DNA of 64,000 nucleotides. Source: Oceanicola sp. 22II-s10i (GTDB lineage Bacteria; Pseudomonadota; Alphaproteobacteria; Rhodobacterales; Rhodobacteraceae). The first letter of the stretch is position 1. Every line of letters starts with the position of its first letter. Below are positions 1 through 64,000 of this stretch, piece after piece. The stretch is taken from the NCBI RefSeq assembly GCF_002210105.1, contig NZ_AQQU01000001.1, forward strand, positions 718,501-782,500, in the 5' to 3' direction. The notes beneath the pieces are model-generated. The model saw nothing but the letters and a program-made list of their open reading frames with translations, was not told the DNA's origin and made no database searches. The translations under genes were made by a program, and so were the position numbers.

Positions 1-401
1 GGCGGCGGCGGCAGGGCCTCACCCTTGGCCAGCAGCGCGTTGGTGATGTCGGTGGCGTCGGCAGGCTTGGACAGATAGTCGGTCGCCCCGATCTTGACCG
101 CAGCGACAGCCGTGGCGATGGCCCCGTAACCGGTCAGCACCACGATCCGCGCATCTGGCCGCTTTTCCCGGATCGCCTCGACCACATCGAGCCCGTTGCC
201 GTCCTCCAGCCGCAGGTCGCAGACCGCGTAGGCAGGCGGGCGGACATTCGCGATGGCCTTGCCACCGGCAACGCTGTCGGCGGTCTCGACCTCGAACCCG
301 CGTTTTTCCATCGCCTTGGCCAGACGGCGCAGAAAGGGTTCGTCATCATCGACAAGCAGCAACGTCCGGTCGTCGCCGAGTTCAGCCATGTCCTGCATCA
401 T
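1..401 (-). CDS. regA: RegA/PrrA/ActR redox response regulator (partial)
   Basis: This is the N-terminal 133 residues of the global redox response regulator that RegB phosphorylates. The receiver domain is complete: an acidic pocket in LLLVDDDEPF, the phospho-acceptor Asp in YAVCDLRLEDG and the conserved Lys in LSKPAD. The last visible residues read EALPPPP, the start of the four-proline linker that in RegA precedes the DNA-binding helix-turn-helix. That helix lies beyond the window edge. The gene runs the same way as senC and diverges from regB, as in Rhodobacter. The start could be at 401, 398 or 389, all in frame; the upstream one is used here. Identity is very likely. Confidence 0.93.
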   Translation of the reverse strand, partial: MMQDMAELGDDRTLLLVDDDEPFLRRLAKAMEKRGFEVETADSVAGGKAIANVRPPAYAVCDLRLEDGNGLDVVEAIREKRPDARIVVLTGYGAIATAVAAVKIGATDYLSKPADATDITNALLAKGEALPPP

Positions 402-486
402 GCGCCCCTTTTCCCCGATACGCTGCACCCCCACGGTCGGACGTTTTTACATGCCGCGCAATGCTGCGTCAAACTTTCGCAGGTCA

Positions 487-1110
487 CTATCGCGCGTCCA
501 GAAAACATTGAACGCGATCAGCCATGTCCTCGGCGGTGGTTTCGCGGCGGAAGAACTCAAGGAAACCGTCCTCGGGGGTGGTGAGATAGGTGAAGGTCGA
601 GTGATCCATCAGGTAATAGTCGGGATCGCCCCCGGCGGCCTTGGCGCCGAAGGCGCGGTAGGCCGACTTGGCCTCGTTGACCTGATCCTCGGTCCCCGTC
701 AGGCCGACCATACGCGGGTGAAGGTAGTCGGTGAAATCCTTCAGCTGCTCGGGCGTGTCGCGCGCCGGGTCGATGGTGATGAACACCGGCTTGACCATGC
801 TCCCGCGCTCTTCGAGCAGGGTGATCGCCTGGGCATTCCGCGCGGTGTCCATCGGGCAGACGTCGGGGCAGTAGGTGTAACCGAAGTAGATCAGAGCGGG
901 CTGATCCAGCACGTCCTTGTCCGTCACGGTCTGCCCGTCCTCGTCCACCAGCGTGAATGGTCCGCCGATCGTGGCGGCGCCACCGGCAACCGAGGAGGCA
1001 CGGCACTGGGCGAACTTGTCATCACCGGAGCGACCGAGTGTGAAGACATAGATCCCGGCAAGAAACAGCGCCATCACGGTTCCCGCCAGAATGGCAATCG
1101 TTCGGGTCAT
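487..1110 (-). CDS. senC: SCO1/SenC family copper protein
   Basis: A 207-residue Sco-type thioredoxin-fold protein that supplies copper to cytochrome c oxidase and is linked to redox signalling through RegB. An N-terminal membrane anchor (about residues 5-25) would place the rest in the periplasm. The copper ligands are visible: CPDVC (Cys81, Cys85) and the conserved His170 in YLMDHS. The frame stays open far upstream, but that part is antisense to regB; the Met at 1110 starts directly before the membrane segment and gives the usual family length. It lies 85 bp upstream of regA on the same strand and is divergent from regB, so it is probably co-transcribed with regA. Confidence 0.93.
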   Translation of the reverse strand: MTRTIAILAGTVMALFLAGIYVFTLGRSGDDKFAQCRASSVAGGAATIGGPFTLVDEDGQTVTDKDVLDQPALIYFGYTYCPDVCPMDTARNAQAITLLEERGSMVKPVFITIDPARDTPEQLKDFTDYLHPRMVGLTGTEDQVNEAKSAYRAFGAKAAGGDPDYYLMDHSTFTYLTTPEDGFLEFFRRETTAEDMADRVQCFLDAR

Positions 1111-1212
1111 GGTCACAACCTCCAGTCGCGCCGCCCCGGCGGCATTGCCTGCGGCACGGGGCACATCTAACCTCTGATCCGGGCGATGCAACGGGTCAAA
1201 GGCGCGCGGCAG

Positions 1213-2610
1213 ATGAACGATACGGACCTCGGACTTCTCAAGGGACAGCAGCGCGGCAACTGGATCCGGCTGCGCACGACGATCCTGCTCAGATGGGGCG
1301 CGATCGCCGGTCAGCTGTCGGCGCTGTTCGTCGCCTACCAGGTGTTCGGGCTGAAACTGGAATACGGACTGTGCCTGCTGGTGGTCGGCACTTCGGTCCT
1401 GAGCAACCTCGTATGGATGCTGGCCTTCCCCGAAAGCAAGCGCCTGACTGAGGGCGAAAACCAGATGATGGTGCTGTTCGACCTCGTCCAGCTTGCATTG
1501 CTGCTCTACCTGACCGGCGGGCTGCACAATCCGTTCTCGATCCTGATCGTCGGGCCCGTGACGGTCTCCGCCGCCGCGCTGACGGCCCGGTCGACCCTGT
1601 TCACGGCCATCGCGGCGATCATCGCCGTCACGGTGCTGGCGCGGTTCCACCTGCCGCTAACCACGGCAACCGGGGACGAGCTGGAGGTGGCCGACCTCTT
1701 CGTCTTCGGCAACTGGCTGGCCATCGTGATCGCCGTCATCTTCCTCGGCGTCTACTCGCGCTGGATCGCGTCCGAGATGCACAACATGTCCGACGCCCTG
1801 CAGGCGACCCAGATGGCACTGGCGCGCGAACAGAAGCTGACCGATCTCGGCGGCGTCGTCGCCGCGGCGGCGCATGAACTGGGCACCCCGCTGGCGACGA
1901 TCAAGCTGGCCTCGTCCGAGCTGTTCGAGGAACTGGAGGACCGGCCCGACCTGCGCGAGGATGCCGGCCTGATCCGGGAACAGGCCGACCGCTGCCGCGA
2001 CATCCTGCGATCGATGGGACGGGCCGGCAAGGACGACCTGCAGATGCGGCAGGCCCCCCTGACCGCCGTCGTCGAAGAGGCGGCGGAACCGCATCGCGAC
2101 CGGGGCAAGATCATTCATTTCGAAGAGGCGCCGATCGCAGGGCACGATGGCCCGCAACCGCTGATCCTGCGTCAGCCCGAGGTGATCCACGGGCTGCGCA
2201 ACCTGGTCCAGAACGCGGTGGATTTCGCCCGCGGGAATGTCTGGGTGGAATGCCAGTGGGGCACCGACACGGTGTCGGTCCGCATCATGGACGACGGGCG
2301 GGGATATTCGCCGCAGGTCATCGGCCGGATCGGCGATCCCTTCGTGCGGCGCCGCCGGACGCCGGTCGATACACGCCAGAGGCCGGAATACGAAGGCATG
2401 GGTCTGGGGCTGTTTATCGCCAAGACGCTGCTGGAACGGTCGGGTGCCGAGCTGAGCTTTGCGAACGGGCCGGACAGATACCCCGGCGACATCGCCTTTG
2501 CCGCCCGCACCGGCGCGGTGATCGAAGTGGTCTGGCCGCGGTCCAAGATCGAGGCCCGGCCGGGTATCAACGCCCCCGCCTTCGGAAAGAACCAGCCGAT
2601 CACGGCCTGA
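1213..2610 (+). CDS. regB: RegB/PrrB redox sensor histidine kinase
   Basis: A 465-residue membrane histidine kinase that reports electron-transport state and phosphorylates RegA. The N-terminal half holds about six hydrophobic segments. The quinone-binding heptapeptide GGLHNPF lies at about 102-108. The H-box is HELGTPLATI (His221), and the redox-active cysteine follows in DRCRDIL (Cys261). The C-terminal ATPase domain has the N box (LVQNAVDFA), G1 box (DDGRGYS) and G2 box (GMGLGLFIAK). The frame is open from 1186, but the Met at 1213 begins the region that resembles RegB. The divergent senC start lies about 100 bp upstream, so the promoters must sit in 1111-1212. Confidence 0.95.
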   Translation: MNDTDLGLLKGQQRGNWIRLRTTILLRWGAIAGQLSALFVAYQVFGLKLEYGLCLLVVGTSVLSNLVWMLAFPESKRLTEGENQMMVLFDLVQLALLLYLTGGLHNPFSILIVGPVTVSAAALTARSTLFTAIAAIIAVTVLARFHLPLTTATGDELEVADLFVFGNWLAIVIAVIFLGVYSRWIASEMHNMSDALQATQMALAREQKLTDLGGVVAAAAHELGTPLATIKLASSELFEELEDRPDLREDAGLIREQADRCRDILRSMGRAGKDDLQMRQAPLTAVVEEAAEPHRDRGKIIHFEEAPIAGHDGPQPLILRQPEVIHGLRNLVQNAVDFARGNVWVECQWGTDTVSVRIMDDGRGYSPQVIGRIGDPFVRRRRTPVDTRQRPEYEGMGLGLFIAKTLLERSGAELSFANGPDRYPGDIAFAARTGAVIEVVWPRSKIEARPGINAPAFGKNQPITA

Positions 2611-2690
2611 CGCCAACTCGCATCACGTTTACACTTTGTTTACTCTTTTGGGTCCAGATCCCGTGAATGCTGGTTGCGGGAAAGAGCTTC

Positions 2691-4250
2691 ATGGACCTGT
2701 TCAATTACGACATTGCCGCCCTCGGGTCGGTATGTTTCGTGGCGGCGGCTGCGGCGCTCGGAATTGCCGCTGTCCTCACACGGCCCCTAGGTCAGCCCGG
2801 ATCCGCCGTTTCCGATTCCGGCGGTGCGGCACCGGGGGAACTCTCGCTGCTTGTCCGCCACGGCCAGATCACCGATGCCTCGCCCGAGGCGCGGCAGGTG
2901 ATCGGCTGCCGGGACAGGGATCTTGGCGATTGGGACCGCATCCGGAGCGCGCTGGCACACCGGTTCAGCGACTGCCCTGTCACCGCACCCCGCGCGGGCA
3001 CGCTGAGGATCTCCGCCGACGGCGCGGACGATCCGGGCGTGATGGAAATAACGGCCACGGATGACGCGGTCCGCCTCCGGGTGATGGAGGCGGCAATTCC
3101 CAGTGCAGGTCACTTGCACCTGATGCACAGCGCGCTGGCCCGCCTGCGCCAGTTCGAAGCCGTGTTCGAGCGGGCCCCCTTTCCGATCTGGGTCAACGAG
3201 ACAGACCGTGATGCAATCCTGACGAACGCCGCCTTTCGCGCGCTCGGTCTGGAAACTGGACTCGGCCCGGCCCGGTTGCTGGACAGCGGCCTGCCCCCGC
3301 CCGGTACCGATGTCGCCAGGACAACCCGTGTCGAGGTCGCCAATCCTTCGGGGACGACGTCTGGCGCACGGTGGTTCGACGTGACCGTCACCAAGTTGGA
3401 AGGGGCGCAACTGAATTATGCGATCGACATGACACCGGTGGTGAAGGCAGAGATCGCCCAGCGCGAATTCGTGCAGACCCTGACCAAGACATTCGCCCTG
3501 CTGAACATGGGGCTGGCGATCTTTGACCAGACCCGGCGCCTGACGCTGTTCAACCCGGCGCTGATCGAACTGACCGCCATGGCGCCCGAGTTTCTGTCCG
3601 GGCGCCCGGATCTCGCGTCGTTCTTCGACGCGCTGCGCGAACGTCAGGTGATGCCGGAGCCCAAGAACTACATCGGCTGGCGTGAGGCGATCGGAGATGT
3701 CGCCGCCCGCGCCGCCGATGGCCGCTTCGAGGAAACCTGGAGCCTGCCGACCGGTCAGACCTATCGCGTAACCGGGCGACCCTATCCCAACGGGGCGATC
3801 GCCTTTCTGTTCGAGGACATCACATCGGAAATCGAGATGTCGCGGCGGTTCAACCAGCATATCCAGCTGGCCCAGTCCGTGCTGGATTCGCTGGACGAGG
3901 CGGTCGTCGTGTTTTCACGACAGGGCCGGGTTCTGACCGCAAACGACGCCTACCTGAGCCTGTGGGATATCGGGAGCGGGGGCGGGCTGACCGATGTGAC
4001 GGTGCATGAGGCGACACGCCAGTGGGAGGCCGTCGCCGGACCGGACCGCACATGGGGTGAACTGCGGGACTACGCGGTGGCTCTCGGTCCGCGCTGCGAA
4101 TGGACCAGCGACGTGAGGTTCCGGGACGGCCGCGTCATGGCCTGCCGTTTCACGCCGCTGGCGGACGGTGCCACGCTGGCGGGGTTCCGGCAGCTCACCG
4201 CGCCCGTCAGCCGCAGTGTGGTTTCCGACGCAACGGCAAGCGCCGGATGA
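2691..4250 (+). CDS. PAS-domain protein, membrane anchored
   Basis: A 519-residue protein starting with a single hydrophobic segment (about residues 10-30), followed by at least three PAS-like stretches. Two are clear: one starting near LTKTFALLNMGLAIFD and one near VLDSLDEAVVVFSRQG. No histidine kinase, GGDEF, EAL or other output domain can be seen, so it is a sensor-like protein of unknown output. The Met at 2691 is preferred over 2667 because a GGAAAG ribosome site lies 8-10 bp before it. It lies between regB and tsaE on the same strand, a placement I know from other Rhodobacteraceae. The exact function is not known. Confidence 0.75.
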   Translation: MDLFNYDIAALGSVCFVAAAAALGIAAVLTRPLGQPGSAVSDSGGAAPGELSLLVRHGQITDASPEARQVIGCRDRDLGDWDRIRSALAHRFSDCPVTAPRAGTLRISADGADDPGVMEITATDDAVRLRVMEAAIPSAGHLHLMHSALARLRQFEAVFERAPFPIWVNETDRDAILTNAAFRALGLETGLGPARLLDSGLPPPGTDVARTTRVEVANPSGTTSGARWFDVTVTKLEGAQLNYAIDMTPVVKAEIAQREFVQTLTKTFALLNMGLAIFDQTRRLTLFNPALIELTAMAPEFLSGRPDLASFFDALRERQVMPEPKNYIGWREAIGDVAARAADGRFEETWSLPTGQTYRVTGRPYPNGAIAFLFEDITSEIEMSRRFNQHIQLAQSVLDSLDEAVVVFSRQGRVLTANDAYLSLWDIGSGGGLTDVTVHEATRQWEAVAGPDRTWGELRDYAVALGPRCEWTSDVRFRDGRVMACRFTPLADGATLAGFRQLTAPVSRSVVSDATASAG

Positions 4251-4295
4251 ACCTGCGCCCCTTGTCGGACAACGGCCGACGCGCCATCCTGAGGC

Positions 4296-4769
4296 ATGGG
4301 GAACACCACCTGCCAGATCGACCTGCCCACCCCCGATGCGACCACCGCGCTGGCCCGTCGCATCGGCGCGCTTCTGCGGCCCGGCGATGTCCTGTTGCTG
4401 GAGGGCGGCATCGGTGCGGGCAAGACCCATTTCGCCCGCGCCCTGATCCAGTCTCTGCTCCAAGAGCCCGAGGACGTACCCTCGCCCACCTTCACGCTGG
4501 TGCAGATCTATGACAGCCCGCACGGCGAAATCTGGCACGCAGATCTCTACCGGCTGGGACATCCCGACGAGGTCGCCGAACTGGGCCTGACCGAAGCGTT
4601 CGAAACGGCCATCTGCCTTGTCGAATGGCCTGACCGGCTGGGCGAACTGATGCCGGACAGCGCGCTTTTCCTCGGCTTTGCCCTTGCCGGTGACTCCGCC
4701 CGCACGCTAACCATCACCGGTGATCCGGCGCGCTGGCGCCATGTTCTTGACGAGGCCGCACTTGTTTGA
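4296..4769 (+). CDS. tsaE: TsaE, tRNA t6A biosynthesis ATPase
   Basis: A 157-residue ATPase that works with TsaB and TsaD to make threonylcarbamoyl-adenosine at position 37 of ANN-decoding tRNAs. The Walker A loop is GGIGAGKT (residues 37-44). It is followed by the family motifs SPTFTLVQ and HADLYRL, and by the CLVEWPDRL segment. Length is typical. The end overlaps the next reading frame (amgK) by 29 bp, which suggests translational coupling. The tsaE-amgK-murU order is common in alphaproteobacteria. Confidence 0.93.
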   Translation: MGNTTCQIDLPTPDATTALARRIGALLRPGDVLLLEGGIGAGKTHFARALIQSLLQEPEDVPSPTFTLVQIYDSPHGEIWHADLYRLGHPDEVAELGLTEAFETAICLVEWPDRLGELMPDSALFLGFALAGDSARTLTITGDPARWRHVLDEAALV

Positions 4770-5796
4770 CCGAACCGAAGCCTGCACACGTTTCCTGGCC
4801 GACACCGGCTATGCTGCCGGCCACCGTGCGCCGGTGTCGGGCGATGCGTCAAACCGCAGGTATGAACGGATCAATACCGGCACCGGCAGCGTGATCCTTA
4901 TGGACGCCCCCGCCGAGAAGGGCGAGGACGTGCGCCCTTTCATCCGCATCGCGCGGCACCTCAGGGCCATCGGCCTGTCCGCTCCGGAAATTCTGTCCGA
5001 GGATCCTGAGGACGGGTTCCTGATCCTCGAGGACCTGGGCGACGACCTCTATGCGCGGCTCCTCAAACCGCTTGAGGGGGCCGACCTGCGGGCGCAGGAA
5101 AACAGGCTCTATTCCGCCGCAACCGATGTGCTTGTCGCCCTGCATCGTGCGCCCTATCCGGCCGATCTGCCGCGCTATGCCGATGTGATGCCGAACCTCG
5201 CCGCTTTGCCGTTCGACTGGTATCTGCCGGCCCTCGGCATGTCCGCCCCGGACGCACGGTCCGCACTGGTCGGCACCATGGCCGATGCCCTGGCCGGGAT
5301 CGCCCGCGCGATGCCCGAGGTCATGATCCTGCGCGATTACCATGCCGAGAACCTGCTCTGGCTGCCGGATCGCGACGGACCTGCCCGTGTCGGACTGCTC
5401 GATTTCCAAGACGCGATGGTCGGCCATCCTGCCTATGACCTCGTCTCGATGCTGCAGGACGCGCGGCGCGAGGTCCTGCCGGAAACCGAAACCGCGATGA
5501 TCGCCCGCTACTGCGATGCGACCGGGGCAGAGCCCGAGGCGTTCACCCGCGCCTATCGGCTGCTCGGCCTGCAGCGCAACATGCGGATCCTCGGTGTCTT
5601 TGCCCGGCTCTGCCTGCGCGATGGCAAACCGCATTACGTCGACCTGATCCCGCGCGTCTGGGGCCATCTTCAGCGCGATCTGGACGATCCGTCGCTGGCT
5701 GCCTTCGCCGCGATCCTCCGCCCTGCCCTGCCGGAGCCCACGCCGGACCGGCTCAAGACGCTCAAGGACCTATGCGGAACACGCCGGACAGCCTGA
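4741..5796 (+). CDS. amgK: AmgK-type cell-wall amino sugar kinase
   Basis: A 351-residue aminoglycoside phosphotransferase-fold kinase. In the AmgK/MurU pathway it phosphorylates the anomeric hydroxyl of recycled MurNAc (and GlcNAc). The catalytic motif reads DYHAEN (Asp199, His201, Asn204) and the metal-binding motif DFQDA (Asp221). Early motifs GDASNRRY and EDLGDD fit the fold. The frame opens with a GTG at 4720; the ATG at 4741 is chosen as better placed, but no clear ribosome site decides it. MurU follows with a 25 bp overlap. That pairing is what supports the MurNAc kinase role over a true antibiotic kinase. Confidence 0.88.
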   Translation: MFLTRPHLFDRTEACTRFLADTGYAAGHRAPVSGDASNRRYERINTGTGSVILMDAPAEKGEDVRPFIRIARHLRAIGLSAPEILSEDPEDGFLILEDLGDDLYARLLKPLEGADLRAQENRLYSAATDVLVALHRAPYPADLPRYADVMPNLAALPFDWYLPALGMSAPDARSALVGTMADALAGIARAMPEVMILRDYHAENLLWLPDRDGPARVGLLDFQDAMVGHPAYDLVSMLQDARREVLPETETAMIARYCDATGAEPEAFTRAYRLLGLQRNMRILGVFARLCLRDGKPHYVDLIPRVWGHLQRDLDDPSLAAFAAILRPALPEPTPDRLKTLKDLCGTRRTA

Positions 5797-6464
5797 TGAT
5801 CTTCGCCGCCGGGTTTGGCACCCGGATGGGCGCGCTGACGGCGGACCGGCCCAAGCCGCTGGTCGAAGTCGGCGGCCAGACGCTGCTGGACCGGGCGCTC
5901 GGCCTTGCGCGGGACGAGGGGCTGGGGCGGATCGTGGTGAACACGCACTACCGAGGCGACCAGATCGCGCGGCATCTGCAGGGGTCAGGGGTGGCGATCT
6001 CCGACGAAGCGGATGCGATCCTCGAAACCGGCGGCGGATTGAGGCAGGCGCTGCCCCTGCTCGGCGCCGATACGGTGATGACGCTGAACCCCGACGTCGT
6101 CTGGCACGGGCCGAACCCGCTGAGCATGCTGCGCGCCGCATGGGATCCGGTTCGGATGGATGCGCTGCTGCTCTGCGTCGATCCGAAAGCGGCGGTCGGG
6201 CGCCTCGGGGCAGGCGACTTCGATCCGGACGCCGAGGGCCGTCTGACACGCGGCGGTCAGGTCATCTATGGTGGTGCGCAGGTGATCGCGACGGACGATC
6301 TGTCCGCGATCCCCGATCCCGCGTTTTCGCTGAACCGGGTCTGGGACCTGATGATCGCGCGGGGTCGTCTGTTCGGTCTGACATATCCCGGCCAGTGGTG
6401 CGACGTGGGCCGGCCCGAGGGGATCGGGATGGCCGAGGGGATGCTCGGGGCGGACCATGTTTGA
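5772..6464 (+). CDS. murU: MurU-type MurNAc-1-phosphate uridylyltransferase
   Basis: A 230-residue sugar-nucleotide transferase that would turn MurNAc-1-phosphate into UDP-MurNAc, so recycled wall sugar bypasses the MurA-dependent route. The nucleotide-binding signature is FAAGFGTRMG (residues 11-20), followed by DRPKPLVEV. The acidic residue pair for metal binding lies in TLNPDVVW. The first Met (5772) is kept because related proteins have a similar short lead before the signature; it overlaps amgK by 25 bp. It overlaps addB by 8 bp. A different sugar-phosphate nucleotidyltransferase is possible from sequence alone, but the amgK neighbour makes MurU the best reading. Confidence 0.88.
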   Translation: MRNTPDSLMIFAAGFGTRMGALTADRPKPLVEVGGQTLLDRALGLARDEGLGRIVVNTHYRGDQIARHLQGSGVAISDEADAILETGGGLRQALPLLGADTVMTLNPDVVWHGPNPLSMLRAAWDPVRMDALLLCVDPKAAVGRLGAGDFDPDAEGRLTRGGQVIYGGAQVIATDDLSAIPDPAFSLNRVWDLMIARGRLFGLTYPGQWCDVGRPEGIGMAEGMLGADHV

Positions 6465-9375
6465 TCCGCTGCCGCATCCCCGCGTCTACGGGATGCCGCC
6501 CGGCGCCGATTTCCCCGCCGCCCTGGTCGAACACCTGAGCCGCAGCTACGCCGACCGGCCGCCGCAGGACCTGGCCCGTGTCCGCCTGATCGTGAACACG
6601 CGCCGGATGGCGCGCCGGATCCGCGACCTGTTCGACCGTGGCCCCGCCCTGCTCTTGCCGCGGATCGAACTGGTCACCGATCTGGGCATTTCCGCCGTCT
6701 CCGCGGACCTGCCCCCGGCGACACCGCCCCTGCGCCGCCGTCTTGAACTGGTAGAGCTGATCGCCGCCCTTCTCGACGCGCAACCCGACCTCGCCCCGCG
6801 CGCGGCGCTGTTCGATCTGGCAGACAGCCTCGCCCGCATTCTGGGCGAGATGGATGACGAAGGTGTCCCGCCCGAGGCGCTGGAGCAGCTCGACGTCACC
6901 GACCTGTCCGGCCATTGGGCGCGGGCGCTCCGGTTCCTCACCATCGCGCGCGGGTTTCAGGACGGGAGCGGCGCGCTTGGCCCCGAGGCGCGGCAGCGGC
7001 TGCTGGCGGAGACGACGGCGGCGGACTGGGCCGCGCATCCGCCCGCCGATCCGGTGATCCTGGCCGGGTCGACCGGATCACGGGGGTCGACCTTTCTGCT
7101 GATGCAGGCGATTGCCCGACTGCCGCAGGGCGCCGTGGTGCTGCCCGGGTTCGACTTCGACATGCCCGAGGCGGTCTGGGCTACGCTGACCGATCCGCTG
7201 TCCAGCGAGGACCATCCCCAGTACCGTTTCGCCCGGATCATGACCTCGCTCGGACTCGGTCCGGAACAGGTCGCGCTATGGCCCTCCGATACCCCGGCGC
7301 CGGAGCGGAACCGGGTTCTTTCGCTGGCGCTGCGCCCCGCCCCCGTCACCGACCAGTGGATGCACGAAGGTCCGGATCTGGACGGAATAGAGACGGGTAT
7401 GAACGGCGTCACCCTGCTCGAAGCGCCGTCACCCCGTGCCGAAGCGCTGGCCATCGCGATGCGCCTGCGGCAGGCGGCGGAAGAAGGCGTCACCGCCGCG
7501 CTCATCACGCCGGACCGGATGCTGACACGCCAGGTGGCCGCCGCGCTCGACCGATGGGACATCGTGCCGGACGACTCCGCCGGTCAGCCACTGCATCTTT
7601 CGCCGCCGGGCCGCTTCCTGCGTCATGTCGGCGGCCTGTTCTCGCGCAGGCTGACCGCCGAGGCGCTGCTGACCCTGCTCAAGCATCCGCTGACCCACAC
7701 CGGCACCGACCGGGGCCCGCACCTGTTGCTGACCCGCGCGCTGGAACTGGACCTGCGGCGCGGCGGGCCTCCGTTCCCGGATGCCGCCTATCTGCGCACC
7801 TTCTCGGCGGGGCGGAAGGACGCGATCGCGAGCGATTGGGTCGACTGGCTGATCCGCGAGGTTCTGGACCGCGTTGTCGCCGCACCTATGCCGCTCGCCG
7901 ATCTGCTCGACGCGCATATCGGACTGGCCGAGCGGATCGCGCAGGGACATACCGGCGAAGGCTCCGGCAACCTGTGGACCGGACCCGCAGGACGCAGCGC
8001 CCGCGATACCGTCGCCGGGCTGGAGCGGGAGGCCGGGCACGGCGGACCGCTGAACGCGATGGACTATGACGCGCTGTTTTCCACGGTCCTGACCGGGGCC
8101 GAGGTGCGCGAACGGGATACGGGCCATGCCAATGTCCTGATCTGGGGCACGCTCGAAGCGCGGGTGCAGGGGGCCGATCTGGTGATCCTCGGTGGCCTGA
8201 ACGAAGGGTCGTGGCCGGAGCTTCCCCCGCCCGATCCGTGGATGAACCGCGAGATGCGGCACAAGGCGGGGCTGTTGCTGCCGGACCGAAAGATCGGCCT
8301 CTCGGCGCATGATTTCCAGCAGGCGGCCGCCGCCCGCGAGGTCTGGCTGACCCGTGCCGTCCGTTCGCAGGACGCCGAGACCGTGCCGTCGCGCTGGATC
8401 AGCCGGCTGACCAACCTGCTGGCCGGACTGCCGGGCGAGGGTCAGGCGGCGCTGGCCGGGATGAAGTCGCGCGGTGCCGCGTGGATCGCCCGCGCGCAGG
8501 CGTTGGAAACCGTGGCGCGGATCGACCCGGCGCCGCGCCCCGCGCCCTGCCCGCCCCCCGGCGCGCGGCCGACCGAGATGTCGGTGACCGAGATCGAGCG
8601 TCTGATCCGCGATCCCTACGCCGTCTATGCCCGCCGGGTCCTGCGACTGCGGAAACTCGACCCGCTGATGCGGATGCCCGACGCCCTGTTGCGCGGCACC
8701 GTGCTGCACAAGGTGCTGGAGATATTCATCCGCGATCATGGCCGCGATCTCCGGGCCGACAGCTTGCTGGCCACGGCGAGGGAGGTTCTGGACACGCTGG
8801 TGCCATGGGCCGAGGCGCGGTTCCTCTGGCATGCACGGCTGGCGCGGGTCGCCACGCCGTTCCTTGCGGACGAGGCGGTGCGGCAGGGCATCGCCCGGCC
8901 CGTCGCTTTCGAGAGGGATGGCACGGCGCAGATTCCCAGCCTCGGGTTTACGCTCAGGGGCAAGGCCGACCGCATCGACATCGACGGGTCCGGCAATGCC
9001 TATCTCTACGACTACAAGACCGGGCGGCTGAAATCCGAGGCCGAGCAGATCCAGTTCGACCGTCAGCTTCTACTCTCCGCCGCGATGGTGGAACGCGGGG
9101 CGTTCGAGGGGATCATGCCCAAGCGGGTGGCGGGCGCGGTCTATATCGGCCTTGGCTCCAAGCCGGGCGAGATGCCGGCGCCGCTGGACGCGGTGCCGCC
9201 GGGCAAGGCCTGGGAGGATCTGACCGAACTGATCCGGCTCTATCACGGGGAAACTCAGGGGTTCACGGCGCGGCGCGCGATGTTCAACACCTCGGATGTC
9301 AGCGACTATGACCAGCTGGCGCGCTTTGGCGAATGGGACGTCACGACGCCACCGGACCGGAGGGCGCTGACATGA
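6457..9375 (+). CDS. addB: AddB, double-strand break repair subunit
   Basis: A 972-residue subunit of the alphaproteobacterial AddAB helicase-nuclease, which processes broken DNA ends for recombination. The C-terminal RecB-type nuclease domain is recognisable: GTVLHKVLEIFI near residue 750, then GKADRID and YLYDYKTG with the catalytic Asp and Lys. The N-terminal part is a degenerate helicase region; alphaproteobacterial AddB is poorly conserved there. It overlaps murU by 8 bp and addA by 4 bp (ATGA), so the two subunits are translationally coupled. Confidence 0.92.
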   Translation: MFDPLPHPRVYGMPPGADFPAALVEHLSRSYADRPPQDLARVRLIVNTRRMARRIRDLFDRGPALLLPRIELVTDLGISAVSADLPPATPPLRRRLELVELIAALLDAQPDLAPRAALFDLADSLARILGEMDDEGVPPEALEQLDVTDLSGHWARALRFLTIARGFQDGSGALGPEARQRLLAETTAADWAAHPPADPVILAGSTGSRGSTFLLMQAIARLPQGAVVLPGFDFDMPEAVWATLTDPLSSEDHPQYRFARIMTSLGLGPEQVALWPSDTPAPERNRVLSLALRPAPVTDQWMHEGPDLDGIETGMNGVTLLEAPSPRAEALAIAMRLRQAAEEGVTAALITPDRMLTRQVAAALDRWDIVPDDSAGQPLHLSPPGRFLRHVGGLFSRRLTAEALLTLLKHPLTHTGTDRGPHLLLTRALELDLRRGGPPFPDAAYLRTFSAGRKDAIASDWVDWLIREVLDRVVAAPMPLADLLDAHIGLAERIAQGHTGEGSGNLWTGPAGRSARDTVAGLEREAGHGGPLNAMDYDALFSTVLTGAEVRERDTGHANVLIWGTLEARVQGADLVILGGLNEGSWPELPPPDPWMNREMRHKAGLLLPDRKIGLSAHDFQQAAAAREVWLTRAVRSQDAETVPSRWISRLTNLLAGLPGEGQAALAGMKSRGAAWIARAQALETVARIDPAPRPAPCPPPGARPTEMSVTEIERLIRDPYAVYARRVLRLRKLDPLMRMPDALLRGTVLHKVLEIFIRDHGRDLRADSLLATAREVLDTLVPWAEARFLWHARLARVATPFLADEAVRQGIARPVAFERDGTAQIPSLGFTLRGKADRIDIDGSGNAYLYDYKTGRLKSEAEQIQFDRQLLLSAAMVERGAFEGIMPKRVAGAVYIGLGSKPGEMPAPLDAVPPGKAWEDLTELIRLYHGETQGFTARRAMFNTSDVSDYDQLARFGEWDVTTPPDRRALT

Positions 9376-12300
9376 TCCCGGCCCGCGACGAGGCGACGGA
9401 ACGCCAGATCAGGGCGGCGACGCCGGACCTGTCGACTTGGCTGTCGGCCAACGCCGGCTCGGGCAAGACACGCGTGCTGACCGACCGGGTCGCGCGACTG
9501 CTGCTGTCCGGGGTCGATCCGCAACGCATCCTGTGCCTGACCTACACCAAGGCCGCGGCGAGCGAGATGCAGAACCGGCTGTTCCGGCGGCTCGGGGAAT
9601 GGGCGATGCTGCCCGACGATGACCTGCGCAATGCGTTGATCTCGCTGGGCGCGGAGGAAGATGTTCGGCTCGGAGCCGCGCGGACGTTGTTCGCCAAGGC
9701 GATCGAGACCCCGGGCGGACTCAAGATCCAGACCATCCACTCCTTCTGCGCCGGTCTGCTGCGCCGCTTCCCGCTCGAGGCCGGGGTCAGTCCCCAGTTC
9801 ACCGAGGCCGAGGAGCGTGCAGCCACACTGTTGCGGGCGGAGATCGTGGAGTCGCTGGCCGAGGGGCCGCAGTCGCATCGGCTGGCGGCAGTTGCGGCGC
9901 ATCTGACGGACGAGAGCTTTGACCAGCTGACCCGCGACATTGCCGGAAACGCCGATGCCTTCCGGTCGGGGATCGGAGATGAGGAGATTCATCGCCTGCT
10001 CGGCCTGCCGGTCGGGTTCGATGACGCGCAGCTGGCCGATCTGGCCTTTCCACCCGGCGCTTCCGCCGTTTTGTCCGCTCTCGTCCCCGCCTTGGCGCAG
10101 GGATCGACCAACGACAAGAAGGCGTGGGACAAGCTGAAGGACCTGACCGCGCCGGGGCTGCCTGACCTGCCGATGCTCGAAGGTGTGTTCCTGACCGGCA
10201 AGGGCGCGAAGGAACCGTTTTCCGCCAAGATCGGGTCTTTTCCGACCAAGGCCACAGCCAGCACGATCACCGACATCCTGCCCGATCTCGACGCATGGAT
10301 GCGCGCAGTCGAAGAGGCGCGGCCGCTGCGCCTTGCCCTTGCCGCCGCGCGCCGGATGCGCGCGCTGGCCGATTTCGCGGACCTGTTCCTGAGTGCCTAC
10401 GAGACCGCCAAACAACAGCGCGGCTGGCTGGATTTCGACGACCTCATCACCCGCGCGCGCGATCTGCTGTCCGATCCGACCGTCGCGGCCTGGGTGCTCT
10501 ACCGGCTGGACGGCGGGATCGACCACATCCTCGTGGACGAGGCGCAGGACACCAGCCCGGTGCAGTGGGAAGTGATCGAACGGCTCGCGCGGGAATTCAC
10601 GGCGGGCGAAGGCGCGCGGGCCGACAGGGTGCGGACGATCTTTGTCGTCGGTGACAAGAAGCAGTCGATCTATTCCTTCCAGGGCGCAGACCCCGAGGCG
10701 TTCGACCGGATGCGCGCCGACTTCGCCGCCCGTCTGGCCGCCTCGCCCCGACCGCTTCAGGTGCTGGAACTGGCCTTTTCCTTCCGTTCGGCTCCGGTGG
10801 TGCTGGGGCTGGTCGACACGGTGTTCGAAGGGCGCGACGCGGCGGGTTTCGGCGGCGAGGAACCGCACCGCGCGTTCAAGGCGGCGATGCCGGGACGCGT
10901 CGATCTGTGGCCGGTGGTGGAGAAGGTCGACGATCCGGACGACAGGGCTTGGACCGATCCGGTGGACCAGCTTGGGCAGAATGATCACCGGGTCCGGCTG
11001 GCGGGCGAGGTCGCGGCCGAAATCGAACGGATGCTGCGCGAGAAAGTGCGTATTCCGCAGGAACAGGGTCACAGCGGCACCTTCGGGATGCGATCCGTGC
11101 GGCCCGGCGACTTCCTGATCCTCGTTCAGCGCCGGTCCGAGCTGTTCCACGAGATCATCCGCGCCTGCAAGGAACGGGGTCTGCCGATCGCCGGGGCCGA
11201 CCGGCTGAAGGTCGGCGCGGAACTGGCCGTTCGGGACCTCGCGGCGCTGCTCAGCTTCCTCGCCACGCCCGAGGATGACCTGTCACTGGCCGTCGCGCTG
11301 AAATCGCCGCTCTTCGGCTGGGACGAACAGCGCCTGTTCGACCTTGCCCACCGGCGCGAGACGACGCGGCTCTGGCCCGCGCTGCGCGAGCGGCGCGAGG
11401 AATTCCCCGAGACCTTCGCGATGCTCGACGATCTGCGGTTCCAGACCGACTTCCTGCGGCCCTACGAGTTGATCGAGCGCATCCTGACCCGCCACGACGG
11501 CCGCCGCCGGCTGTTGGCCCGGCTGGGGGAAGAGGCCGAGGACGGGATCGACGCCCTTCTGGATCAGGCGCTGGCCTATGAACGGTCGTCAGTGCCCAGC
11601 CTGACCGGGTTCCTCGTCTGGATGGAGGCGGGCGAGCTGGAGATCAAACGCCAACTGGACAGCGCGGGGGACCGGATCCGGGTCATGACGGTGCACGGGG
11701 CGAAGGGGCTGGAAAGCCCTATCGTCATCCTGCCCGACACCGGTGCGCGACGGCCGCCGAACGTGGACCGGCTGCTGCCCCTTGGCGACCGCATGGCATG
11801 GGCCCCGCCGGTGGACGAGATGCCGCCACCGCTGGCCGCCGCCCGCGCCGGGCTGGTCGAGACGCGCAGGAACGAGAACGAGCGCCTGCTCTATGTCGCG
11901 CTGACCCGCGCCGAGAGCTGGCTGATCGTCGCCGCCGCGGGCGATCTGGGCAAGGACGGCGCGGCATGGCACGACCGGGTGCGCGTCGCGCTGGAGAGCA
12001 TGGGCGCGGAGACGCAGGCGTTTCCGACCGGGCAGGGGCTACGGCTGGAAGGTGGCGACTGGCTTGCCGATGCCGTTGAGGCCGCTACGGTCGCGGAGGC
12101 ACCCATTCCCCAGCTCGACCCGTTCTTCGAACGCCCGGCCGGGCCACCGCCCGAGCGGTTCACGACGCTCAGCCCCTCGGACCTTGGCGGGGCCAAGGCG
12201 CTGCCGGGCGAAGCCGGGCTGGACGAGGCGCAGGCCAAGCGGCGGGGCCGGCAGGTGCACACGCTGCTGGAACATCTGCCGCTGTTCCCGGCTGCAAGCT

Positions 12301-12749
12301 GGGAGGATACCGCCGCCCGCCTGCTGTCGGACGGGCCGGACGGGGCAGAGGGCGAGGAACTGACGCTGCTGCTGGACGAGGCGCGGCGGGTGCTGACGCG
12401 CGACACGCTTGCCCCGCTGTTCACCGGCGAGGCGCTGGCCGAGGTGCCGGTCAGCGCGACCCTGCCCCAGATCGGCGGAAAACGAATCCATGGCGTGATC
12501 GACCGGCTGGTGATCGACGGCGACCGCGTTCTGGCCGTCGATTTCAAGACCAACGCCGTCCTGCCCGACCGGGCCGAGGATGTGCCCGACGGCCTGTTGG
12601 CACAGATGGGCGCCTATGCCGTTGCGCTGGAACAGGTTTTCCCCGGCAAGCGGATCGAGACGGCGATCCTGTGGACGCGGAACGCCACGCTGATGCCCCT
12701 GCCTCACGATATTGTGGTCGCCGCGCTGGCGGCAACAAGCACTCCTTGA
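9372..12749 (+). CDS. addA: AddA, double-strand break repair helicase-nuclease
   Basis: A 1125-residue UvrD/RecB-type helicase with a nuclease tail, the motor subunit of AddAB. Walker A is ANAGSGKT (residues 26-33). Helicase motif II is VDEAQDT, motif III is [13 protein letters not shown], and motif V/VI regions read [10 protein letters not shown] and [11 protein letters not shown]. The C-terminal nuclease motif reads GVIDRL, then AVDFKTNA. The frame opens at 9333 but the ATG at 9372 overlaps the addB stop by 4 bp, which decides the start. Thioredoxin follows. Confidence 0.95.
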
Positions 12750-12774
12750 CCATCCGCGGGCCGAAGCCTACCTT
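12746..12774 (+). promoter_or_regulatory. possible trxA promoter
   Basis: TTGACC at 12746-12751 and TACCTT at 12769-12774 are 17 bp apart. The first hexamer overlaps the addA stop codon. The -10 match is only three of six, so this is a weak candidate. It would let trxA be expressed separately from addA. Confidence 0.3.
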
Positions 12775-12808
12775 GGTGGCCGACATCCGCTATCCTTTGG
12801 AGACACCA

Positions 12809-13129
12809 ATGGCGACCGTAGCTGCAACGGACGACACGTTCGAAGCCGAAGTCCTCAAATCCGACCTGCCCGTGGTGGTGGACATCTGGGCGGAGTGGTG
12901 CGGGCCCTGCAAACAGATCGGGCCGGCGCTGGAAGAGCTGTCGGAAGAGATGAAAGACAAGGTCAAGATCGTGAAGGTCGACGCCGACTCGAACCCGAAT
13001 TCGGTGATGTCGATGGGCGTGCGCGGCATCCCCGCGCTGTTCATCTTCAAGGACGGCCAGATCATCTCGAACCGCACCGGCGCCGCGCCCAAGGCCGCGC
13101 TGCAAAGCTGGATCAACGACTCGATCTGA
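12809..13129 (+). CDS. trxA: thioredoxin
   Basis: A 106-residue classical thioredoxin, the cytoplasmic disulfide reductase. The active site is WCGPC (Cys31, Cys34), with the cis-proline in RGIPALFIF. The frame is open upstream, but the ATG at 12809 follows a GGAG ribosome site by 6 bp and gives the standard family length. It lies 59 bp after addA. A strong hairpin terminator follows, so the plus-strand transcript that begins upstream probably ends here. Confidence 0.97.
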
Positions 13130-13154
13130 CAGGCCCTTCGGCCAGGAATACGGA

Positions 13155-13186
13155 ACGGGCGCCCTCTGCGGCGCCCGTCTTCGTTT
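13155..13186. terminator. hairpin terminator, probably bidirectional
   Basis: A perfect 9 bp stem, ACGGGCGCC (13155-13163) and GGCGCCCGT (13170-13178), closes a 6-base loop. CTTCGTTT follows on the plus strand. It sits between the ends of trxA (plus) and the convergent gene that ends at 13186, and probably serves both. Confidence 0.75.
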
Positions 13187-14091
13187 CAGACGGGCCAGCC
13201 GTGGCCGCGTAGGGTTTTGGCGATCCGGTCCTCGGCCTCCGGTCGGCCCGCGTTGATCGACATGATCTGCCAGAACCAGTGGATGTAGCCCGCGTAATCC
13301 GGCCGCATCTCGCGGACCTGCGCAAAGGCCGCGTCCTCGCCAAGGCTCATCACGTTGGCCGCGATGTGGTGAAAGTCGATCCGCGCAAAGATCACTGCCG
13401 GTTTCCCGAAGAAATAGCCGTTGAACGCCGCCGCCGAATTCTGCGTGACGACATAGGCGCAGCCGGGCAGGTGGCGCTCCATCTCCCCGAAAGCGACGGT
13501 CAGGCGGGGGTTGTCCTGCTCCAGCCGTTCCAGCGCGGCGATGTCCTTTTCGTCGTAGAACTCGTTGGGATGCAGCGTCGCGACGACCGGGCGCTCCGGC
13601 TCGCGCCGCAGCACCGACCGCAGCATGTCGAGCGGCGAACAGGCCTGAAACGACCGGTGTTCCCGGATCTTCCCCTGAAGGGGGACATAAACGTGGCCCC
13701 GCTCCGAAACCTCAAGCTCCCCGAACAACCGCCTGCGCCAGAACCGGGCGAAGCGGTCAGCCTCGGCCCGGTCCTGAGCGCCGGGAAACTCCGCGCGGGC
13801 GACATCCCAGTCCCACCGTTCGGCAGCGCGCTCGATGGCCCAGAACGGGTAGTGATACACGCGCCGGATCGTGACCGCGCGGTCGTGGGTCGGCGGGTCC
13901 ATGTGGAACAGATCCCAACCGGGCACCGAGGCGGCGCGTTTCCGCGTGGCGGGGGCATTGGGGATCAGTTCGACCTCCAGCCCCGCCCGCTCCACAACAT
14001 TCTGGATTTTCTGAAGAAAATTATGCCGCCCCTCCCGCGCGCTGGCCAGCAGCTCGGGGTCCAGATGGAAGCGGACGGCACCCTGTTTCAT
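13186..14091 (-). CDS. capsule-synthesis-like protein (orphan)
   Basis: A 301-residue protein that I cannot name. Its middle and C-terminal parts resemble the Capsule_synth family (KpsC/KpsS and relatives, polysaccharide glycosyltransferases). The visible marks are VYVPLQGKIREH (residues 134-145), the HPNE motif at 174-177, and VVTQNSAAAFNGYFFGKP (214-231), which matches that family's NS...GKP block. No signal peptide or membrane segment. The frame is open to 14178, but the Met at 14091 starts the conserved-looking part. It stands alone, with no other polysaccharide genes nearby. The fold is a fair inference; the substrate is unknown. Confidence 0.7.
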   Translation of the reverse strand: MKQGAVRFHLDPELLASAREGRHNFLQKIQNVVERAGLEVELIPNAPATRKRAASVPGWDLFHMDPPTHDRAVTIRRVYHYPFWAIERAAERWDWDVARAEFPGAQDRAEADRFARFWRRRLFGELEVSERGHVYVPLQGKIREHRSFQACSPLDMLRSVLRREPERPVVATLHPNEFYDEKDIAALERLEQDNPRLTVAFGEMERHLPGCAYVVTQNSAAAFNGYFFGKPAVIFARIDFHHIAANVMSLGEDAAFAQVREMRPDYAGYIHWFWQIMSINAGRPEAEDRIAKTLRGHGWPV

Positions 14092-14192
14092 GGCGGAAAC
14101 GCTAAGCCGGGTCGCCGGGTCAGGCAAGACCGACCCTTGTCGCCCGATGGTCCTGCCCGCATATAGGCGGGAACGCAAAAGCGGAGGATTAC

Positions 14193-14747
14193 ATGGCAGA
14201 GGACTTTCCCGGCTGGCACGGCACGACGATCGTCGGTGTCCGCAAGGGCGGCAAGGTGGTGATCGCGGGCGACGGTCAGGTCTCGATGGGCCAGACCGTG
14301 ATGAAGGGCACCGCGCGCAAGGTGCGCCGCCTGTCCCCCGGCGGGCACGAGATCGTCGCGGGTTTCGCCGGATCGACCGCCGATGCCTTCGCCCTGCTGG
14401 AACGGCTGGAGGCCAAGCTGGAAGCGACCCCCGGTCAGCTGGCGCGGGCGAGCGTGGAACTGGCCAAGGACTGGCGGACGGACAAGTACCTGCAGAAGCT
14501 CGAGGCGATGCTGATCGTGTCGGACGGCAAGGACATCTTCGTCATCACCGGCGCGGGCGACGTGCTGGAACCCGAACATGACGTCACCGCCATCGGGTCG
14601 GGGGGGAACTATGCCCTCGCCGCCGCGCGGGCGCTGATCGACACCGATCACACCGCCGAGGAAATCGCGCGCAAGGCGATGGCGATTGCCGCCGACATCT
14701 GCGTCTACACCAACGGCAACCTGACCGTGGAGACGATCGGTGCCTGA
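14193..14747 (+). CDS. hslV: HslV (ClpQ) protease subunit
   Basis: A 184-residue peptidase subunit of the HslVU ATP-dependent protease. The segment [20 protein letters not shown] holds the catalytic threonine, which becomes N-terminal after removal of the first ten or so residues (Thr11). The [14 protein letters not shown] block is also typical. Length is normal. A GNAT gene overlaps its stop by 8 bp, and hslU follows that. Confidence 0.96.
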
Positions 14748-15282
14748 CACCGTCGCCACCGTCGGAGACATCACGTTCCGGCGCATGACCGCGGACGACC
14801 TTCCCCTGTTGGGGGAGTGGATGGTGCAGCCGCACTGGCGCGAATGGTGGGGCGATCCCGAGGTCGAGCTGGGCTATGTCCGCGAGATGATCGAGGGCGC
14901 GGATACGACCGAGCCCTATTTCATCCTGCTCGACGGCGTGCCCGCCGGATACATCCAGATGTGGCGTATCGCGGACAACCTCGTGGAGCCGTGGCTGACC
15001 GAGGCACCCTGGATGTTGCAGTTGCCGAAAGGTGCCGTCGGCGTCGATCTCTCGCTCTCTGCCGAGGCCGGCGTGTCCCGTGGCATCGGCTCGGCCGCGC
15101 TCCGCAACTTCGTCGCGATGCTGCGCGAGCGTGGCCACGACGTCATCATCATCGACCCGGACCCGGCCAATCACCGTGCCGTCCGGGCCTATACCAAGGC
15201 CGGCTTTGTCCCGGTCGCAGAACTCGAGGGCCGCACCGGCGACAGCCTGATCATGCGGCACATGAAGGACCTGACAGCATGA
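14740..15282 (+). CDS. GNAT acetyltransferase, AAC(6')-like
   Basis: A 180-residue acetyl-CoA-dependent N-acetyltransferase. The CoA-binding loop reads [12 protein letters not shown]. The C-terminal block [18 protein letters not shown] resembles that of AAC(6') aminoglycoside acetyltransferases and of siderophore or lysine acetyltransferases. The substrate cannot be told from sequence. It begins with a GTG inside the end of hslV and its stop overlaps the hslU start by 4 bp (ATGA), so all three genes are translationally coupled. This link to HslVU is consistent but no functional tie is shown. Confidence 0.85.
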
Positions 15283-16589
15283 CCGACCTGACCCCCCGCG
15301 AGATCGTCAGCGAGCTCGACCGTTTCATCATCGGCCAGAAGGACGCCAAGCGCGCCGTGGCCGTGGCCCTGCGCAACCGCTGGCGGCGCAAAAAGTTGTC
15401 GGATGATCTGCGTGACGAGGTCTATCCCAAGAACATCCTGATGATCGGACCGACCGGTGTCGGCAAGACCGAGATCAGCCGCCGTCTGGCGAAGCTCGCC
15501 CGCGCGCCCTTCATCAAGGTCGAGGCGACCAAGTTTACCGAGGTCGGCTATGTCGGGCGCGACGTGGAACAGATCGTCCGCGATCTGGTGGACGCCGCGA
15601 TGGCGCAGACGCGCGAATACATGCGCGAGGACGTCAAGGCCAACGCCCACAAGGCCGCCGAGGACCGGGTGATCGAGGCGATTGCCGGCGCCGACGCCCG
15701 CGACGGCACGCGCGAGATGTTCCGCAAGAAGCTGCGCGACGGCCTGCTGGACGATCAGGAGATCGAACTGGAGATCGCGGATACCTCGAACCCGATGGGA
15801 ATGTTCGAGATCCCCGGCCAGCCGGGCGGCGGCCAGATGGGGATGATGAACATCGGCGACCTGTTCGGTAAGGCCTTCGGCGGGCGCAAGGTGACCAAGC
15901 GGCTCAAGGTGCGCGACAGCTACGAGATCCTGATCGGCGAGGAAGCGGACAAGCTGCTGGACGACGAACAGGTCAAGCTGGCCGCGCTGAAGGCGGTCGA
16001 GGAAAACGGGATCGTCTTCCTCGACGAGATCGACAAGGTCTGCGCGCGGGCGGATGTCCGTGGCGGCGATGTCAGCCGCGAAGGTGTGCAGCGCGACCTG
16101 CTGCCGCTGATCGAGGGCACGACCGTTTCGACCAAGCACGGGCCGGTCAAGACGGACCACATCCTGTTCATCGCCTCGGGCGCATTCCACATCGCCAAGC
16201 CGTCGGACCTGCTGCCGGAACTTCAGGGCCGCCTGCCGATCCGCGTCGAACTGCGGGCGCTGACCGAAGAGGATTTCGTGCGCATCCTGACCGAAACCGA
16301 CAACGCCCTGACCCTGCAGTATTCCGCGCTGATGGGGACGGAGGAGGTGAAAGTCACCTTCACCGACGATGGCATCGCCGCGATGGCGAAGATCGCCGCC
16401 GACGTGAACACGACGGTCGAGAACATTGGCGCACGGCGGCTCTACACCGTAATCGAGCGGGTGTTCGAAGAGCTGAGCTTCACCGCCCCGGACCGCGCGG
16501 GCGAGGAGATCACCATCGACGCGGCCTTCGTGCAGGAGAACGTCGGCAAGCTTGCCGAAAGCGCGGATGTCAGCCGTTATGTCCTTTGA
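15279..16589 (+). CDS. hslU: HslU (ClpY) protease ATPase subunit
   Basis: A 436-residue AAA+ unfoldase that feeds substrates to HslV. Walker A is GPTGVGKTE (residues 57-65), Walker B is IVFLDEID, the pore-loop region reads [11 protein letters not shown], and the sensor/arginine region [18 protein letters not shown] is present. The frame is open from 14817, but the ATG at 15279 overlaps the GNAT stop and gives the normal family start [14 protein letters not shown]. Confidence 0.97.
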
Positions 16590-17223
16590 CGGCGCGACAC
16601 TATACGTATCCGTAGGGCCGAACCCGCGGCTGGTGCGCATGTTCCTTGCGGAAAAGGGCGTGACGATCCCGGAACAGGTGATCGACCTGCGCGGCGGGGA
16701 AAACCGCCGCGCGCCATACCTGGAGATGAACCCCGGCGGGCAGATGCCAGCACTGCGGCTCGCTTCGGGTCAGGTGATCGCCGAGACGGTTCCGATCTGC
16801 GAATACGTGGAAGACGTTGCGCCGGAACCCGCGTTTATCGGCCCCACGTCAGAGGAACGCGCCGAGACTCGGATGTGGGTCCGGCGGGTGGAACAGCTCT
16901 ATGTCCGGCCGATGATCGACGCCTATCGCTATGGTCATGCGCTGGCGCTGTTCGGCGAACGGATGCGCTGCATTCCCGAGGCGACGCCTGAGCTGAAATC
17001 GCTGGCGCGGGACGGCGAGGCATGGATCGAGACGAACATGGTGGGGCCGTTTCTTGCCGGCGACCGCATGAGCCTGGCCGATATCATCATGTATTGCATG
17101 ATGGATTTCGCCGAACAGCGCGAGGTTCTGACGCGCGATCCGTCTCTGGTGAAACTGCCCGAATGGTTCGATCGAATGGCCGCGCGGCCCTCGGCTGAAA
17201 GCTCCCGTGCGCTGGCGTATTGA
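16579..17223 (+). CDS. glutathione S-transferase family protein
   Basis: A 214-residue GST-fold protein. The N-terminal thioredoxin-like domain includes [20 protein letters not shown], with the cis-Pro and the Glu-Thr glutathione-binding pair. The C-terminal helical domain contains the usual N-cap region [12 protein letters not shown]. The chosen ATG overlaps the end of hslU by 11 bp; an in-frame Met at 16552 is less likely. The substrate is unknown. It is convergent with the Smr gene, leaving only 1 bp between them. Confidence 0.85.
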
Positions 17224-17224
17224 G

Positions 17225-17815
17225 TCAGCCGCGGTTCTTCCTGAGATAGACGTAATAGGCCCCGCCGCCGCCGTGGCGCAGATGCGCGGGCGCGACCTGC
17301 AGGACCAGCCCGCCGAGCGGCGGCACGGTCAGCCAGTGCGGCACCTGATGCCGCAGCACGCCGCGCCGGACGGGGATCGGTCCGTCATCGTCGCTGTCGC
17401 GGCCCTTTCCGGTGATGACGAGGACCAGCCGGAACCCTTCGCGATGCGCGCGCAGGATGAAACCGGTCAGTGCCGTATGGGCGCGGTCCACCGTCATCCC
17501 GTGCAGGTCGATCCGCGCGTCCGGCTTGAGCTTGCCGCGCGTCATCTTGGTGTGCGCCTTGCGGTCCATCCGGACCGGGGCGTTGCGCAGGTGATCGTGG
17601 ATCGGGTTCAGCAGGTCATGCGCCGCGCCGCGATCGCGCGTCGACTGGCCGATGCGGAACTGCGGCAGCTCGGCACGCGGCGCCGGGTCGGGCTTCTTCG
17701 GCTCGGGCCGCGACTTCGGCGCAGGCTCGGGCCAACAAGCCATCTGCTTGCGATCCGTCGTATCCGCCACCTTGCGCCACAGGTCGACCTCTTCGGGCCG
17801 CAACTTGCGGCTCAT
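17225..17815 (-). CDS. Smr-domain protein
   Basis: A 196-residue protein with a C-terminal Smr domain (about residues 95-185), a small fold with nicking endonuclease or RNA-cleaving activity in some members. The signature IDLHGMTVDRAH, then VITGKG and the late LRHGGGGAYYVYL, are visible. The N-terminal 90 residues are Pro- and Lys-rich and probably flexible. It is the last gene of a three-gene minus-strand operon and overlaps mltA by 4 bp. The cellular role of such stand-alone Smr proteins is not settled. Confidence 0.88.
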   Translation of the reverse strand: MSRKLRPEEVDLWRKVADTTDRKQMACWPEPAPKSRPEPKKPDPAPRAELPQFRIGQSTRDRGAAHDLLNPIHDHLRNAPVRMDRKAHTKMTRGKLKPDARIDLHGMTVDRAHTALTGFILRAHREGFRLVLVITGKGRDSDDDGPIPVRRGVLRHQVPHWLTVPPLGGLVLQVAPAHLRHGGGGAYYVYLRKNRG

Positions 17816-18867
17816 ACCGGGTCCTCGGCCATGGCATAGGCCCGCTGGATCGGCATCAGAACGACCATACGCCCCGGATCCTTCATCCGGCCCGCCGCCC
17901 GGCCCGCCGCATCGCCGGTGCCATAGAAGATATCCGCCCGCTGCGCGCCCTTGATCGCAGACCCTGTGTCCTGCGCGATCATCAGCCGGTGCAGGGGGCC
18001 GTGGCCTTCTTTCTCGATCCAGACCGGCGCGCCGAGCGGCGTGTATCGCGGATCGACGGCAATGGACCGCATCGGGGTGATTGACCGGTTCATCGCGCCG
18101 AGCGGACCCTTGTCAGCCGGGACATGGTCGACCTGGCGGAAGAACACGTAGGACGGATTGTGATACAGCAGCTCCTGCCCGTCGAAGGGATTGCGGCGGA
18201 CCCAGTTGCGGATCACCTGCGCCGACACCTGATGCGGTTCGTAGACGCCGCGGCGCACCAGCTCCTGCCCGATGGAGCGGTAGGGGTGGCCGTTCTTGCC
18301 GCCATAGCCAACCCGCACCGCACTGCCGTCGGGCAGGCGAATACGGCCGGACCCCTGGATCTGGAGGAAGAACAATTCGACCGGATCGTCCACCCACGCG
18401 ATTTCCAGCCCGCGCCCGGTCATCATGCCGGAAGTTTCGATTTCACGCCGGCTGAGGAAATTGCCGCCGCGTGCCTCCGGCGGCATCCGGTAGACGGGAT
18501 AGCGATAGCGGCTGTCGGGAATCCGGCTGCCGTCGAGTTCCGGTTCGAAGTAACCGGTGAACAGCATCGGGCTGCCGTCTTCGATCAGGACCGGGCGGAA
18601 GAACAGTTCGAAGAACGCCCGTGCGCTTTCGGGTTTCTGGTGCCCCGCGGCGGCGCAGATGGCGCGCCAGTCGGGGTCCTTCATGTCCTGGCAGGTGTTC
18701 AGGAATACGGCGAGGGCACTGGTGTGATCGTCATTCGCCCAGCCATCGAGCTGGGCGAAGTCGAGAATGCGGCGCGTTATCTCAGGCGAGTCTTCGCTGG
18801 CCGAGGTGTCGGGCGGACCGCTCATGACAAGCACCGCACAGAGCGCCGCAAGCCAGCGCCCCGTCAT
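17812..18867 (-). CDS. mltA: MltA-type lytic murein transglycosylase
   Basis: A 351-residue peptidoglycan-cleaving enzyme of the MltA family. An N-terminal signal sequence (MTGRWLAALCAVLVMSG) directs it to the periplasm; I see no convincing lipobox, unlike E. coli MltA. The MltA barrel (from LFTGYFEPELDGS) is followed by the 3D domain, ending in AQDTGSAIKGAQRADIF with the catalytic Asp. It overlaps the neighbouring genes by 4 bp on both sides, so timA-like, mltA and smr form one coupled operon. Confidence 0.92.
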   Translation of the reverse strand: MTGRWLAALCAVLVMSGPPDTSASEDSPEITRRILDFAQLDGWANDDHTSALAVFLNTCQDMKDPDWRAICAAAGHQKPESARAFFELFFRPVLIEDGSPMLFTGYFEPELDGSRIPDSRYRYPVYRMPPEARGGNFLSRREIETSGMMTGRGLEIAWVDDPVELFFLQIQGSGRIRLPDGSAVRVGYGGKNGHPYRSIGQELVRRGVYEPHQVSAQVIRNWVRRNPFDGQELLYHNPSYVFFRQVDHVPADKGPLGAMNRSITPMRSIAVDPRYTPLGAPVWIEKEGHGPLHRLMIAQDTGSAIKGAQRADIFYGTGDAAGRAAGRMKDPGRMVVLMPIQRAYAMAEDPV

Positions 18868-19523
18868 TCGCCAGTGGCGACCAGTTGCCAGTTGGGATCG
18901 TCCGAACCCATCCGGCGCGCGAAGGTCCAGCTGTCACGCTGGGTCTTGATTTCACCCGGCTTGCCCTCGACCACCTCGCCGCTGCTGTCACGCACGACCG
19001 AGGTCAGCTGGCCGGTAAAGCGGACGGTCAGTTCCGCCTCGCCCGTGTCGGGATCGAAGTCGACTTCGTGCAGGGTCAGTTCGCGGACGCCGACGAACTC
19101 GGCCTCGATCTTCAGGCCCTGCGCCTCGCGGGCGGCGACAACCTCGGCAAAGCTGTCGTAGACGTCCGACGACAGGAACGGCTTGATCTCGGACAGATCG
19201 CCGCGTTCGAAGCTCATCAGGATCATCTCGTAGGCGCCGCGTGCACCGCCGAGGAACTCGGCCACGTTGAACGACGGCTCAACGCGCTTCATCGCCTCGA
19301 GTGCGCGGGCATTCGAGCTGCCCTCGGTGACGTGGTCGATGATGTCGCGGTCCGGGCCGCCCTCGATCACATCGAAGTTACGGGGGCGCGACGGCCCCTC
19401 GTCCTGACGGGGCACCGGGGTTTTCTCGAACCCCTCGCGGGTGCCCAGAACGCTGCGCAGGCGCAGGATCAGGAACACCGCGATACCGGCCAGAACAAGA
19501 AGCTGTAGAATGGGCGAGTTCAT
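18864..19523 (-). CDS. Tim44/TimA-like membrane adaptor protein
   Basis: A 219-residue protein with one N-terminal membrane segment (LQLLVLAGIAVFLILRL) and a C-terminal Tim44-like domain (about 75-215). In mitochondria Tim44 anchors the import motor; bacterial members are called TimA-like putative adaptors, with no agreed role. The frame is open from 19544, but the Met at 19523 begins directly before the membrane segment. It is the first gene of a coupled operon with mltA and smr, and is divergent from fxsA about 100 bp away. Confidence 0.85.
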   Translation of the reverse strand: MNSPILQLLVLAGIAVFLILRLRSVLGTREGFEKTPVPRQDEGPSRPRNFDVIEGGPDRDIIDHVTEGSSNARALEAMKRVEPSFNVAEFLGGARGAYEMILMSFERGDLSEIKPFLSSDVYDSFAEVVAAREAQGLKIEAEFVGVRELTLHEVDFDPDTGEAELTVRFTGQLTSVVRDSSGEVVEGKPGEIKTQRDSWTFARRMGSDDPNWQLVATGE

Positions 19524-19622
19524 GCGGGTCCTCTGCGGCGGCATGGCAATATCGAAAGCTGCTACCTATGTAGGTGGTCGATAGGGGCGAGTCCACCGCA
19601 CCGCCCTGCAAGGAGATGTGCC

Positions 19623-20126
19623 ATGTGGCTGCTTTTGGCGTTTATAGCCGTTCCGATGATCGAAATCGCCCTGTTCATTCAGGTTGGCGGGGTGATCGGG
19701 CTGGGATGGACACTGGCGATCGTGCTGCTGACGGCCATTCTGGGCACCTGGCTGGTGCGCGCGCAGGGCTTTCAGGCGATCGAGCGTATCCGCCGGTCGA
19801 TCAACGAGCTGAACGATCCGACCCAGCCGCTGGCCGAGGGGGCGATGATCCTGCTCGCCGGCGCGTTGCTGCTCACGCCGGGGTTCTTCACGGATGCCGT
19901 CGGGTTTTCGCTGCTGATGCCGCCGGTGCGGCATGTGGTCTTTGGCTGGCTGCGCCGCCGGATGAAGGGTTCCGCCTTCGTGATGCGGTCATCGACTTCG
20001 GCCAGCCGACCGGGATCGCCGCAGCAGGGCGGGCGCGTCGGACCGGACGTGGTGGATGCCGAGTTCACGGAGCTCGACCCGGACAAGCGCCCGACGCATC
20101 ACCCGTCGCAATGGACCCGTCACTGA
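19623..20126 (+). CDS. fxsA: FxsA family membrane protein
   Basis: A 167-residue cytoplasmic-membrane protein. The first 110 residues hold several hydrophobic segments and the FxsA marks VPMIEIALFIQVG and LLLTPGFFTDAVG. The tail is polar and rich in Pro, Ser and Gly. FxsA in E. coli suppresses F-plasmid exclusion of phage T7, but its native job is unknown. A ribosome site AAGGAG lies 7 bp before the ATG. It is upstream of secB on the same strand. Confidence 0.88.
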   Translation: MWLLLAFIAVPMIEIALFIQVGGVIGLGWTLAIVLLTAILGTWLVRAQGFQAIERIRRSINELNDPTQPLAEGAMILLAGALLLTPGFFTDAVGFSLLMPPVRHVVFGWLRRRMKGSAFVMRSSTSASRPGSPQQGGRVGPDVVDAEFTELDPDKRPTHHPSQWTRH

Positions 20127-20201
20127 CCCATTTGCATTGAGGCGCCGAAAACTTGCTGCTAGACAGCCGCGGCATTCCTAATCCGCTTTCGGAGAAAACT
20201 C

Positions 20202-20693
20202 ATGACCGACACGCCCGCCGCACCGACGGAACAGCCGCAGCTGAAATTCTCTGTCCTGAACCAGTTCGTCCGGGACATGTCGTTCGAGAATATCGCCGCC
20301 CGCAAGCAGCAGAACGGCGAATACACGCCGGACGTTCAGGTGCAGGTCGGTCTGGACGCGAAAAAGCGCGACGCCGATAATATGTACGAGGTCGCGACCA
20401 AGCTGAACATCGTGTCCAAGATCAAGGACACGGACGATACGATTTTCGTGCTGGAAATCGACTATGTCGGCCTGTTCCGCATCGAAGGCGTGCCGAACGA
20501 CCAGCTTCAGCCGTTCCTGCTGATCGAATGCCCGCGCCAGACCTTCCCGTTCCTGCGCCGGATCGTCAGCGACGTGACCCGCGACGGTGGCTTCCCGCCG
20601 CTGAACCTGGACAACATCGACTTCCTTCAGATCTTCCGCCAGGAGGTCGCCCGTCGTCAGGCAACGGCCCAGCCGAACGGCGCTCAGGCCTGA
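20202..20693 (+). CDS. secB: SecB protein-export chaperone
   Basis: A 163-residue tetrameric chaperone that keeps preproteins unfolded and delivers them to SecA. The family core is clear: [13 protein letters not shown] near the start, then [10 protein letters not shown], and the conserved [28 protein letters not shown] split across two blocks. Length is typical. It converges on dnaQ with a 10 bp overlap of the 3' ends. Confidence 0.96.
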
Positions 20694-21385
20694 CCGAACC
20701 GCGACCACAGGGCCTTGTCGCCCATTTTCGCGACAAATGCCTCATGTGCCTCCCGTTCCGCCCCGGTGATCCGGGGCGGTAATTTTTTGGGCCTCGGGGC
20801 AGGGCGCCAGTTCTGGTCCGCGTCGGTGCCACCGGTCGGACCGGCACCGGCACCCGACAGCGCAAAGTCCGGCTGACGGCCGCCGATCAGTTCCAGATAG
20901 ACCTCGGCCAGGATTTCACTGTCGAGCAGCGCGCCGTGCAGGGTCCGGGCCGAGTTGTCGATCCCGAACCGGCGGCACAACGCGTCGAGCGAGGCGGGCG
21001 AGCCTGGAAACTTCTTGCGTGCGATGGCCAGCGTGTCGATGGCCTGATGGTCGGGCAGGCGGGGCAGGTTCAGCCAGCCCAGCTCGGCGTTCAGGAATTT
21101 CATGTCGAAGGTGGCGTTGTGGATCACCAGCTTTGCATCGCCGACAAATTCAAGGAACTCGCGGGCAATCTGCTTGAAGACCGGCTTGTCGCGCAGGAAC
21201 TCTTCGGACAGGCCGTGGACCTCGAAGGCTTCCTGCGGCATGTCGCGCTGCGGGTTGATGTAGACGTGATAGGTGTTGCCGGTCGGGACGTGGTTCCACA
21301 GCTCGACCCCGCCGATTTCGACGATGCGATCGCCCTGTTCGGGCTCAAACCCCGTGGTTTCGGTGTCGAGGACGATCTCACGCAT
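20684..21385 (-). CDS. dnaQ: DNA polymerase III epsilon subunit (proofreading)
   Basis: A 233-residue DEDDh 3'-5' exonuclease that proofreads for DNA polymerase III. The Exo motifs are [11 protein letters not shown] (Asp and Glu), [13 protein letters not shown], and [13 protein letters not shown] with the conserved His-Asp pair before it. The frame is open to 21493, but the Met at 21385 gives the family start [10 protein letters not shown] and overlaps coaE by 8 bp. It is the last gene of the maf-aroE-coaE-dnaQ operon. Confidence 0.95.
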
Positions 21386-21971
21386 CGGCCAGCCCCTTTC
21401 TGATCCCGGCCACGATGGCCGCCACCTGGTCCCGCGCATTCTCCAGCGTATCCGTCTGGACGATGAAATCGGCGCGGGCGCGTTTTTCGGCATCCGGCAT
21501 CTGCTTGGCCTTGATCGCCTCGAACTGCGCCTCGGTCATGGTTCCACGGGCGAGAACCCGTTCGCGCTGGATGTTTTCGGGCGCGGTGACGACGACCACG
21601 GCGTCGAAGGCATCGGCGTTGCGGCCTTCGAACAGCAGCGGGATGTCGAGGACGACGATGTCGCTGTCCACACCGGCGATGAAGGCCTGCCGATCGGCGC
21701 CGACCAGCGGATGCACGATCACCTCGATCCGGCGCAGCGCGGTCGGATCCTCGGCGATGATCCGTTTCAAAGCATCGCGCGACACGCCGCCATCGACGAT
21801 CGCGTCGGGAAACGCTTCGGCCATCGGCGCGACCGCGGCACCGCCGGGTGCGTAGAGCCGGTGAACCGCGGCATCCGCGTCCCATACGGCGCAGCCCGCT
21901 TCGGCGAACATCTTTGCCGTCGTGCTCTTGCCCATGCCGATGGAGCCGGTGAGGCCGAGAAGATAGGTCAT
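21378..21971 (-). CDS. coaE: dephospho-CoA kinase
   Basis: A 197-residue kinase that catalyses the last step of coenzyme A synthesis. The P-loop is [12 protein letters not shown] near the N terminus, followed by the [10 protein letters not shown] motif and ADFIVQTD near the C terminus. The frame extends upstream through aroE in another register; the ATG at 21971 overlaps the aroE stop by 4 bp and gives the family start. Confidence 0.95.
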
Positions 21972-22801
21972 GGATACACTGCCCGTCTGAGATCCGCGTC
22001 CACCTGCGGCCGGATGCCGAACCAGCGCTCGAATGCGGGCACGGCCTGATGAAACAGCATGCCCAGACCGTCGACCGCCGTGCAACCCTTGCGCTCTGCC
22101 TCGGCCAGCAGGCCGGTCTTGAGCGGGGCATAGACGAGATCGGTCACGACCTGTCCCGCGTGCAGTCCATCCAACGGCACCCGCAACGGCGGCTTGCCCT
22201 CCATCCCGAGCGAGGTGGTGTTCACCACAAGCGCGGCCTCCTCGATCATGTCGCCGGCCTTGACCCATTCGACGACCTGAACCCGCTTGCCGAAATCCTG
22301 CGCCAGTTTCTCGGCCCGCAGCCGGGTGCGGTTGGCGATCCAGACCTCTGGCACGCCCTTGTCGATCAGCGCCGAAACCACCGCCCGCGCCGCGCCGCCC
22401 GCGCCAAGGATGGCCGCCGGGCCCGCTGCCGGGTTCCACCCCGGTGCGCCCTGATGCAGGTTCTCGATGAAACCATACCCATCTGTATTGTCGGCATGAA
22501 TCTTGCCGTCACGACGGAAAATCAAGGTGTTGGCCGCCCCCATGAGGATCGCGCGGTCGGTCAGCAGGTCCGCGATCTTCATCACCGCTTCCTTGTGCGG
22601 GACGGTGATGTTGACCCCGACAAAGCCCATCCGGGGCAGGGTGCGCAGAACGGTTTCCAGATCGGCCGGGTCCACATCCATCGGAATGTAGTGCCCCCGG
22701 ATGCCATGCCGGCGCAGCCAGTGGCCATGCAGGGCAGGGGATCGGGAATGGGCGATCGGATGGCCGATGACACCGGCGAGGGGGATTTTCAGTGCGCTCA
22801 T
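21968..22801 (-). CDS. aroE: shikimate dehydrogenase
   Basis: A 277-residue NADPH-dependent enzyme of the shikimate pathway. The substrate-binding block is GHPIAHSRSPALHGHW and the catalytic Lys is in NITVPHKE. The nucleotide-binding loop is ILGAGGAARAV, followed by the NADPH-selecting NRT. The long upstream extension of this frame is antisense or out-of-frame with maf; the ATG at 22801 overlaps the maf stop by 4 bp. Confidence 0.95.
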   Translation of the reverse strand: MSALKIPLAGVIGHPIAHSRSPALHGHWLRRHGIRGHYIPMDVDPADLETVLRTLPRMGFVGVNITVPHKEAVMKIADLLTDRAILMGAANTLIFRRDGKIHADNTDGYGFIENLHQGAPGWNPAAGPAAILGAGGAARAVVSALIDKGVPEVWIANRTRLRAEKLAQDFGKRVQVVEWVKAGDMIEEAALVVNTTSLGMEGKPPLRVPLDGLHAGQVVTDLVYAPLKTGLLAEAERKGCTAVDGLGMLFHQAVPAFERWFGIRPQVDADLRRAVYP

Positions 22802-23397
22802 CCGTCGATCAGACCCCGTGTGATCAGGTAATTGAGCAGCGGCAACAGCGGCATGCCCAGGATCGCAAAGTAATCGCCAGTGATCGCCGAGAACAAGCGG
22901 ATCCCTTCGCCCTCGACATGATAGGCCCCGACCGCCCCCTGCACGGCGGGCCAGTTCCGGTCCAGGTAGCTGTCGATGTAACTGTCCGTGAGGGTGCGCA
23001 TCTGCAGTTTCACTTCGGTGACATGACGCCAGACCGGCCTGCCGTCCTCGCAGATCACGGCGGCGGATAACAGCGAATGCCGCAGGCCGGACAGTTGCCG
23101 GAGCGTGTCGCGCGCGTCCTCTCGGGTTTCGGCCTTGGCGAACACGGTGCGGTCCAGGGCAAGGATCTGGTCCGACCCGATCACCAGGTCGCCGGGCTGG
23201 CGCTGGCTGACCCGGAGCGCCTTCATCTCGGCCAGCGCATCGGACATGTCGCGGGGCGAAACTTCCTCGACCGCGAGCGAGGCGCGGAGGGCTTCTTCGT
23301 CGACGCGGGGCGTGATCGCCGTGAACGGAACCCCGGCGTTCCGCAGCATCCCGGCGCGGGTGGCGGAACCGGAGGCAAGGACGATCCCCTGTGCCAT
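22798..23397 (-). CDS. Maf family nucleotide pyrophosphatase
   Basis: A 199-residue Maf-fold protein that hydrolyses non-canonical nucleoside triphosphates. Visible motifs are IVLASGSATRAGML near the start, VDEEALRASL, and VIGSDQILALD. The frame is open to 23448, but the Met at 23397 fits the family. It is the first gene left of the probable replication origin and leads the minus-strand operon maf-aroE-coaE-dnaQ. In Caulobacter this same operon lies beside the origin. Confidence 0.92.
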   Translation of the reverse strand: MAQGIVLASGSATRAGMLRNAGVPFTAITPRVDEEALRASLAVEEVSPRDMSDALAEMKALRVSQRQPGDLVIGSDQILALDRTVFAKAETREDARDTLRQLSGLRHSLLSAAVICEDGRPVWRHVTEVKLQMRTLTDSYIDSYLDRNWPAVQGAVGAYHVEGEGIRLFSAITGDYFAILGMPLLPLLNYLITRGLIDG

Positions 23398-23813
23398 GTT
23401 GATAAGTCCTGAATAGAATATGTAGGGCCGTGTGCGTGGTTCTGGCAAAAGGCCCGCGGCGATGCAAGGCGGGGGACAACCCGGCCCTTATGCACCGTCG
23501 TCCCGGTTTCATCCATGGGTGGAAAAGGATAACCGCGTCATCCACAGTTCAGCGATCACTCACTGAGTCCCCCGAAGTTTCATCCACCGGCGCCATGGGG
23601 GGAATACGCCTGATAATTATTTGAAATTTATAGGTTATCTGAGTTTGCCCAAATGTTGCCACAATTCGTCAACAGGGTTGTCAACATCTGCGCGGGGCTG
23701 TGGCCCATTCCTGTGTAACCATTTGATCCACAGGATCCGGCCCCCCCTACATCATCATCTATATCTTTTTCTTTTCTTTTATTATGAGAAGCGCGAAGCC
23801 GAAGGACCCGCCC
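23398..23813. other. oriC: probable chromosomal replication origin (oriC)
   Basis: This 416 bp gap between the divergent maf and hemJ genes is the only gene-free stretch over 300 bp in the window. It holds near-consensus DnaA boxes (consensus TTATNCACA, one mismatch each): TTATGCACC 23488-23496, TCATCCACA 23538-23546 and TGATCCACA 23724-23732. A weaker copy is TCATCCACC at 23580-23588. An AT-rich segment (23611-23640, 25 of 30 A/T) could be the unwinding element, and a GANTC methylation site lies at 23565-23569. A polypyrimidine tract runs up to hemJ. The maf-aroE-coaE-dnaQ-secB flank matches the origin region of Caulobacter, and parAB with parS lies within 5 kb. Confidence 0.75.
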
Positions 23814-24263
23814 ATGACCGACATTCTTGCCAGCCTGTATCCATGGACCAAGGCGCTTCATATCGTGTCGGTCGTGGCATGGATGGCGGGCATCTTTTAC
23901 CTGCCCCGTCTGTTTGTCTATCATGCAGAGAAGATCACCGCGGGGACGGAGACCGATGCGCTGTTCCAGGAGATGGAGCGCAAGCTGCTGCGGCTGATCA
24001 TGAACCCCTCGATGATTGCGACATGGGTCTTCGGCCTGATGCTGATGTTCACGCCCGGGATCGTGGACTGGGGCATGGTCTGGCCCTGGACCAAGGCGGC
24101 GGGCGTTGTGGCGATGACGTGGTTTCATCACTGGCTGGGGCTGCGGCGCAAGGATTTCGCGGCGGGGCGGAACAGCCTGCCGGGACGGCGCTACCGGATG
24201 ATGAACGAATTGCCGACGCTGCTGTTGGTGCTGATCGTCTTCTCGGTGGTGTTGAAATTCTAG
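23814..24263 (+). CDS. hemJ: HemJ protoporphyrinogen IX oxidase
   Basis: A 149-residue integral membrane protein with four predicted membrane segments, the HemJ type of protoporphyrinogen oxidase in haem synthesis. The conserved His lies in [11 protein letters not shown], the conserved Arg in [12 protein letters not shown], and the conserved Lys in WPWTKAAGV. The frame opens at 23784; the Met at 23814 is chosen because it gives the family start. It is the first gene right of the probable origin. HemH, another haem enzyme, is at 59.7 kb, and the HemW at 31.5 kb belongs to the haem-chaperone family. Confidence 0.92.
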
Positions 24264-24271
24264 GCCGCGAT

Positions 24272-24300
24272 TGACTCGGGCCGGGGCGGATCCTATATGC
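24272..24300 (+). promoter_or_regulatory. sigma-70-type promoter for rho
   Basis: TTGACT (24272-24277) and TATATG (24295-24300) are separated by exactly 17 bp and lie just after the hemJ stop. This is the best-looking promoter in the window. It would give rho a leader of about 90 nt. Confidence 0.65.
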
Positions 24301-24366
24301 GGCCTCAACCCGCCCGTCCGGGCGCGGACTCAGCCCAATACGACTGACATTGCTAGGCAGAACGAC

Positions 24367-24382
24367 CGTCACTTCGGTGACG
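24367..24382 (+). promoter_or_regulatory. UUCG-capped hairpin in the rho leader
   Basis: CGTCAC (24367-24372), loop TTCG, GTGACG (24377-24382): a 6 bp stem closed by a C(UUCG)G tetraloop, an exceptionally stable RNA fold. It ends 17 bp before the rho start codon and could influence translation or Rho-dependent autoregulation. A role is only inferred. Confidence 0.5.
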
Positions 24383-24399
24383 CGATCCGGGATATTTCC

Positions 24400-25671
24400 A
24401 TGACAACCGAACGACTGAACCTGTCCGACCTCAAGGCGAAGAGCCCCAAGGACCTGCTGTCCATGGCCGAGGAGCTGGAGATCGAGAACGCCTCGACCAT
24501 GCGCAAGGGCGAGATGATGTTCCAGATCCTCCGCGAGATGGCGGACGAGGGCTGGGAGATCGGCGGCGACGGTGTTCTGGAAGTGCTGCAGGACGGGTTC
24601 GGGTTCCTGCGCTCGGTCGAGGCGAACTATCTGCCGGGTCCGGATGACATCTATGTTTCGCCCGACATGATCCGCCAGTATTCGCTGCGGACCGGGGACA
24701 CCATCGAGGGGCTGATGAAGGCGCCCGAGGAGAACGAGCGGTATTTCGCGCTGACGACGGTGAGCTCGATCAATTTCGAGGACCCGGAGCGGGCGCGGCA
24801 CAAGGTGTCGTTCGACAACCTGACGCCTCTCTATCCCGACGAGCGGCTGAAGATGGAGATCGAGGATCCGACGATCAAGGACCGCTCGGCCCGGATCATC
24901 GACCTGGTGGCGCCGATCGGGAAGGGGCAGCGGTCGCTGATCGTGGCGCCGCCGCGGACCGGCAAGACGGTGCTGTTGCAGAACATCGCGCATTCGATCG
25001 AGACCAATCATCCGGAGTGCTACCTGATCGTCCTGTTGATCGACGAACGTCCCGAAGAGGTGACGGACATGCAGCGGTCGGTGAAGGGCGAGGTGATCTC
25101 GTCGACGTTCGACGAACCGGCGACACGGCACGTTGCAGTTTCGGAAATGGTGATCGAAAAAGCCAAGCGGCTGGTTGAACATAAACGAGATGTTGTGATC
25201 CTGCTCGACTCGATCACCAGACTTGGTAGGGCGTTCAACACCGTCGTGCCGTCCTCTGGTAAGGTCCTGACCGGTGGTGTGGATGCGAATGCGCTGCAGC
25301 GGCCCAAGCGTTTCTTTGGTGCGGCGCGGAACATCGAAGAGGGCGGGTCGCTGACGATCATCGCGACGGCGCTGATCGACACCGGCTCGCGAATGGACGA
25401 AGTGATCTTCGAAGAGTTCAAGGGCACCGGCAACTCCGAGATCGTTCTGGACCGGAAGGTTGCGGACAAGCGCGTGTTCCCGGCGATGGACATCCTCAAG
25501 TCGGGGACGCGGAAAGAAGACCTGCTGGTCGAGAAGGTCGACCTGCAGAAGACCTTTGTCCTGCGGCGCATCCTGAACCCGATGGGCACGACCGATGCGA
25601 TCGAGTTCCTGATCTCGAAGCTGAAGCAGACCAAGACAAATTCCGAGTTCTTCGATTCCATGAACACCTGA
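24400..25671 (+). CDS. rho: transcription termination factor Rho
   Basis: A 423-residue RNA-dependent hexameric helicase that ends transcription. The N-terminal Rho domain starts [20 protein letters not shown], the RNA-binding cold-shock part includes GFGFLRS, the P-loop is APPRTGKT, and Walker B is [16 protein letters not shown]. The frame is open from 24271, but the ATG at 24400 is the normal family start. An internal patch of codons (25132-25236) is unusually A/T-ending and includes rare AGA, AGG and CGA, although the peptide is fully conserved in character. Confidence 0.97.
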
Positions 25672-25702
25672 GGGCGCTTGCCCCGGAAAATCGGAGCGTG
25701 GG

Positions 25703-26983
25703 ATGGACACGATCTTTGCCCTTGCCTCGGCGGCGGGAGCTGCTGGCGTCGCCGTGATCCGGATTTCGGGACCGGCAGCATTCTCGGCGGCCGAGCTGTT
25801 GGCTGGCGATCTGCCCGAGATGCGTCGGGCTGGCGTGCGTCTCCTGCGGGATCGCGATGGCGGGATGCTGGACGAGGGGATCGTGCTGCGGTTTCCGGCC
25901 GGGGCGAGTTTCACCGGTGAGGATATCGTCGAGTTCCAGGTTCACGGCAGCGTTGCGGTTGTGTCCGCCGTCCTGAGTGAGCTTTCCGACATTCCCGGTT
26001 TACGTACTGCGGAAGCTGGGGAATTCACCCGCCGCGCGTTGGAGAACGGGCGGCTTGACCTGGCCCAGGTAGAAGGGCTTGCCGATCTGATAGATGCCGA
26101 AACCGAGGCGCAGCGGCGTCAGGCCGTTCGGGTGTTGTCTGGTCATCTTGGGGATCGGGCGGAAGGTTGGCGGGTCAGGCTGATCCGCGCCGCCGCGCTG
26201 ATCGAAGCGACGATCGATTTCGCTGACGAGGATGTGCCGGAAGATGTCTTTCCGGAGGTCGGTTCACTTCTTGATGAAGTTCGGGCTGAACTTGCACAGG
26301 AAATGGCAGGGGTCGGAGCGGCGGAGCGTGTTCGTACCGGTTTCGAGGTTGCGATTCTCGGGGCGCCGAATGTTGGCAAGTCGACGTTGCTGAACGCTTT
26401 GGCGGGTCGGGACGCGGCGATCACATCGGATGTCGCTGGGACAACGCGTGATGTCATCGAGGTCCGGATGGACCTTGGCGGTTTGCCGGTGACTGTGCTG
26501 GATACGGCCGGATTGCGGGAAACTGAGGACAAGGTCGAAGGTATCGGCATCGCTCGGGCTCGTGATCGGGCGGCATCGGCGGACCTGCGCGTTGTTCTTT
26601 CCGAGAACGGTGAGGTTCCGGACGGTGTCGTTCTGCTTGAGGGCGATATCGTGGTGGCCAGCAAAGTGGACCTTAACGGTGGGGCTGGCGTGTCCGGTCT
26701 GACCGGTGAGGGCGTGTCGGAGCTGGTTGAGCGGGTCCGGAGCGAGCTGGCTCGGCGGACTGCAGCGATCGGAACTGCCACGCGAGAACGCCATCGACAA
26801 GCCATGGCGCGCGCAACGACGCATCTTGAGGCCGCTGCCGGGCTTATGGGTGTTGATCATGCAAGTGATCTGCTGGCCGAAGAGGTTCGGGCGGCTGTTC
26901 GTGCGCTCGATTCTCTGGTAGGTCGTGTGGATGTCGAGATGTTGCTCGACGAAATATTCAGTTCCTTCTGTATCGGAAAGTAG
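25703..26983 (+). CDS. mnmE: MnmE tRNA-modification GTPase
   Basis: A 426-residue GTPase that works with MnmG to build the 5-carboxymethylaminomethyl group on wobble U34 of tRNAs. The G domain is inserted in a helical domain: G1 GAPNVGKST near residue 220, G3 DTAGLRE, G4 SKVD. The C terminus is FCIGK with the essential Cys. Codon use shifts here: in codons 94-151 only 34 of 58 third positions are G or C, against 53 of 58 in an hslU sample. It stops 2 bp before mnmG. Confidence 0.96.
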
Positions 26984-26985
26984 GA

Positions 26986-28860
26986 GTGTTTCACGTGGAA
27001 CATTCTTTTGACATAATCGTCATAGGCGGGGGCCATGCAGGCAGCGAGGCTGCTCACGCATCGGCCCGCCTTGGCGCACGCACGGCTTTGATCACGCTGA
27101 AGCGGGATGGCATCGGAGTCATGTCCTGCAATCCGGCTATTGGCGGTTTGGGAAAGGGACACCTCGTTCGCGAGATCGACGCAATGGACGGCGTCATGGG
27201 TCGCGTTGCGGATATGGCTGGTATCCAGTTCCGTTTGCTGAATCGCCGCAAGGGGCCGGCAGTCCAGGGCCCCAGGGCACAAGCGGATCGCAAGATCTAT
27301 CGCGAGGCGATGCTGGCGGAGATGGAAAAGGCGCCTAACCTCACGATTGTCGAGGGGGAGGTCGTCGATCTCGTCATGGAGAAAAACCGGGTGGCAGGCG
27401 TTGTCCTGCTGGACGGTAGTATTTTGCATTCCCGTGCGGTGGTGCTGACCACCGGAACCTTCCTGCGCGGAGTGATTCATATCGGTGATGTGTCCCGCCC
27501 GGGCGGCCGAATGGGAGACAAGCCCTCGGTCAAACTGGCAGAACGGATCGACGCGTTTGGTTTGCCATTGGGGCGGCTCAAGACCGGTACCCCGCCACGG
27601 CTGGACGGGCGAACCATTGATTGGGATATCCTGGAAACTCAACCCGGTGACGATGAGCCCGTGATGTTCTCGTTCCTGAACAGCACACCCGTGGCGCGTC
27701 AGGTGAATTGCGGGATCACGCATACGAACGAACGAACCCACGATATTATTCGTCGGAACCTTGATCGGTCGGCGATGTACGGCGGGCACATCTCTGGCGT
27801 CGGGCCCCGCTACTGCCCGTCGATCGAAGACAAGGTTGTTCGATTTGCAGAAAAGACGGGGCACCAGGTCTTTCTGGAGCCGGAAGGTCTGAACGACGAT
27901 ACCGTGTATCCCAACGGAATTTCCACCTCGCTGCCGGAGGATGTGCAGGAGGCCTATGTTCATTCGATCCGTGGTCTGGAAGAAGCGAGAATACTGCAGC
28001 CGGGCTATGCCATTGAATACGATTACGTTGATCCGCGCGCGCTCGACCTGCGGCTGGCTGTGAAGTCCGTGCCCGGCTTATATCTGGCGGGGCAGATCAA
28101 TGGCACCACTGGATATGAAGAGGCCGCGGCACAGGGGTTGGTTGCCGGCCTGAATGCGGCCGCAGAAAGCCTGAATCTTCCGCGGGTCGAGTTCAGCCGT
28201 TCGGACTCCTACATCGGCGTCATGATCGACGATCTTACGACGCGCGGTGTTACCGAACCTTATCGCATGTTTACGTCACGGGCCGAGTTCCGGTTGTCTC
28301 TGCGTGCCGACAATGCGGATCAGCGCTTGACGGAACGAGGGATTGCGATCGGATGTGTCGGAGACGTGCGTGCCAGGAAGTTCGCTGACAAAATGGATGC
28401 CTTGGCGTCCGGTCGCGGGATGCTTGAGGATGGGACTTTCACACCTTCTGACCTGGGGCGGGCCGGCCTGTCACTCGGTCAGGATGGCACGCGGCGCACG
28501 TTGTACCAGGTTCTCGCATTTCCCGATGTAGAACTTGGTGATCTCGTTCCGTTGAATGAATCGCTGAGGGATCTGCCATCGCACATCGGGCGTCAGCTCA
28601 AGATCGATGCGACCTACGCCAATTATATCGCCCGTCAAACGCGAGATGTTGAGGCGCTGAAGCGGGACGAAGCGCTGATCCTCGGTTCCGATGTTGATTA
28701 TATGGCGATCGACGGCTTGTCCAACGAACTGAAGCTGAAGCTCACGCAAGTCCGGCCCGAAAATATCGGACAGGCGGCACGTATCGACGGAATGACTCCG
28801 GCGGCGTTGACGTTGTTGTTGGCCCGTCTGCGTCGAACGCAGCGAGATCTTTCAGCATGA
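26986..28860 (+). CDS. mnmG: MnmG (GidA) tRNA-modification FAD enzyme
   Basis: A 624-residue FAD-dependent partner of MnmE. The dinucleotide-binding start is [19 protein letters not shown], followed by the family block [19 protein letters not shown] and later [11 protein letters not shown]. It starts with GTG: the first residues MFHVEH are read from a DNA site that is also a parS-like palindrome (26987-27002). The preceding mnmE stop is 2 bp away and the rsmG start overlaps its end by 4 bp, so translation is probably coupled. Confidence 0.97.
26987..27002. promoter_or_regulatory. parS: parS-like site over the mnmG start
   Basis: TGTTTCACGTGGAACA differs from the perfect parS palindrome TGTTTCACGTGAAACA at one base. 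Read on the other strand it is TGTTCCACGTGAAACA, the form known from Bacillus. It covers the GTG start codon of mnmG, so ParB binding and initiation of transcription or translation may interfere. Confidence 0.85.
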
Positions 28861-29468
28861 ATGATCAAGTGGGGTTCGTGGGCGATGTTTCACGTGAAAC
28901 AATCGAACGCCTGAAAATCTACGCGGAGCTGCTCCAGAAGTGGAATCCGAAGATCAACATGGTGGCTCCGGCCACGCTCCCGGACCTCTGGACGCGTCAT
29001 ATTGCGGATTCCCAACAGATCTCTTTCATACAACCCCTGAATGGCCAATGGCTGGACCTCGGGAGCGGCGGTGGATTCCCCGGCATCGTTCTAGCCATTC
29101 TTGGTGCAGAGGATGCTGATTTTCATATGACGCTGATGGAATCCGATCAGCGCAAGTGCTCCTTCCTGGCGACCGTTCTTCGCGAGACCGGCGTATCGGC
29201 AAAGGTGGTTGACGCTCGGATAGAAGTTGCGCCGCCCGCTGGGGTGGATGTCCTGACGGCGCGGGCATTGGCACCGCTCGTCAAGCTGCTGGAATACGCG
29301 GAGCGGCACCTGAAACCGGATGGCACGGCACTTTTCCCAAAGGGGGAGAGCTGGAAAACGGAAATCGCCAAGGCCGAAGAACATTGGCGCTTTGACTGGG
29401 TGGCAACGCCGAGTACTACAAACAAGGGATCAGTAGTCCTGAAAGTGGGAGCCCGCCACCGTGTCTGA
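28857..29468 (+). CDS. rsmG: RsmG (GidB) 16S rRNA methyltransferase
   Basis: A 203-residue SAM-dependent enzyme that makes 7-methylguanosine at position 527 of 16S rRNA; its loss gives low-level streptomycin resistance in other bacteria. The SAM loop is [12 protein letters not shown] perfect parS palindrome is embedded in codons 10-15, which read DVSRET. The gene overlaps mnmG by 4 bp and parA by 8 bp. Confidence 0.96.
28886..28901. promoter_or_regulatory. parS: parS centromere site (perfect)
   Basis: TGTTTCACGTGAAACA is a perfect 16 bp palindrome identical to the consensus ParB-binding site. It lies inside the rsmG coding sequence, about 1.4 kb upstream of parB and about 5.2 kb from the probable oriC. 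ParB should load here and spread to organise origin segregation. Confidence 0.96.
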
Positions 29469-30270
29469 CGTATTCCGAGCCCGCCAGCCCAAGATCATGG
29501 CGATTGCCAACCAGAAGGGCGGCGTCGGCAAGACCACGACCACCATCAACCTCGCCGCGGCCCTGGCCGAGGTTGGAAGCCGCGTGCTGATCGTGGACCT
29601 TGATCCCCAGGGGAATGCGTCAACCGGATTGGGGGTCGAGTCGGACGAACGCACCTATACGACGTACGATCTCCTGCTCGGAGATATCGCCCTGACCGAG
29701 ATCATTCTGACCACGGATATCGAAAATCTCCACATCATCCCGGCGACAGTGGACCTCAGCTCTGCCGACCTCGAATTGATGTCGAATGAAAAACGCAGCT
29801 TCCTCCTGCATGACGCCTTGCGCCAGCCCGCCATCGAGCCGTTGGCCTACGACTTCATCCTGATCGACTGCCCGCCCTCGCTGAACCTGCTCACTGTCAA
29901 TGCGATGGTGGCGTCCGATTCCGTCCTGGTTCCCCTGCAGAGCGAGTTCTTCGCCCTCGAAGGTCTGTCGCAACTTATCCTGACCATCCGCGAGGTTCGC
30001 CAGTCGGCCAACCCCGCGCTGCAGGTCGAAGGCGTGGTTCTGACGATGTATGATCGGCGCAACAACCTGTCCCAACAGGTCGAAGCGGACGCCCGAGACA
30101 ATCTGGGTGCTATGGTGTTCAACACGGTGATCCCGCGCAATGTCCGTGTGAGCGAGGCGCCGTCGCATGCCATGCCGGTGTTGAATTACGATACAGCATC
30201 CAAGGGCGCGGAAGCGTACCGCAGCCTTGCACTGGAAATCCTGCAACGCCAGGCCGGCGCAGCAGCCTGA
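29461..30270 (+). CDS. parA: ParA chromosome-partitioning ATPase
   Basis: A 269-residue Walker-type ATPase that moves ParB-parS complexes to segregate the chromosome origin. The deviant Walker A is KGGVGKTT (residues 19-26), Walker B is FILIDCPPSLN. It starts with GTG and overlaps rsmG by 8 bp. It is followed 13 bp later by parB with a good ribosome site. The short N terminus, without an HTH extension, matches chromosomal rather than type Ia plasmid ParA. Confidence 0.96.
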   Translation: MSDVFRARQPKIMAIANQKGGVGKTTTTINLAAALAEVGSRVLIVDLDPQGNASTGLGVESDERTYTTYDLLLGDIALTEIILTTDIENLHIIPATVDLSSADLELMSNEKRSFLLHDALRQPAIEPLAYDFILIDCPPSLNLLTVNAMVASDSVLVPLQSEFFALEGLSQLILTIREVRQSANPALQVEGVVLTMYDRRNNLSQQVEADARDNLGAMVFNTVIPRNVRVSEAPSHAMPVLNYDTASKGAEAYRSLALEILQRQAGAAA

Positions 30271-30283
30271 AGGGAGAGAGCAG

Positions 30284-31186
30284 ATGAATGACACAACAAA
30301 ACGCCGGGGTCTGGGCCGCGGATTGTCTGCGCTCATGGCCGATGTCAGCCAGGACAGCACGACCGGCCAGCCCGAAGCGCCGCGCCGGGCGGACCTTTTC
30401 GTGCCAATTGAACAGATCGCTCCGAACCCGGATCAGCCGCGCCGGACGTTCAGCGAGGATGCGTTGAACGAACTGTCCTCGTCGGTCCGTGAAAAGGGGA
30501 TCATTCAGCCCCTCATAGTCCGGGAAAAAGAGAACGGAGCGGCCCGGTACGAAATCGTCGCGGGTGAGCGGCGGTGGCGCGCGGCGCAGCGGGCCCAACT
30601 GCACGAGGTCCCCGTGATCGTTCGCGCTTTCGATGATACCGAAGTGCTCGAAGTTGCGATCATCGAGAATATCCAACGCGCCGATCTGAACCCGATCGAA
30701 GAGGCGGCAGGGTATCGTCAACTGATGGACCGGTTCGGTCATACGCAAGAGAAATTGGCCGAGGCCCTCGGGAAAAGCAGAAGCCATATCGCGAACCTGT
30801 TGCGCCTTCTGCATCTGCCTGATCAGGTCCAGTCCATGCTTCGCGACGGCCAATTGTCGATGGGTCACGCAAGGGCTCTGATCACGGCGTCTGATCCGGT
30901 CGCGCTCGCCCGCCAAGTTGTCGATCGGGGGCTTTCGGTGCGCGAAGCTGAAAAGCTGGCCAAGCCCGCTGAAACGGGAGCGGCTCAGCCTCGCAGTTCC
31001 AAGCCACGCGCTGGCGCCGAGAAAGACGCGGACACCCGCGCGCTCGAGGCGGATCTGAGTGCGGCGATCGGTATGCAAGTCAGCATCGACCACAAGCCTG
31101 GGACCGAGGCGGGATCGCTGACGGTCAGCTACGAGAACTTTGATGGTCTCGACGCGCTCTGCCGTCTGCTCAACGCGGGCCGTTAG
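30284..31186 (+). CDS. parB: ParB centromere-binding protein
   Basis: A 300-residue CTP-dependent clamp that binds parS. Visible parts in order: the ParA-stimulating N terminus RRGLGRGLSALM (residues 7-18), the CTP-binding box GERRWRA (94-100), ENIQRADLNP (128-137), the helix-turn-helix around GHTQEKLAEALGKSRSHIANL (152-172), and a C-terminal dimerisation domain. A strong ribosome site (AGGGAGAG) lies before the ATG at 30284. It converges on the DUF454 gene with a 17 bp overlap. Confidence 0.96.
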   Translation: MNDTTKRRGLGRGLSALMADVSQDSTTGQPEAPRRADLFVPIEQIAPNPDQPRRTFSEDALNELSSSVREKGIIQPLIVREKENGAARYEIVAGERRWRAAQRAQLHEVPVIVRAFDDTEVLEVAIIENIQRADLNPIEEAAGYRQLMDRFGHTQEKLAEALGKSRSHIANLLRLLHLPDQVQSMLRDGQLSMGHARALITASDPVALARQVVDRGLSVREAEKLAKPAETGAAQPRSSKPRAGAEKDADTRALEADLSAAIGMQVSIDHKPGTEAGSLTVSYENFDGLDALCRLLNAGR

Positions 31187-31529
31187 GGCGCGTCCAGATA
31201 AATGTAAGAACCAGGCCAAGTGTCACGGCCTGAATGGCCAGAACATGGGCCGGAACCTGCATCACGACAGACAGCAAGAATACGGCACCAATGGAAAGCG
31301 TCGCAAGACGCTTTCCTCTGCGCGAAATGGCACCATATCTACGCCAATCCTCAATAGGACCACCAAATCTTGGGTGTTCAACCAACCAAGAGTGGAGTCG
31401 GTCACTTGATCGCGCAAAACAGAATGCAGCAAGCAGCAGGAACGGCACGGTAGGAAGCAGGGGCAAAACAATCCCGACCAGTCCGAACAACAACGCCAGC
31501 CCGCCAAGAACCCCCCAGACCACGCGCAT
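31170..31529 (-). CDS. DUF454/YbaN family membrane protein
   Basis: A 119-residue inner-membrane protein with three or four hydrophobic segments. The family mark is the loop FCFARSSDRLHSWLVEHPRFGGPIEDW, seen here from about residue 36. Function is unknown. It is the last gene of the rph-rdgB-hemW operon, 1 bp after hemW, and converges on parB with a 17 bp overlap. Confidence 0.88.
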   Translation of the reverse strand: MRVVWGVLGGLALLFGLVGIVLPLLPTVPFLLLAAFCFARSSDRLHSWLVEHPRFGGPIEDWRRYGAISRRGKRLATLSIGAVFLLSVVMQVPAHVLAIQAVTLGLVLTFIWTRPNGPR

Positions 31530-31530
31530 T

Positions 31531-32700
31531 CTATGCTCCGGCCAGATCGCGTATGATGGCGTTCAGAACCAGCCGACCCTGCGCCGTCGCCATGAGCCGA
31601 CCGTTCTGCTGCACAATCATCCCAAGAGCTTCGAGAGCGGCAATTCTCTCGGCATCCAGCGGCACGCCAGTGATCCCGGCATATCTGGCGAGCTCGATCC
31701 CCTCGGACAGACGCAGTCCCATGATCAGGAACTCCTCGCCCGCCTCTTCCGCAGTCAGCACCTCAACCTGATCCGGCACACCGCCCGAGGCGACGCGTTC
31801 CAGCCAGAGGCCTGGCGCACGGACGGCCTCCGTGGCATGGCGGCGTCCCGACAGAGTCACTCGTCCATGCGCGCCGGGCCCGATCCCAAGATAATCTCCA
31901 TAGCGCCAGTAGATCCGGTTGTGGATCGACTCGGCGCCGGGTCGGGCCAGATTCGACACTTCGTAGGCTGAAAACCCGTGCGACGCGGCCATCTCCTGGG
32001 TCAGTTCATACATATCCGCGGCGCGATCTTCATCAGGCAGCCCCTTCAGGCCGCCGCGCCTGAACCGGTCCGCGAACGCGGTCCCGTCCTCAACCGTAAG
32101 CTGATAGAGCGATATGTGATCCACGGCGAGCCCAAGCGCCCGGTCCAGCTCCGCGCGCCATTCGTCCAGCCCCTGATCCTGCCTCGCATAGATCAGGTCG
32201 AAACTGACGCGCCCGAAAACTTCCCGCGCAACGGAAAACGCCGCCAGCGCCTCGTCCACCGTGTGGATACGGCCCAGCCGTAACAGGTCGCGGTCGTTCA
32301 AAGCCTGTACGCCCATCGACAGCCGATTGACGCCTGCGTCGGCATAGCTGCGGAACCGATCCGCATCGGAAGAGCCCGGATTGGCTTCCATCGTGATTTC
32401 GACGTCGTTTGCCATGGGCCAGTGGGACCGGATGCGGGACAGTATGGCATCCACCATCTCGCCGGGCATCAACGACGGCGTTCCGCCCCCGATAAAGATG
32501 CTATTCACCACTCGTCCCGGCACCAGCGCCGCGTGACGGTCGATCTCGCTCAGATAGGACTGTGTCCAGCGCCCGGTGTCGATCCGGGCGGCGACGTGGC
32601 TATTGAAGTCGCAATAGGGGCATTTGGCCTGACAGAACGGCCAGTGAAGATAGATGCCGAACCCGCCGGCGCGCCAGTCCTCTGTCAGCGGGTCAGGCAA
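31531..32700 (-). CDS. hemW: HemW radical SAM haem chaperone
   Basis: A 389-residue radical SAM protein of the HemN-like HemW group, thought to carry haem rather than oxidise coproporphyrinogen. The iron-sulfur motif is [14 protein letters not shown], followed by [10 protein letters not shown]. The short N terminus before the cluster motif separates it from true HemN. It overlaps rdgB by 8 bp. Confidence 0.93.
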
Positions 32701-33301
32701 AACAACCCTTCACCAGCTTGTCGAAGGCGACGGCGCGGTGCGACATCCCGTGCTTTCTGGCCGGGTCCATCTCGCCGAATGTTTCGGTTTCGCCGTCCGG
32801 CACAAAGACCGGATCGAACCCGAACCCCTGCGTGCCCCGCATCGGCCAAACGATACGGCCATGAACCAGCCCAGCGAAAATCTCGTCATGTCCGTCGGGC
32901 CAAGCCAGGCAAAGCGTGCAGTTGAACTGCGCCTGACGCGGCTCCGGCACCGACTTCGCCTCCAGCAGGGACCAGACCTTTTCCATCGCCATCGGAAAAT
33001 CGCGTCCGTTCGGCGTTTCCGCCCAGTCCGCCGTGTAGACGCCGGGCGCGCCGTCGAGCGCATCGACCGACAGCCCGCTGTCGTCGGACAGGGCAGGCAG
33101 ACCCGTGGCCTTCGCTGCGAAATGCGCCTTGATCCGGGCATTGCCGGCAAAATTATCCTCGGTCTCGGCCGGTTCCTCCAGCCCGTGATCGGCGGCAGAA
33201 CTGACCGTCACCCCGTACGGCGCCAGCAGGGCCGCGATCTCGCGCAGCTTGCCCGCGTTGTGGGTGGCGATGACCAGCCTGTCGCCGTCGAACTTACGCA
33301 C
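32693..33301 (-). CDS. rdgB: RdgB/HAM1 non-canonical purine NTP pyrophosphatase
   Basis: A 202-residue housecleaning enzyme that hydrolyses dITP, ITP and XTP to monophosphates. Family motifs: [13 protein letters not shown] near the start, [12 protein letters not shown], and GFGFDPVF. It overlaps hemW and rph by 8 bp each, so rph-rdgB-hemW is translationally coupled. Confidence 0.95.
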
Positions 33302-34010
33302 CGACCGCCGCCTTCTGCGCCGCGACCAGTTCGTCGACGCCTTTCTGTGCGAGGTCCAGCAGTTCCGTCATCTGCCCACGCGAGAACGTCGCGCCCTCGG
33401 CGGACATCTGCACTTCGATCAGCTGGCCAGCGCCGGTCATGATGAAGTTCCCGTCGACACCGGCTTCGCTGTCCTCGGGATAGTCGAGGTCCAACACCGG
33501 CTGACCGGCATAGATGCCACACGACACGGCGGCCACCGGGTCGATCAGTGGATCGGACACGACCAGCCCGGTCTTCATCAGCTTGTTCACTGCAAGTTTC
33601 AGCGCGACCCAGCCCCCGGTGATCGAGGCGCAGCGCGTTCCGCCGTCCGCCTGGATGACGTCGCAGTCCACGGTGATCTGCCGCTCGCCAAGCGCGACCC
33701 GGTCCACCCCGGCGCGCAGGCTGCGCCCGATCAGGCGCTGGATCTCGACCGTGCGGCCCTGCTGTTTGCCCGCAGCGGATTCGCGCCGCATCCGGCTGGT
33801 GGTCGACCGCGGCAGCATTCCGTATTCCGCCGTCACCCAGCCCAGTCCCGAGCCCTTGATGAACGGCGGCACCCGGTCCTCGATCGTCGCGGTGCACAGC
33901 ACATGGGTATCGCCCACGCGGATCATGCAGGACCCCTCGGCATGCTTGGTCACGCCGGTTTCGATCGAAACCTTGCGCATTTCGCTCAATTCTCGTCCTG
34001 ACGGTCGCAT
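33294..34010 (-). CDS. rph: RNase PH
   Basis: A 238-residue phosphate-dependent 3' exoribonuclease that trims tRNA precursors. Family blocks: [19 protein letters not shown] at the start, [14 protein letters not shown], and [20 protein letters not shown] strong ribosome site (AGGAGGAGC) lies directly upstream of the ATG at 34010, which decides this start over 34043. It diverges from hrcA; the shared region is 34011-34133. Confidence 0.96.
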
Positions 34011-34133
34011 CGGGGCTCCTCCTGTTTGCGGTCGGCATGACACTCCCGTGTGTCGATGGCAAGCATGATTGATTTTTCCGTTTCGGCTTCTTTAATGGAC
34101 CGCCAAGGCGTGGCATCGTCGTGGATGACAGGC

Positions 34134-35198
34134 ATGACAGAACAGATATCGATCCTCGATGAACTCAATGACCGCTCGCGCGAAGTGTTTCGCCGCGTGG
34201 TCGAAGGCTATCTGGACAACGGCGAACCGGTGGGGTCGCGGACGCTGACCCGCCTGATGAGCGAAAAGGTCAGCGCGGCGACCATCCGCAACGTGATGCA
34301 GGATCTCGAATTCCTCGGCCTGCTGGATTCGCCCCACGTCTCGGCCGGGCGCGTTCCGACGCAGCGCGGCCTGCGGATGTTCGTCGACGGCCTGCTCGAG
34401 GTCCGTGACCTGGAAAACAACGACCGCGCGATGATCGACGCGACCGTCGGTGACAACGGTGCCGACGTGGCGACCATGCTGGACCGGATCGGATCGGCCC
34501 TGTCCGGCGCGACCCGCGGCGCTTCGCTGGTGCTGGCGCCCAAGCGCGAGGCGCCGATCAAGCATATCGAATTCGTCGGTCTGGGCCATGACCGGGCCCT
34601 GGTGGTGCTGGTCTTTGCCGACGGCCATGTCGAGAACCGCATCTTTCATCCGCCCGCGGGCCAGACCCCCAGTTCCATGCGCGAGGCGGCGAACTTTCTG
34701 AACGCGCTGATCGAAGGCCGGACGCTGGGCGAACTGCGCGGCCTGATCGCGCGCGAGGTCTCGGTGCGGCGGCAGGAACTCGATCAGCTCGCGCGCGATC
34801 TCGTGGAAAGCGGCATCGCGGTGTGGGAGAACGAGGGCGAGCGGCACGAACGCCTGATCGTGCGCGGCCGGGCCAATCTGCTGGGCGGCGAGACCGCCGA
34901 AGAGGACCTCGACCGCATCCGCGAACTCTTCGACGATCTGGAGCGCAAGCGGGACATCGAGGACTTCCTGGAACTGGCCGAAGGCGGCGAAGGTGTCCGG
35001 ATCTTCATCGGGTCAGAGAACAAACTTTTCTCACTTTCGGGTTCCTCTCTGGTGGTTTCTCCATATATGAACGCTGACCGGAAGATCATCGGTGCGGTCG
35101 GGGTCATCGGACCCACACGTCTGAACTACGGACGGATCGTGCCGATCGTGGATTATACAGCGCAACTGGTCGGCCGCGTGCTGTCCGACCGGGGCTAG
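34134..35198 (+). CDS. hrcA: HrcA heat-shock repressor
   Basis: A 354-residue repressor that binds CIRCE elements upstream of chaperone genes such as groESL. The N-terminal winged helix shows LNDRSREVFRRVVEGYLDNGEPVGSR, then the recognition region VSAATIRNVMQDLE. The start is uncertain: ATGs at 34125 and 34134 are both possible and neither has a clear ribosome site. I see no CIRCE repeat near this gene. It is followed 9 bp later by grpE. Confidence 0.93.
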   Translation: MTEQISILDELNDRSREVFRRVVEGYLDNGEPVGSRTLTRLMSEKVSAATIRNVMQDLEFLGLLDSPHVSAGRVPTQRGLRMFVDGLLEVRDLENNDRAMIDATVGDNGADVATMLDRIGSALSGATRGASLVLAPKREAPIKHIEFVGLGHDRALVVLVFADGHVENRIFHPPAGQTPSSMREAANFLNALIEGRTLGELRGLIAREVSVRRQELDQLARDLVESGIAVWENEGERHERLIVRGRANLLGGETAEEDLDRIRELFDDLERKRDIEDFLELAEGGEGVRIFIGSENKLFSLSGSSLVVSPYMNADRKIIGAVGVIGPTRLNYGRIVPIVDYTAQLVGRVLSDRG

Positions 35199-35207
35199 AG
35201 GTGAAGA

Positions 35208-35765
35208 ATGGCAGAGCCGAGAGAAGACGATTTCCTTGATGACGTGGAGGCCGCGGAATCCGAGGTCTATGCCGAGGAGATGGCCGAGCTGGATGACGAG
35301 GCGGTCGAGATCGACGCGCTGAGGGCCGAACGTGACGAACTGCGCGACCGTTTCATGCGGGCGCTTGCGGATGCCGAGAACGCGCGGAAGCGGGCCGACA
35401 AGGACCGGCGCGAGGCCGAGAACTATGGCGGGTCCAAGCTGTCGCGCGACATGCTGCCGGTGTTCGACAACATGAAACGCGCCGTCGAGGCCGCGCAGGG
35501 GCTGGGCGAGGAGAACGCCGCCCTGATCGAAGGCATCGAACTGACGATGCGCGAGCTGCTGAACGTGTTCCGCAAGCACGGGATCGAGCCGATCGCGCCG
35601 GAAATCGGCGACAAGTTCGATCCCAAAGTGCATCAGGCGATGTTCGAGGCACCGGTGCCGGGGACCAAGGCGGGCGAGATCATCCAGATCGCCGCCGAAG
35701 GGTTCATGCTGCATGACCGGCTGCTGCGGCCGGCGCAGGTCGGGGTGTCTTCGTTCACCGGTTGA
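35208..35765 (+). CDS. grpE: GrpE nucleotide exchange factor
   Basis: A 185-residue cochaperone that releases ADP from DnaK. An acidic N-terminal stretch is followed by a long helix (RAERDELRDRFMRALADAENARKRAD) and the beta-domain block FDPKVHQAMFEAPV. Length is typical. It is co-oriented with hrcA; dnaK and dnaJ are not in the window. Confidence 0.95.
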   Translation: MAEPREDDFLDDVEAAESEVYAEEMAELDDEAVEIDALRAERDELRDRFMRALADAENARKRADKDRREAENYGGSKLSRDMLPVFDNMKRAVEAAQGLGEENAALIEGIELTMRELLNVFRKHGIEPIAPEIGDKFDPKVHQAMFEAPVPGTKAGEIIQIAAEGFMLHDRLLRPAQVGVSSFTG

Positions 35766-35780
35766 TCTGGCGGAAGGTTC

Positions 35781-35833
35781 GGGACCGGGGGCCAGCCCCC
35801 GGAGCCCCCGGAGTTTAAGGGCCAGATGAAGAT
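35781..35833. repeat. possible family-wide intergenic palindromic repeat
   Basis: Between the convergent ends of grpE and mutS lies CCGGGGG-CCAG-CCCCCGG (35785-35802), followed by AGCCCCCGGAGTTTAAGG and GCCAGATGAAGAT. From memory this arrangement (a G/C palindrome, then a CCCCCGGAG-T-rich block, then GGCCAGATGAAG) recurs between genes in many Rhodobacteraceae. Only one copy is seen in this window. It may also act as a terminator for grpE and mutS. Confidence 0.45.
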
Positions 35834-35846
35834 AGAGGCGTTCCGC

Positions 35847-38513
35847 TCAGGTGCGGGACGCTTCTTTCAGTTTGTAGAGGATGTCGAGAGCCTCGCGCGG
35901 CGAGAGGTCGTCCGGGTTCGTGCCGTCCAGCAGGTCGGCGACCTGCCGGTATTGCGCGGGGATCGGGTCGGCCTTCTTCTCCGCGCGCGGTGGCGGTGCG
36001 GCGGCGAAGAGGGGGAGGTCGTCGATCAGCGTGGCGGTTTTGCCGCCCTCGCGATCGCCCTTTTCCAGCATGTCGAGGATCGCGCGGGCGCGGGTGACGA
36101 CCGCGTGGGGCAGACCGGCGAGGCGGGCGACTTGCACGCCGTAGCTGCGGTCGGCGGCACCGCGCTTCACCTCGTGCATGAAGATGACGTCGCCGTCGTG
36201 TTCGCGGACCGTGACCGTGGCGTTGTCGACGCCGGTCAGCTTGCCGGCGAGGGTGGTCATTTCGTGATAGTGCGTCGCGAAGAGGGCGCGGCAGCCGTTG
36301 ACCTCGTGCAGGTGTTCGAGCGTCGCCCATGCGATGGAGAGGCCGTCGTAGGTCGCTGTTCCACGGCCGATCTCGTCGAGGATCACCAGCGCCTGCGCAT
36401 CCGCCTGGTTCAGGATCGCGGCGGTTTCGACCATTTCAACCATGAAGGTCGACCGGCCACGGGCGAGGTCGTCGGACGCGCCGACGCGGGAAAAAAGCTG
36501 GCTGACCACGCCGATCTCGGCTGCGGTGGCGGGGACATGGCTGCCCATCTGGGCGAGCAGGACGATCAGCGCGTTCTGGCGGAGGAAAGTCGATTTACCG
36601 GCCATGTTGGGGCCGGTCAGCAGCCAGATGCGCGCCGGATCGTCGGACAGGTCGCAGCCGTTGGCAATGAAGGGCGCGCCCTGTTTCGACAACGCGGCCT
36701 CGACCACCGGATGACGCCCGCCTTCGATCCTGAGCGCGCGGTCGCGGGTGATGCGGGGGCGGGTCCAGTTCTCGGCCCGCGACAGGTCGGCGAGGGCGGT
36801 GGCCAGATCGAACTCCGACAGGGCACGGGCGGTGGCGGCGATATGCGCTGCGGCATCCAGAATGGCGGCTTTCAGTCTGTCATAGAGCCGCTTTTCGATC
36901 TCCAATGCCTCGCCTGCCGCGTTGTGGATGCGGGTTTCGATCTCGCTCAGCTCGGGCGTGGTGAAGCGGAGCTGGTTCGCGGTCGTCTGGCGGTGGCGGA
37001 AGGTGTCCGAGAGCGGTTCGGACAGCATCTTGTCGGCATGGGTCGCCGTGACCTCGATGAAGTAACCGAGGACGTTGTTGTGCTTGATCTTGATCGAGGA
37101 GATGCCGGTCTGTTCGGCGTATTGCCCCTGCATTTTGGCGATGATCCCGCGCCCTTCGTCCCGCAGTTCGCGCGCGGCGTCGAGGTCCGCGTCATATCCC
37201 GGCGCGATGAAGCCGCCGTCGCGGACCATCAGCGGGGGTTCGGCGATCAGCGCGGCGTCGAGCAGGTCGAGCAGATCGTTATGGCCCGACAGATCGGCGA
37301 CGGCCGCACGCAGGAGGTCGGGCAGCTCGGCGCCCGCTGTCATCTCGCGCAGCGTTTCGGCCTGCGTCAGGCCGTTGCGGATGGCGGCGAGGTCGCGGGG
37401 GCCGCCGCGGTCGAGTGACAGGCGTGACAGCGCGCGGTCGAGGTCGGGGACCTTGCGCAGCGCATCGCGCAGGTCCGCAGACAGGCGCGACTGGTCCAGC
37501 GCGAAATCGACGGCGGCGAGGCGACCGTCAATCACGTCCACCACGCGGGAGGGCGAGGACAGGCGGCGTTCCAGCAGACGCGCGCCGCCGGGGGTGACGG
37601 TGCGGTCGATGGTGGCCAGCAGCGACCCGGCGCGGCCGCCGGACAGGGCATGCGTCAGTTCCAGGTTGCGGCGCGTGGCGGCGTCGATCTGCATCACGCG
37701 TTCCTCGGCCTCGCGGACCGGGGGGCGGAGCAGGGGGAGTTTGCCGCGCTGCGTGATCTCGAGGTAGTCGACGATCGCGCCCATGGCCGCGAGTTCCGGG
37801 CGCGAGAAGTTGCCGAAAGCGTCGAGCGTGGAGACGTCGAACAGGCCCAGCAGGCGCTTTTCACCGTTCGTGCTGTCGAAGCTGGCGCGGGACAGGGGCG
37901 TCAGCGCGGGGCCGATATCAGACACTGTTTCAGCGAAATCGCGCTCGATCGCCTCGGACATCAGCACTTCGGACGGGGCCAGCCGCGCCAGTTCCGGTCC
38001 CAGACGCACCGCAGGCAGGGGCATCACGTGGAACGCGCCGGTCGAGATGTCGACCCATGCCAGCGCACCTTCGTCCCGGACCAGCGCATAGGCGCAGAGG
38101 AAGTTGTGACGGCGGGCGTCGAGCAGCGAGTCCTCGGTCAGCGTGCCGGGCGTCACCAGCCGGACGACATCGCGCATGACCACGGATTTCGACCCGCGCT
38201 TCTTCGCCTCTTCCGGGCTTTCCATCTGTTCGCCGACGGCGACGCGGAAGCCCTTGCGGATGAGGGTCAGCAGGTAATTCTCGGCCGCATGCACGGGGAC
38301 GCCGCACATGGGGATGTCCTCGCCCAGGTGCTTGCCGCGCTTGGTCAGGGCGATATCCAGCGCCTCGGACGCGGCGACCGCGTCGTCAAAGAACATCTCG
38401 TAGAAATCGCCCATCCGGTAGAACAGCAGCGCGTCGGGATACTGCGCCTTGATCTCCAGATATTGCGCCATCATCGGCGTGACGGCTGTCGTCTGCTCGT
38501 TCACCGGTCCCAT
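35847..38513 (-). CDS. mutS: MutS DNA mismatch repair protein
   Basis: An 888-residue mismatch-recognition ATPase. The mismatch-contacting Phe-X-Glu motif lies in FYRMGDFYEMFF near the N terminus. Walker A is LLTGPNMAGKSTFLRQ and Walker B is LVILDEIGRGTATYDG. The frame is open to 38591, but the ATG at 38513 gives the usual length and has an AGCAGGG ribosome-like site. It diverges from maeB. Confidence 0.96.
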   Translation of the reverse strand: MGPVNEQTTAVTPMMAQYLEIKAQYPDALLFYRMGDFYEMFFDDAVAASEALDIALTKRGKHLGEDIPMCGVPVHAAENYLLTLIRKGFRVAVGEQMESPEEAKKRGSKSVVMRDVVRLVTPGTLTEDSLLDARRHNFLCAYALVRDEGALAWVDISTGAFHVMPLPAVRLGPELARLAPSEVLMSEAIERDFAETVSDIGPALTPLSRASFDSTNGEKRLLGLFDVSTLDAFGNFSRPELAAMGAIVDYLEITQRGKLPLLRPPVREAEERVMQIDAATRRNLELTHALSGGRAGSLLATIDRTVTPGGARLLERRLSSPSRVVDVIDGRLAAVDFALDQSRLSADLRDALRKVPDLDRALSRLSLDRGGPRDLAAIRNGLTQAETLREMTAGAELPDLLRAAVADLSGHNDLLDLLDAALIAEPPLMVRDGGFIAPGYDADLDAARELRDEGRGIIAKMQGQYAEQTGISSIKIKHNNVLGYFIEVTATHADKMLSEPLSDTFRHRQTTANQLRFTTPELSEIETRIHNAAGEALEIEKRLYDRLKAAILDAAAHIAATARALSEFDLATALADLSRAENWTRPRITRDRALRIEGGRHPVVEAALSKQGAPFIANGCDLSDDPARIWLLTGPNMAGKSTFLRQNALIVLLAQMGSHVPATAAEIGVVSQLFSRVGASDDLARGRSTFMVEMVETAAILNQADAQALVILDEIGRGTATYDGLSIAWATLEHLHEVNGCRALFATHYHEMTTLAGKLTGVDNATVTVREHDGDVIFMHEVKRGAADRSYGVQVARLAGLPHAVVTRARAILDMLEKGDREGGKTATLIDDLPLFAAAPPPRAEKKADPIPAQYRQVADLLDGTNPDDLSPREALDILYKLKEASRT

Positions 38514-38634
38514 CCCTGCTTTGGTGGCGATTCTAATGGCCGCGACACTATGGTTAAAGGCGAAAGCGCGTTTTGGTTGAGACGCGCGCAAGGCCCGTGT
38601 AAGAGGCCCAAGCCTTTAAGGGAGGACATGGGGC

Positions 38635-40896
38635 ATGACTCGCACCCGCAGCCGGATCACGCCGGAAGAAGCGCTGCAATTCCATCTGGAGCCGACGCCC
38701 GGCAAGCTGGAGATCGCGGCGACCGTGCCGATGACGACGCAGCGGGATCTGAGCCTCGCCTACAGCCCCGGCGTGGCCGTGCCCTGCGAGGCGATCCACC
38801 AGCACCCCGAGACGGCGTATGACTATACGACCAAGGGTAACCTCGTCGCGGTCATTTCCAACGGGACGGCGGTTCTGGGCCTCGGCAACCTCGGCGCGCT
38901 GGCGTCCAAGCCGGTGATGGAGGGCAAGGCGGTGCTGTTCAAGCGGTTCGCCGACGTGAACTCCATCGACATCGAGCTGGACACCGAGGACGTGGAGCGT
39001 TTCATCGACGCGGTGAAGCTGATGGAGCCGACCTTCGGCGGCATCAACCTCGAGGACATCAAGGCGCCCGAGTGCTTCATCATTGAGCAGCGGCTCAAGG
39101 AAGAGATGGAGATCCCGGTCTTCCACGACGACCAGCACGGCACGGCTGTGATCTGTGCGGCGGGGCTGATCAACGCGCTGCATCTGAACGGCAAGGACAT
39201 CGCCGACTGCAAGATCGTGCTGAACGGGGCCGGTGCGGCGGGGATCGCCTGTATCGAGCTGTTGAAGCGGATGGGGGCGAAGCACGAGAACTGCATCGTC
39301 TGCGATACCAAGGGCGTCATCTACCAGGGCCGCACCGACGGGATGAACCAGTGGAAGTCGGCGCATGCGGTCAAGACCGACCTGCGGACACTGGAACAGG
39401 CGATGGTGGATGCCGACGTGTTCCTCGGCGTGTCGGTCAAGGGTGCGGTGACGGCCAAGATGGTCGAGAGCATGGGGCCGGACCCGGTGATCTTTGCCAT
39501 GGCGAACCCTGATCCGGAGATCACGCCGGAAGAGGCGCATGAGATCCGCGAGGATGCGATCGTCGCGACGGGGCGGTCCGACTATCCGAACCAGGTGAAC
39601 AACGTCCTCGGCTTTCCCTACCTGTTCCGCGGCGCGCTCGACATCCATGCCCGCGCGATCAACGACGAGATGAAGATCGCCTGTGCCGAGGCCCTGGCGG
39701 CGCTGGCGCGCGAGGATGTGCCGGACGAGGTGGCGATCGCTTATGGCAAGACGCTGACCTTCGGGCGCGACTACATCATCCCGACGCCGTTCGACCCCCG
39801 GCTGATCCACCGCATTCCGCCCGCCGTTGCGCGGGCCGGCATGGACACCGGCGCGGCGCGGCGGCCGATCATCGACATGGACGCCTACGAGCTGAGCCTG
39901 AAGTCGCGGATGGACCCGACCGCGAGCATCCTGCGCGGGATCGCCGCACGGGCCCGGCGGGCGCAGGCGCGGATGATCTTTGCCGAGGGCGACGATCCGC
40001 GTGTGTTGCGCGCCGCCGTCACCTATCAGCGCAACGGCTACGGCGAGGCGATCGTCGTGGGCCGCGAGGCCGATGTGAAGGCCAAGCTGGAAGCGGCGGG
40101 CATGGGCGATGCGGTCGGCGAGCTGACCGTGACCAACGCGGCGATCACCAAGCATCTGGATACCTACAAGGACTTCCTCTACCGCCGCCTGCAGCGGAAA
40201 GGGTATGACCAGATCGACATCCACCGTCTGGCCGCGCGCGACCGGCACGTGTTCAGCGCGCTGCTGCTGGCGCACGGGGTCGGCGACGGGCTGGTCACGG
40301 GCGCGACGCGCAAGTCGGCCCATGTGCTGGAGCTGATCAACCACGTCTTCGACGCCAACACCCAGACGGGCGCGGCGGGGGTGACGGCGCTGCTTCACAA
40401 GGGGCGGATCGTGCTGATCGCGGACACGCTGGTGCACGAATGGCCGGACGAGAACGACCTGGCGAATATCGCGGAACGCGCCGCCTCGGTCGCACGGGAT
40501 CTGGGGTTGGAGCCGCGCGTCGCCTTCGTCAGCTTCTCGACCTTCGGCTATCCGGTATCGGAACGGGCGGAAAAGATGCACATCGCGCCCCGCGTGCTGG
40601 AAAAGCGCGGCGTGGATTTCGAGTTCGAAGGCGAGATGACCGTCGACGTGGCCCTGAACATGGACGCGGCGCGGCATTTCCCGTTCTCGCGTTTGACGGG
40701 CCCGGCCAACATCCTCGTTGTTCCGGCGCGGCATTCGGCCAGTATCAGCGTCAAGCTGATGCAGGAAATGGCGGGCGCGACGGTGATCGGGCCGATCCTG
40801 TCGGGCATCGACACGCCGATCCAGATCTGTTCCACGGGCAGCACCGTCAACGACATCATGAACATGGCGCTGCTCGCGGCGTGCAAGGTGGGCTGA
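38635..40896 (+). CDS. maeB: NADP-dependent malic enzyme, MaeB type
   Basis: A 753-residue fusion. Residues 1 to about 430 are a malic enzyme that decarboxylates malate to pyruvate, with YSPGVAVPC, the conserved FHDDQHGTAV and a nucleotide-binding region VLNGAGAAGIACIELL. The rest is a phosphotransacetylase-like domain, which in MaeB enzymes is regulatory and binds acetyl-CoA. A GGAGG ribosome site lies 9 bp before the ATG. The next gene, a sugar kinase, starts 1 bp after the stop. Confidence 0.94.
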   Translation: MTRTRSRITPEEALQFHLEPTPGKLEIAATVPMTTQRDLSLAYSPGVAVPCEAIHQHPETAYDYTTKGNLVAVISNGTAVLGLGNLGALASKPVMEGKAVLFKRFADVNSIDIELDTEDVERFIDAVKLMEPTFGGINLEDIKAPECFIIEQRLKEEMEIPVFHDDQHGTAVICAAGLINALHLNGKDIADCKIVLNGAGAAGIACIELLKRMGAKHENCIVCDTKGVIYQGRTDGMNQWKSAHAVKTDLRTLEQAMVDADVFLGVSVKGAVTAKMVESMGPDPVIFAMANPDPEITPEEAHEIREDAIVATGRSDYPNQVNNVLGFPYLFRGALDIHARAINDEMKIACAEALAALAREDVPDEVAIAYGKTLTFGRDYIIPTPFDPRLIHRIPPAVARAGMDTGAARRPIIDMDAYELSLKSRMDPTASILRGIAARARRAQARMIFAEGDDPRVLRAAVTYQRNGYGEAIVVGREADVKAKLEAAGMGDAVGELTVTNAAITKHLDTYKDFLYRRLQRKGYDQIDIHRLAARDRHVFSALLLAHGVGDGLVTGATRKSAHVLELINHVFDANTQTGAAGVTALLHKGRIVLIADTLVHEWPDENDLANIAERAASVARDLGLEPRVAFVSFSTFGYPVSERAEKMHIAPRVLEKRGVDFEFEGEMTVDVALNMDAARHFPFSRLTGPANILVVPARHSASISVKLMQEMAGATVIGPILSGIDTPIQICSTGSTVNDIMNMALLAACKVG

Positions 40897-40897
40897 C

Positions 40898-41776
40898 GTG
40901 ACGGTCTGGTGCCTCGGGTCGGTCAATGCCGACAGCTTCTACCGGGTGCCGCATCTGCCGGAGCCGGGCGAGACGCTGGCGGCTACCAGCTTTGACCGGG
41001 GACTGGGCGGCAAGGGCGCGAACATGGCCGTCGCCATCGCACGGGCCGGATCGCGGGTCGAACTGATCGGCGCGGTCGGGCTGGATGGCGGATGGATGCG
41101 CGACCGGCTGAAGGGCTACGGCGTCTCGGTCGGGCATATTGTCGATGTGGCCGAACCGTCGGGGCACGCGATCATCGCGGTCGATCCGGCGGGCGAGAAC
41201 CAGATTCTGATCTTTGCGGGCGCCAACCGTGTGCTGCGCGGGGCCGAGGTGCGCCGCGCCCTGACCCGCCGCGCGGCGGGCGATATGTTCCTGTGCCAGA
41301 ACGAGACCAACCAGCAGGTCGAGGCCGCCACCTTTGCCCGGTCGCTGGGGATGCGGGTGGTCTATGCCGCCGCCCCGTTCGATGCGGATGCCGTGCAGGC
41401 GATGCTGCCGGTGACGGACATGCTGATCCTGAACGCGGTCGAGGCCGCCCAGCTGGAAGAGGCGACGGGCCTGTCCACCGATGAGCTTCCGGTCACGGAC
41501 GTCGTCGTCACGCTCGGCGCCGAGGGCGTGGTCTGGATCGACCGAGAGGCCGAACAGGTGGCCAAGTTCGACGCCTTCCCGGTCGAGGCGGTCGACACGA
41601 CAGGGGCCGGGGACACCTTTACCGGCTTCCTGCTCGCGGGACTGGATCAGGGGATGCACATGGTGGATGCCGTCGACCTTGCCATCCGTGCCGCCGCGCT
41701 CAAGGTCACGCGGCAGGGCACCGCCGATGCCATCCCCGCGCGGCGCGAGGTCGAGGCGTTCGGCACGGACTCCTGA
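40898..41776 (+). CDS. PfkB family carbohydrate kinase (ribokinase-like)
   Basis: A 292-residue sugar kinase. The N-terminal signature GGKGANMAVAIARAG (about residues 30-44) and the C-terminal catalytic signature DTTGAGDTFTGFLL (with the base Asp) are both intact. Ribose is the most likely substrate from the overall pattern, but no sugar transport genes lie nearby to support that. It starts with GTG 1 bp after the malic enzyme, so the two may be co-transcribed. Confidence 0.88.
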   Translation: MTVWCLGSVNADSFYRVPHLPEPGETLAATSFDRGLGGKGANMAVAIARAGSRVELIGAVGLDGGWMRDRLKGYGVSVGHIVDVAEPSGHAIIAVDPAGENQILIFAGANRVLRGAEVRRALTRRAAGDMFLCQNETNQQVEAATFARSLGMRVVYAAAPFDADAVQAMLPVTDMLILNAVEAAQLEEATGLSTDELPVTDVVVTLGAEGVVWIDREAEQVAKFDAFPVEAVDTTGAGDTFTGFLLAGLDQGMHMVDAVDLAIRAAALKVTRQGTADAIPARREVEAFGTDS

Positions 41777-41798
41777 TGACGAACCGGAAGGATCGGTC

Positions 41799-42515
41799 AT
41801 GAAAATCGCCTGCTGGTCCGGCCCGCGCAACCTGTCGACGGCGATGATGTACGCCTTTGGCAATCGCCCGGACTTCGCGGCGGTGGATGAACCGTTTTAC
41901 GCCGCCTACCTTGCCCGGACGGGCAAGGATCATCCGATGCGGGCGGAGATCCTCACCTCGCAACCGCAGGATCCGGAGGCGGTGATCGCGGCGCTCGAGG
42001 GGCCGGTGCCCGATGGCCGGAGGCATGTCTGGCACAAGCACATGACCCAGCACATGCTGCCGGGGATCCGCCGTGACTGGATCGGCGGCATGACCAACGT
42101 CTTCCTGATCCGCCACCCGGCCCGTGTCGTCGCCAGCTTCTCGGCCAAGTGGGACGGCGTGACGCTGGAGGATATCGGTTTTCTGCAGCAGGCGGCGCTG
42201 TTCGACATGGTGTCGGGGCAGGGCGATACCGTCGTGCTGGATGCCGACGACATCCGCCGCGATCCCGAGGGGATGCTGCGCGGGCTCTGCGATGCGATCG
42301 GCCTGGACTGGAATCCGGCCGTGCTGCGCTGGCCCGCGGGTCCGCGCGCCTTTGACGGGGTCTGGGCACCGCACTGGTACGATGCCGTGCACCGGTCCAC
42401 CGGGTTTGCACCGCCGGACGGTCCCTTGCCGCAACTTGGCGAATCGGCGGCGGAAATGGTCCAGGCCGCGATGGAAAGTTACGACCGGCTGCACCGGGAG
42501 CGCCTGTCGGTCTGA
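41799..42515 (+). CDS. sulfotransferase-like protein
   Basis: A 238-residue P-loop protein. The first motif, WSGPRNLSTAMMYAFGNR, corresponds to the 5'-phosphosulfate loop of sulfotransferases, and FLIRHPARVVASF to the 3'-phosphate motif. The acceptor substrate cannot be inferred. A frame open from 41481 overlaps the PfkB gene out of register; the ATG at 41799 is the natural start, 22 bp after the kinase stop. Confidence 0.78.
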   Translation: MKIACWSGPRNLSTAMMYAFGNRPDFAAVDEPFYAAYLARTGKDHPMRAEILTSQPQDPEAVIAALEGPVPDGRRHVWHKHMTQHMLPGIRRDWIGGMTNVFLIRHPARVVASFSAKWDGVTLEDIGFLQQAALFDMVSGQGDTVVLDADDIRRDPEGMLRGLCDAIGLDWNPAVLRWPAGPRAFDGVWAPHWYDAVHRSTGFAPPDGPLPQLGESAAEMVQAAMESYDRLHRERLSV

Positions 42516-42610
42516 CGTTTTCGTGTTCGCGTGAAACTGTATCGCGATCCTCTCCGTAGATGAAGCACACGCCGGGATTATCCGGCCTGAGTTCAACAGG
42601 GAGACACCTT

Positions 42611-43024
42611 ATGAAAAAGCTTATGATGACCGCCGCCTTCGCCATGACTGCCAGCATGGCCTTTGCCGCAAGCCACAGCATGGCGCCGATGGTCGAGGCC
42701 GCCGACCAGGACGTGTCCAACGGCGTCGTCAGCGCGACCAAAGTCATGGCCGGCGAAAACGGCTGGCTGGTCGTGCACCGCACGGATTCCGAAATGAAGC
42801 CGGGCCCGGTCGTCGGCTACGCACCGCTGCGGATGGGCGAGAACATGGACGTCGCCGCGATCCTGCAGGAAGAGGTCGCGTCGGGCGACATGCTGATGCT
42901 GATGGTGCACTCCGAAGCGGGCGGCACGCAGACCGGCGTGTTCGAATACACGCTGGGCGCAACCGAGGATGGCCCGATCAAGCCGGACGGGAACCTCGTG
43001 ATGACGACGATCACCGCACAGTAA
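42611..43024 (+). CDS. DUF7282-like small secreted protein
   Basis: A 137-residue protein with a clear signal peptide (MKKLMMTAAFAMTASMAFAA, cleavage near residue 20). The mature part starts around ADQDVSNGVVSATKVMAGENGWLVVH and follows the pattern of DUF7282 domains: GPVVGYAPLRMGENMDV, then a short acidic C terminus. It has no known function. A good ribosome site (AGGGAGACA) precedes the ATG and a strong terminator follows, so it is probably a single well-expressed gene. Confidence 0.82.
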   Translation: MKKLMMTAAFAMTASMAFAASHSMAPMVEAADQDVSNGVVSATKVMAGENGWLVVHRTDSEMKPGPVVGYAPLRMGENMDVAAILQEEVASGDMLMLMVHSEAGGTQTGVFEYTLGATEDGPIKPDGNLVMTTITAQ

Positions 43025-43042
43025 TCCGCGGTTGAACTTTTC

Positions 43043-43074
43043 GGGCCGGAACAGTCTCTGTTCCGGCCCTTTTT
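43043..43074 (+). terminator. strong intrinsic terminator
   Basis: GGGCCGGAACAG (43043-43054), loop TCT, CTGTTCCGGCCC (43058-43069), then five T. A perfect 12 bp stem with a T tract ends the secreted-protein gene at 43024. It may also serve the convergent minus-strand gene that ends at 43091. Confidence 0.93.
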
Positions 43075-43090
43075 CATGCTTTGTGGTTTG

Positions 43091-43612
43091 CTACCGCGCG
43101 TAGATCGCGGTGTCGAAACCGGCAGTGATCTGCATGCAGTCGGTCGGGTCCGGCGCCTCGTAGAGCTTGGGCACGAGGCAGAGTGTCGCCTCGACCGTGC
43201 CGGTGGCGTGACCGGGCGAAGCCGAGATGTCGAGACTGTCGAAAGTGATCTTCGGCGCTTCGGGCATCTGGTCCGTCGTGTAGAACGGCTTGCTCATCCC
43301 TTGCGGCAGATACAGCACCTCGACCGACATCGGGGATTTTGCCGCGTCGATTTCGCCGATCCAGTCGATGCTGATCGACAGGACATCGGTGGACGTGAAG
43401 CGCGGCGCTGGATGCGCCTGGATGCTGAGCGAGGACAGCCGACTGGTGTTGTTGTAGGTGGCCGTGGCAGCGGTATCCTCACCGTGCTTGACGGAAATGG
43501 TGTGATAGGTCCGCGCCTCGCCGTCGAAGGTCGCGTCGACCGTGCCGATGCCGTCGGCGCGTATCAGGGTGGGGGTCAGGATCAGGGCGGCGGTGCAAAT
43601 GACTTTGAACAT
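43091..43612 (-). CDS. unrecognised secreted protein
   Basis: A 173-residue protein with an N-terminal signal sequence (MFKVICTAALILTPTLIRA). The mature part is rich in Thr, Ser, Asp and hydrophobic beta-type residues, with two Cys late in the chain (ATLCLVP and DCMQIT) that could form a disulfide. No motif is familiar to me. It converges on the secreted DUF7282-like gene. A single transcription unit is likely. Confidence 0.65.
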   Translation of the reverse strand: MFKVICTAALILTPTLIRADGIGTVDATFDGEARTYHTISVKHGEDTAATATYNNTSRLSSLSIQAHPAPRFTSTDVLSISIDWIGEIDAAKSPMSVEVLYLPQGMSKPFYTTDQMPEAPKITFDSLDISASPGHATGTVEATLCLVPKLYEAPDPTDCMQITAGFDTAIYAR

Positions 43613-43678
43613 CGTGTCCTCCTCGGGAAAGGGGACAGTGTCGGCCGCAGTTGCCTTTGGGTCAACGCCATGGACACG

Positions 43679-43712
43679 GAAAAGGGCGCGCCGCTCGTGC
43701 CGCGCGCCCTTT
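43679..43712 (-). terminator. terminator after argG
   Basis: AAAGGGCGCG (43681-43690) and CGCGCCCTTT (43703-43712) form a 10 bp stem with a 12-base loop. On the minus strand it is followed by TTCC and lies 18 bp past the argG stop. Confidence 0.75.
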
Positions 43713-43729
43713 CCTGAAATCCGGTCCGC

Positions 43730-44953
43730 TCAGCCCAGGCGACGCTTGCGCGAGGCCAGCAGCTTCAGCCGCAGCGCGTTGAGCTGGATGAAGCCCTGCG
43801 CGTCCTTCTGGTCGTAGGCGCCCGCGTCCTCTTCGAAGGTCACATGCGCTTCGGAATAGAGCGAGGCGTCAGACCAGCGGGCGACGGTGCGGGCGGCGCC
43901 CTTGTACAGCATCAGGCGAACGGTGCCCGACACGTATTCCTGGCTCTTGTCGATCAGCGCCTGCAGCATCTCGCGCTCCGGGCTGAACCAGAAGCCGTTG
44001 TAGATCAGTTCCGCGTAGCGCGGCATGATCGAGTCCTTCAGGTGCCCCGCGCCGGGGTCGAGCGTGATCTGTTCGATCCCGCGATGCGCCTCGAGCAGGA
44101 TGGTGCCGCCGGGGGTTTCGTAGATCCCGCGCGACTTCATCCCGACGAACCGGTTCTCGACAAAGTCGAGACGGCCGATCCCGTGGGTCTTGCCGTAGGC
44201 GTTCAGCTTGGTGAGGATCGTCGCCGGGCTCATCGCCTCGCCGTTGATCGCGACCGCGTCGCCCTTTTCGAAGGTGATCTCGATGTATTCCGGCTGGTCC
44301 GGCGCGCCGACCGGATCGTCGGTGCGCTGGTAGACATAGTCCGGGGCCATTTCGGCGGGATCTTCCAGAACCTTGCCCTCGGACGAGGTGTGCAGCAGGT
44401 TCGCGTCGACCGAGAACGGCGCCTCGCCGCGCTTGTCCTTGGCGATAGGGATCTGGTTCTTCTCGGCGAACTCGATGAGTTTCGTGCGCGAGGTCAGGTC
44501 CCACAGACGCCAGGGCGCGATCACCTTGATGTCGGGGTTCAGCGCGTAGGCGCTCAGTTCGAAGCGGACTTGGTCGTTGCCCTTGCCGGTCGCGCCGTGC
44601 GCCACGGCATCGGCCCCGGTTTCGGCGGCGATTTCCACCAGCCGCTTGGAGATCAGCGGGCGGGCGATCGAGGTGCCGAGCAGGTAGAGACCTTCGTAGG
44701 TGGCGTTGGCGCGGAACATCGGGAAGACGAAGTCGCGGACGAATTCCTCGCGCACGTCCTCGATATAGATGTTCGCCGGGTTGATGCCCAGCAGTTCGGC
44801 CTTCTGTCGCGCCGGCTCAAGCTCTTCACCCTGGCCGAGGTCGGCAGTGAAGGTCACGACCTCGCACTGGTACTGAACCTGCAGCCATTTCAGGATGATC
44901 GAGGTGTCGAGACCGCCGGAATAGGCAAGTACGACTTTCTTGGGCGCGGACAT
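43730..44953 (-). CDS. argG: argininosuccinate synthase
   Basis: A 407-residue enzyme that joins citrulline and aspartate with ATP in arginine synthesis. The ATP-pyrophosphatase loop is [16 protein letters not shown] near the N terminus, and the family blocks [15 protein letters not shown] and PWRLWDL are intact. Length is typical. A terminator follows its end. Confidence 0.96.
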
Positions 44954-45037
44954 GGGCAGCTCCTGACTTGAACGGTCAGGCGCGTAGCGCGTTTTCGGGC
45001 GGGGAACAAGGGCCGGGCGGGGTCCGGCGGATGCCGA

Positions 45038-46063
45038 TCAGTCGTCCACGACCGGGACGATCAGGTAATCGTCGGTCGGCACGACCGTTTCGCGCGCATA
45101 GTCGTCCTGAGCGTCGAGGATGCCGACGGCGTCCTCGGGCGTGGTCTTGCCGTCGATCAGACCCTCGAACGCTTCGCGGGCCTCGGGGGACAGGTCCTCG
45201 ATGGTGCGGCCGCCCGATGCCTTGGCAAAGGCGTCCTCACCGACAAGGCTCGCCTCTTCCAGCTCGGATTCCAGCGTCCGGACCTGATCTTCGAGCGATT
45301 TGATGCGTTCGGCGTTTTCCGCCGCCGCGTCCTCTGCATACCTGACGTCGGATTTCAGCGCGTCGATCTGGCCGAGGTCGGGATTCTCGACCGCCTGCGC
45401 ATCCTTCAGCTGTTGCTGGCGGGCCTCGAGGCGCTGTTCCAGATCGGCCTGCTTGGTCTTGGCCGCCTCAAGCTCGGACCGGGCGGCGGCCAGATCCTCT
45501 TCGGTCGAGGCCGCCTTCTGCGCCGCGATGGCATATGCCGCGATCTGACCGACGCGGCTGGTGGCGGCGGCGTTGCTGTAGGCGACCGGGCTGGCATGGG
45601 CCGCGTTCAGGGATTTGAGCTCCGAGGCTATCGCACCGTTGCTGTGCTCGGGCCGTGATTTCGGACGCGGCGAGGTGGGGACAGCCGTTCTGACGCGCGG
45701 GCCGCGATTCACGGTGGTCTTGGACCCCGTCCCGCGTTTCGCCTGACCCACGGGGGCGCCGAAAATGGCGCCGAGCGCCTTGCCTATGCCGTTGGATCCG
45801 TTGCCGTGGGATTTGCCATTGCCATTGCCACGCCCGTTGCCGCCGGCATTGCTCTTGCCGGCGCCTTGGCCCTTGCCACCGCCGTTCGCGCTGCCGCCGC
45901 CATTGCCACCGCCGTTACCGCCTCCATTGCCGCCGCCTCCGCCGCCACCGGGCCCTTTCGCAAAGGCCGGTGCTGCCCCGACAAGGGGCACGGATGTGGC
46001 GAGCGGCGAGATGCAGAGCGCCGCAATCGCAAGTGTCGCGCATGCCATGCGCATATTTGTCAT
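45038..46063 (-). CDS. secreted Gly/Asn-rich coiled-coil protein
   Basis: A 341-residue protein of unknown function. A signal peptide (cleavage near AFA, residue 35) is followed by a low-complexity segment (37-93) dominated by GGN, GGG and NGK units, then a basic proline-containing linker. A motif SLNAAHASPVAYSNAAATSRVG (151-172) resembles one I have seen in other Rhodobacteraceae hypothetical proteins. Residues 178-270 form a probable coiled coil. The C-terminal tail is acidic. An alternative Met lies at 46054. It is divergent from ilvA. Confidence 0.72.
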   Translation of the reverse strand: MTNMRMACATLAIAALCISPLATSVPLVGAAPAFAKGPGGGGGGGNGGGNGGGNGGGSANGGGKGQGAGKSNAGGNGRGNGNGKSHGNGSNGIGKALGAIFGAPVGQAKRGTGSKTTVNRGPRVRTAVPTSPRPKSRPEHSNGAIASELKSLNAAHASPVAYSNAAATSRVGQIAAYAIAAQKAASTEEDLAAARSELEAAKTKQADLEQRLEARQQQLKDAQAVENPDLGQIDALKSDVRYAEDAAAENAERIKSLEDQVRTLESELEEASLVGEDAFAKASGGRTIEDLSPEAREAFEGLIDGKTTPEDAVGILDAQDDYARETVVPTDDYLIVPVVDD

Positions 46064-46157
46064 TCTTCTACCCCTGTTCCCCGCGTGGCGCAGAAAACCA
46101 AAGCTGTATTTGTCCCAACCGCTTGAACGCCATGCGCACAGGGTTCATTGGTATCCC

Positions 46158-47384
46158 ATGCAAGCTTTCCGCTCATCCGCCCAACGGGCCACACAGGACA
46201 TGCGCGTCGTCTTTCCGCAGACGCCGTGTCAGAGGAACGATCACCTCTCGGCTTTGTTCCGCGCCGACATATGGCTGAAACGCGAGGATCTCAGCCCTGT
46301 GCGCAGTTATAAGCTGCGCGGCGCGTTCAATGCCATGCGCAAGGTGGAACAGGCGTCTATGTTCGTTTGCGCAAGCGCTGGTAACCACGCGCAGGGGATG
46401 GCCTATATGTGCCGTCACTTCGGGGTTCCGGGGGTGGTTTTCATGCCCGTCACCACGCCCCAGCAGAAGATCGACAAGACCCGGATTTTCGGCGGAGAAT
46501 TTATCGAAATTCGTCTGGTGGGTGACTATTTTGACGCAACGTTAGGAGAGGCGCAGGCCTTCTGCGCGCGGGTCGGGGGGCATTTCCTCGCCCCGTTCGA
46601 CGATCGCGACGTGATCGAGGGGCAGGCCAGCGTCGCGGTGGAGATTGAAGCGCAGATGGACGCACTGCCGGATCGGATCGTGCTGCCGGTGGGCGGCGGT
46701 GGCCTGGCGGCGGGCATCCGGTCGTATTTCGGCGATGAGGTCGCGCTGACCTTCGTGGAACCCGAAGGCGGCAAGAGCTTTGCCGCCGCGATCGAGGCCG
46801 GGGGGCCGGTCACGCTCAACAAGGTGGACAATTTCGTCGACGGCGCCGCGGTCGCGCGGATCGGTGCCGCGCCGTGGGAGGTGCTGAAGGACACACCGCG
46901 CGGTGATATCCTGGCGGCGCCCGAGAACCGGATCTGCACCACGATCCTCGACATGCTGAATGTCGAGGGGATCGTTCTGGAACCGGCGGGGGCGCTTGCG
47001 GTCGATGCCCTGAAGGACATCGCGGATGAAATCGTCGGCACGCGGGTGGTCTGCATCACCTCGGGCGGGAATTTCGACTTCGAACGCCTGCCGGACGTGA
47101 AGGAACGGGCGCAGCGCTATGCGGGTCTGAAGAAGTACCTGATCCTGCGGCTGCCGCAGCGCCCCGGCGCGCTGCACGAGTTTCTGGACGTGCTGGGGCC
47201 CGAGGACGACATCACGCGGTTCGAATACCTCAAGAAATCCGCGCGCAACTTCGGGTCGGTCCTGATCGGGATCGAGACCAAGCAGGCGGGCAATTTCGAC
47301 GCGCTGTTCCGGCGGCTGGATGACACGGGCTTTGTCTATCGCGATACGACGGACGATCAGATCCTGGCCGAGTTCCTGATCTGA
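46158..47384 (+). CDS. ilvA: threonine ammonia-lyase
   Basis: A 408-residue PLP enzyme that deaminates threonine to 2-oxobutanoate, the first step of isoleucine synthesis. The PLP lysine lies in SYKLRGAFN, the SAGNHAQG phosphate loop is intact, and the glycine loop reads PVGGGGLAAG. The C-terminal part (YLILRLPQRPGALHEFLD) is an ACT-like regulatory region. The frame extends upstream through the antisense of the low-complexity gene; the ATG at 46158 is the true start. It converges on the Hpt gene with a 28 bp overlap. Confidence 0.94.
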   Translation: MQAFRSSAQRATQDMRVVFPQTPCQRNDHLSALFRADIWLKREDLSPVRSYKLRGAFNAMRKVEQASMFVCASAGNHAQGMAYMCRHFGVPGVVFMPVTTPQQKIDKTRIFGGEFIEIRLVGDYFDATLGEAQAFCARVGGHFLAPFDDRDVIEGQASVAVEIEAQMDALPDRIVLPVGGGGLAAGIRSYFGDEVALTFVEPEGGKSFAAAIEAGGPVTLNKVDNFVDGAAVARIGAAPWEVLKDTPRGDILAAPENRICTTILDMLNVEGIVLEPAGALAVDALKDIADEIVGTRVVCITSGGNFDFERLPDVKERAQRYAGLKKYLILRLPQRPGALHEFLDVLGPEDDITRFEYLKKSARNFGSVLIGIETKQAGNFDALFRRLDDTGFVYRDTTDDQILAEFLI

Positions 47385-47713
47385 TCCGGCCCGGTCGGGG
47401 TCAGCGCCGCGGTTTGGCCGGTTTCCATAAGCAGATCCCGCGAGGCGCGGAAAGTGTCGCGGATCGCCGCCAGGTCGACCGCTCCGCCCGCCAGCGCGGT
47501 CTGTTCCGCCCGCCCGCAGAGCCGGGCCAGCGCGACAAAGCCCAGGGTCGCGGCGCTGCCTTTCAGATAATGCAGACGGTCGGGCAGGCCGGGGCCGGGC
47601 AGCAGGGCATCGACCGTGTCTGCCGTGTCCGTCAGGAACAGGTCCACCACGTCGTCGAAATCATCCTGCCCGACCTCATCGGCCAGGGCGGCAAGCCGGG
47701 TCCAGTCGATCAT
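47357..47713 (-). CDS. stand-alone Hpt phosphotransfer protein
   Basis: A 118-residue histidine phosphotransfer domain. The signature LHYLKGSAATLGF holds the phosphorylated His48. No kinase or other domain is attached. It is divergent from a receiver-SpoIIE phosphatase gene that starts about 130 bp away, so the two may form one signalling pathway in which this Hpt passes phosphate to the receiver. That link is inference from position. Confidence 0.85.
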   Translation of the reverse strand: MIDWTRLAALADEVGQDDFDDVVDLFLTDTADTVDALLPGPGLPDRLHYLKGSAATLGFVALARLCGRAEQTALAGGAVDLAAIRDTFRASRDLLMETGQTAALTPTGPDQIRNSARI

Positions 47714-47846
47714 CGCATCCTCCTGTCCAGTGCCGGGACTCTAACGGCGGGGGCTTAACATCTGCCTGACCGGGACGCGGGTCGCGTCTTTACCGCGTTT
47801 TAAGCCGGTGGGCCTACCAAGCCGCAGGGCCGGGAAAGGCAGGATC

Positions 47847-49121
47847 GTGCAGGCAAAACGACTGAACCCTTCGGGCGCGGGGCTGGCCACGGACAGTCCG
47901 CGCCGGGTGCTGGTGGTGGACGACAGCCGCCTTCAGCGCCGGGTGCTGCGCGCCATGCTGACCCGTTGGGGCTACGAAGTGGAAGAGGCGGCCAGCGGCG
48001 CCGACGCGCTAGAGATATGCCGCGACCGGCCGCCCTGCATGATCCTGTCGGACTGGATGATGCCCAGCATGGACGGGCTGGAATTCTGCCGCGCCTTTCG
48101 CGCGCTCGAGGGGGACAGCTATGGCTATTTCATCCTGCTGACCTCGAAAAGCGACAAGGCCCATGTGGCCGAGGGGCTGGACTCCGGCGCCGACGACTTC
48201 CTGACCAAGCCGGTGAATGCCGACGAACTGCGTGCGCGCATCCGGGCGGGGGAGCGGCTGACAGCAATGCAGCGGCGGCTGGCGGACAACAACCGCCTGC
48301 TCAGTGCAACGCTGGCGGAACTGCAGGCGATCCACGATTCCATCGACGGCGACCTGATCGAGGCGCGCAAGCTGCAGCAGAGCCTTGTTCGGGAACGGTT
48401 CCGCGACTTTGGCAGCGCGCAGGTGTCGCTGATGCTGTCGCCCGCCGGGCGCGTCGGCGGCGACCTCGTCGGGTTCTTTCCCGCGGAAGAGGGTCGGCTG
48501 GGGCTTTTCGCGCTCGACGTGGCGGGGCACGGGATCAGCTCCGCGCTTATGACCGCGCGGCTGGCCGGCTATTTCTCGGCCGCCGCGCCGGATCAGAACC
48601 TTGCCCTGAAACGCACGCGCACAGGCTATGCGGCGCGCGCGCCCGACGAGGTGGTCGCCCAGCTCAGTCGCCTCGTGCTGGAGGAGGCGGGGGGCGAACA
48701 CTACCTGACGATGGTTCTCGCCCTGTGCGATCTCGGCTCCGGCGTGGTCGAGCTGGTGCAGGCGGGTCATCCGCATCCGCTGATCCAGCGGGCCGACGGG
48801 CGGATCGAACCCGTGGGCGGCGGCGGCCTGCCTGTCGGCCTGATCGAGGATGCGCGGTTCGACACAGTGTCGCTGCGGCTGGGGCCCGGCGACCGGCTGC
48901 TCATCGTGTCCGACGGGATGATCGAATGCCCCGATGCGGACGGAGGCATCGTGGGCGAGGTGCGGCTGGCGGGGATGCTAGAGGCACTCGCCACGACAGA
49001 GGGCCCGGCCCTGATGGAAACGCTGGTCTGGATGCTCGGCGAACAGGGTGGCGGGGCCGACTTCCCCGACGATATTTCCGGTGTGCTGTTCGACTACCGC
49101 GGCGCGGCGGCGAGGATCTGA
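47847..49121 (+). CDS. receiver-SpoIIE (PP2C) phosphatase response regulator
   Basis: A 424-residue two-domain protein. The N-terminal receiver (about 20-140) has the acidic pair VVDDSR, the phospho-acceptor Asp69 in MILSDWMMP and Lys121 in LTKPV. The C-terminal part (about 190-420) is a SpoIIE/PP2C-type serine phosphatase, with SPAGRVGGDLVG and ALDVAGHG. Such proteins regulate sigma-factor partner switching. I see no anti-sigma or anti-anti-sigma gene nearby. Start is a GTG at 47847 after AGGA; an earlier GTG at 47808 is possible. Confidence 0.87.
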   Translation: MQAKRLNPSGAGLATDSPRRVLVVDDSRLQRRVLRAMLTRWGYEVEEAASGADALEICRDRPPCMILSDWMMPSMDGLEFCRAFRALEGDSYGYFILLTSKSDKAHVAEGLDSGADDFLTKPVNADELRARIRAGERLTAMQRRLADNNRLLSATLAELQAIHDSIDGDLIEARKLQQSLVRERFRDFGSAQVSLMLSPAGRVGGDLVGFFPAEEGRLGLFALDVAGHGISSALMTARLAGYFSAAAPDQNLALKRTRTGYAARAPDEVVAQLSRLVLEEAGGEHYLTMVLALCDLGSGVVELVQAGHPHPLIQRADGRIEPVGGGGLPVGLIEDARFDTVSLRLGPGDRLLIVSDGMIECPDADGGIVGEVRLAGMLEALATTEGPALMETLVWMLGEQGGGADFPDDISGVLFDYRGAAARI

Positions 49122-49540
49122 GCGAGGATCGCCCGCTCGCCGTCGTTGGCCAGCAGCTCCAGCGCGGCTTCGGCGGGGGTCCAGAGCGCCATGTGCCCCG
49201 GTTCGGTCGGCGGCCCCATCGGCCGGATCGGGCGGGCCATCCAGATGGTGCAGATCTTCTCGGCCCACAGGTCATATTCGGGCATGTAGGCGAACCGCTT
49301 GTAGACCCCCACGCGGCGCGGCGTGCCGATGCGCCAGCCGGTTTCCTCGTAGACCTCGCGGTGCAGCGCCCGCATCGGTGATTCGCCGGGATCGATGCCG
49401 CCGCCGGGCAGCTGGAACTCGGGCTCCGGCTCCAACTGGTGGGTCAGCAGCAGTGCGCCGTCGCGCGGCAGGATGGCATAGACACCGGGCCGGTGCGTGT
49501 AGCTGACATCGGGCCTGACCGGGTCTCCGAAACGCCGCAT
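49094..49540 (-). CDS. NUDIX hydrolase
   Basis: A 148-residue pyrophosphohydrolase with an intact Nudix box GGGIDPGESPMRALHREVYEETGW (G-x5-E-x7-REVYEETG). Substrate unknown; the family acts on nucleotides or related compounds. The long upstream frame is antisense to hslO, so the Met at 49540 is used. It is divergent from hslO and converges on the phosphatase gene with a 28 bp overlap. Confidence 0.88.
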   Translation of the reverse strand: MRRFGDPVRPDVSYTHRPGVYAILPRDGALLLTHQLEPEPEFQLPGGGIDPGESPMRALHREVYEETGWRIGTPRRVGVYKRFAYMPEYDLWAEKICTIWMARPIRPMGPPTEPGHMALWTPAEAALELLANDGERAILAQILAAAPR

Positions 49541-49621
49541 CGTGATCCATCCTTCCGCGGGGGGCTTCTTGCCGCTGCCTGCCTGTCGGTTTAGGACAGG
49601 GACAAGCGCAAAGGACACCCA

Positions 49622-50614
49622 ATGACAATAGGTTCCAAACTGGCCTGGGACGACACGGTTCTGCCGTTCCAGCTGGACAATTCGGATATTCGGGGCCGCG
49701 TCGCGCGCCTCGATGGCGTGCTGGACGGCATCCTGAAGCAACACGATTACCCCGTGGTTGTCGAGGCACTGGTGGCGGAAATGGCGCTGCTTGCGGCCCT
49801 CATCGGACAGTCGATCAAGCTGCGCTGGAAATTGCAGCTGCAACTTCAGTCGGATGGCCCGGTCCGGATGATCGCCTGCGACTACTACGGCCCCGAGGAA
49901 GAAGGCGAGCCGGCGCGCATCCGCGCGTATGCCAGCTTCGACCGCGACCGGATCACCGGCGACGTCCCGATGGAGCAGGTCGGCAACGGGTATTTCGCGA
50001 TCATGCTGGACCAGGGTGAGGGGATGACCCCCTATCAGGGCATCACCCCGATCACCCCCGGCGGTCTGGCCCGCAGTGCCGAGGCCTATTTCGCGCAGTC
50101 CGAACAGCTGCCGACCCGCTTTTCGCTCAGCTTCGGCCTGTCGACCGAGGCGGGTGGGGCCGAGCACTGGCGCGGCGGCGGTGTTATGATCCAGACCATG
50201 CCCAAGGCCAGCCCCCTGTCGGGCGGCGGGTCCGGCGAGGGCGGGCTGATCCTCGCCGCCGATCTGGTCGACGGCGATCAGGAAGAGGACTGGAATCGCG
50301 TCAACTTCCACCTCGACACCGTCGAGGCGATGGAGCTGACCGGCCCGACCGTGGCCCCGACCGACCTGCTGGTCCGCCTGTTCCACGAGGAGCAGCCACG
50401 CGTTTTCGACGCGCAGCCGGTGCGGTTCGGCTGCTCGTGCTCCGAGGACAAGGTGCGGCAGTCGCTGTCGATCTACTCGGCCAAGGACATCCAGAAGATG
50501 ACCACCGACGAGGGCACGGTCACCGCCGACTGCCAGTTCTGCGGGGCGCATTACGTGCTGGACCCCAAGACGGTCGGGTTCGAGGCGGAAAAGGGGGACG
50601 ACACGGGTGAGTGA
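49622..50614 (+). CDS. hslO: Hsp33 redox-activated chaperone
   Basis: A 330-residue cytoplasmic holdase that becomes active on oxidation. The zinc-binding redox switch is complete: Cys-X-Cys at 271/273 and Cys-X-X-Cys at 304/307. The N-terminal domain starts FQLDNSDIRGRVARL. The last 8 bp overlap the next NUDIX gene. Confidence 0.95.
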   Translation: MTIGSKLAWDDTVLPFQLDNSDIRGRVARLDGVLDGILKQHDYPVVVEALVAEMALLAALIGQSIKLRWKLQLQLQSDGPVRMIACDYYGPEEEGEPARIRAYASFDRDRITGDVPMEQVGNGYFAIMLDQGEGMTPYQGITPITPGGLARSAEAYFAQSEQLPTRFSLSFGLSTEAGGAEHWRGGGVMIQTMPKASPLSGGGSGEGGLILAADLVDGDQEEDWNRVNFHLDTVEAMELTGPTVAPTDLLVRLFHEEQPRVFDAQPVRFGCSCSEDKVRQSLSIYSAKDIQKMTTDEGTVTADCQFCGAHYVLDPKTVGFEAEKGDDTGE

Positions 50615-51200
50615 CGTTTTCGAGCATCTGCGGCGCACCCTCGGGGAGGAGGGCAAGCCCACCTCGGATTACGAACTGAACCCCGGCGTTTTCGTCCCCG
50701 ACAAGCCGACCCGCCCGGCCGGCGTGCTGATCGCCATCGAGATGCGCGGGGGCGAGCCGTTCGTCTGGCTGACCAAGCGGTCGTCGGCCCTGAAACATCA
50801 TCCGGGCCAGATCGCCTTTCCCGGCGGCAAGGTCGATCCGGTGGATCGTGACGCCACCGATGCCGCGCTGCGCGAGGCCGAGGAAGAGATCGGCCTGCCG
50901 CGCGACAACGTGGAGGTGCTGGGGTTCCTGCCCGAGCATGACACGGTGACCAACTTCCGCGTCCGGCCCGTTGTGGCGAAGGTTCTGGCGCCGTTCACGC
51001 CGATTGCCGAACCGGGCGAGGTGGCCGAGGTCTTTGCCGTGCCGCTGTCGCATCTGGCGGAGCCGTCGAACTACATGAAAGAGGGTCGCCGCTGGCGCGG
51101 GACGCGGCGGCTGTATTACGTCGTGCCCTACGGACCCTACTACATCTGGGGCGCCACGGCGCGCATGTTGCGGGTGCTGGCGGACCGGGTGGCGCCGTGA
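50607..51200 (+). CDS. CoA pyrophosphatase-type NUDIX hydrolase
   Basis: A 197-residue NUDIX protein of the NudL/CoA pyrophosphatase type. Upstream of the Nudix box it has the family block LKHHPGQIAFPGGKVD, and the box is REAEEEIGLP. This pattern points to hydrolysis of CoA and its derivatives. It overlaps hslO by 8 bp and the CCA-adding gene by 4 bp. Confidence 0.9.
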   Translation: MSDVFEHLRRTLGEEGKPTSDYELNPGVFVPDKPTRPAGVLIAIEMRGGEPFVWLTKRSSALKHHPGQIAFPGGKVDPVDRDATDAALREAEEEIGLPRDNVEVLGFLPEHDTVTNFRVRPVVAKVLAPFTPIAEPGEVAEVFAVPLSHLAEPSNYMKEGRRWRGTRRLYYVVPYGPYYIWGATARMLRVLADRVAP

Positions 51201-52357
51201 CACGGATCGCGGGCGACTGGCTGGACCGGCCCGCGACACAGGCCGTGTGCCGGATGCTTGAGGACGCGGGGCACAGGGCGCTGTTCGTCGGTGGCTGCGT
51301 CCGCGACGCATTGGTCGGGCGCGCGGTGGGCGATATCGACATCGCGACGGATGCGCGGCCCGAGGTGGTGACGGCGCTGGCCGGGGCGGCGGGGTTGCGC
51401 GCGGTGCCGACGGGGATCGACCACGGAACGGTGACGGTGGTGTCGGACGGCGTGCCGCACGAAGTCACGACCTTTCGCCGGGACGTGGAGACGGATGGCC
51501 GCCGCGCCGTGGTCGCCTTCGCCGATACGGTCGAGGAGGACGCCCGGCGGCGCGATTTCACGATGAACGCGCTTTATGCCGATGCGCGGGGTGCGGTCTC
51601 CGATCCCCTCGGCTCGGGGCTCAGGGACCTCGCCGCGCGGCGGGTGCGGTTCATCGAGGATCCGGAAGTGCGGATCCGCGAGGACTATCTGCGTATCCTG
51701 CGGTTCTTCCGGTTTCACGCCTGGTACGGCGACCCCGACGCCGGGATGGACGCCGATGCGCTGGCCGCGATTGCCGCGCTTTCGGGCGGAATAGAGACAC
51801 TTTCGGCCGAGCGGATCGGCCACGAGATCAAGCGTCTGCTCGGCGCGCCGGACCCGGCGCCCTCGGTCGCCGCGATGCGGGCGACCGGGGTGCTGATGCA
51901 GGTTCTGCCGGGAGCGGACGATCGGGCACTTGCCCCGCTGGTCCACCTGGAAGCTGAGGCGGCTGTCGCGCCGGACGCCATGCGCCGTCTGGCTGCGCTG
52001 GGCGGAGAGAGCGTCGACGACCGCCTGCGCCTCAGCCGGGCCGAGGCAAAGCGGCTGGACCACATCGCGCGGGCGGTCGATGACGGCGCAGGACCGGAAG
52101 TGCTGGGCTATCGCCACGGCGTCGAGGCCGCACGCGATGCCGTCCTGATCCTCGCCGCCAGTCTCGGCCAGCCCCCGGCCCCCGACGCGCTGGACCTCAC
52201 CATCCGCGGGGCGCAGAGGACACTGCCAGTGAGGGCGGAGGACCTCATACCCGAATACGAGGGCGCGGCGCTTGGCGCGAAGCTGAAGGAGATCGAGGCG
52301 CGCTGGATCGCCTCGGGTTTCGCATTGACGCGCAGTGAGCTGTTGAACGGCGCGTGA
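51197..52357 (+). CDS. cca: CCA tRNA nucleotidyltransferase (class II)
   Basis: A 386-residue enzyme that adds or repairs the CCA end of tRNAs. The catalytic block is FVGGCVRDALVGRAVGDIDIATDA with the metal-binding Asp pair, followed by RRDFTMNALYAD and the later RILRFFRFHAWYG. It starts with GTG and overlaps the NUDIX gene by 4 bp. A poly(A) polymerase role cannot be fully excluded by sequence, but the short length favours CCA addition. Confidence 0.92.
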   Translation: MTRIAGDWLDRPATQAVCRMLEDAGHRALFVGGCVRDALVGRAVGDIDIATDARPEVVTALAGAAGLRAVPTGIDHGTVTVVSDGVPHEVTTFRRDVETDGRRAVVAFADTVEEDARRRDFTMNALYADARGAVSDPLGSGLRDLAARRVRFIEDPEVRIREDYLRILRFFRFHAWYGDPDAGMDADALAAIAALSGGIETLSAERIGHEIKRLLGAPDPAPSVAAMRATGVLMQVLPGADDRALAPLVHLEAEAAVAPDAMRRLAALGGESVDDRLRLSRAEAKRLDHIARAVDDGAGPEVLGYRHGVEAARDAVLILAASLGQPPAPDALDLTIRGAQRTLPVRAEDLIPEYEGAALGAKLKEIEARWIASGFALTRSELLNGA

Positions 52358-52412
52358 GCGTGGCTTGACCCCGCCCGCCGGAACGTCAGTATCCCCGGCA
52401 AAGGAGATACCG

Positions 52413-54257
52413 ATGCGGCCGGACAGGTTGATCGACGCGTTCCGGCCCGCCGAAGGGCCGCCCCCCACGACGCTCATGCGCTTTATCCGCTGGTCCCTGC
52501 GCGGCGCCTTCCCGGCGCTGTGGCTGGCGGCGTTCCTGTCGGCGCTCGCGGGCGCGATGGAGGCGGGAACGGCGTGGATCCTCGGCAAGGTCATCGACCG
52601 TGCGACGGAAACCGGGTCGGAGGGCTTCTTCGCGCCCGAGAACATCGGCCTTCTGGTGCTGTCCGTCGGCTTCTTCCTGATCGCGCGCCCGCTGTTCTTT
52701 GGCCTGTCCTCGGCGGCCGGGTCCATCGTCGTCTCGCCCAATGTCGACACGATGGTTCTGGCGCGGCTGCATCGCTGGACGCTGGGGCAGTCGGTCGTGT
52801 TCTTCGACAACGACTTCGCCGGGCGCATCGCGCAGAAGCAGATGCAGGCCGCCCGCGCGCTGACCGACGTGACGGTCGAGATGATCAACACGGTCGCCTT
52901 CGCGCTCGCCTCGCTGGTCGGGGCCGTGGCGCTGATCGTGGGGATCGACTGGCGTCTGGCGCTTGGGTTCGTGGTCTGGCTCTGTGTCTATCTCGCCCTG
53001 ATCCGCTATTTCCTGCCCCGTATCCGCGAACGGGCGAAAACCCGTGCGGCGGCGCGGGCGATGGTGACCGGGCAGATCGTCGACACGATCACCAACATCA
53101 AGACGGTCAAGCTGTTCGCCCATGACGACCACGAGGACCGCGCGGCGCTGAATGCCATGGGCGGTTTTCGGACGCGGGTGCTGGAGTTCGGATATCTCGC
53201 CGCGACCTTCCGCGTGCTGCTGAACGCGCTGGCGGGGACCCTGCCGCTGTTCCTTGTCGGCGGATCGCTGTGGCTGTGGTCGCTGGGGCAGGCGACGATT
53301 GGCGATGCGGTGGCCGCCGGGACGATCGCGATGCGGGTGGCGCAGATGACCGGGTGGGTCAGTTTCGCGCTGATGAACACCTACGCCAATATCGGCGAGG
53401 TCGAGGACGGGATGCGCACGCTCGCGCGGTCCGTGCGGCTGGAGGATGAACCGGGTGCGAACGTGCTGCGGGTGACGGAAGGGCTCGTGACCTTCGAGAA
53501 CGTGGGCTTCGCCTACGGCCGCGAAAAGGGCGGGGTGCAGGACATCGCGCTGGACATCGCGCCGGGCGAAAAGCTGGGGATCGTGGGCGCTTCGGGGGCC
53601 GGGAAATCGACGCTCGTGGCGTTGCTGCTGCGCATGTACGACCCGGAACAGGGTCGCATCCTGATCGACGGACAGGACATCCGCGACGTGACGCAGGTCA
53701 GCCTGAGGCGGCAGATCGGCATGGTCACGCAGGAAACGATGATGTTCAACCGCTCGGCGCGGGACAACATCCTCTACGGCAATCCGGAGGCGGGTGAGGA
53801 CGATCTGGTCCGCGCGGCCGAGAAGGCCGAGGCGCATGACTTCATCGGCGACCTGATCGACCACACCGGGCGCGAGGGTTACGAGGCCCGGCTGGGCGAG
53901 CGCGGCGTCAAGCTGTCGGGCGGCCAGCGTCAACGGATCGCGCTGGCCCGCGCCATCCTAAAGGACGCGCCGATCCTCGTGCTGGACGAGGCGACCTCGG
54001 CGCTCGATTCCGAGGTCGAGGCGGCGATCCAGGGCGCGCTGGAGCGGGTGATGGAAGGCAAGACGGTGCTGGCCATCGCGCACCGGCTGTCGACCATCAG
54101 CCACATGGACCGGATCGTGGTGCTGGAGGCGGGGCGGATCGCGGAAATCGGCTCTCACGAAGAGCTTCTGGCGCAGGACGGGCTGTATGCGCGGTACTGG
54201 TCGCGGCAGTCGGGCGGGTTCCTCGGCCTCAAGGATCAGGCGGACGCCGCGGAATGA
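52413..54257 (+). CDS. ABC half-transporter 1 (membrane plus ATPase)
   Basis: A 614-residue ABC exporter half. The N-terminal 300 residues hold about six membrane segments. The ATPase has Walker A GASGAGKST (about 392-400), the signature LSGGQRQR, Walker B ILVLDEATSALDSE with the catalytic Glu, and the switch His in AIAHRLST. All ATPase motifs are canonical. The AAGGAGAT ribosome site decides the ATG at 52413. It overlaps the next ABC gene by 4 bp; the two probably form a heterodimer. Substrate unknown. Confidence 0.9.
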   Translation: MRPDRLIDAFRPAEGPPPTTLMRFIRWSLRGAFPALWLAAFLSALAGAMEAGTAWILGKVIDRATETGSEGFFAPENIGLLVLSVGFFLIARPLFFGLSSAAGSIVVSPNVDTMVLARLHRWTLGQSVVFFDNDFAGRIAQKQMQAARALTDVTVEMINTVAFALASLVGAVALIVGIDWRLALGFVVWLCVYLALIRYFLPRIRERAKTRAAARAMVTGQIVDTITNIKTVKLFAHDDHEDRAALNAMGGFRTRVLEFGYLAATFRVLLNALAGTLPLFLVGGSLWLWSLGQATIGDAVAAGTIAMRVAQMTGWVSFALMNTYANIGEVEDGMRTLARSVRLEDEPGANVLRVTEGLVTFENVGFAYGREKGGVQDIALDIAPGEKLGIVGASGAGKSTLVALLLRMYDPEQGRILIDGQDIRDVTQVSLRRQIGMVTQETMMFNRSARDNILYGNPEAGEDDLVRAAEKAEAHDFIGDLIDHTGREGYEARLGERGVKLSGGQRQRIALARAILKDAPILVLDEATSALDSEVEAAIQGALERVMEGKTVLAIAHRLSTISHMDRIVVLEAGRIAEIGSHEELLAQDGLYARYWSRQSGGFLGLKDQADAAE

Positions 54258-56101
54258 TCGCACCGGTTCGCAAGCTTCTGTCGATGATCGACGCCTTTCG
54301 CCCGGCCGACGGGCCGCCGCCCTCGCGGCTGTTCCCCTTCGTCCGCTGGGCGCTGCGCGGCGCTGGCCCGGCGCTGGCGCTGACCTACGGCATCTCGCTT
54401 CTGGCGGGCTCGACCGAGGTCTTCGCGGCCTGGTTGACCGGCTGGGTCATCGACACGGCGACGGAGCAGGGGCCGGGCGACTTGATCACGCTCTACTGGC
54501 CGCTTCTGCTGGCGATGGCGCTGTTCTACCTCGCCGTCCGACCAGTGATCTTTGCCGTCGATTCAGCGACGACCAGCTTGCTGATCGGCCCGCACCTGTT
54601 CCCGCTGATCCTGCAACGGCTGAACCGCTGGACGCTGGGTCATTCGATGCGGTTCTTCGACAACGATTTCGCCGGGCGGATCAGCCAGAAGGCGATGCAG
54701 ACCGCCCGCGCGCTGACCGACATCGTGTTGGAGTTCTCGGACGCGTTTTTCTACGGCTTCGCGATCTTCATCGGGACGATGTTCCTGCTGGCCTCGATCG
54801 ACGCGCGGCTGCTGCTGGGGTTCATCGTCTGGGGCGCGTTCTATATCGCCGCGCTGGTGTGGTTCATCCCGCGCGTGCAGGCGAGCGCGGCACATCGCGC
54901 GGGGGCACGGGCCGCGGTGACGGGGCAGGTGGTCGACACGCTGTCGAACATCACGACGGTCAAGCTTTTCGCGCATCACGACCACGAGGACCGTGCGACC
55001 CTGTCCGCGCTGAAACGGTTCCTCGAACGGGCGCTCGACTTCGGGATGCTGTCGGTGACCTATCGGCTGGTGCTGCTGACGCTGGGCGGGCTGCTGCCGC
55101 TGATCGCACTTGGCGGGTCGCTGTGGCTCTGGTCGCGCGGCGCGGCGACGGCGGGGGACATCGCGATGGCGTCCATGGCCTCGACCCGGCTGTCGATGGT
55201 GACGAACCGGATGGGCCGGGCGGCGGTGTCGATCTTCACCAACCTCGGCGAGGTGCAGGACGGGATCGCGACCCTGACCCCGCCGCACGAGATTGCGGAT
55301 CGCGAGGGCGCGGCGACCGAGGCGCCGTTGCGCGACGGGCTGCGGTTCGAGCATCTGACATTCACCTTCGGGCGGCCCGGCCAGCCGGCGCTGGACGACT
55401 TCGACCTGACCGTGAAACCGGGCGAGAAGATCGCGCTGGTCGGTGCCTCGGGCGCGGGGAAATCGACGGCGATGTCGCTGCTGCTGCGGCTGTATGACGT
55501 GGAACAGGGTCGCATTCTGTTCGGCGGCACCGACATCCGCGACATCACGCAGGAGGCGCTGCGGCGGCAGATCGCTGTGGTCCGGCAGGAGACGGCGATG
55601 TTCAATCGCTCCGCGCTGGAGAACATCCGCTATGGCCGTCCCGAGGCGACGGATGCCGAGGTCGAGGAGGCCGCGCGCAATGCCGCCGCCGACGGCTTCA
55701 TCCGCGAGCTGCGCGATCACCGCGGGCGCGAGGGGTATGACGCGCATCTGGGTGAGCGGGGCGTGAAGCTGTCGGGCGGACAGCGGCAGCGGGTGGCGAT
55801 CGCGCGGGCGATCCTCAAGGACGCGCCGGTGCTGGTGCTGGACGAGGCGACATCGGCGCTGGATTCCGAGGTCGAGGCCGAGATCCAGGAGGCGCTGGAG
55901 CGGGTGATGCGCGGCAAGACCGTTATCGCCATCGCGCACCGGCTGTCGACGATCAGCCACATGGACCGGATCGTTGTCATGGACGCGGGCCGGATCGCCG
56001 AGAGCGGGACGCATGACGAGCTGCTGGCGCGCGACGGGCTATATGCCCGGTTCTGGTCGCGGCAGTCGGGCGGGTTCCTGAACGCGGATGCCGCCGAATA
56101 G
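54254..56101 (+). CDS. ABC half-transporter 2 (membrane plus ATPase)
   Basis: A 615-residue ABC exporter half, clearly a paralogue of the preceding gene: both begin with an IDAFRP segment and a W-x-LRGA start to the first membrane segment. The Walker A GASGAGKST, signature LSGGQRQR and Walker B LVLDEATSALDSE are intact, so both halves of the pair look catalytically competent. It overlaps its partner by 4 bp. The pair resembles MsbA-like lipid or drug exporters, with no substrate evidence. Confidence 0.9.
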   Translation: MIAPVRKLLSMIDAFRPADGPPPSRLFPFVRWALRGAGPALALTYGISLLAGSTEVFAAWLTGWVIDTATEQGPGDLITLYWPLLLAMALFYLAVRPVIFAVDSATTSLLIGPHLFPLILQRLNRWTLGHSMRFFDNDFAGRISQKAMQTARALTDIVLEFSDAFFYGFAIFIGTMFLLASIDARLLLGFIVWGAFYIAALVWFIPRVQASAAHRAGARAAVTGQVVDTLSNITTVKLFAHHDHEDRATLSALKRFLERALDFGMLSVTYRLVLLTLGGLLPLIALGGSLWLWSRGAATAGDIAMASMASTRLSMVTNRMGRAAVSIFTNLGEVQDGIATLTPPHEIADREGAATEAPLRDGLRFEHLTFTFGRPGQPALDDFDLTVKPGEKIALVGASGAGKSTAMSLLLRLYDVEQGRILFGGTDIRDITQEALRRQIAVVRQETAMFNRSALENIRYGRPEATDAEVEEAARNAAADGFIRELRDHRGREGYDAHLGERGVKLSGGQRQRVAIARAILKDAPVLVLDEATSALDSEVEAEIQEALERVMRGKTVIAIAHRLSTISHMDRIVVMDAGRIAESGTHDELLARDGLYARFWSRQSGGFLNADAAE

Positions 56102-56140
56102 GGCTTGGCGGCGTCGGTGCCGGCGCTGTATCGGGCGGGG

Positions 56141-57358
56141 ATGGAGACATATCGCATAGAACGGCTTGGCCAGCACGGGGACGGCATCGCCCCCGGCCCG
56201 GTCTTTGCACCCCTGACCTTGCCGGGCGAAGAGGTGACCGGGCGGCTCGACGGCCAGCGGCTGGAGGAGGTGAAGATCGTCACTCCTTCGGCCGAGCGTA
56301 TATCCGCGCCCTGCCGGCATTTCCGGACCTGCGGCGGCTGTTCCCTGCAGCACGCCGCGCCGGAGTTCATCGCCGGATGGAAGGCCGATGTCGTGCGTCA
56401 GGCGCTGAGTGCGCAGGGGATTTCAGGCGAAATCGGCTCTGTTCACACCTCGCCCGCCCGGTCGCGGCGGCGTGCGACCTTGTCGGTGCGGCGGACCAAG
56501 AAGGGGGCGATGGCAGGGTTTCATGCGCGAGGATCGGATGTCATCGTCGAGATCCCGGACTGCCACCTGCTGCACCCCGACCTGATGGCCGCCCTGCCGG
56601 TGGCCGAGGCGCTGGCGGTCGCCGGAGGGTCGCGCAAGGGCGAGCTGTCGGTCGCGGCGACGCTGTCGCTCTCCGGTCTGGACGTGGCCGTGACCGGTGG
56701 CAAGCCGCTGGACGGGCCGCTCAGGATCGCGCTGGCGGCCGAGGCGGAACGGCTGGGACTGGCGCGGCTGGCATGGGACGACGAAGTCGTGGCGATGGCG
56801 CATCCGCCGGTGCAGGTGTTCGGCCGCGTGCGTGTGGTGCCGCCGCCGGGTGCCTTCCTGCAGGCGACGGCGGATGGCGAAGCGGCGCTGCTGGCGGCGG
56901 TTTCGGCCCTGGTGCAGGGGAAAACCGCCATCGCCGACCTGTTCGCGGGATGCGGGACATTCAGCCTGCCGATGGCCGAAGGGGCCGAGGTTCATGCCGT
57001 CGAGGGCGATGCGGCGATGCTGGACGCGCTCGACAAGGGATGGCGGCAGGCGCAGGGGCTGAAGCGCGTGACGCACGAGGCGCGCGACCTGTTCCGGCGG
57101 CCGCTCATGCCTGACGAGCTGAAACGGTTCGATGCCGTGGTCATCGACCCGCCGCGCGCGGGGGCTCAGGCGCAGGTGGCGGAGATCGCGAAAGCGCGGG
57201 TGCCGATGGTCGCGCATGTGTCCTGCAACCCTGCGACCTTCGCCCGCGAGGCGGCGGTGCTGATCGCTGCCGGCTACGACATGGGGCCGGTCACGGTGGT
57301 GGACCAGTTCCGGTGGTCAGGGCATGTGGAGCTGGTCGCCGGCTTCACGATGGCGTGA
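56141..57358 (+). CDS. RlmD/TrmA-type RNA uracil-5 methyltransferase
   Basis: A 405-residue SAM-dependent methyltransferase for a uridine in RNA. A cluster-binding motif, CRHFRTCGGC, is typical of the RlmD (RumA) group, which carries a 4Fe-4S cluster. The SAM and catalytic blocks LFAGCGTF, VIDPPRAG and HVSCNPATF (the nucleophilic Cys) are present. A TRAM-like N terminus precedes them. The ATG at 56141 is preferred over a TTG at 56105. The target may be 23S rRNA U1939, but this is inferred. Confidence 0.87.
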   Translation: METYRIERLGQHGDGIAPGPVFAPLTLPGEEVTGRLDGQRLEEVKIVTPSAERISAPCRHFRTCGGCSLQHAAPEFIAGWKADVVRQALSAQGISGEIGSVHTSPARSRRRATLSVRRTKKGAMAGFHARGSDVIVEIPDCHLLHPDLMAALPVAEALAVAGGSRKGELSVAATLSLSGLDVAVTGGKPLDGPLRIALAAEAERLGLARLAWDDEVVAMAHPPVQVFGRVRVVPPPGAFLQATADGEAALLAAVSALVQGKTAIADLFAGCGTFSLPMAEGAEVHAVEGDAAMLDALDKGWRQAQGLKRVTHEARDLFRRPLMPDELKRFDAVVIDPPRAGAQAQVAEIAKARVPMVAHVSCNPATFAREAAVLIAAGYDMGPVTVVDQFRWSGHVELVAGFTMA

Positions 57359-57438
57359 GCGGATCGGGACTTCGCAAATCGCCCGGCAAAAGGTAAAAGG
57401 CGCGTAAGGCGACCAAGATCTCCAAAGGCAGTTCGGAC

Positions 57439-57930
57439 ATGGCATTCCTGCGCATACTCGTGATTCTCGCGCTGACGCTCGGCGTCACGGCGTGTTCCAA
57501 GTTCAAGCATTACGACGGGCCCGAAGTGACCCGCGTGGTGGTCTACAAGGAGCAGCGCAAGATGTACCTGCTGCACAATCAGGAGGTGCTAAAGGCCTAT
57601 GACTTCGGTCTCGGCTTCACCCCGGTCGGGCACAAGCAGTTCCGCAATGACGGCAAGACGCCCGAAGGCGAATACACCATCGACCGCCGGAACCCCAATT
57701 CGGAGTTCCACCTGTCGATCGGCATCTCCTACCCGAACAAGCTGGATCGAGAATTTGCGTCCTCGCAGGGCAAGAGCCCCGGCGGCGATATCTTCATCCA
57801 CGGGCGGCCTTGGAAGTATCGCAAGGGCGGTCAGGACTGGACGGCTGGCTGCATCGCGGTGACCAACAAGGAGATCGAGGACATCTACGCGATGGTCCGC
57901 GACGGCACGCCGATTTCGATTTATCCGTAA
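57439..57930 (+). CDS. L,D-transpeptidase lipoprotein
   Basis: A 163-residue YkuD-type L,D-transpeptidase. The signal ends in a lipobox LGVTACSK, so it should be a lipoprotein (Cys19). The catalytic region is FIHGRPWKYRKG and WTAGCIAV, with His121 and the nucleophile Cys138. Such enzymes make 3-3 peptidoglycan crosslinks or attach proteins to the wall. A second family member is 700 bp downstream. Confidence 0.88.
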   Translation: MAFLRILVILALTLGVTACSKFKHYDGPEVTRVVVYKEQRKMYLLHNQEVLKAYDFGLGFTPVGHKQFRNDGKTPEGEYTIDRRNPNSEFHLSIGISYPNKLDREFASSQGKSPGGDIFIHGRPWKYRKGGQDWTAGCIAVTNKEIEDIYAMVRDGTPISIYP

Positions 57931-57934
57931 GGGC

Positions 57935-58471
57935 TTACGACCCCGGCGTCGTCGCCGGGATGCCGCCGCCCATGAGCAGGGTCCACCAGATCTTGCCGTT
58001 GGGTTCCTGATGCCAAGCGAACCCGAGGTCCTGCGCGCGGCGGTCCAGGACGACCTCTCGGGTGTCCGGCTGTTCCATCCAGGCCGACAGGGTTTCGATC
58101 TCGGTTTCGTAGGTTTCCGAGATGTTTTCGCCCAGCATGGCGCCATAGTAGCCGACCCGCCGCACCCGGTCGATGGGCGAGGACCCGTCGGACCCGAAGT
58201 GCCAAGGCCGGTTCTGGTTGGCCATGTCGCGGGAATGGGTGGCCGCGGCTGCGTTCAGCCGGGGATCGAGCTGGACGGGCGTCGCGCCCGAGGCCTGGCG
58301 CAGCGCGTTGACCGCATCCAGCATCTCGTACTGGATCCGCGCCTCCTGCCCGTTGGCGATGCGGTAGACGCGCGGCAGCGGTTTCCCGTCCGGGCCCAGA
58401 CGTGCGGGCGTCGGCGTATCGCAGGCCGCGAGGAACATCAGGGCAGGAACGAGAAGAAGCGGCAAACGCAT
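57935..58471 (-). CDS. CAP-domain lipoprotein
   Basis: A 178-residue protein with a lipobox signal (LMFLAACDT, Cys17) and a CAP/SCP domain. The domain shows AATHSRDMANQNRPWHFG and LGENISETYE. CAP proteins bind lipids or polymers outside the cell or in the envelope; the bacterial role is unclear. It converges on the upstream L,D-transpeptidase gene, with 4 bp between them. Confidence 0.85.
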   Translation of the reverse strand: MRLPLLLVPALMFLAACDTPTPARLGPDGKPLPRVYRIANGQEARIQYEMLDAVNALRQASGATPVQLDPRLNAAAATHSRDMANQNRPWHFGSDGSSPIDRVRRVGYYGAMLGENISETYETEIETLSAWMEQPDTREVVLDRRAQDLGFAWHQEPNGKIWWTLLMGGGIPATTPGS

Positions 58472-58635
58472 GGAACACCCCCGGTCAGTACAGCGTTCGG
58501 GTCACTTAGCGCAGGGGGCGTTGCTTGACAAACCCACAACTCCGCGAGATCGGGATGGCACGGGGGTTTGAATTGCGACTGCGGCTTCGTCGCCATAAAG
58601 TGCAGCCCCGTGGAGTTCCGGTTCAGGAGTCACCA

Positions 58636-59250
58636 ATGTCCATCACATCGAACAAGCTCGGCCGACGCGCCTTTCTGGCGAGCGGTGCGGCCATGCTGGC
58701 CGCGCCCGCCATCGCGCAGCAGACGGCCGCCTACAACGCGCCCTTCGCAAACTCGACCGAGGTCGAGCGGGATCCGAACGAGGTCGTGCGCCGCAACATT
58801 TCGTCCTTCCGCTCGCTCGACTGGCGGCCGTATTTCTCGAACACGAAGAACGGCGCGGTGCTGGTCGACATCACCAGCCGGGCCCTGCATTTCTGGTCCG
58901 AGGATCAGTCGGTCTACAAGCTGTATCCGACGTCTGTTCCGCTGACCGAAGAGCTGACCCGCCGCGGCCGGACCGACATCGTCCGCAAGGTCGTCGGACC
59001 CGAGTGGCGGCCGACGCCCGAGATGAAGCAGCGCAACCCTGAATGGCCGGACTATGTCGGGCCGGGGCCGGACAACCCCTTGGGCACGCACGCGCTTTAC
59101 CTGAGCTGGACCTACTACCGCATCCACGGCACCCACGACACGCGCAAGATCGGGCGGCGATCCTCCAACGGATGCATCGGGCTTTACAACGAGCACATCG
59201 AAGAGCTGTTTGGCCTGACCAATGTAGGCACGCAAGTGTTGCTTATTTGA
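58636..59250 (+). CDS. L,D-transpeptidase with Tat-type signal
   Basis: A 204-residue YkuD-type L,D-transpeptidase. It starts with a twin-arginine-like signal, LGRRAFLASG (Arg10-Arg11), and cleavage is likely near AIAQQ. The catalytic block is YYRIHGTHDTRKIG and SSNGCIGLY, with His164 and Cys180. The frame is open from 58525, but the ATG at 58636 follows a CAGGAGT ribosome site. A 5' extension of the frame is not supported. Confidence 0.88.
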   Translation: MSITSNKLGRRAFLASGAAMLAAPAIAQQTAAYNAPFANSTEVERDPNEVVRRNISSFRSLDWRPYFSNTKNGAVLVDITSRALHFWSEDQSVYKLYPTSVPLTEELTRRGRTDIVRKVVGPEWRPTPEMKQRNPEWPDYVGPGPDNPLGTHALYLSWTYYRIHGTHDTRKIGRRSSNGCIGLYNEHIEELFGLTNVGTQVLLI

Positions 59251-59292
59251 CGACATTCCGGCCAAGTGCTTCTGACCGCTCGCAAAGGGCAA

Positions 59293-59321
59293 TTGCAATC
59301 ACGAAGCTTTGCTGGTTAGAA
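59293..59321 (+). promoter_or_regulatory. candidate promoter for the 61-residue membrane protein
   Basis: TTGCAA (59293-59298) and TTAGAA (59316-59321) are 17 bp apart, about 79 bp before the ATG at 59400. Both hexamers are near consensus and lie between the L,D-transpeptidase stop and the small gene. Confidence 0.5.
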
Positions 59322-59399
59322 CAAAAGCACGAGGTAAGTCTTGGGTGCTCCATGTCCTTTCACCTGTTGGGGGCATCGGGCGCATATCTGGAGGATAAC

Positions 59400-59585
59400 A
59401 TGAAGAAACTCGTTCTCGCTGCTGCCATGGTTGCCGCCGCTTCGACCGCATACGCAGGCTCCATGGCCGAGCCGGTCATCGAAGCACCGGTGATCGTCGA
59501 AGAAACCACCAGCTCCTCTTCGGGTCTCCTGATCCCGCTGCTGATGCTGGTCGTGATCGGCATCGTGGTTGCAGTGAACGCCTGA
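59400..59585 (+). CDS. small signal-anchored membrane protein (61 aa)
   Basis: A 61-residue protein not previously recognised by me as having a function. A signal peptide MKKLVLAAAMVAAASTAYAG is followed by a short acidic loop, a Ser run (38-41), and a membrane segment (about 42-60). It has a good ribosome site (GAGG 7 bp upstream), its own likely promoter and a strong terminator, so it looks like a stand-alone, well-expressed gene. Short proteins of similar build (acidic loop, Ser run, C-terminal membrane helix) seem common in the family, from memory. Confidence 0.75.
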   Translation: MKKLVLAAAMVAAASTAYAGSMAEPVIEAPVIVEETTSSSSGLLIPLLMLVVIGIVVAVNA

Positions 59586-59612
59586 TATTCTGCTTCGGCA
59601 AGAATTCAAAAG

Positions 59613-59642
59613 AAAAGGCGGTGGTTTTCCACCGCCTTTTTT
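59613..59642 (+). terminator. strong intrinsic terminator
   Basis: AAAAGGCGGTGG (59613-59624), loop TTTT, CCACCGCCTTTT (59629-59640), then two more T. A perfect 12 bp stem that ends the small membrane-protein gene 28 bp after its stop. It is symmetric and could also serve the minus-strand hemH. Confidence 0.93.
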
Positions 59643-59700
59643 CTTGTCCCGAGGTCGTGATCCGGAGTGATTTGCGACCCCGGACAGGGCCGGACCGGCC

Positions 59701-60756
59701 TCAGTCCAGCCAGCCGGACAGGTTCGCGCGGATGCGCCCGGTCAGCGCCGCGATATGCGCATCGTCGTCGTTCAGGCAGGGGATGTAGGTGAAGCTTTCG
59801 CCGCCCGCATGTTCGAAGCTCTCGCGGATCTCCTCGTTGATCTCTTCCAGCGTCTCGATGCAGTCCGCCGAGAAGGCGGGCGCGATGACGGCGATTCGTT
59901 TCTTGCCCCTGCGGGCCAGTTCCGCGACTTCCTCGACGGTGTAGGGCTTTAGCCATTCCTCGGGTCCGAACTTGGACTGGAAGGTGCTGGTGATTTTTTC
60001 ATCGTCCCAGCCCAGCCGTTCCTTCAACAGTCGCGTCGTCTTCACGCACTGGCAGTGGTAGGGGTCGCCCTCGGTCAGATAGCGGAACGGCAGCCCGTGG
60101 TAGGAGCAGACGAGGATGTCCGGCTTGGTCTCCAGCTTGGCATAGGCGCGTTCCACGGACTGGGCGAGCGCGTCGATATAATCCGGGTCGTCGTAGTAGG
60201 GCGGCAGGGTGCGCGAGGCGGGCTGCCACTTCTCGGCCATCAGCGCGCGGAAGAACTGATCGTTCGCGGTCGCCGTCGTGGCCCCGGCGTATTGCGGGTA
60301 GAGCGGGCAGAACAGGATCCGGGTGCAGCCCGCCGCCACCATCTCGCGGACCTTGGACGCGGTGGAGGGGTTCCCGTAGCGCATGCAGAGGTCGACCATC
60401 ACCCGGTTGCCGTAGGCCTCCGTCAGCGAGGCCTTCAGCTTGACCAGCTGTGCCTTGGAGATCGTCATCAGCGGGCTTTCGTTCGCCTCGGTGTTCCAGA
60501 TCGACCGGTAGGCGGCGCCGGACTTGCGCGGGCGGACGGTCAGGACGATGCCCTGCAGGATCGGCTGCCATTTCCACTTGGGATAGTCGATCACGCGCTG
60601 GTCCGACAGGAACTCGTTCAGGTAGCGGCGCATCGACCAGTAGTCGGTGCCGTCCGGGGTTCCGAGGTTGGCGATCAGGATTCCCACCTTCTCGCGCGGG
60701 ATGGCGGGGTGGTCCGCGGGTGCATGTGTCGGGCGGCTCGCGTCGGCTTGCATCAT
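59701..60756 (-). CDS. hemH: ferrochelatase
   Basis: A 351-residue enzyme that inserts ferrous iron into protoporphyrin IX, the last haem step. Family marks are VGILIANLGTPDG near the start, the pair CSYHGLP with the catalytic His, and IAPAFSADCIETLEEI. The frame is open upstream, but the tandem ATGs at 60756/60753 follow an AGGAGAG ribosome site. It converges on the terminator at 59613-59642. Confidence 0.95.
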   Translation of the reverse strand: MMQADASRPTHAPADHPAIPREKVGILIANLGTPDGTDYWSMRRYLNEFLSDQRVIDYPKWKWQPILQGIVLTVRPRKSGAAYRSIWNTEANESPLMTISKAQLVKLKASLTEAYGNRVMVDLCMRYGNPSTASKVREMVAAGCTRILFCPLYPQYAGATTATANDQFFRALMAEKWQPASRTLPPYYDDPDYIDALAQSVERAYAKLETKPDILVCSYHGLPFRYLTEGDPYHCQCVKTTRLLKERLGWDDEKITSTFQSKFGPEEWLKPYTVEEVAELARRGKKRIAVIAPAFSADCIETLEEINEEIRESFEHAGGESFTYIPCLNDDDAHIAALTGRIRANLSGWLD

Positions 60757-60802
60757 GTCTCTCCTGTCCGTCGCGCCGGAGATAGAGGCTTTCGCCGGGC
60801 GG

Positions 60803-61627
60803 TCAATCCTCGAGCGGGGTTTCCGCGGTCCCGAGGGCCTGGGCGAGACGATGCGTCGCTGATCCGGGCCGCAAGGGCTGCGGCTGGCTGTCGTCGGGGG
60901 CCCAGCCGGACAGGTGGATGATCTCGAAGGTCGCGGGGATGCGGCCGTCGGCATCGGCATGGGTCTCGGCGTAGATGCGGGCGGCCTCGGCCAGCACCGC
61001 CCGGCGGGTGGGGCGGCGCAGGCGGTGGTGCAAGGCGTTCGCCTCGCCCATGTGGCGCAGGTCGCGCATCAGGGCGAACGCGTCCGGGTAGGTGACGGTC
61101 AGGCGGTCGCTGTCGGCCACGGGCAGGGCGAGGCCCGCGCGCTGGAGCAGGGCGCCGAGGTCGCGGATCTCGGCCATCGGGGCGACGCGGGGGGACAGGC
61201 CCCCGGTGAGGCGCGATTCGGCCTCGGCCAGCGCGGCGCGCAGTTCGTGCAGCGTCTGGCCACCGAAGAGGCAGGCCAGCAGCAGGCCGTCCGGTTTCAG
61301 CGCGCGGCGGGTCTGGATCAGCTGGCCGACGGGGTCGTTGGCCCAGTGCAGGGCCATCGCGTGGATGGCGAGGTCATGTGCGCCGGGGGTGACGTCCAGC
61401 ACCTCGTCCGCGTCGACGCAGACAGCGTCGGGCAGGCCGAGACGCGTGGCGAAGCGAGCGGCGAGGGGTCCGACGATCAGCGGGGCAGTAAAGGTTCTGT
61501 TAACCAGTTGCAGCCGATACTCGATCTCGTCCGCAGCCGCATCCTTCAGGAAAAGGGCCTCGTCGCGCAGACGCGCGTGGTTGCGTGCGATGGCTTTCGG
61601 ATCGGACAGGCGGGGCGGGGTCGACAT
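60803..61627 (-). CDS. NDUFAF5/BioC-like SAM methyltransferase
   Basis: A 274-residue class I methyltransferase-like protein. It resembles the alphaproteobacterial relatives of NDUFAF5, which in mitochondria hydroxylates or modifies a complex I arginine. The SAM-binding region is degenerate: I see VDADEVLDVTPGAHDLAIHAMALHWANDP but no classical GxGxG loop. The enzyme function is therefore unproven. It is upstream of hemH on the same strand, 46 bp away, and divergent from comF. Confidence 0.78.
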   Translation of the reverse strand: MSTPPRLSDPKAIARNHARLRDEALFLKDAAADEIEYRLQLVNRTFTAPLIVGPLAARFATRLGLPDAVCVDADEVLDVTPGAHDLAIHAMALHWANDPVGQLIQTRRALKPDGLLLACLFGGQTLHELRAALAEAESRLTGGLSPRVAPMAEIRDLGALLQRAGLALPVADSDRLTVTYPDAFALMRDLRHMGEANALHHRLRRPTRRAVLAEAARIYAETHADADGRIPATFEIIHLSGWAPDDSQPQPLRPGSATHRLAQALGTAETPLED

Positions 61628-61638
61628 GGCAGCTAGGT

Positions 61639-62373
61639 ATGCCTGCTAGGGCGAACTTTCAAACGGTTCTGCGCGTGGTCTACCCGCCCCGCTGCCTCAC
61701 CTGCGGCGAGATGGTGGAAAGCGACTTCGGCCTCTGCGGGCCCTGCTGGCGGGACACGCCCTTCATCGACGGTTTCCGCTGCGATCTCTGCGGCCTGCCG
61801 CTGCCCGGCGGGCGCACCGGAGAGGTCGCGCAGTGCGACGACTGCATGATCCGCACCCGGCCGTGGCGGCAGGGGCGGGCGGCGATGCTCTACGACGGCA
61901 ACGCGCGACGGCTGGTGCTGGCGCTGAAGCATGGCGACCGGCAGGACCTCGCCCGACCCTGCGGTCATTGGATGGCGCAGGCGCTCCACGATGTGGACAC
62001 CTCCGACCTGCTGGTCGCGCCCGTGCCGCTCAGCCGGCGACGATTGATCCGCCGGCGCTACAACCAGTCGGCGCTGCTGGCGCGGGCGCTGGCGGCGGAA
62101 CTGGGGGCGGAGGTCTGTCCCGATCTGCTGATCCGCACACGACACACGCCTGTTCTGGACGGGTTGGGGGCCGAGGCGCGGTTCACCACGCTCGACGGTG
62201 CGATCGCGGTGCATCCCCGGCGGGAGGGGATCGCGCGGGGCAAAAGGGTGCTGATCGTCGACGACGTGATGACCGCGGGGGCCACCCTCACCGCCTGCAC
62301 AATGGCCGCACTCGGCGCCAGTGCGCAGGATGTGACCGTGGCGCTACTGGCGCGCGTGGCCAAAGGCGCCTAA
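61639..62373 (+). CDS. comF: ComF family phosphoribosyltransferase-like protein
   Basis: A 244-residue ComF-type protein. The N-terminal zinc motifs are CLTCGE, CGPCW, CDLCGLP and CDDC. The C-terminal phosphoribosyltransferase-like domain has the PRPP-binding motif VLIVDDVMTAGATL. ComF is linked to DNA uptake and replication-fork restart in other bacteria. The ATG at 61639 is chosen over an in-frame start at 61585, which overlaps the divergent gene. Confidence 0.88.
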   Translation: MPARANFQTVLRVVYPPRCLTCGEMVESDFGLCGPCWRDTPFIDGFRCDLCGLPLPGGRTGEVAQCDDCMIRTRPWRQGRAAMLYDGNARRLVLALKHGDRQDLARPCGHWMAQALHDVDTSDLLVAPVPLSRRRLIRRRYNQSALLARALAAELGAEVCPDLLIRTRHTPVLDGLGAEARFTTLDGAIAVHPRREGIARGKRVLIVDDVMTAGATLTACTMAALGASAQDVTVALLARVAKGA

Positions 62374-62408
62374 GTTCCGGCGGAAGCGTTTTCCGCACGG
62401 AGGCTCCC

Positions 62409-62669
62409 ATGAAACCCGTGGATATCTACACAACCCCGATCTGTGGCTTCTGCCACGCCGCCAAGCGCCTGCTGTCCGAGAAGGGCGTGGCGTTCAACGA
62501 AATCGACGTGATGCGCGCCCCTGACAGGCGGCAGGAGATGATGGACCGCGCGCACGGCCGTCACACCGTGCCGCAGATTTTCGTGGGCGAGACCCATGTC
62601 GGCGGCTGCGACGATCTCTATGCGCTCGACCGGGCGGGCAAGCTCGACCCGCTGCTGGCCGACGCATGA
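62409..62669 (+). CDS. grxC: glutaredoxin (GrxC)
   Basis: An 86-residue glutathione-dependent disulfide reductase. The active site is CGFC (Cys12, Cys15) instead of the usual CPYC, and the glutathione-binding block TVPQIFVGETHVGGCDD is present. A frame open from 61833 is out of register with comF. It overlaps the next gene by 4 bp. Confidence 0.93.
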   Translation: MKPVDIYTTPICGFCHAAKRLLSEKGVAFNEIDVMRAPDRRQEMMDRAHGRHTVPQIFVGETHVGGCDDLYALDRAGKLDPLLADA

Positions 62670-63499
62670 AGGCCGCGCTGCTCCAGATCACCTCGTCGGA
62701 CGATCCGGCGGCGAACCTTGCCACCGTGACCGCGATGATCCGCGAGGCGGCGGCGAACGGCGCGGGCTTTGTCCTGACGCCCGAGGTCACGAACTGCGTC
62801 TCGGCCAGCCGGACCCGGCAGGAAGAGGTGCTGACCATGCCGGAGGAAGATATCTTCCTCGCCGCCATGCCGGACCTCTGCCGTGAACTGGGCATCTGGC
62901 TGCTGATCGGCTCGCTCGGGGTCAAGACGACCGATCCCGACGGGCGTTTCGCCAACCGCTCCTTCCTGATCTCGCCCGAGGGCGCGCAGGTGGCGTGGTA
63001 CGACAAGATCCACATGTTCGACGTGCAGGTGTCGGAAACCGAGACCTATCGCGAATCGGCGGGCTACCGGCCGGGCGACCGGGCGGTGGTGGCCGATGCC
63101 GGGTTCGCCAAGATCGGGATGACCGTCTGCTATGACATCCGGTTCCCCAGGCTCTACCGCACGCTGGCCCATGCCGGGGCGCAGGTGCTGACGATCCCCG
63201 CCGCCTTCTCTCCGCTGACCGGGCAGGCGCACTGGGAAAGCCTGCTGCGCGCCCGCGCGATCGAGAACGGGTGCTGGGTGCTGGCCCCCGCGCAGTGCGG
63301 CACGCACGAGGCCTCGCGCGGCCGGGCCCGGTCGACCCACGGACACGGTATCGCGGTCGCGCCCTGGGGCGAGGTCGTCGTGGACCAGGGGACCGAGCCG
63401 GGGATCGCCTATGTCGACCTGGACATCGCCAGGGTGGACGAGGCGCGGGCCAAGGTGCCCTCGATCACCCACGACCGGGAGTTCACGCTGGACGGATGA
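62666..63499 (+). CDS. nitrilase-family amidase
   Basis: A 277-residue carbon-nitrogen hydrolase. The catalytic triad is visible: Glu40 in LTPEV, Lys114 in WYDKIHMFDV and Cys155 in TVCYDIRFP. The pattern fits the group that includes deaminated glutathione amidase and omega-amidase; coupling to grxC supports a glutathione-related amidase, but this is inference. It overlaps grxC and the MarR gene by 4 bp each. Confidence 0.87.
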   Translation: MKAALLQITSSDDPAANLATVTAMIREAAANGAGFVLTPEVTNCVSASRTRQEEVLTMPEEDIFLAAMPDLCRELGIWLLIGSLGVKTTDPDGRFANRSFLISPEGAQVAWYDKIHMFDVQVSETETYRESAGYRPGDRAVVADAGFAKIGMTVCYDIRFPRLYRTLAHAGAQVLTIPAAFSPLTGQAHWESLLRARAIENGCWVLAPAQCGTHEASRGRARSTHGHGIAVAPWGEVVVDQGTEPGIAYVDLDIARVDEARAKVPSITHDREFTLDG

Positions 63500-63936
63500 A
63501 TGACCCGACCCACTCTCTCGCGGTCACGCTGTTCAGCGAGATCCTGACCTCTGACCAGCTGGTGCGGAACCGGCTGGGCAAGGTCCTGCCGCGCGGGATG
63601 GAGATCAGCCATTTCTCGGTCCTGAACCACCTTGCCCGGACCGGGGGCGAACGCAGCCCGGCGCAGCTGGCCAAGACGTTCCACGTCACGCGCGGGGCGA
63701 TGACCAACACGCTGAACCGGCTGGAAACGTCGGGCTACATCCACGTCCGGCCCGACTGGGACGACGCGCGGCGCAAGATGGTGACGATCTCGCCCGCCGG
63801 GCGTCTGGCGCGGGACACGGCGCTGAGCGCGATCACCCCCATGATCCGCGAACTGGTGGGCGACATGGGCGAGGAGAACGTCCGCGCCGCCCTGCCAATC
63901 CTGCGCGAACTGCGGCTGAAGCTGCAGGGCGACTAA
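63496..63936 (+). CDS. MarR family transcriptional regulator
   Basis: A 146-residue winged-helix regulator. The DNA-binding core is ERSPAQLAKTFHVTRGAMTNTLNRLETSGYI, followed by the wing RPDWDDARRKMVTISPAG. The start at 63496 overlaps the amidase stop by 4 bp. Its coupling suggests it regulates, or is regulated with, the grxC-amidase operon, but no operator is seen. Confidence 0.9.
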   Translation: MNDPTHSLAVTLFSEILTSDQLVRNRLGKVLPRGMEISHFSVLNHLARTGGERSPAQLAKTFHVTRGAMTNTLNRLETSGYIHVRPDWDDARRKMVTISPAGRLARDTALSAITPMIRELVGDMGEENVRAALPILRELRLKLQGD

Positions 63937-64000
63937 CCGGTGCTCGTCTGGATCGCGATGGCGCCGGCGTAGATCGCCAGCATCAACACGCTTTCCACCC
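63933..64000 (-). CDS. C-terminal end of an unidentified protein (partial)
   Basis: The last 21 residues of a minus-strand gene run off the window edge: they read VESVLMLAIYAGAIAIQTSTG, ending at a TAG at 63933-63935. The hydrophobic stretch hints at a membrane segment near the C terminus. The stop overlaps the MarR stop. It is too short to identify. Confidence 0.5.
   Translation of the reverse strand, partial: VESVLMLAIYAGAIAIQTSTG

Follow-up and report, generated by a model that had tools for sequence, protein, structure and literature searches.

The maf-hemJ intergenic gap of Oceanicola sp. 22II-s10i as a very probable chromosomal replication origin with a putative DnaA unwinding module

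The question raised by this locus is whether a gap between two divergent genes, 450 kb away from dnaA (C1:291275-292630), is the place at which replication of the chromosome begins. The analyzed stretch of 64,000 nucleotides (C1:718501-782500, the window) belongs to a contig of 1.596 Mb (C1) in an assembly of 39 contigs and 5.11 Mb; positions given without a contig are those of the window. An earlier note on this DNA had placed oriC in the 416 bases between maf and hemJ (23398-23813, no strand assigned). Judged by its sequence, this gap is very probably the replication start of the chromosome. The fuller reading, to which we give high confidence, is a chromosomal oriC that would combine mostly weak DnaA boxes, an IHF-type bend, an anchor box leading into a trinucleotide array and a T-rich opening site, and segregation by ParB-parS. 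The proposal of the note was upheld because the GC skew changes near the gap and not near dnaA, the gap holds the densest box cluster, its length and boxes are conserved, a module for unwinding lies beside hemJ and parS is found 5 kb away. Directly observed on the DNA are the location and conservation, the clustering of the boxes, the change of skew, the preferred spacing and the three-base register. Features of a DnaA-dependent oriC found by sequence are an intergenic box cluster, a change of strand composition on the own contig and an A/T-rich element next to a DnaA box.

Genes were named by their best NCBIfam match. The left boundary gene is maf (nucleotide pyrophosphatase; 22798-23397, minus strand), which matched PRK02478.1 with 205.6 bits, below the curated cut-off of 269. 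The right boundary gene is hemJ (23814-24263, plus strand), which matched TIGR00701 with 132.7 bits, below the cut-off of 138.05. Proteins of relatives align with Maf from the ATG with first base 23397 and with HemJ from 23814. The gene series maf, aroE, coaE, dnaQ and secB, named in the earlier note, was recovered on the left side; hemJ, rho, mnmE, mnmG, rsmG, parA and parB are found on the right, with ParA scoring below the curated cut-offs and ParB above that of TIGR00180. The nearby parAB-parS was likewise confirmed: parA-parB is located at 29461-31186 (plus strand) and a perfect parS, TGTTTCACGTGAAACA, at 28886-28901 (plus strand), approximately 5 kb from the gap. Another parS with one mismatch (26987-27002, plus strand) lies right where the mnmG open reading frame begins, and a third parS-like site at 55491 has three mismatches. 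Rfam gave no match at gathering scores in the whole window. A second, partial DnaA-family match of 44 bits, on a different contig (G000 C12:233152-233559), lies in an open frame of 232 aa, which is in the size range of the DnaA regulator Hda.

For comparison, HemJ was searched in 120 genomes of the family and was matched in 107 (own included), in some only weakly; the maf-hemJ arrangement is therefore not universal. The first 70 loci (own included) comprised 30 returned loci and 40 more, taken mostly by HemJ score order with some skipped. A further 80 were the best 80 of 384, e.g., from Pseudooceanicola, Maritimibacter, Actibacterium and Cereibacter, which gave a total of 150 loci, chosen with a bias towards genomes with a good HemJ match. 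Divergent orientation of maf and hemJ was found in 146 of these (own included). Removal of four loci without maf, four duplicate gaps and four gaps of odd length left 138 gaps, which include related and perhaps repeated species, hence, counts are not independent events. The gap measures 340-490 bp in 138 of 142 distinct gaps (own included). Among the odd lengths, L072, L096 and L104 have 1.2-1.4 kb between maf and hemJ, which may be due to an insertion beside or in the origin, and L088 has 175 bp.

DnaA boxes were scored against TTATNCACA. No perfect copy is present in the gap, as noted earlier, and the three 9-mers with one mismatch reported before were found again on the plus strand: TTATGCACC at 23488-23496, TCATCCACA at 23538-23546 and TGATCCACA at 23724-23732. 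The last of these is the putative anchor box of the unwinding module and has the same letters as the Caulobacter G-box, a box of moderate affinity (PMC4285127). A fourth one-mismatch site, TTATCAACA (23397-23405, minus strand), was absent from the list of the earlier note; it touches the first base of the maf start codon and lies near the place where relatives keep minus-strand boxes. The weaker copy reported at 23580 is TCATCCACC (23580-23588, plus strand), which differs from TTATNCACA at two positions, and the consensus of the relatives at this place is close to TTATCCACA. Further weak boxes are TTTTCCACC (23518-23526, minus strand) at a conserved position and, on the plus strand, TCGTCAACA (23666-23674) and TTGTCAACA (23678-23686, two mismatches, near a preferred position); two alignments disagree as to which of the latter two is the conserved box.

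The mere number of one-mismatch sites is not above chance (7 in the 64 kb; shuffle mean 8.55), and TGATCCACA alone is not rare, with 63 copies in the genome. Clustering was scanned in 40 stretches plus the window, which together make up 860 kb, roughly half the contig and one sixth of the genome. Among the 91 sites with at most one mismatch, four fall within 400 bp at the gap versus at most two elsewhere; no other place scanned is as dense in DnaA-box-like sites. The stretch at 280-300 kb around dnaA contains two box-like sites.

The boxes are also a property of the gap in relatives. With at most one mismatch, TTATNCACA occurs 450 times in 132 of the 138 gaps, compared to 44.3 (sd 6.2) in dinucleotide shuffles. 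Perfect boxes number 71 in 57 gaps (shuffles 1.6), which leaves 81 gaps (own included) without any. Boxes keep preferred distances from hemJ, and those at 23397, 23518, 23580, 23678 and 23724 of the window are on or near them; the box at 23488 is not at a preferred distance in the 138 gaps and is off the preferred plus-strand positions of the relatives. GANTC (CcrM) sites are not enriched on both strands of the 138 gaps (456 versus 499.7 in shuffles). Perfect TTAA-N7-TTAA sites of the CtrA type were found 38 times in 19 of the 138 gaps (3.9 in shuffles), and the gap of the window contains no such Caulobacter-type site with up to one mismatch. This suggests that CtrA may act at the origin in some members of the family, while others, such as the organism studied here, would do without.

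A strongly conserved stretch beside hemJ became visible in the alignments, consisting of a box, about 13 nt, CTAC, CAT repeats and a T-rich tract. On the plus strand of the window, TGATCCACA is followed by a GC-rich spacer of 14 nt (GGATCCGGCCCCCC, 23733-23746), a DnaA-trio-like array CTA CAT CAT CAT CTA TAT (23747-23764; 3'-GAT GTA GTA GTA GAT ATA-5' on the other strand) and a T-rich tract (23765-23785), the candidate for first strand opening together with the array. An initial regular expression for this tract proved too strict, as it recovered 18 of 63 gaps, and looser ones were used instead. All module rules were written after viewing the same alignments; the counts are descriptive, not predictive. 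The loose pattern matched 101 of 138 gaps, with a peak at a spacer of 13 (56 of 101), which is the commonest spacer in the published survey of basal unwinding systems (BUS) as well. Pairs of CTA and CATC keep a three-base phase in 129 of 142 cases (78 of the 138 gaps), pairs of the same gap not being independent. A strict rule (box, spacer 12-14, at least three of four C[AT][AT] units) matched 83 of 138 gaps and failed in 55, whereas reverse complements gave no match and simple shuffles 0.2. When the 90 gaps with a single such box were anchored at this box, G made up at most 2% on the module strand from the 14th to the 36th base after it.

The hemE loci of other families are the nearest to an independent test of these rules. 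For this sample, 144 genomes were searched, 122 matched and 70 were taken; without two loci of the window's own family, which have no module and no boxes under a simpler rule, 68 remained. The strict rule matched upstream of hemE in 20 of these 68 other alphaproteobacteria (0.15 in shuffles, none in the reverse complement). One of the 20, L305, is far from the gene and looks like chance. CTA is commoner in the hemE modules (e.g., CTA CTA CAA CAA CTA), the second unit being CTA in 10 of 20 compared to 9 of the 83 maf-hemJ modules. Since the module is also found upstream of hemE, which adjoins the origins of Caulobacter and Rickettsia (PMC1914354), it appears to be tied to origins rather than to a single gene.

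The layout of box, short GC-rich spacer, trinucleotide repeat and A/T-rich tract is shared with the basal unwinding system of Bacillus subtilis (DnaA-boxes 6/7; PMC8287927, PMC8235120, PMC10721633). There, box-bound DnaA is guided over the spacer onto DnaA-trios (3'-GAT-5', which is CTA on the opposite strand), captures two bases per trio and opens the DNA (PMC8287927, PMC6669920, PMC8235120, PMC10721633). A Bacillus-like mode of working may be assumed here because the anatomy of the module is the same: in the window, TGATCCACA is followed by a GC-rich spacer of 14 nt (limit 16) and by CTA CAT CAT CAT CTA. The units themselves differ. Bacillus trios have a middle adenine, which is contacted by Asn187 of DnaA, and a middle thymine weakens opening in Bacillus (PMC10721633), whereas after the first CTA the units of the family are mostly CAT or CAA, i.e., 3'-GTA/GTT-5' without a middle adenine, and DnaA has a tyrosine. 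Canonical CTA in two of the first three units was found in 8 of 138 gaps.

The DnaA of the window's genome carries Tyr at the place of the adenine-contacting Asn187 of Bacillus; at places 202 and 228, which contact guanine, it has Lys and Glu. Tyr was present in all 28 parsed family members (30 tried). The class sample, with 27 of 30 parsed, gave 25 Y, one F and one A, the latter (L326) being a mis-parse, as the printed fragment also reads FMY. In the phylum sample, 18 of the 19 parsed proteins (28 tried) have A, T, Q or S, and the nineteenth, with Y, is an alphaproteobacterium. Lys202 and Glu228 hardly vary across all three samples. The Tyr is shared by the whole class and is therefore no mark of the Rhodobacteraceae; Tyr-for-Asn was rejected as sole explanation of the CAT units of the family, since other alphaproteobacteria carry more CTA units despite the same residue. 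By sequence, the residue pattern agrees with a code whose only strictly read letter is the leading G. We tentatively propose, at somewhat less than even confidence, that the DnaA-trio code is changed in Rhodobacteraceae and, less markedly, in other alphaproteobacteria, with the leading 3'-G kept and a middle base of T or A, and that this goes with the Tyr, Lys and Glu of DnaA.

A competitor of a changed code, itself rather unlikely, is a canonical DnaA-trio array read one base further (3'-TAG-5', with a middle adenine), so that little would differ from Bacillus. Read in the next frame, the repeat is ATC ATC ATC, which does place a middle adenine on the other strand, and a version of the published rule written by us (at least three 3'-NAN-5' units, spacer 0-16, box with at most two mismatches, one strand, last 150 nt) matched 53 of 138 gaps compared to 8 in shuffles. 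However, this rule misses the window itself, where three such units do not occur within 16 nt of the box, whereas a later version of the C[AT][AT] rule matched 84 of 138 gaps (own included) compared to 0.1 in shuffles, and 54 of 83 modules begin with a CTA unit that is in phase with the CATs after it.

A different place of strand opening was implied before. The earlier note had listed an A/T segment at 23611-23640, by implication as unwinding region, and its A/T content of 25/30 is correct. A second A/T run, composed of 30-mers with at least 25/30, lies at 23754-23790 and was absent from that note; the window has no third place of this kind. The first segment contains TAATTATTTGAAA (23614-23626, plus strand), one mismatch from the IHF pattern YAANNNNTTGATW. 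Over the 138 gaps, YAANNNNTTGATW with at most one mismatch was found 135 times in 90 gaps (shuffles 63.5), and 83 of the 135 matches are concentrated 180-219 nt before hemJ, as is the site at 23614; for both reasons an IHF site is the likelier reading of 23611-23640. At 23716 the window has another one-mismatch match, with a counterpart in few relatives. The unwinding element is better sought at 23747-23785, which by sequence is likelier than 23611-23640. Quite improbable, though with points of its own, is an oriC that opens at 23611-23640, one of the two most A/T-rich places of the window, and in which the element beside hemJ is only the promoter and leader of hemJ; a leader would indeed sit there, and in the hemE loci the element also lies shortly before the gene. 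The conserved columns of 23611-23640, however, are TAA....TTGA, the IHF pattern, and the hemJ-side element stays 13-14 nt from a DnaA box, keeps its three-base phase and recurs in front of hemE, a different gene.

Under the preferred reading with opening beside hemJ, the following course is suggested by analogy, as DnaA and IHF binding, strand opening, helicase loading and segregation are known from other bacteria. DnaA would bind the mostly weak boxes across the gap, helped by an IHF-type bend near 23614. The anchor box at 23724 would then guide DnaA over the 14-nt spacer onto one strand of the array (23747-23764), after which the adjoining T-rich tract could open and the helicase could be loaded. 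ParB-parS, 3-5 kb to the right, would segregate the copied origins.

A skew minimum elsewhere, for instance beside dnaA, had been named in the earlier note as evidence against an origin in the gap. In 46 pieces of C1, GC skew averages -0.018 over the 21 pieces to the left of the gap, 13 of them negative, and +0.032 over the 25 to its right, 20 of them positive (rank test P ~4e-6). The best split into two arms is at 718.5 kb, with 730.5, 700 and 742 kb almost equal; cumulative skew in 1-kb steps is near-flat between 700 and 742 kb, where it has a local minimum at 705 kb, and rises beyond 742 kb. The change on the own contig thus falls within about 40 kb of the gap and away from dnaA (291 kb), which lies deep within the negative-skew arm. 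With a resolution of about 40 kb, the skew of the own contig points to the gap rather than to dnaA. Among relatives with long contigs, the three that were sampled gave mixed results. G093 is in support: the cumulative minimum lies in the 820-840 kb stretch, 35-55 kb from hemJ, with 7 of 10 stretches positive to the right of hemJ and 7 of 10 negative to the left; its maf-hemJ gap has an odd length of 1400 bp. G013 is mixed, as skew changes sign at hemJ, from -0.034 at 1.10 Mb to between +0.03 and +0.06 at 1.18-1.25 Mb, and dips a second time at 1.28-1.34 Mb, nearer to its own dnaA (1.397 Mb) than to hemJ; this unevenness might be explained by a recently shuffled chromosome. G104, with its lowest point 300-500 kb from hemJ, is not in support. 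Contig C1 of G013 also has 14 short DnaA-family matches in a few equal-score groups, scattered over the chromosome, perhaps IS21-type helper ATPases.

That the gap is an ordinary divergent maf/hemJ promoter region with DnaA as transcription regulator, a role DnaA has in Caulobacter, and that oriC lies elsewhere, such as beside dnaA, is very improbable: the second dip of G013 and the remote minimum of G104 speak for it, and the position of dnaA within the negative-skew arm of the own contig, its two box-like sites and the densest scanned cluster in the gap against it.

The gap, read as oriC, resembles Cori of Caulobacter crescentus, a member of the same class, in its weak DnaA boxes including TGATCCACA (one copy, 23724) and its candidate IHF site (23614) (PMC1914354, PMC4468827, PMC4285127). 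Cori is located between hemE and COG1806, whereas here the boundary is maf/hemJ and hemE (C1:1458320-1459327) is 716 kb away. The earlier note had deemed low-affinity boxes worth studying in themselves; their lack of a perfect copy stands, but weak G- and W-boxes have already been described at the Caulobacter origin (PMC4468827, PMC4285127). Within the family, Ori-Finder, guided by skew and parAB, has been used to predict oriC in 101 Rhodobacteraceae strains (PMC6699656); for Rhodobacter sphaeroides, the placing of oriC1 relied on skew and Ori-Finder (PMC6315104). These regions, apparently of the same family, share skew, DnaA boxes and parAB with the gap, and the main-text passages of the two papers give neither a maf/hemJ boundary nor an unwinding module. 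A position of parAB near the origin was reported for almost all alphaproteobacterial genomes analyzed in PMC8116508. In the literature searched (supplementary tables, DoriC and most subscription papers lay outside it), neither the maf-hemJ boundary nor the CAT-type repeat of the family was found described, which is no proof of novelty.

For the family, one pair of boundary genes and one spacing rule place the origin and the likely opening site in many members, and draft genomes can be used for this purpose. A changed trio code, if real, would mean that DnaA and the DNA letters it reads can drift together, and that some origins escape the published search rule. Such a code would be of the kind that the BUS authors suspect to exist, namely deviant trios without the middle adenine (PMC8287927), and a conjecture of the literature would thereby become testable.
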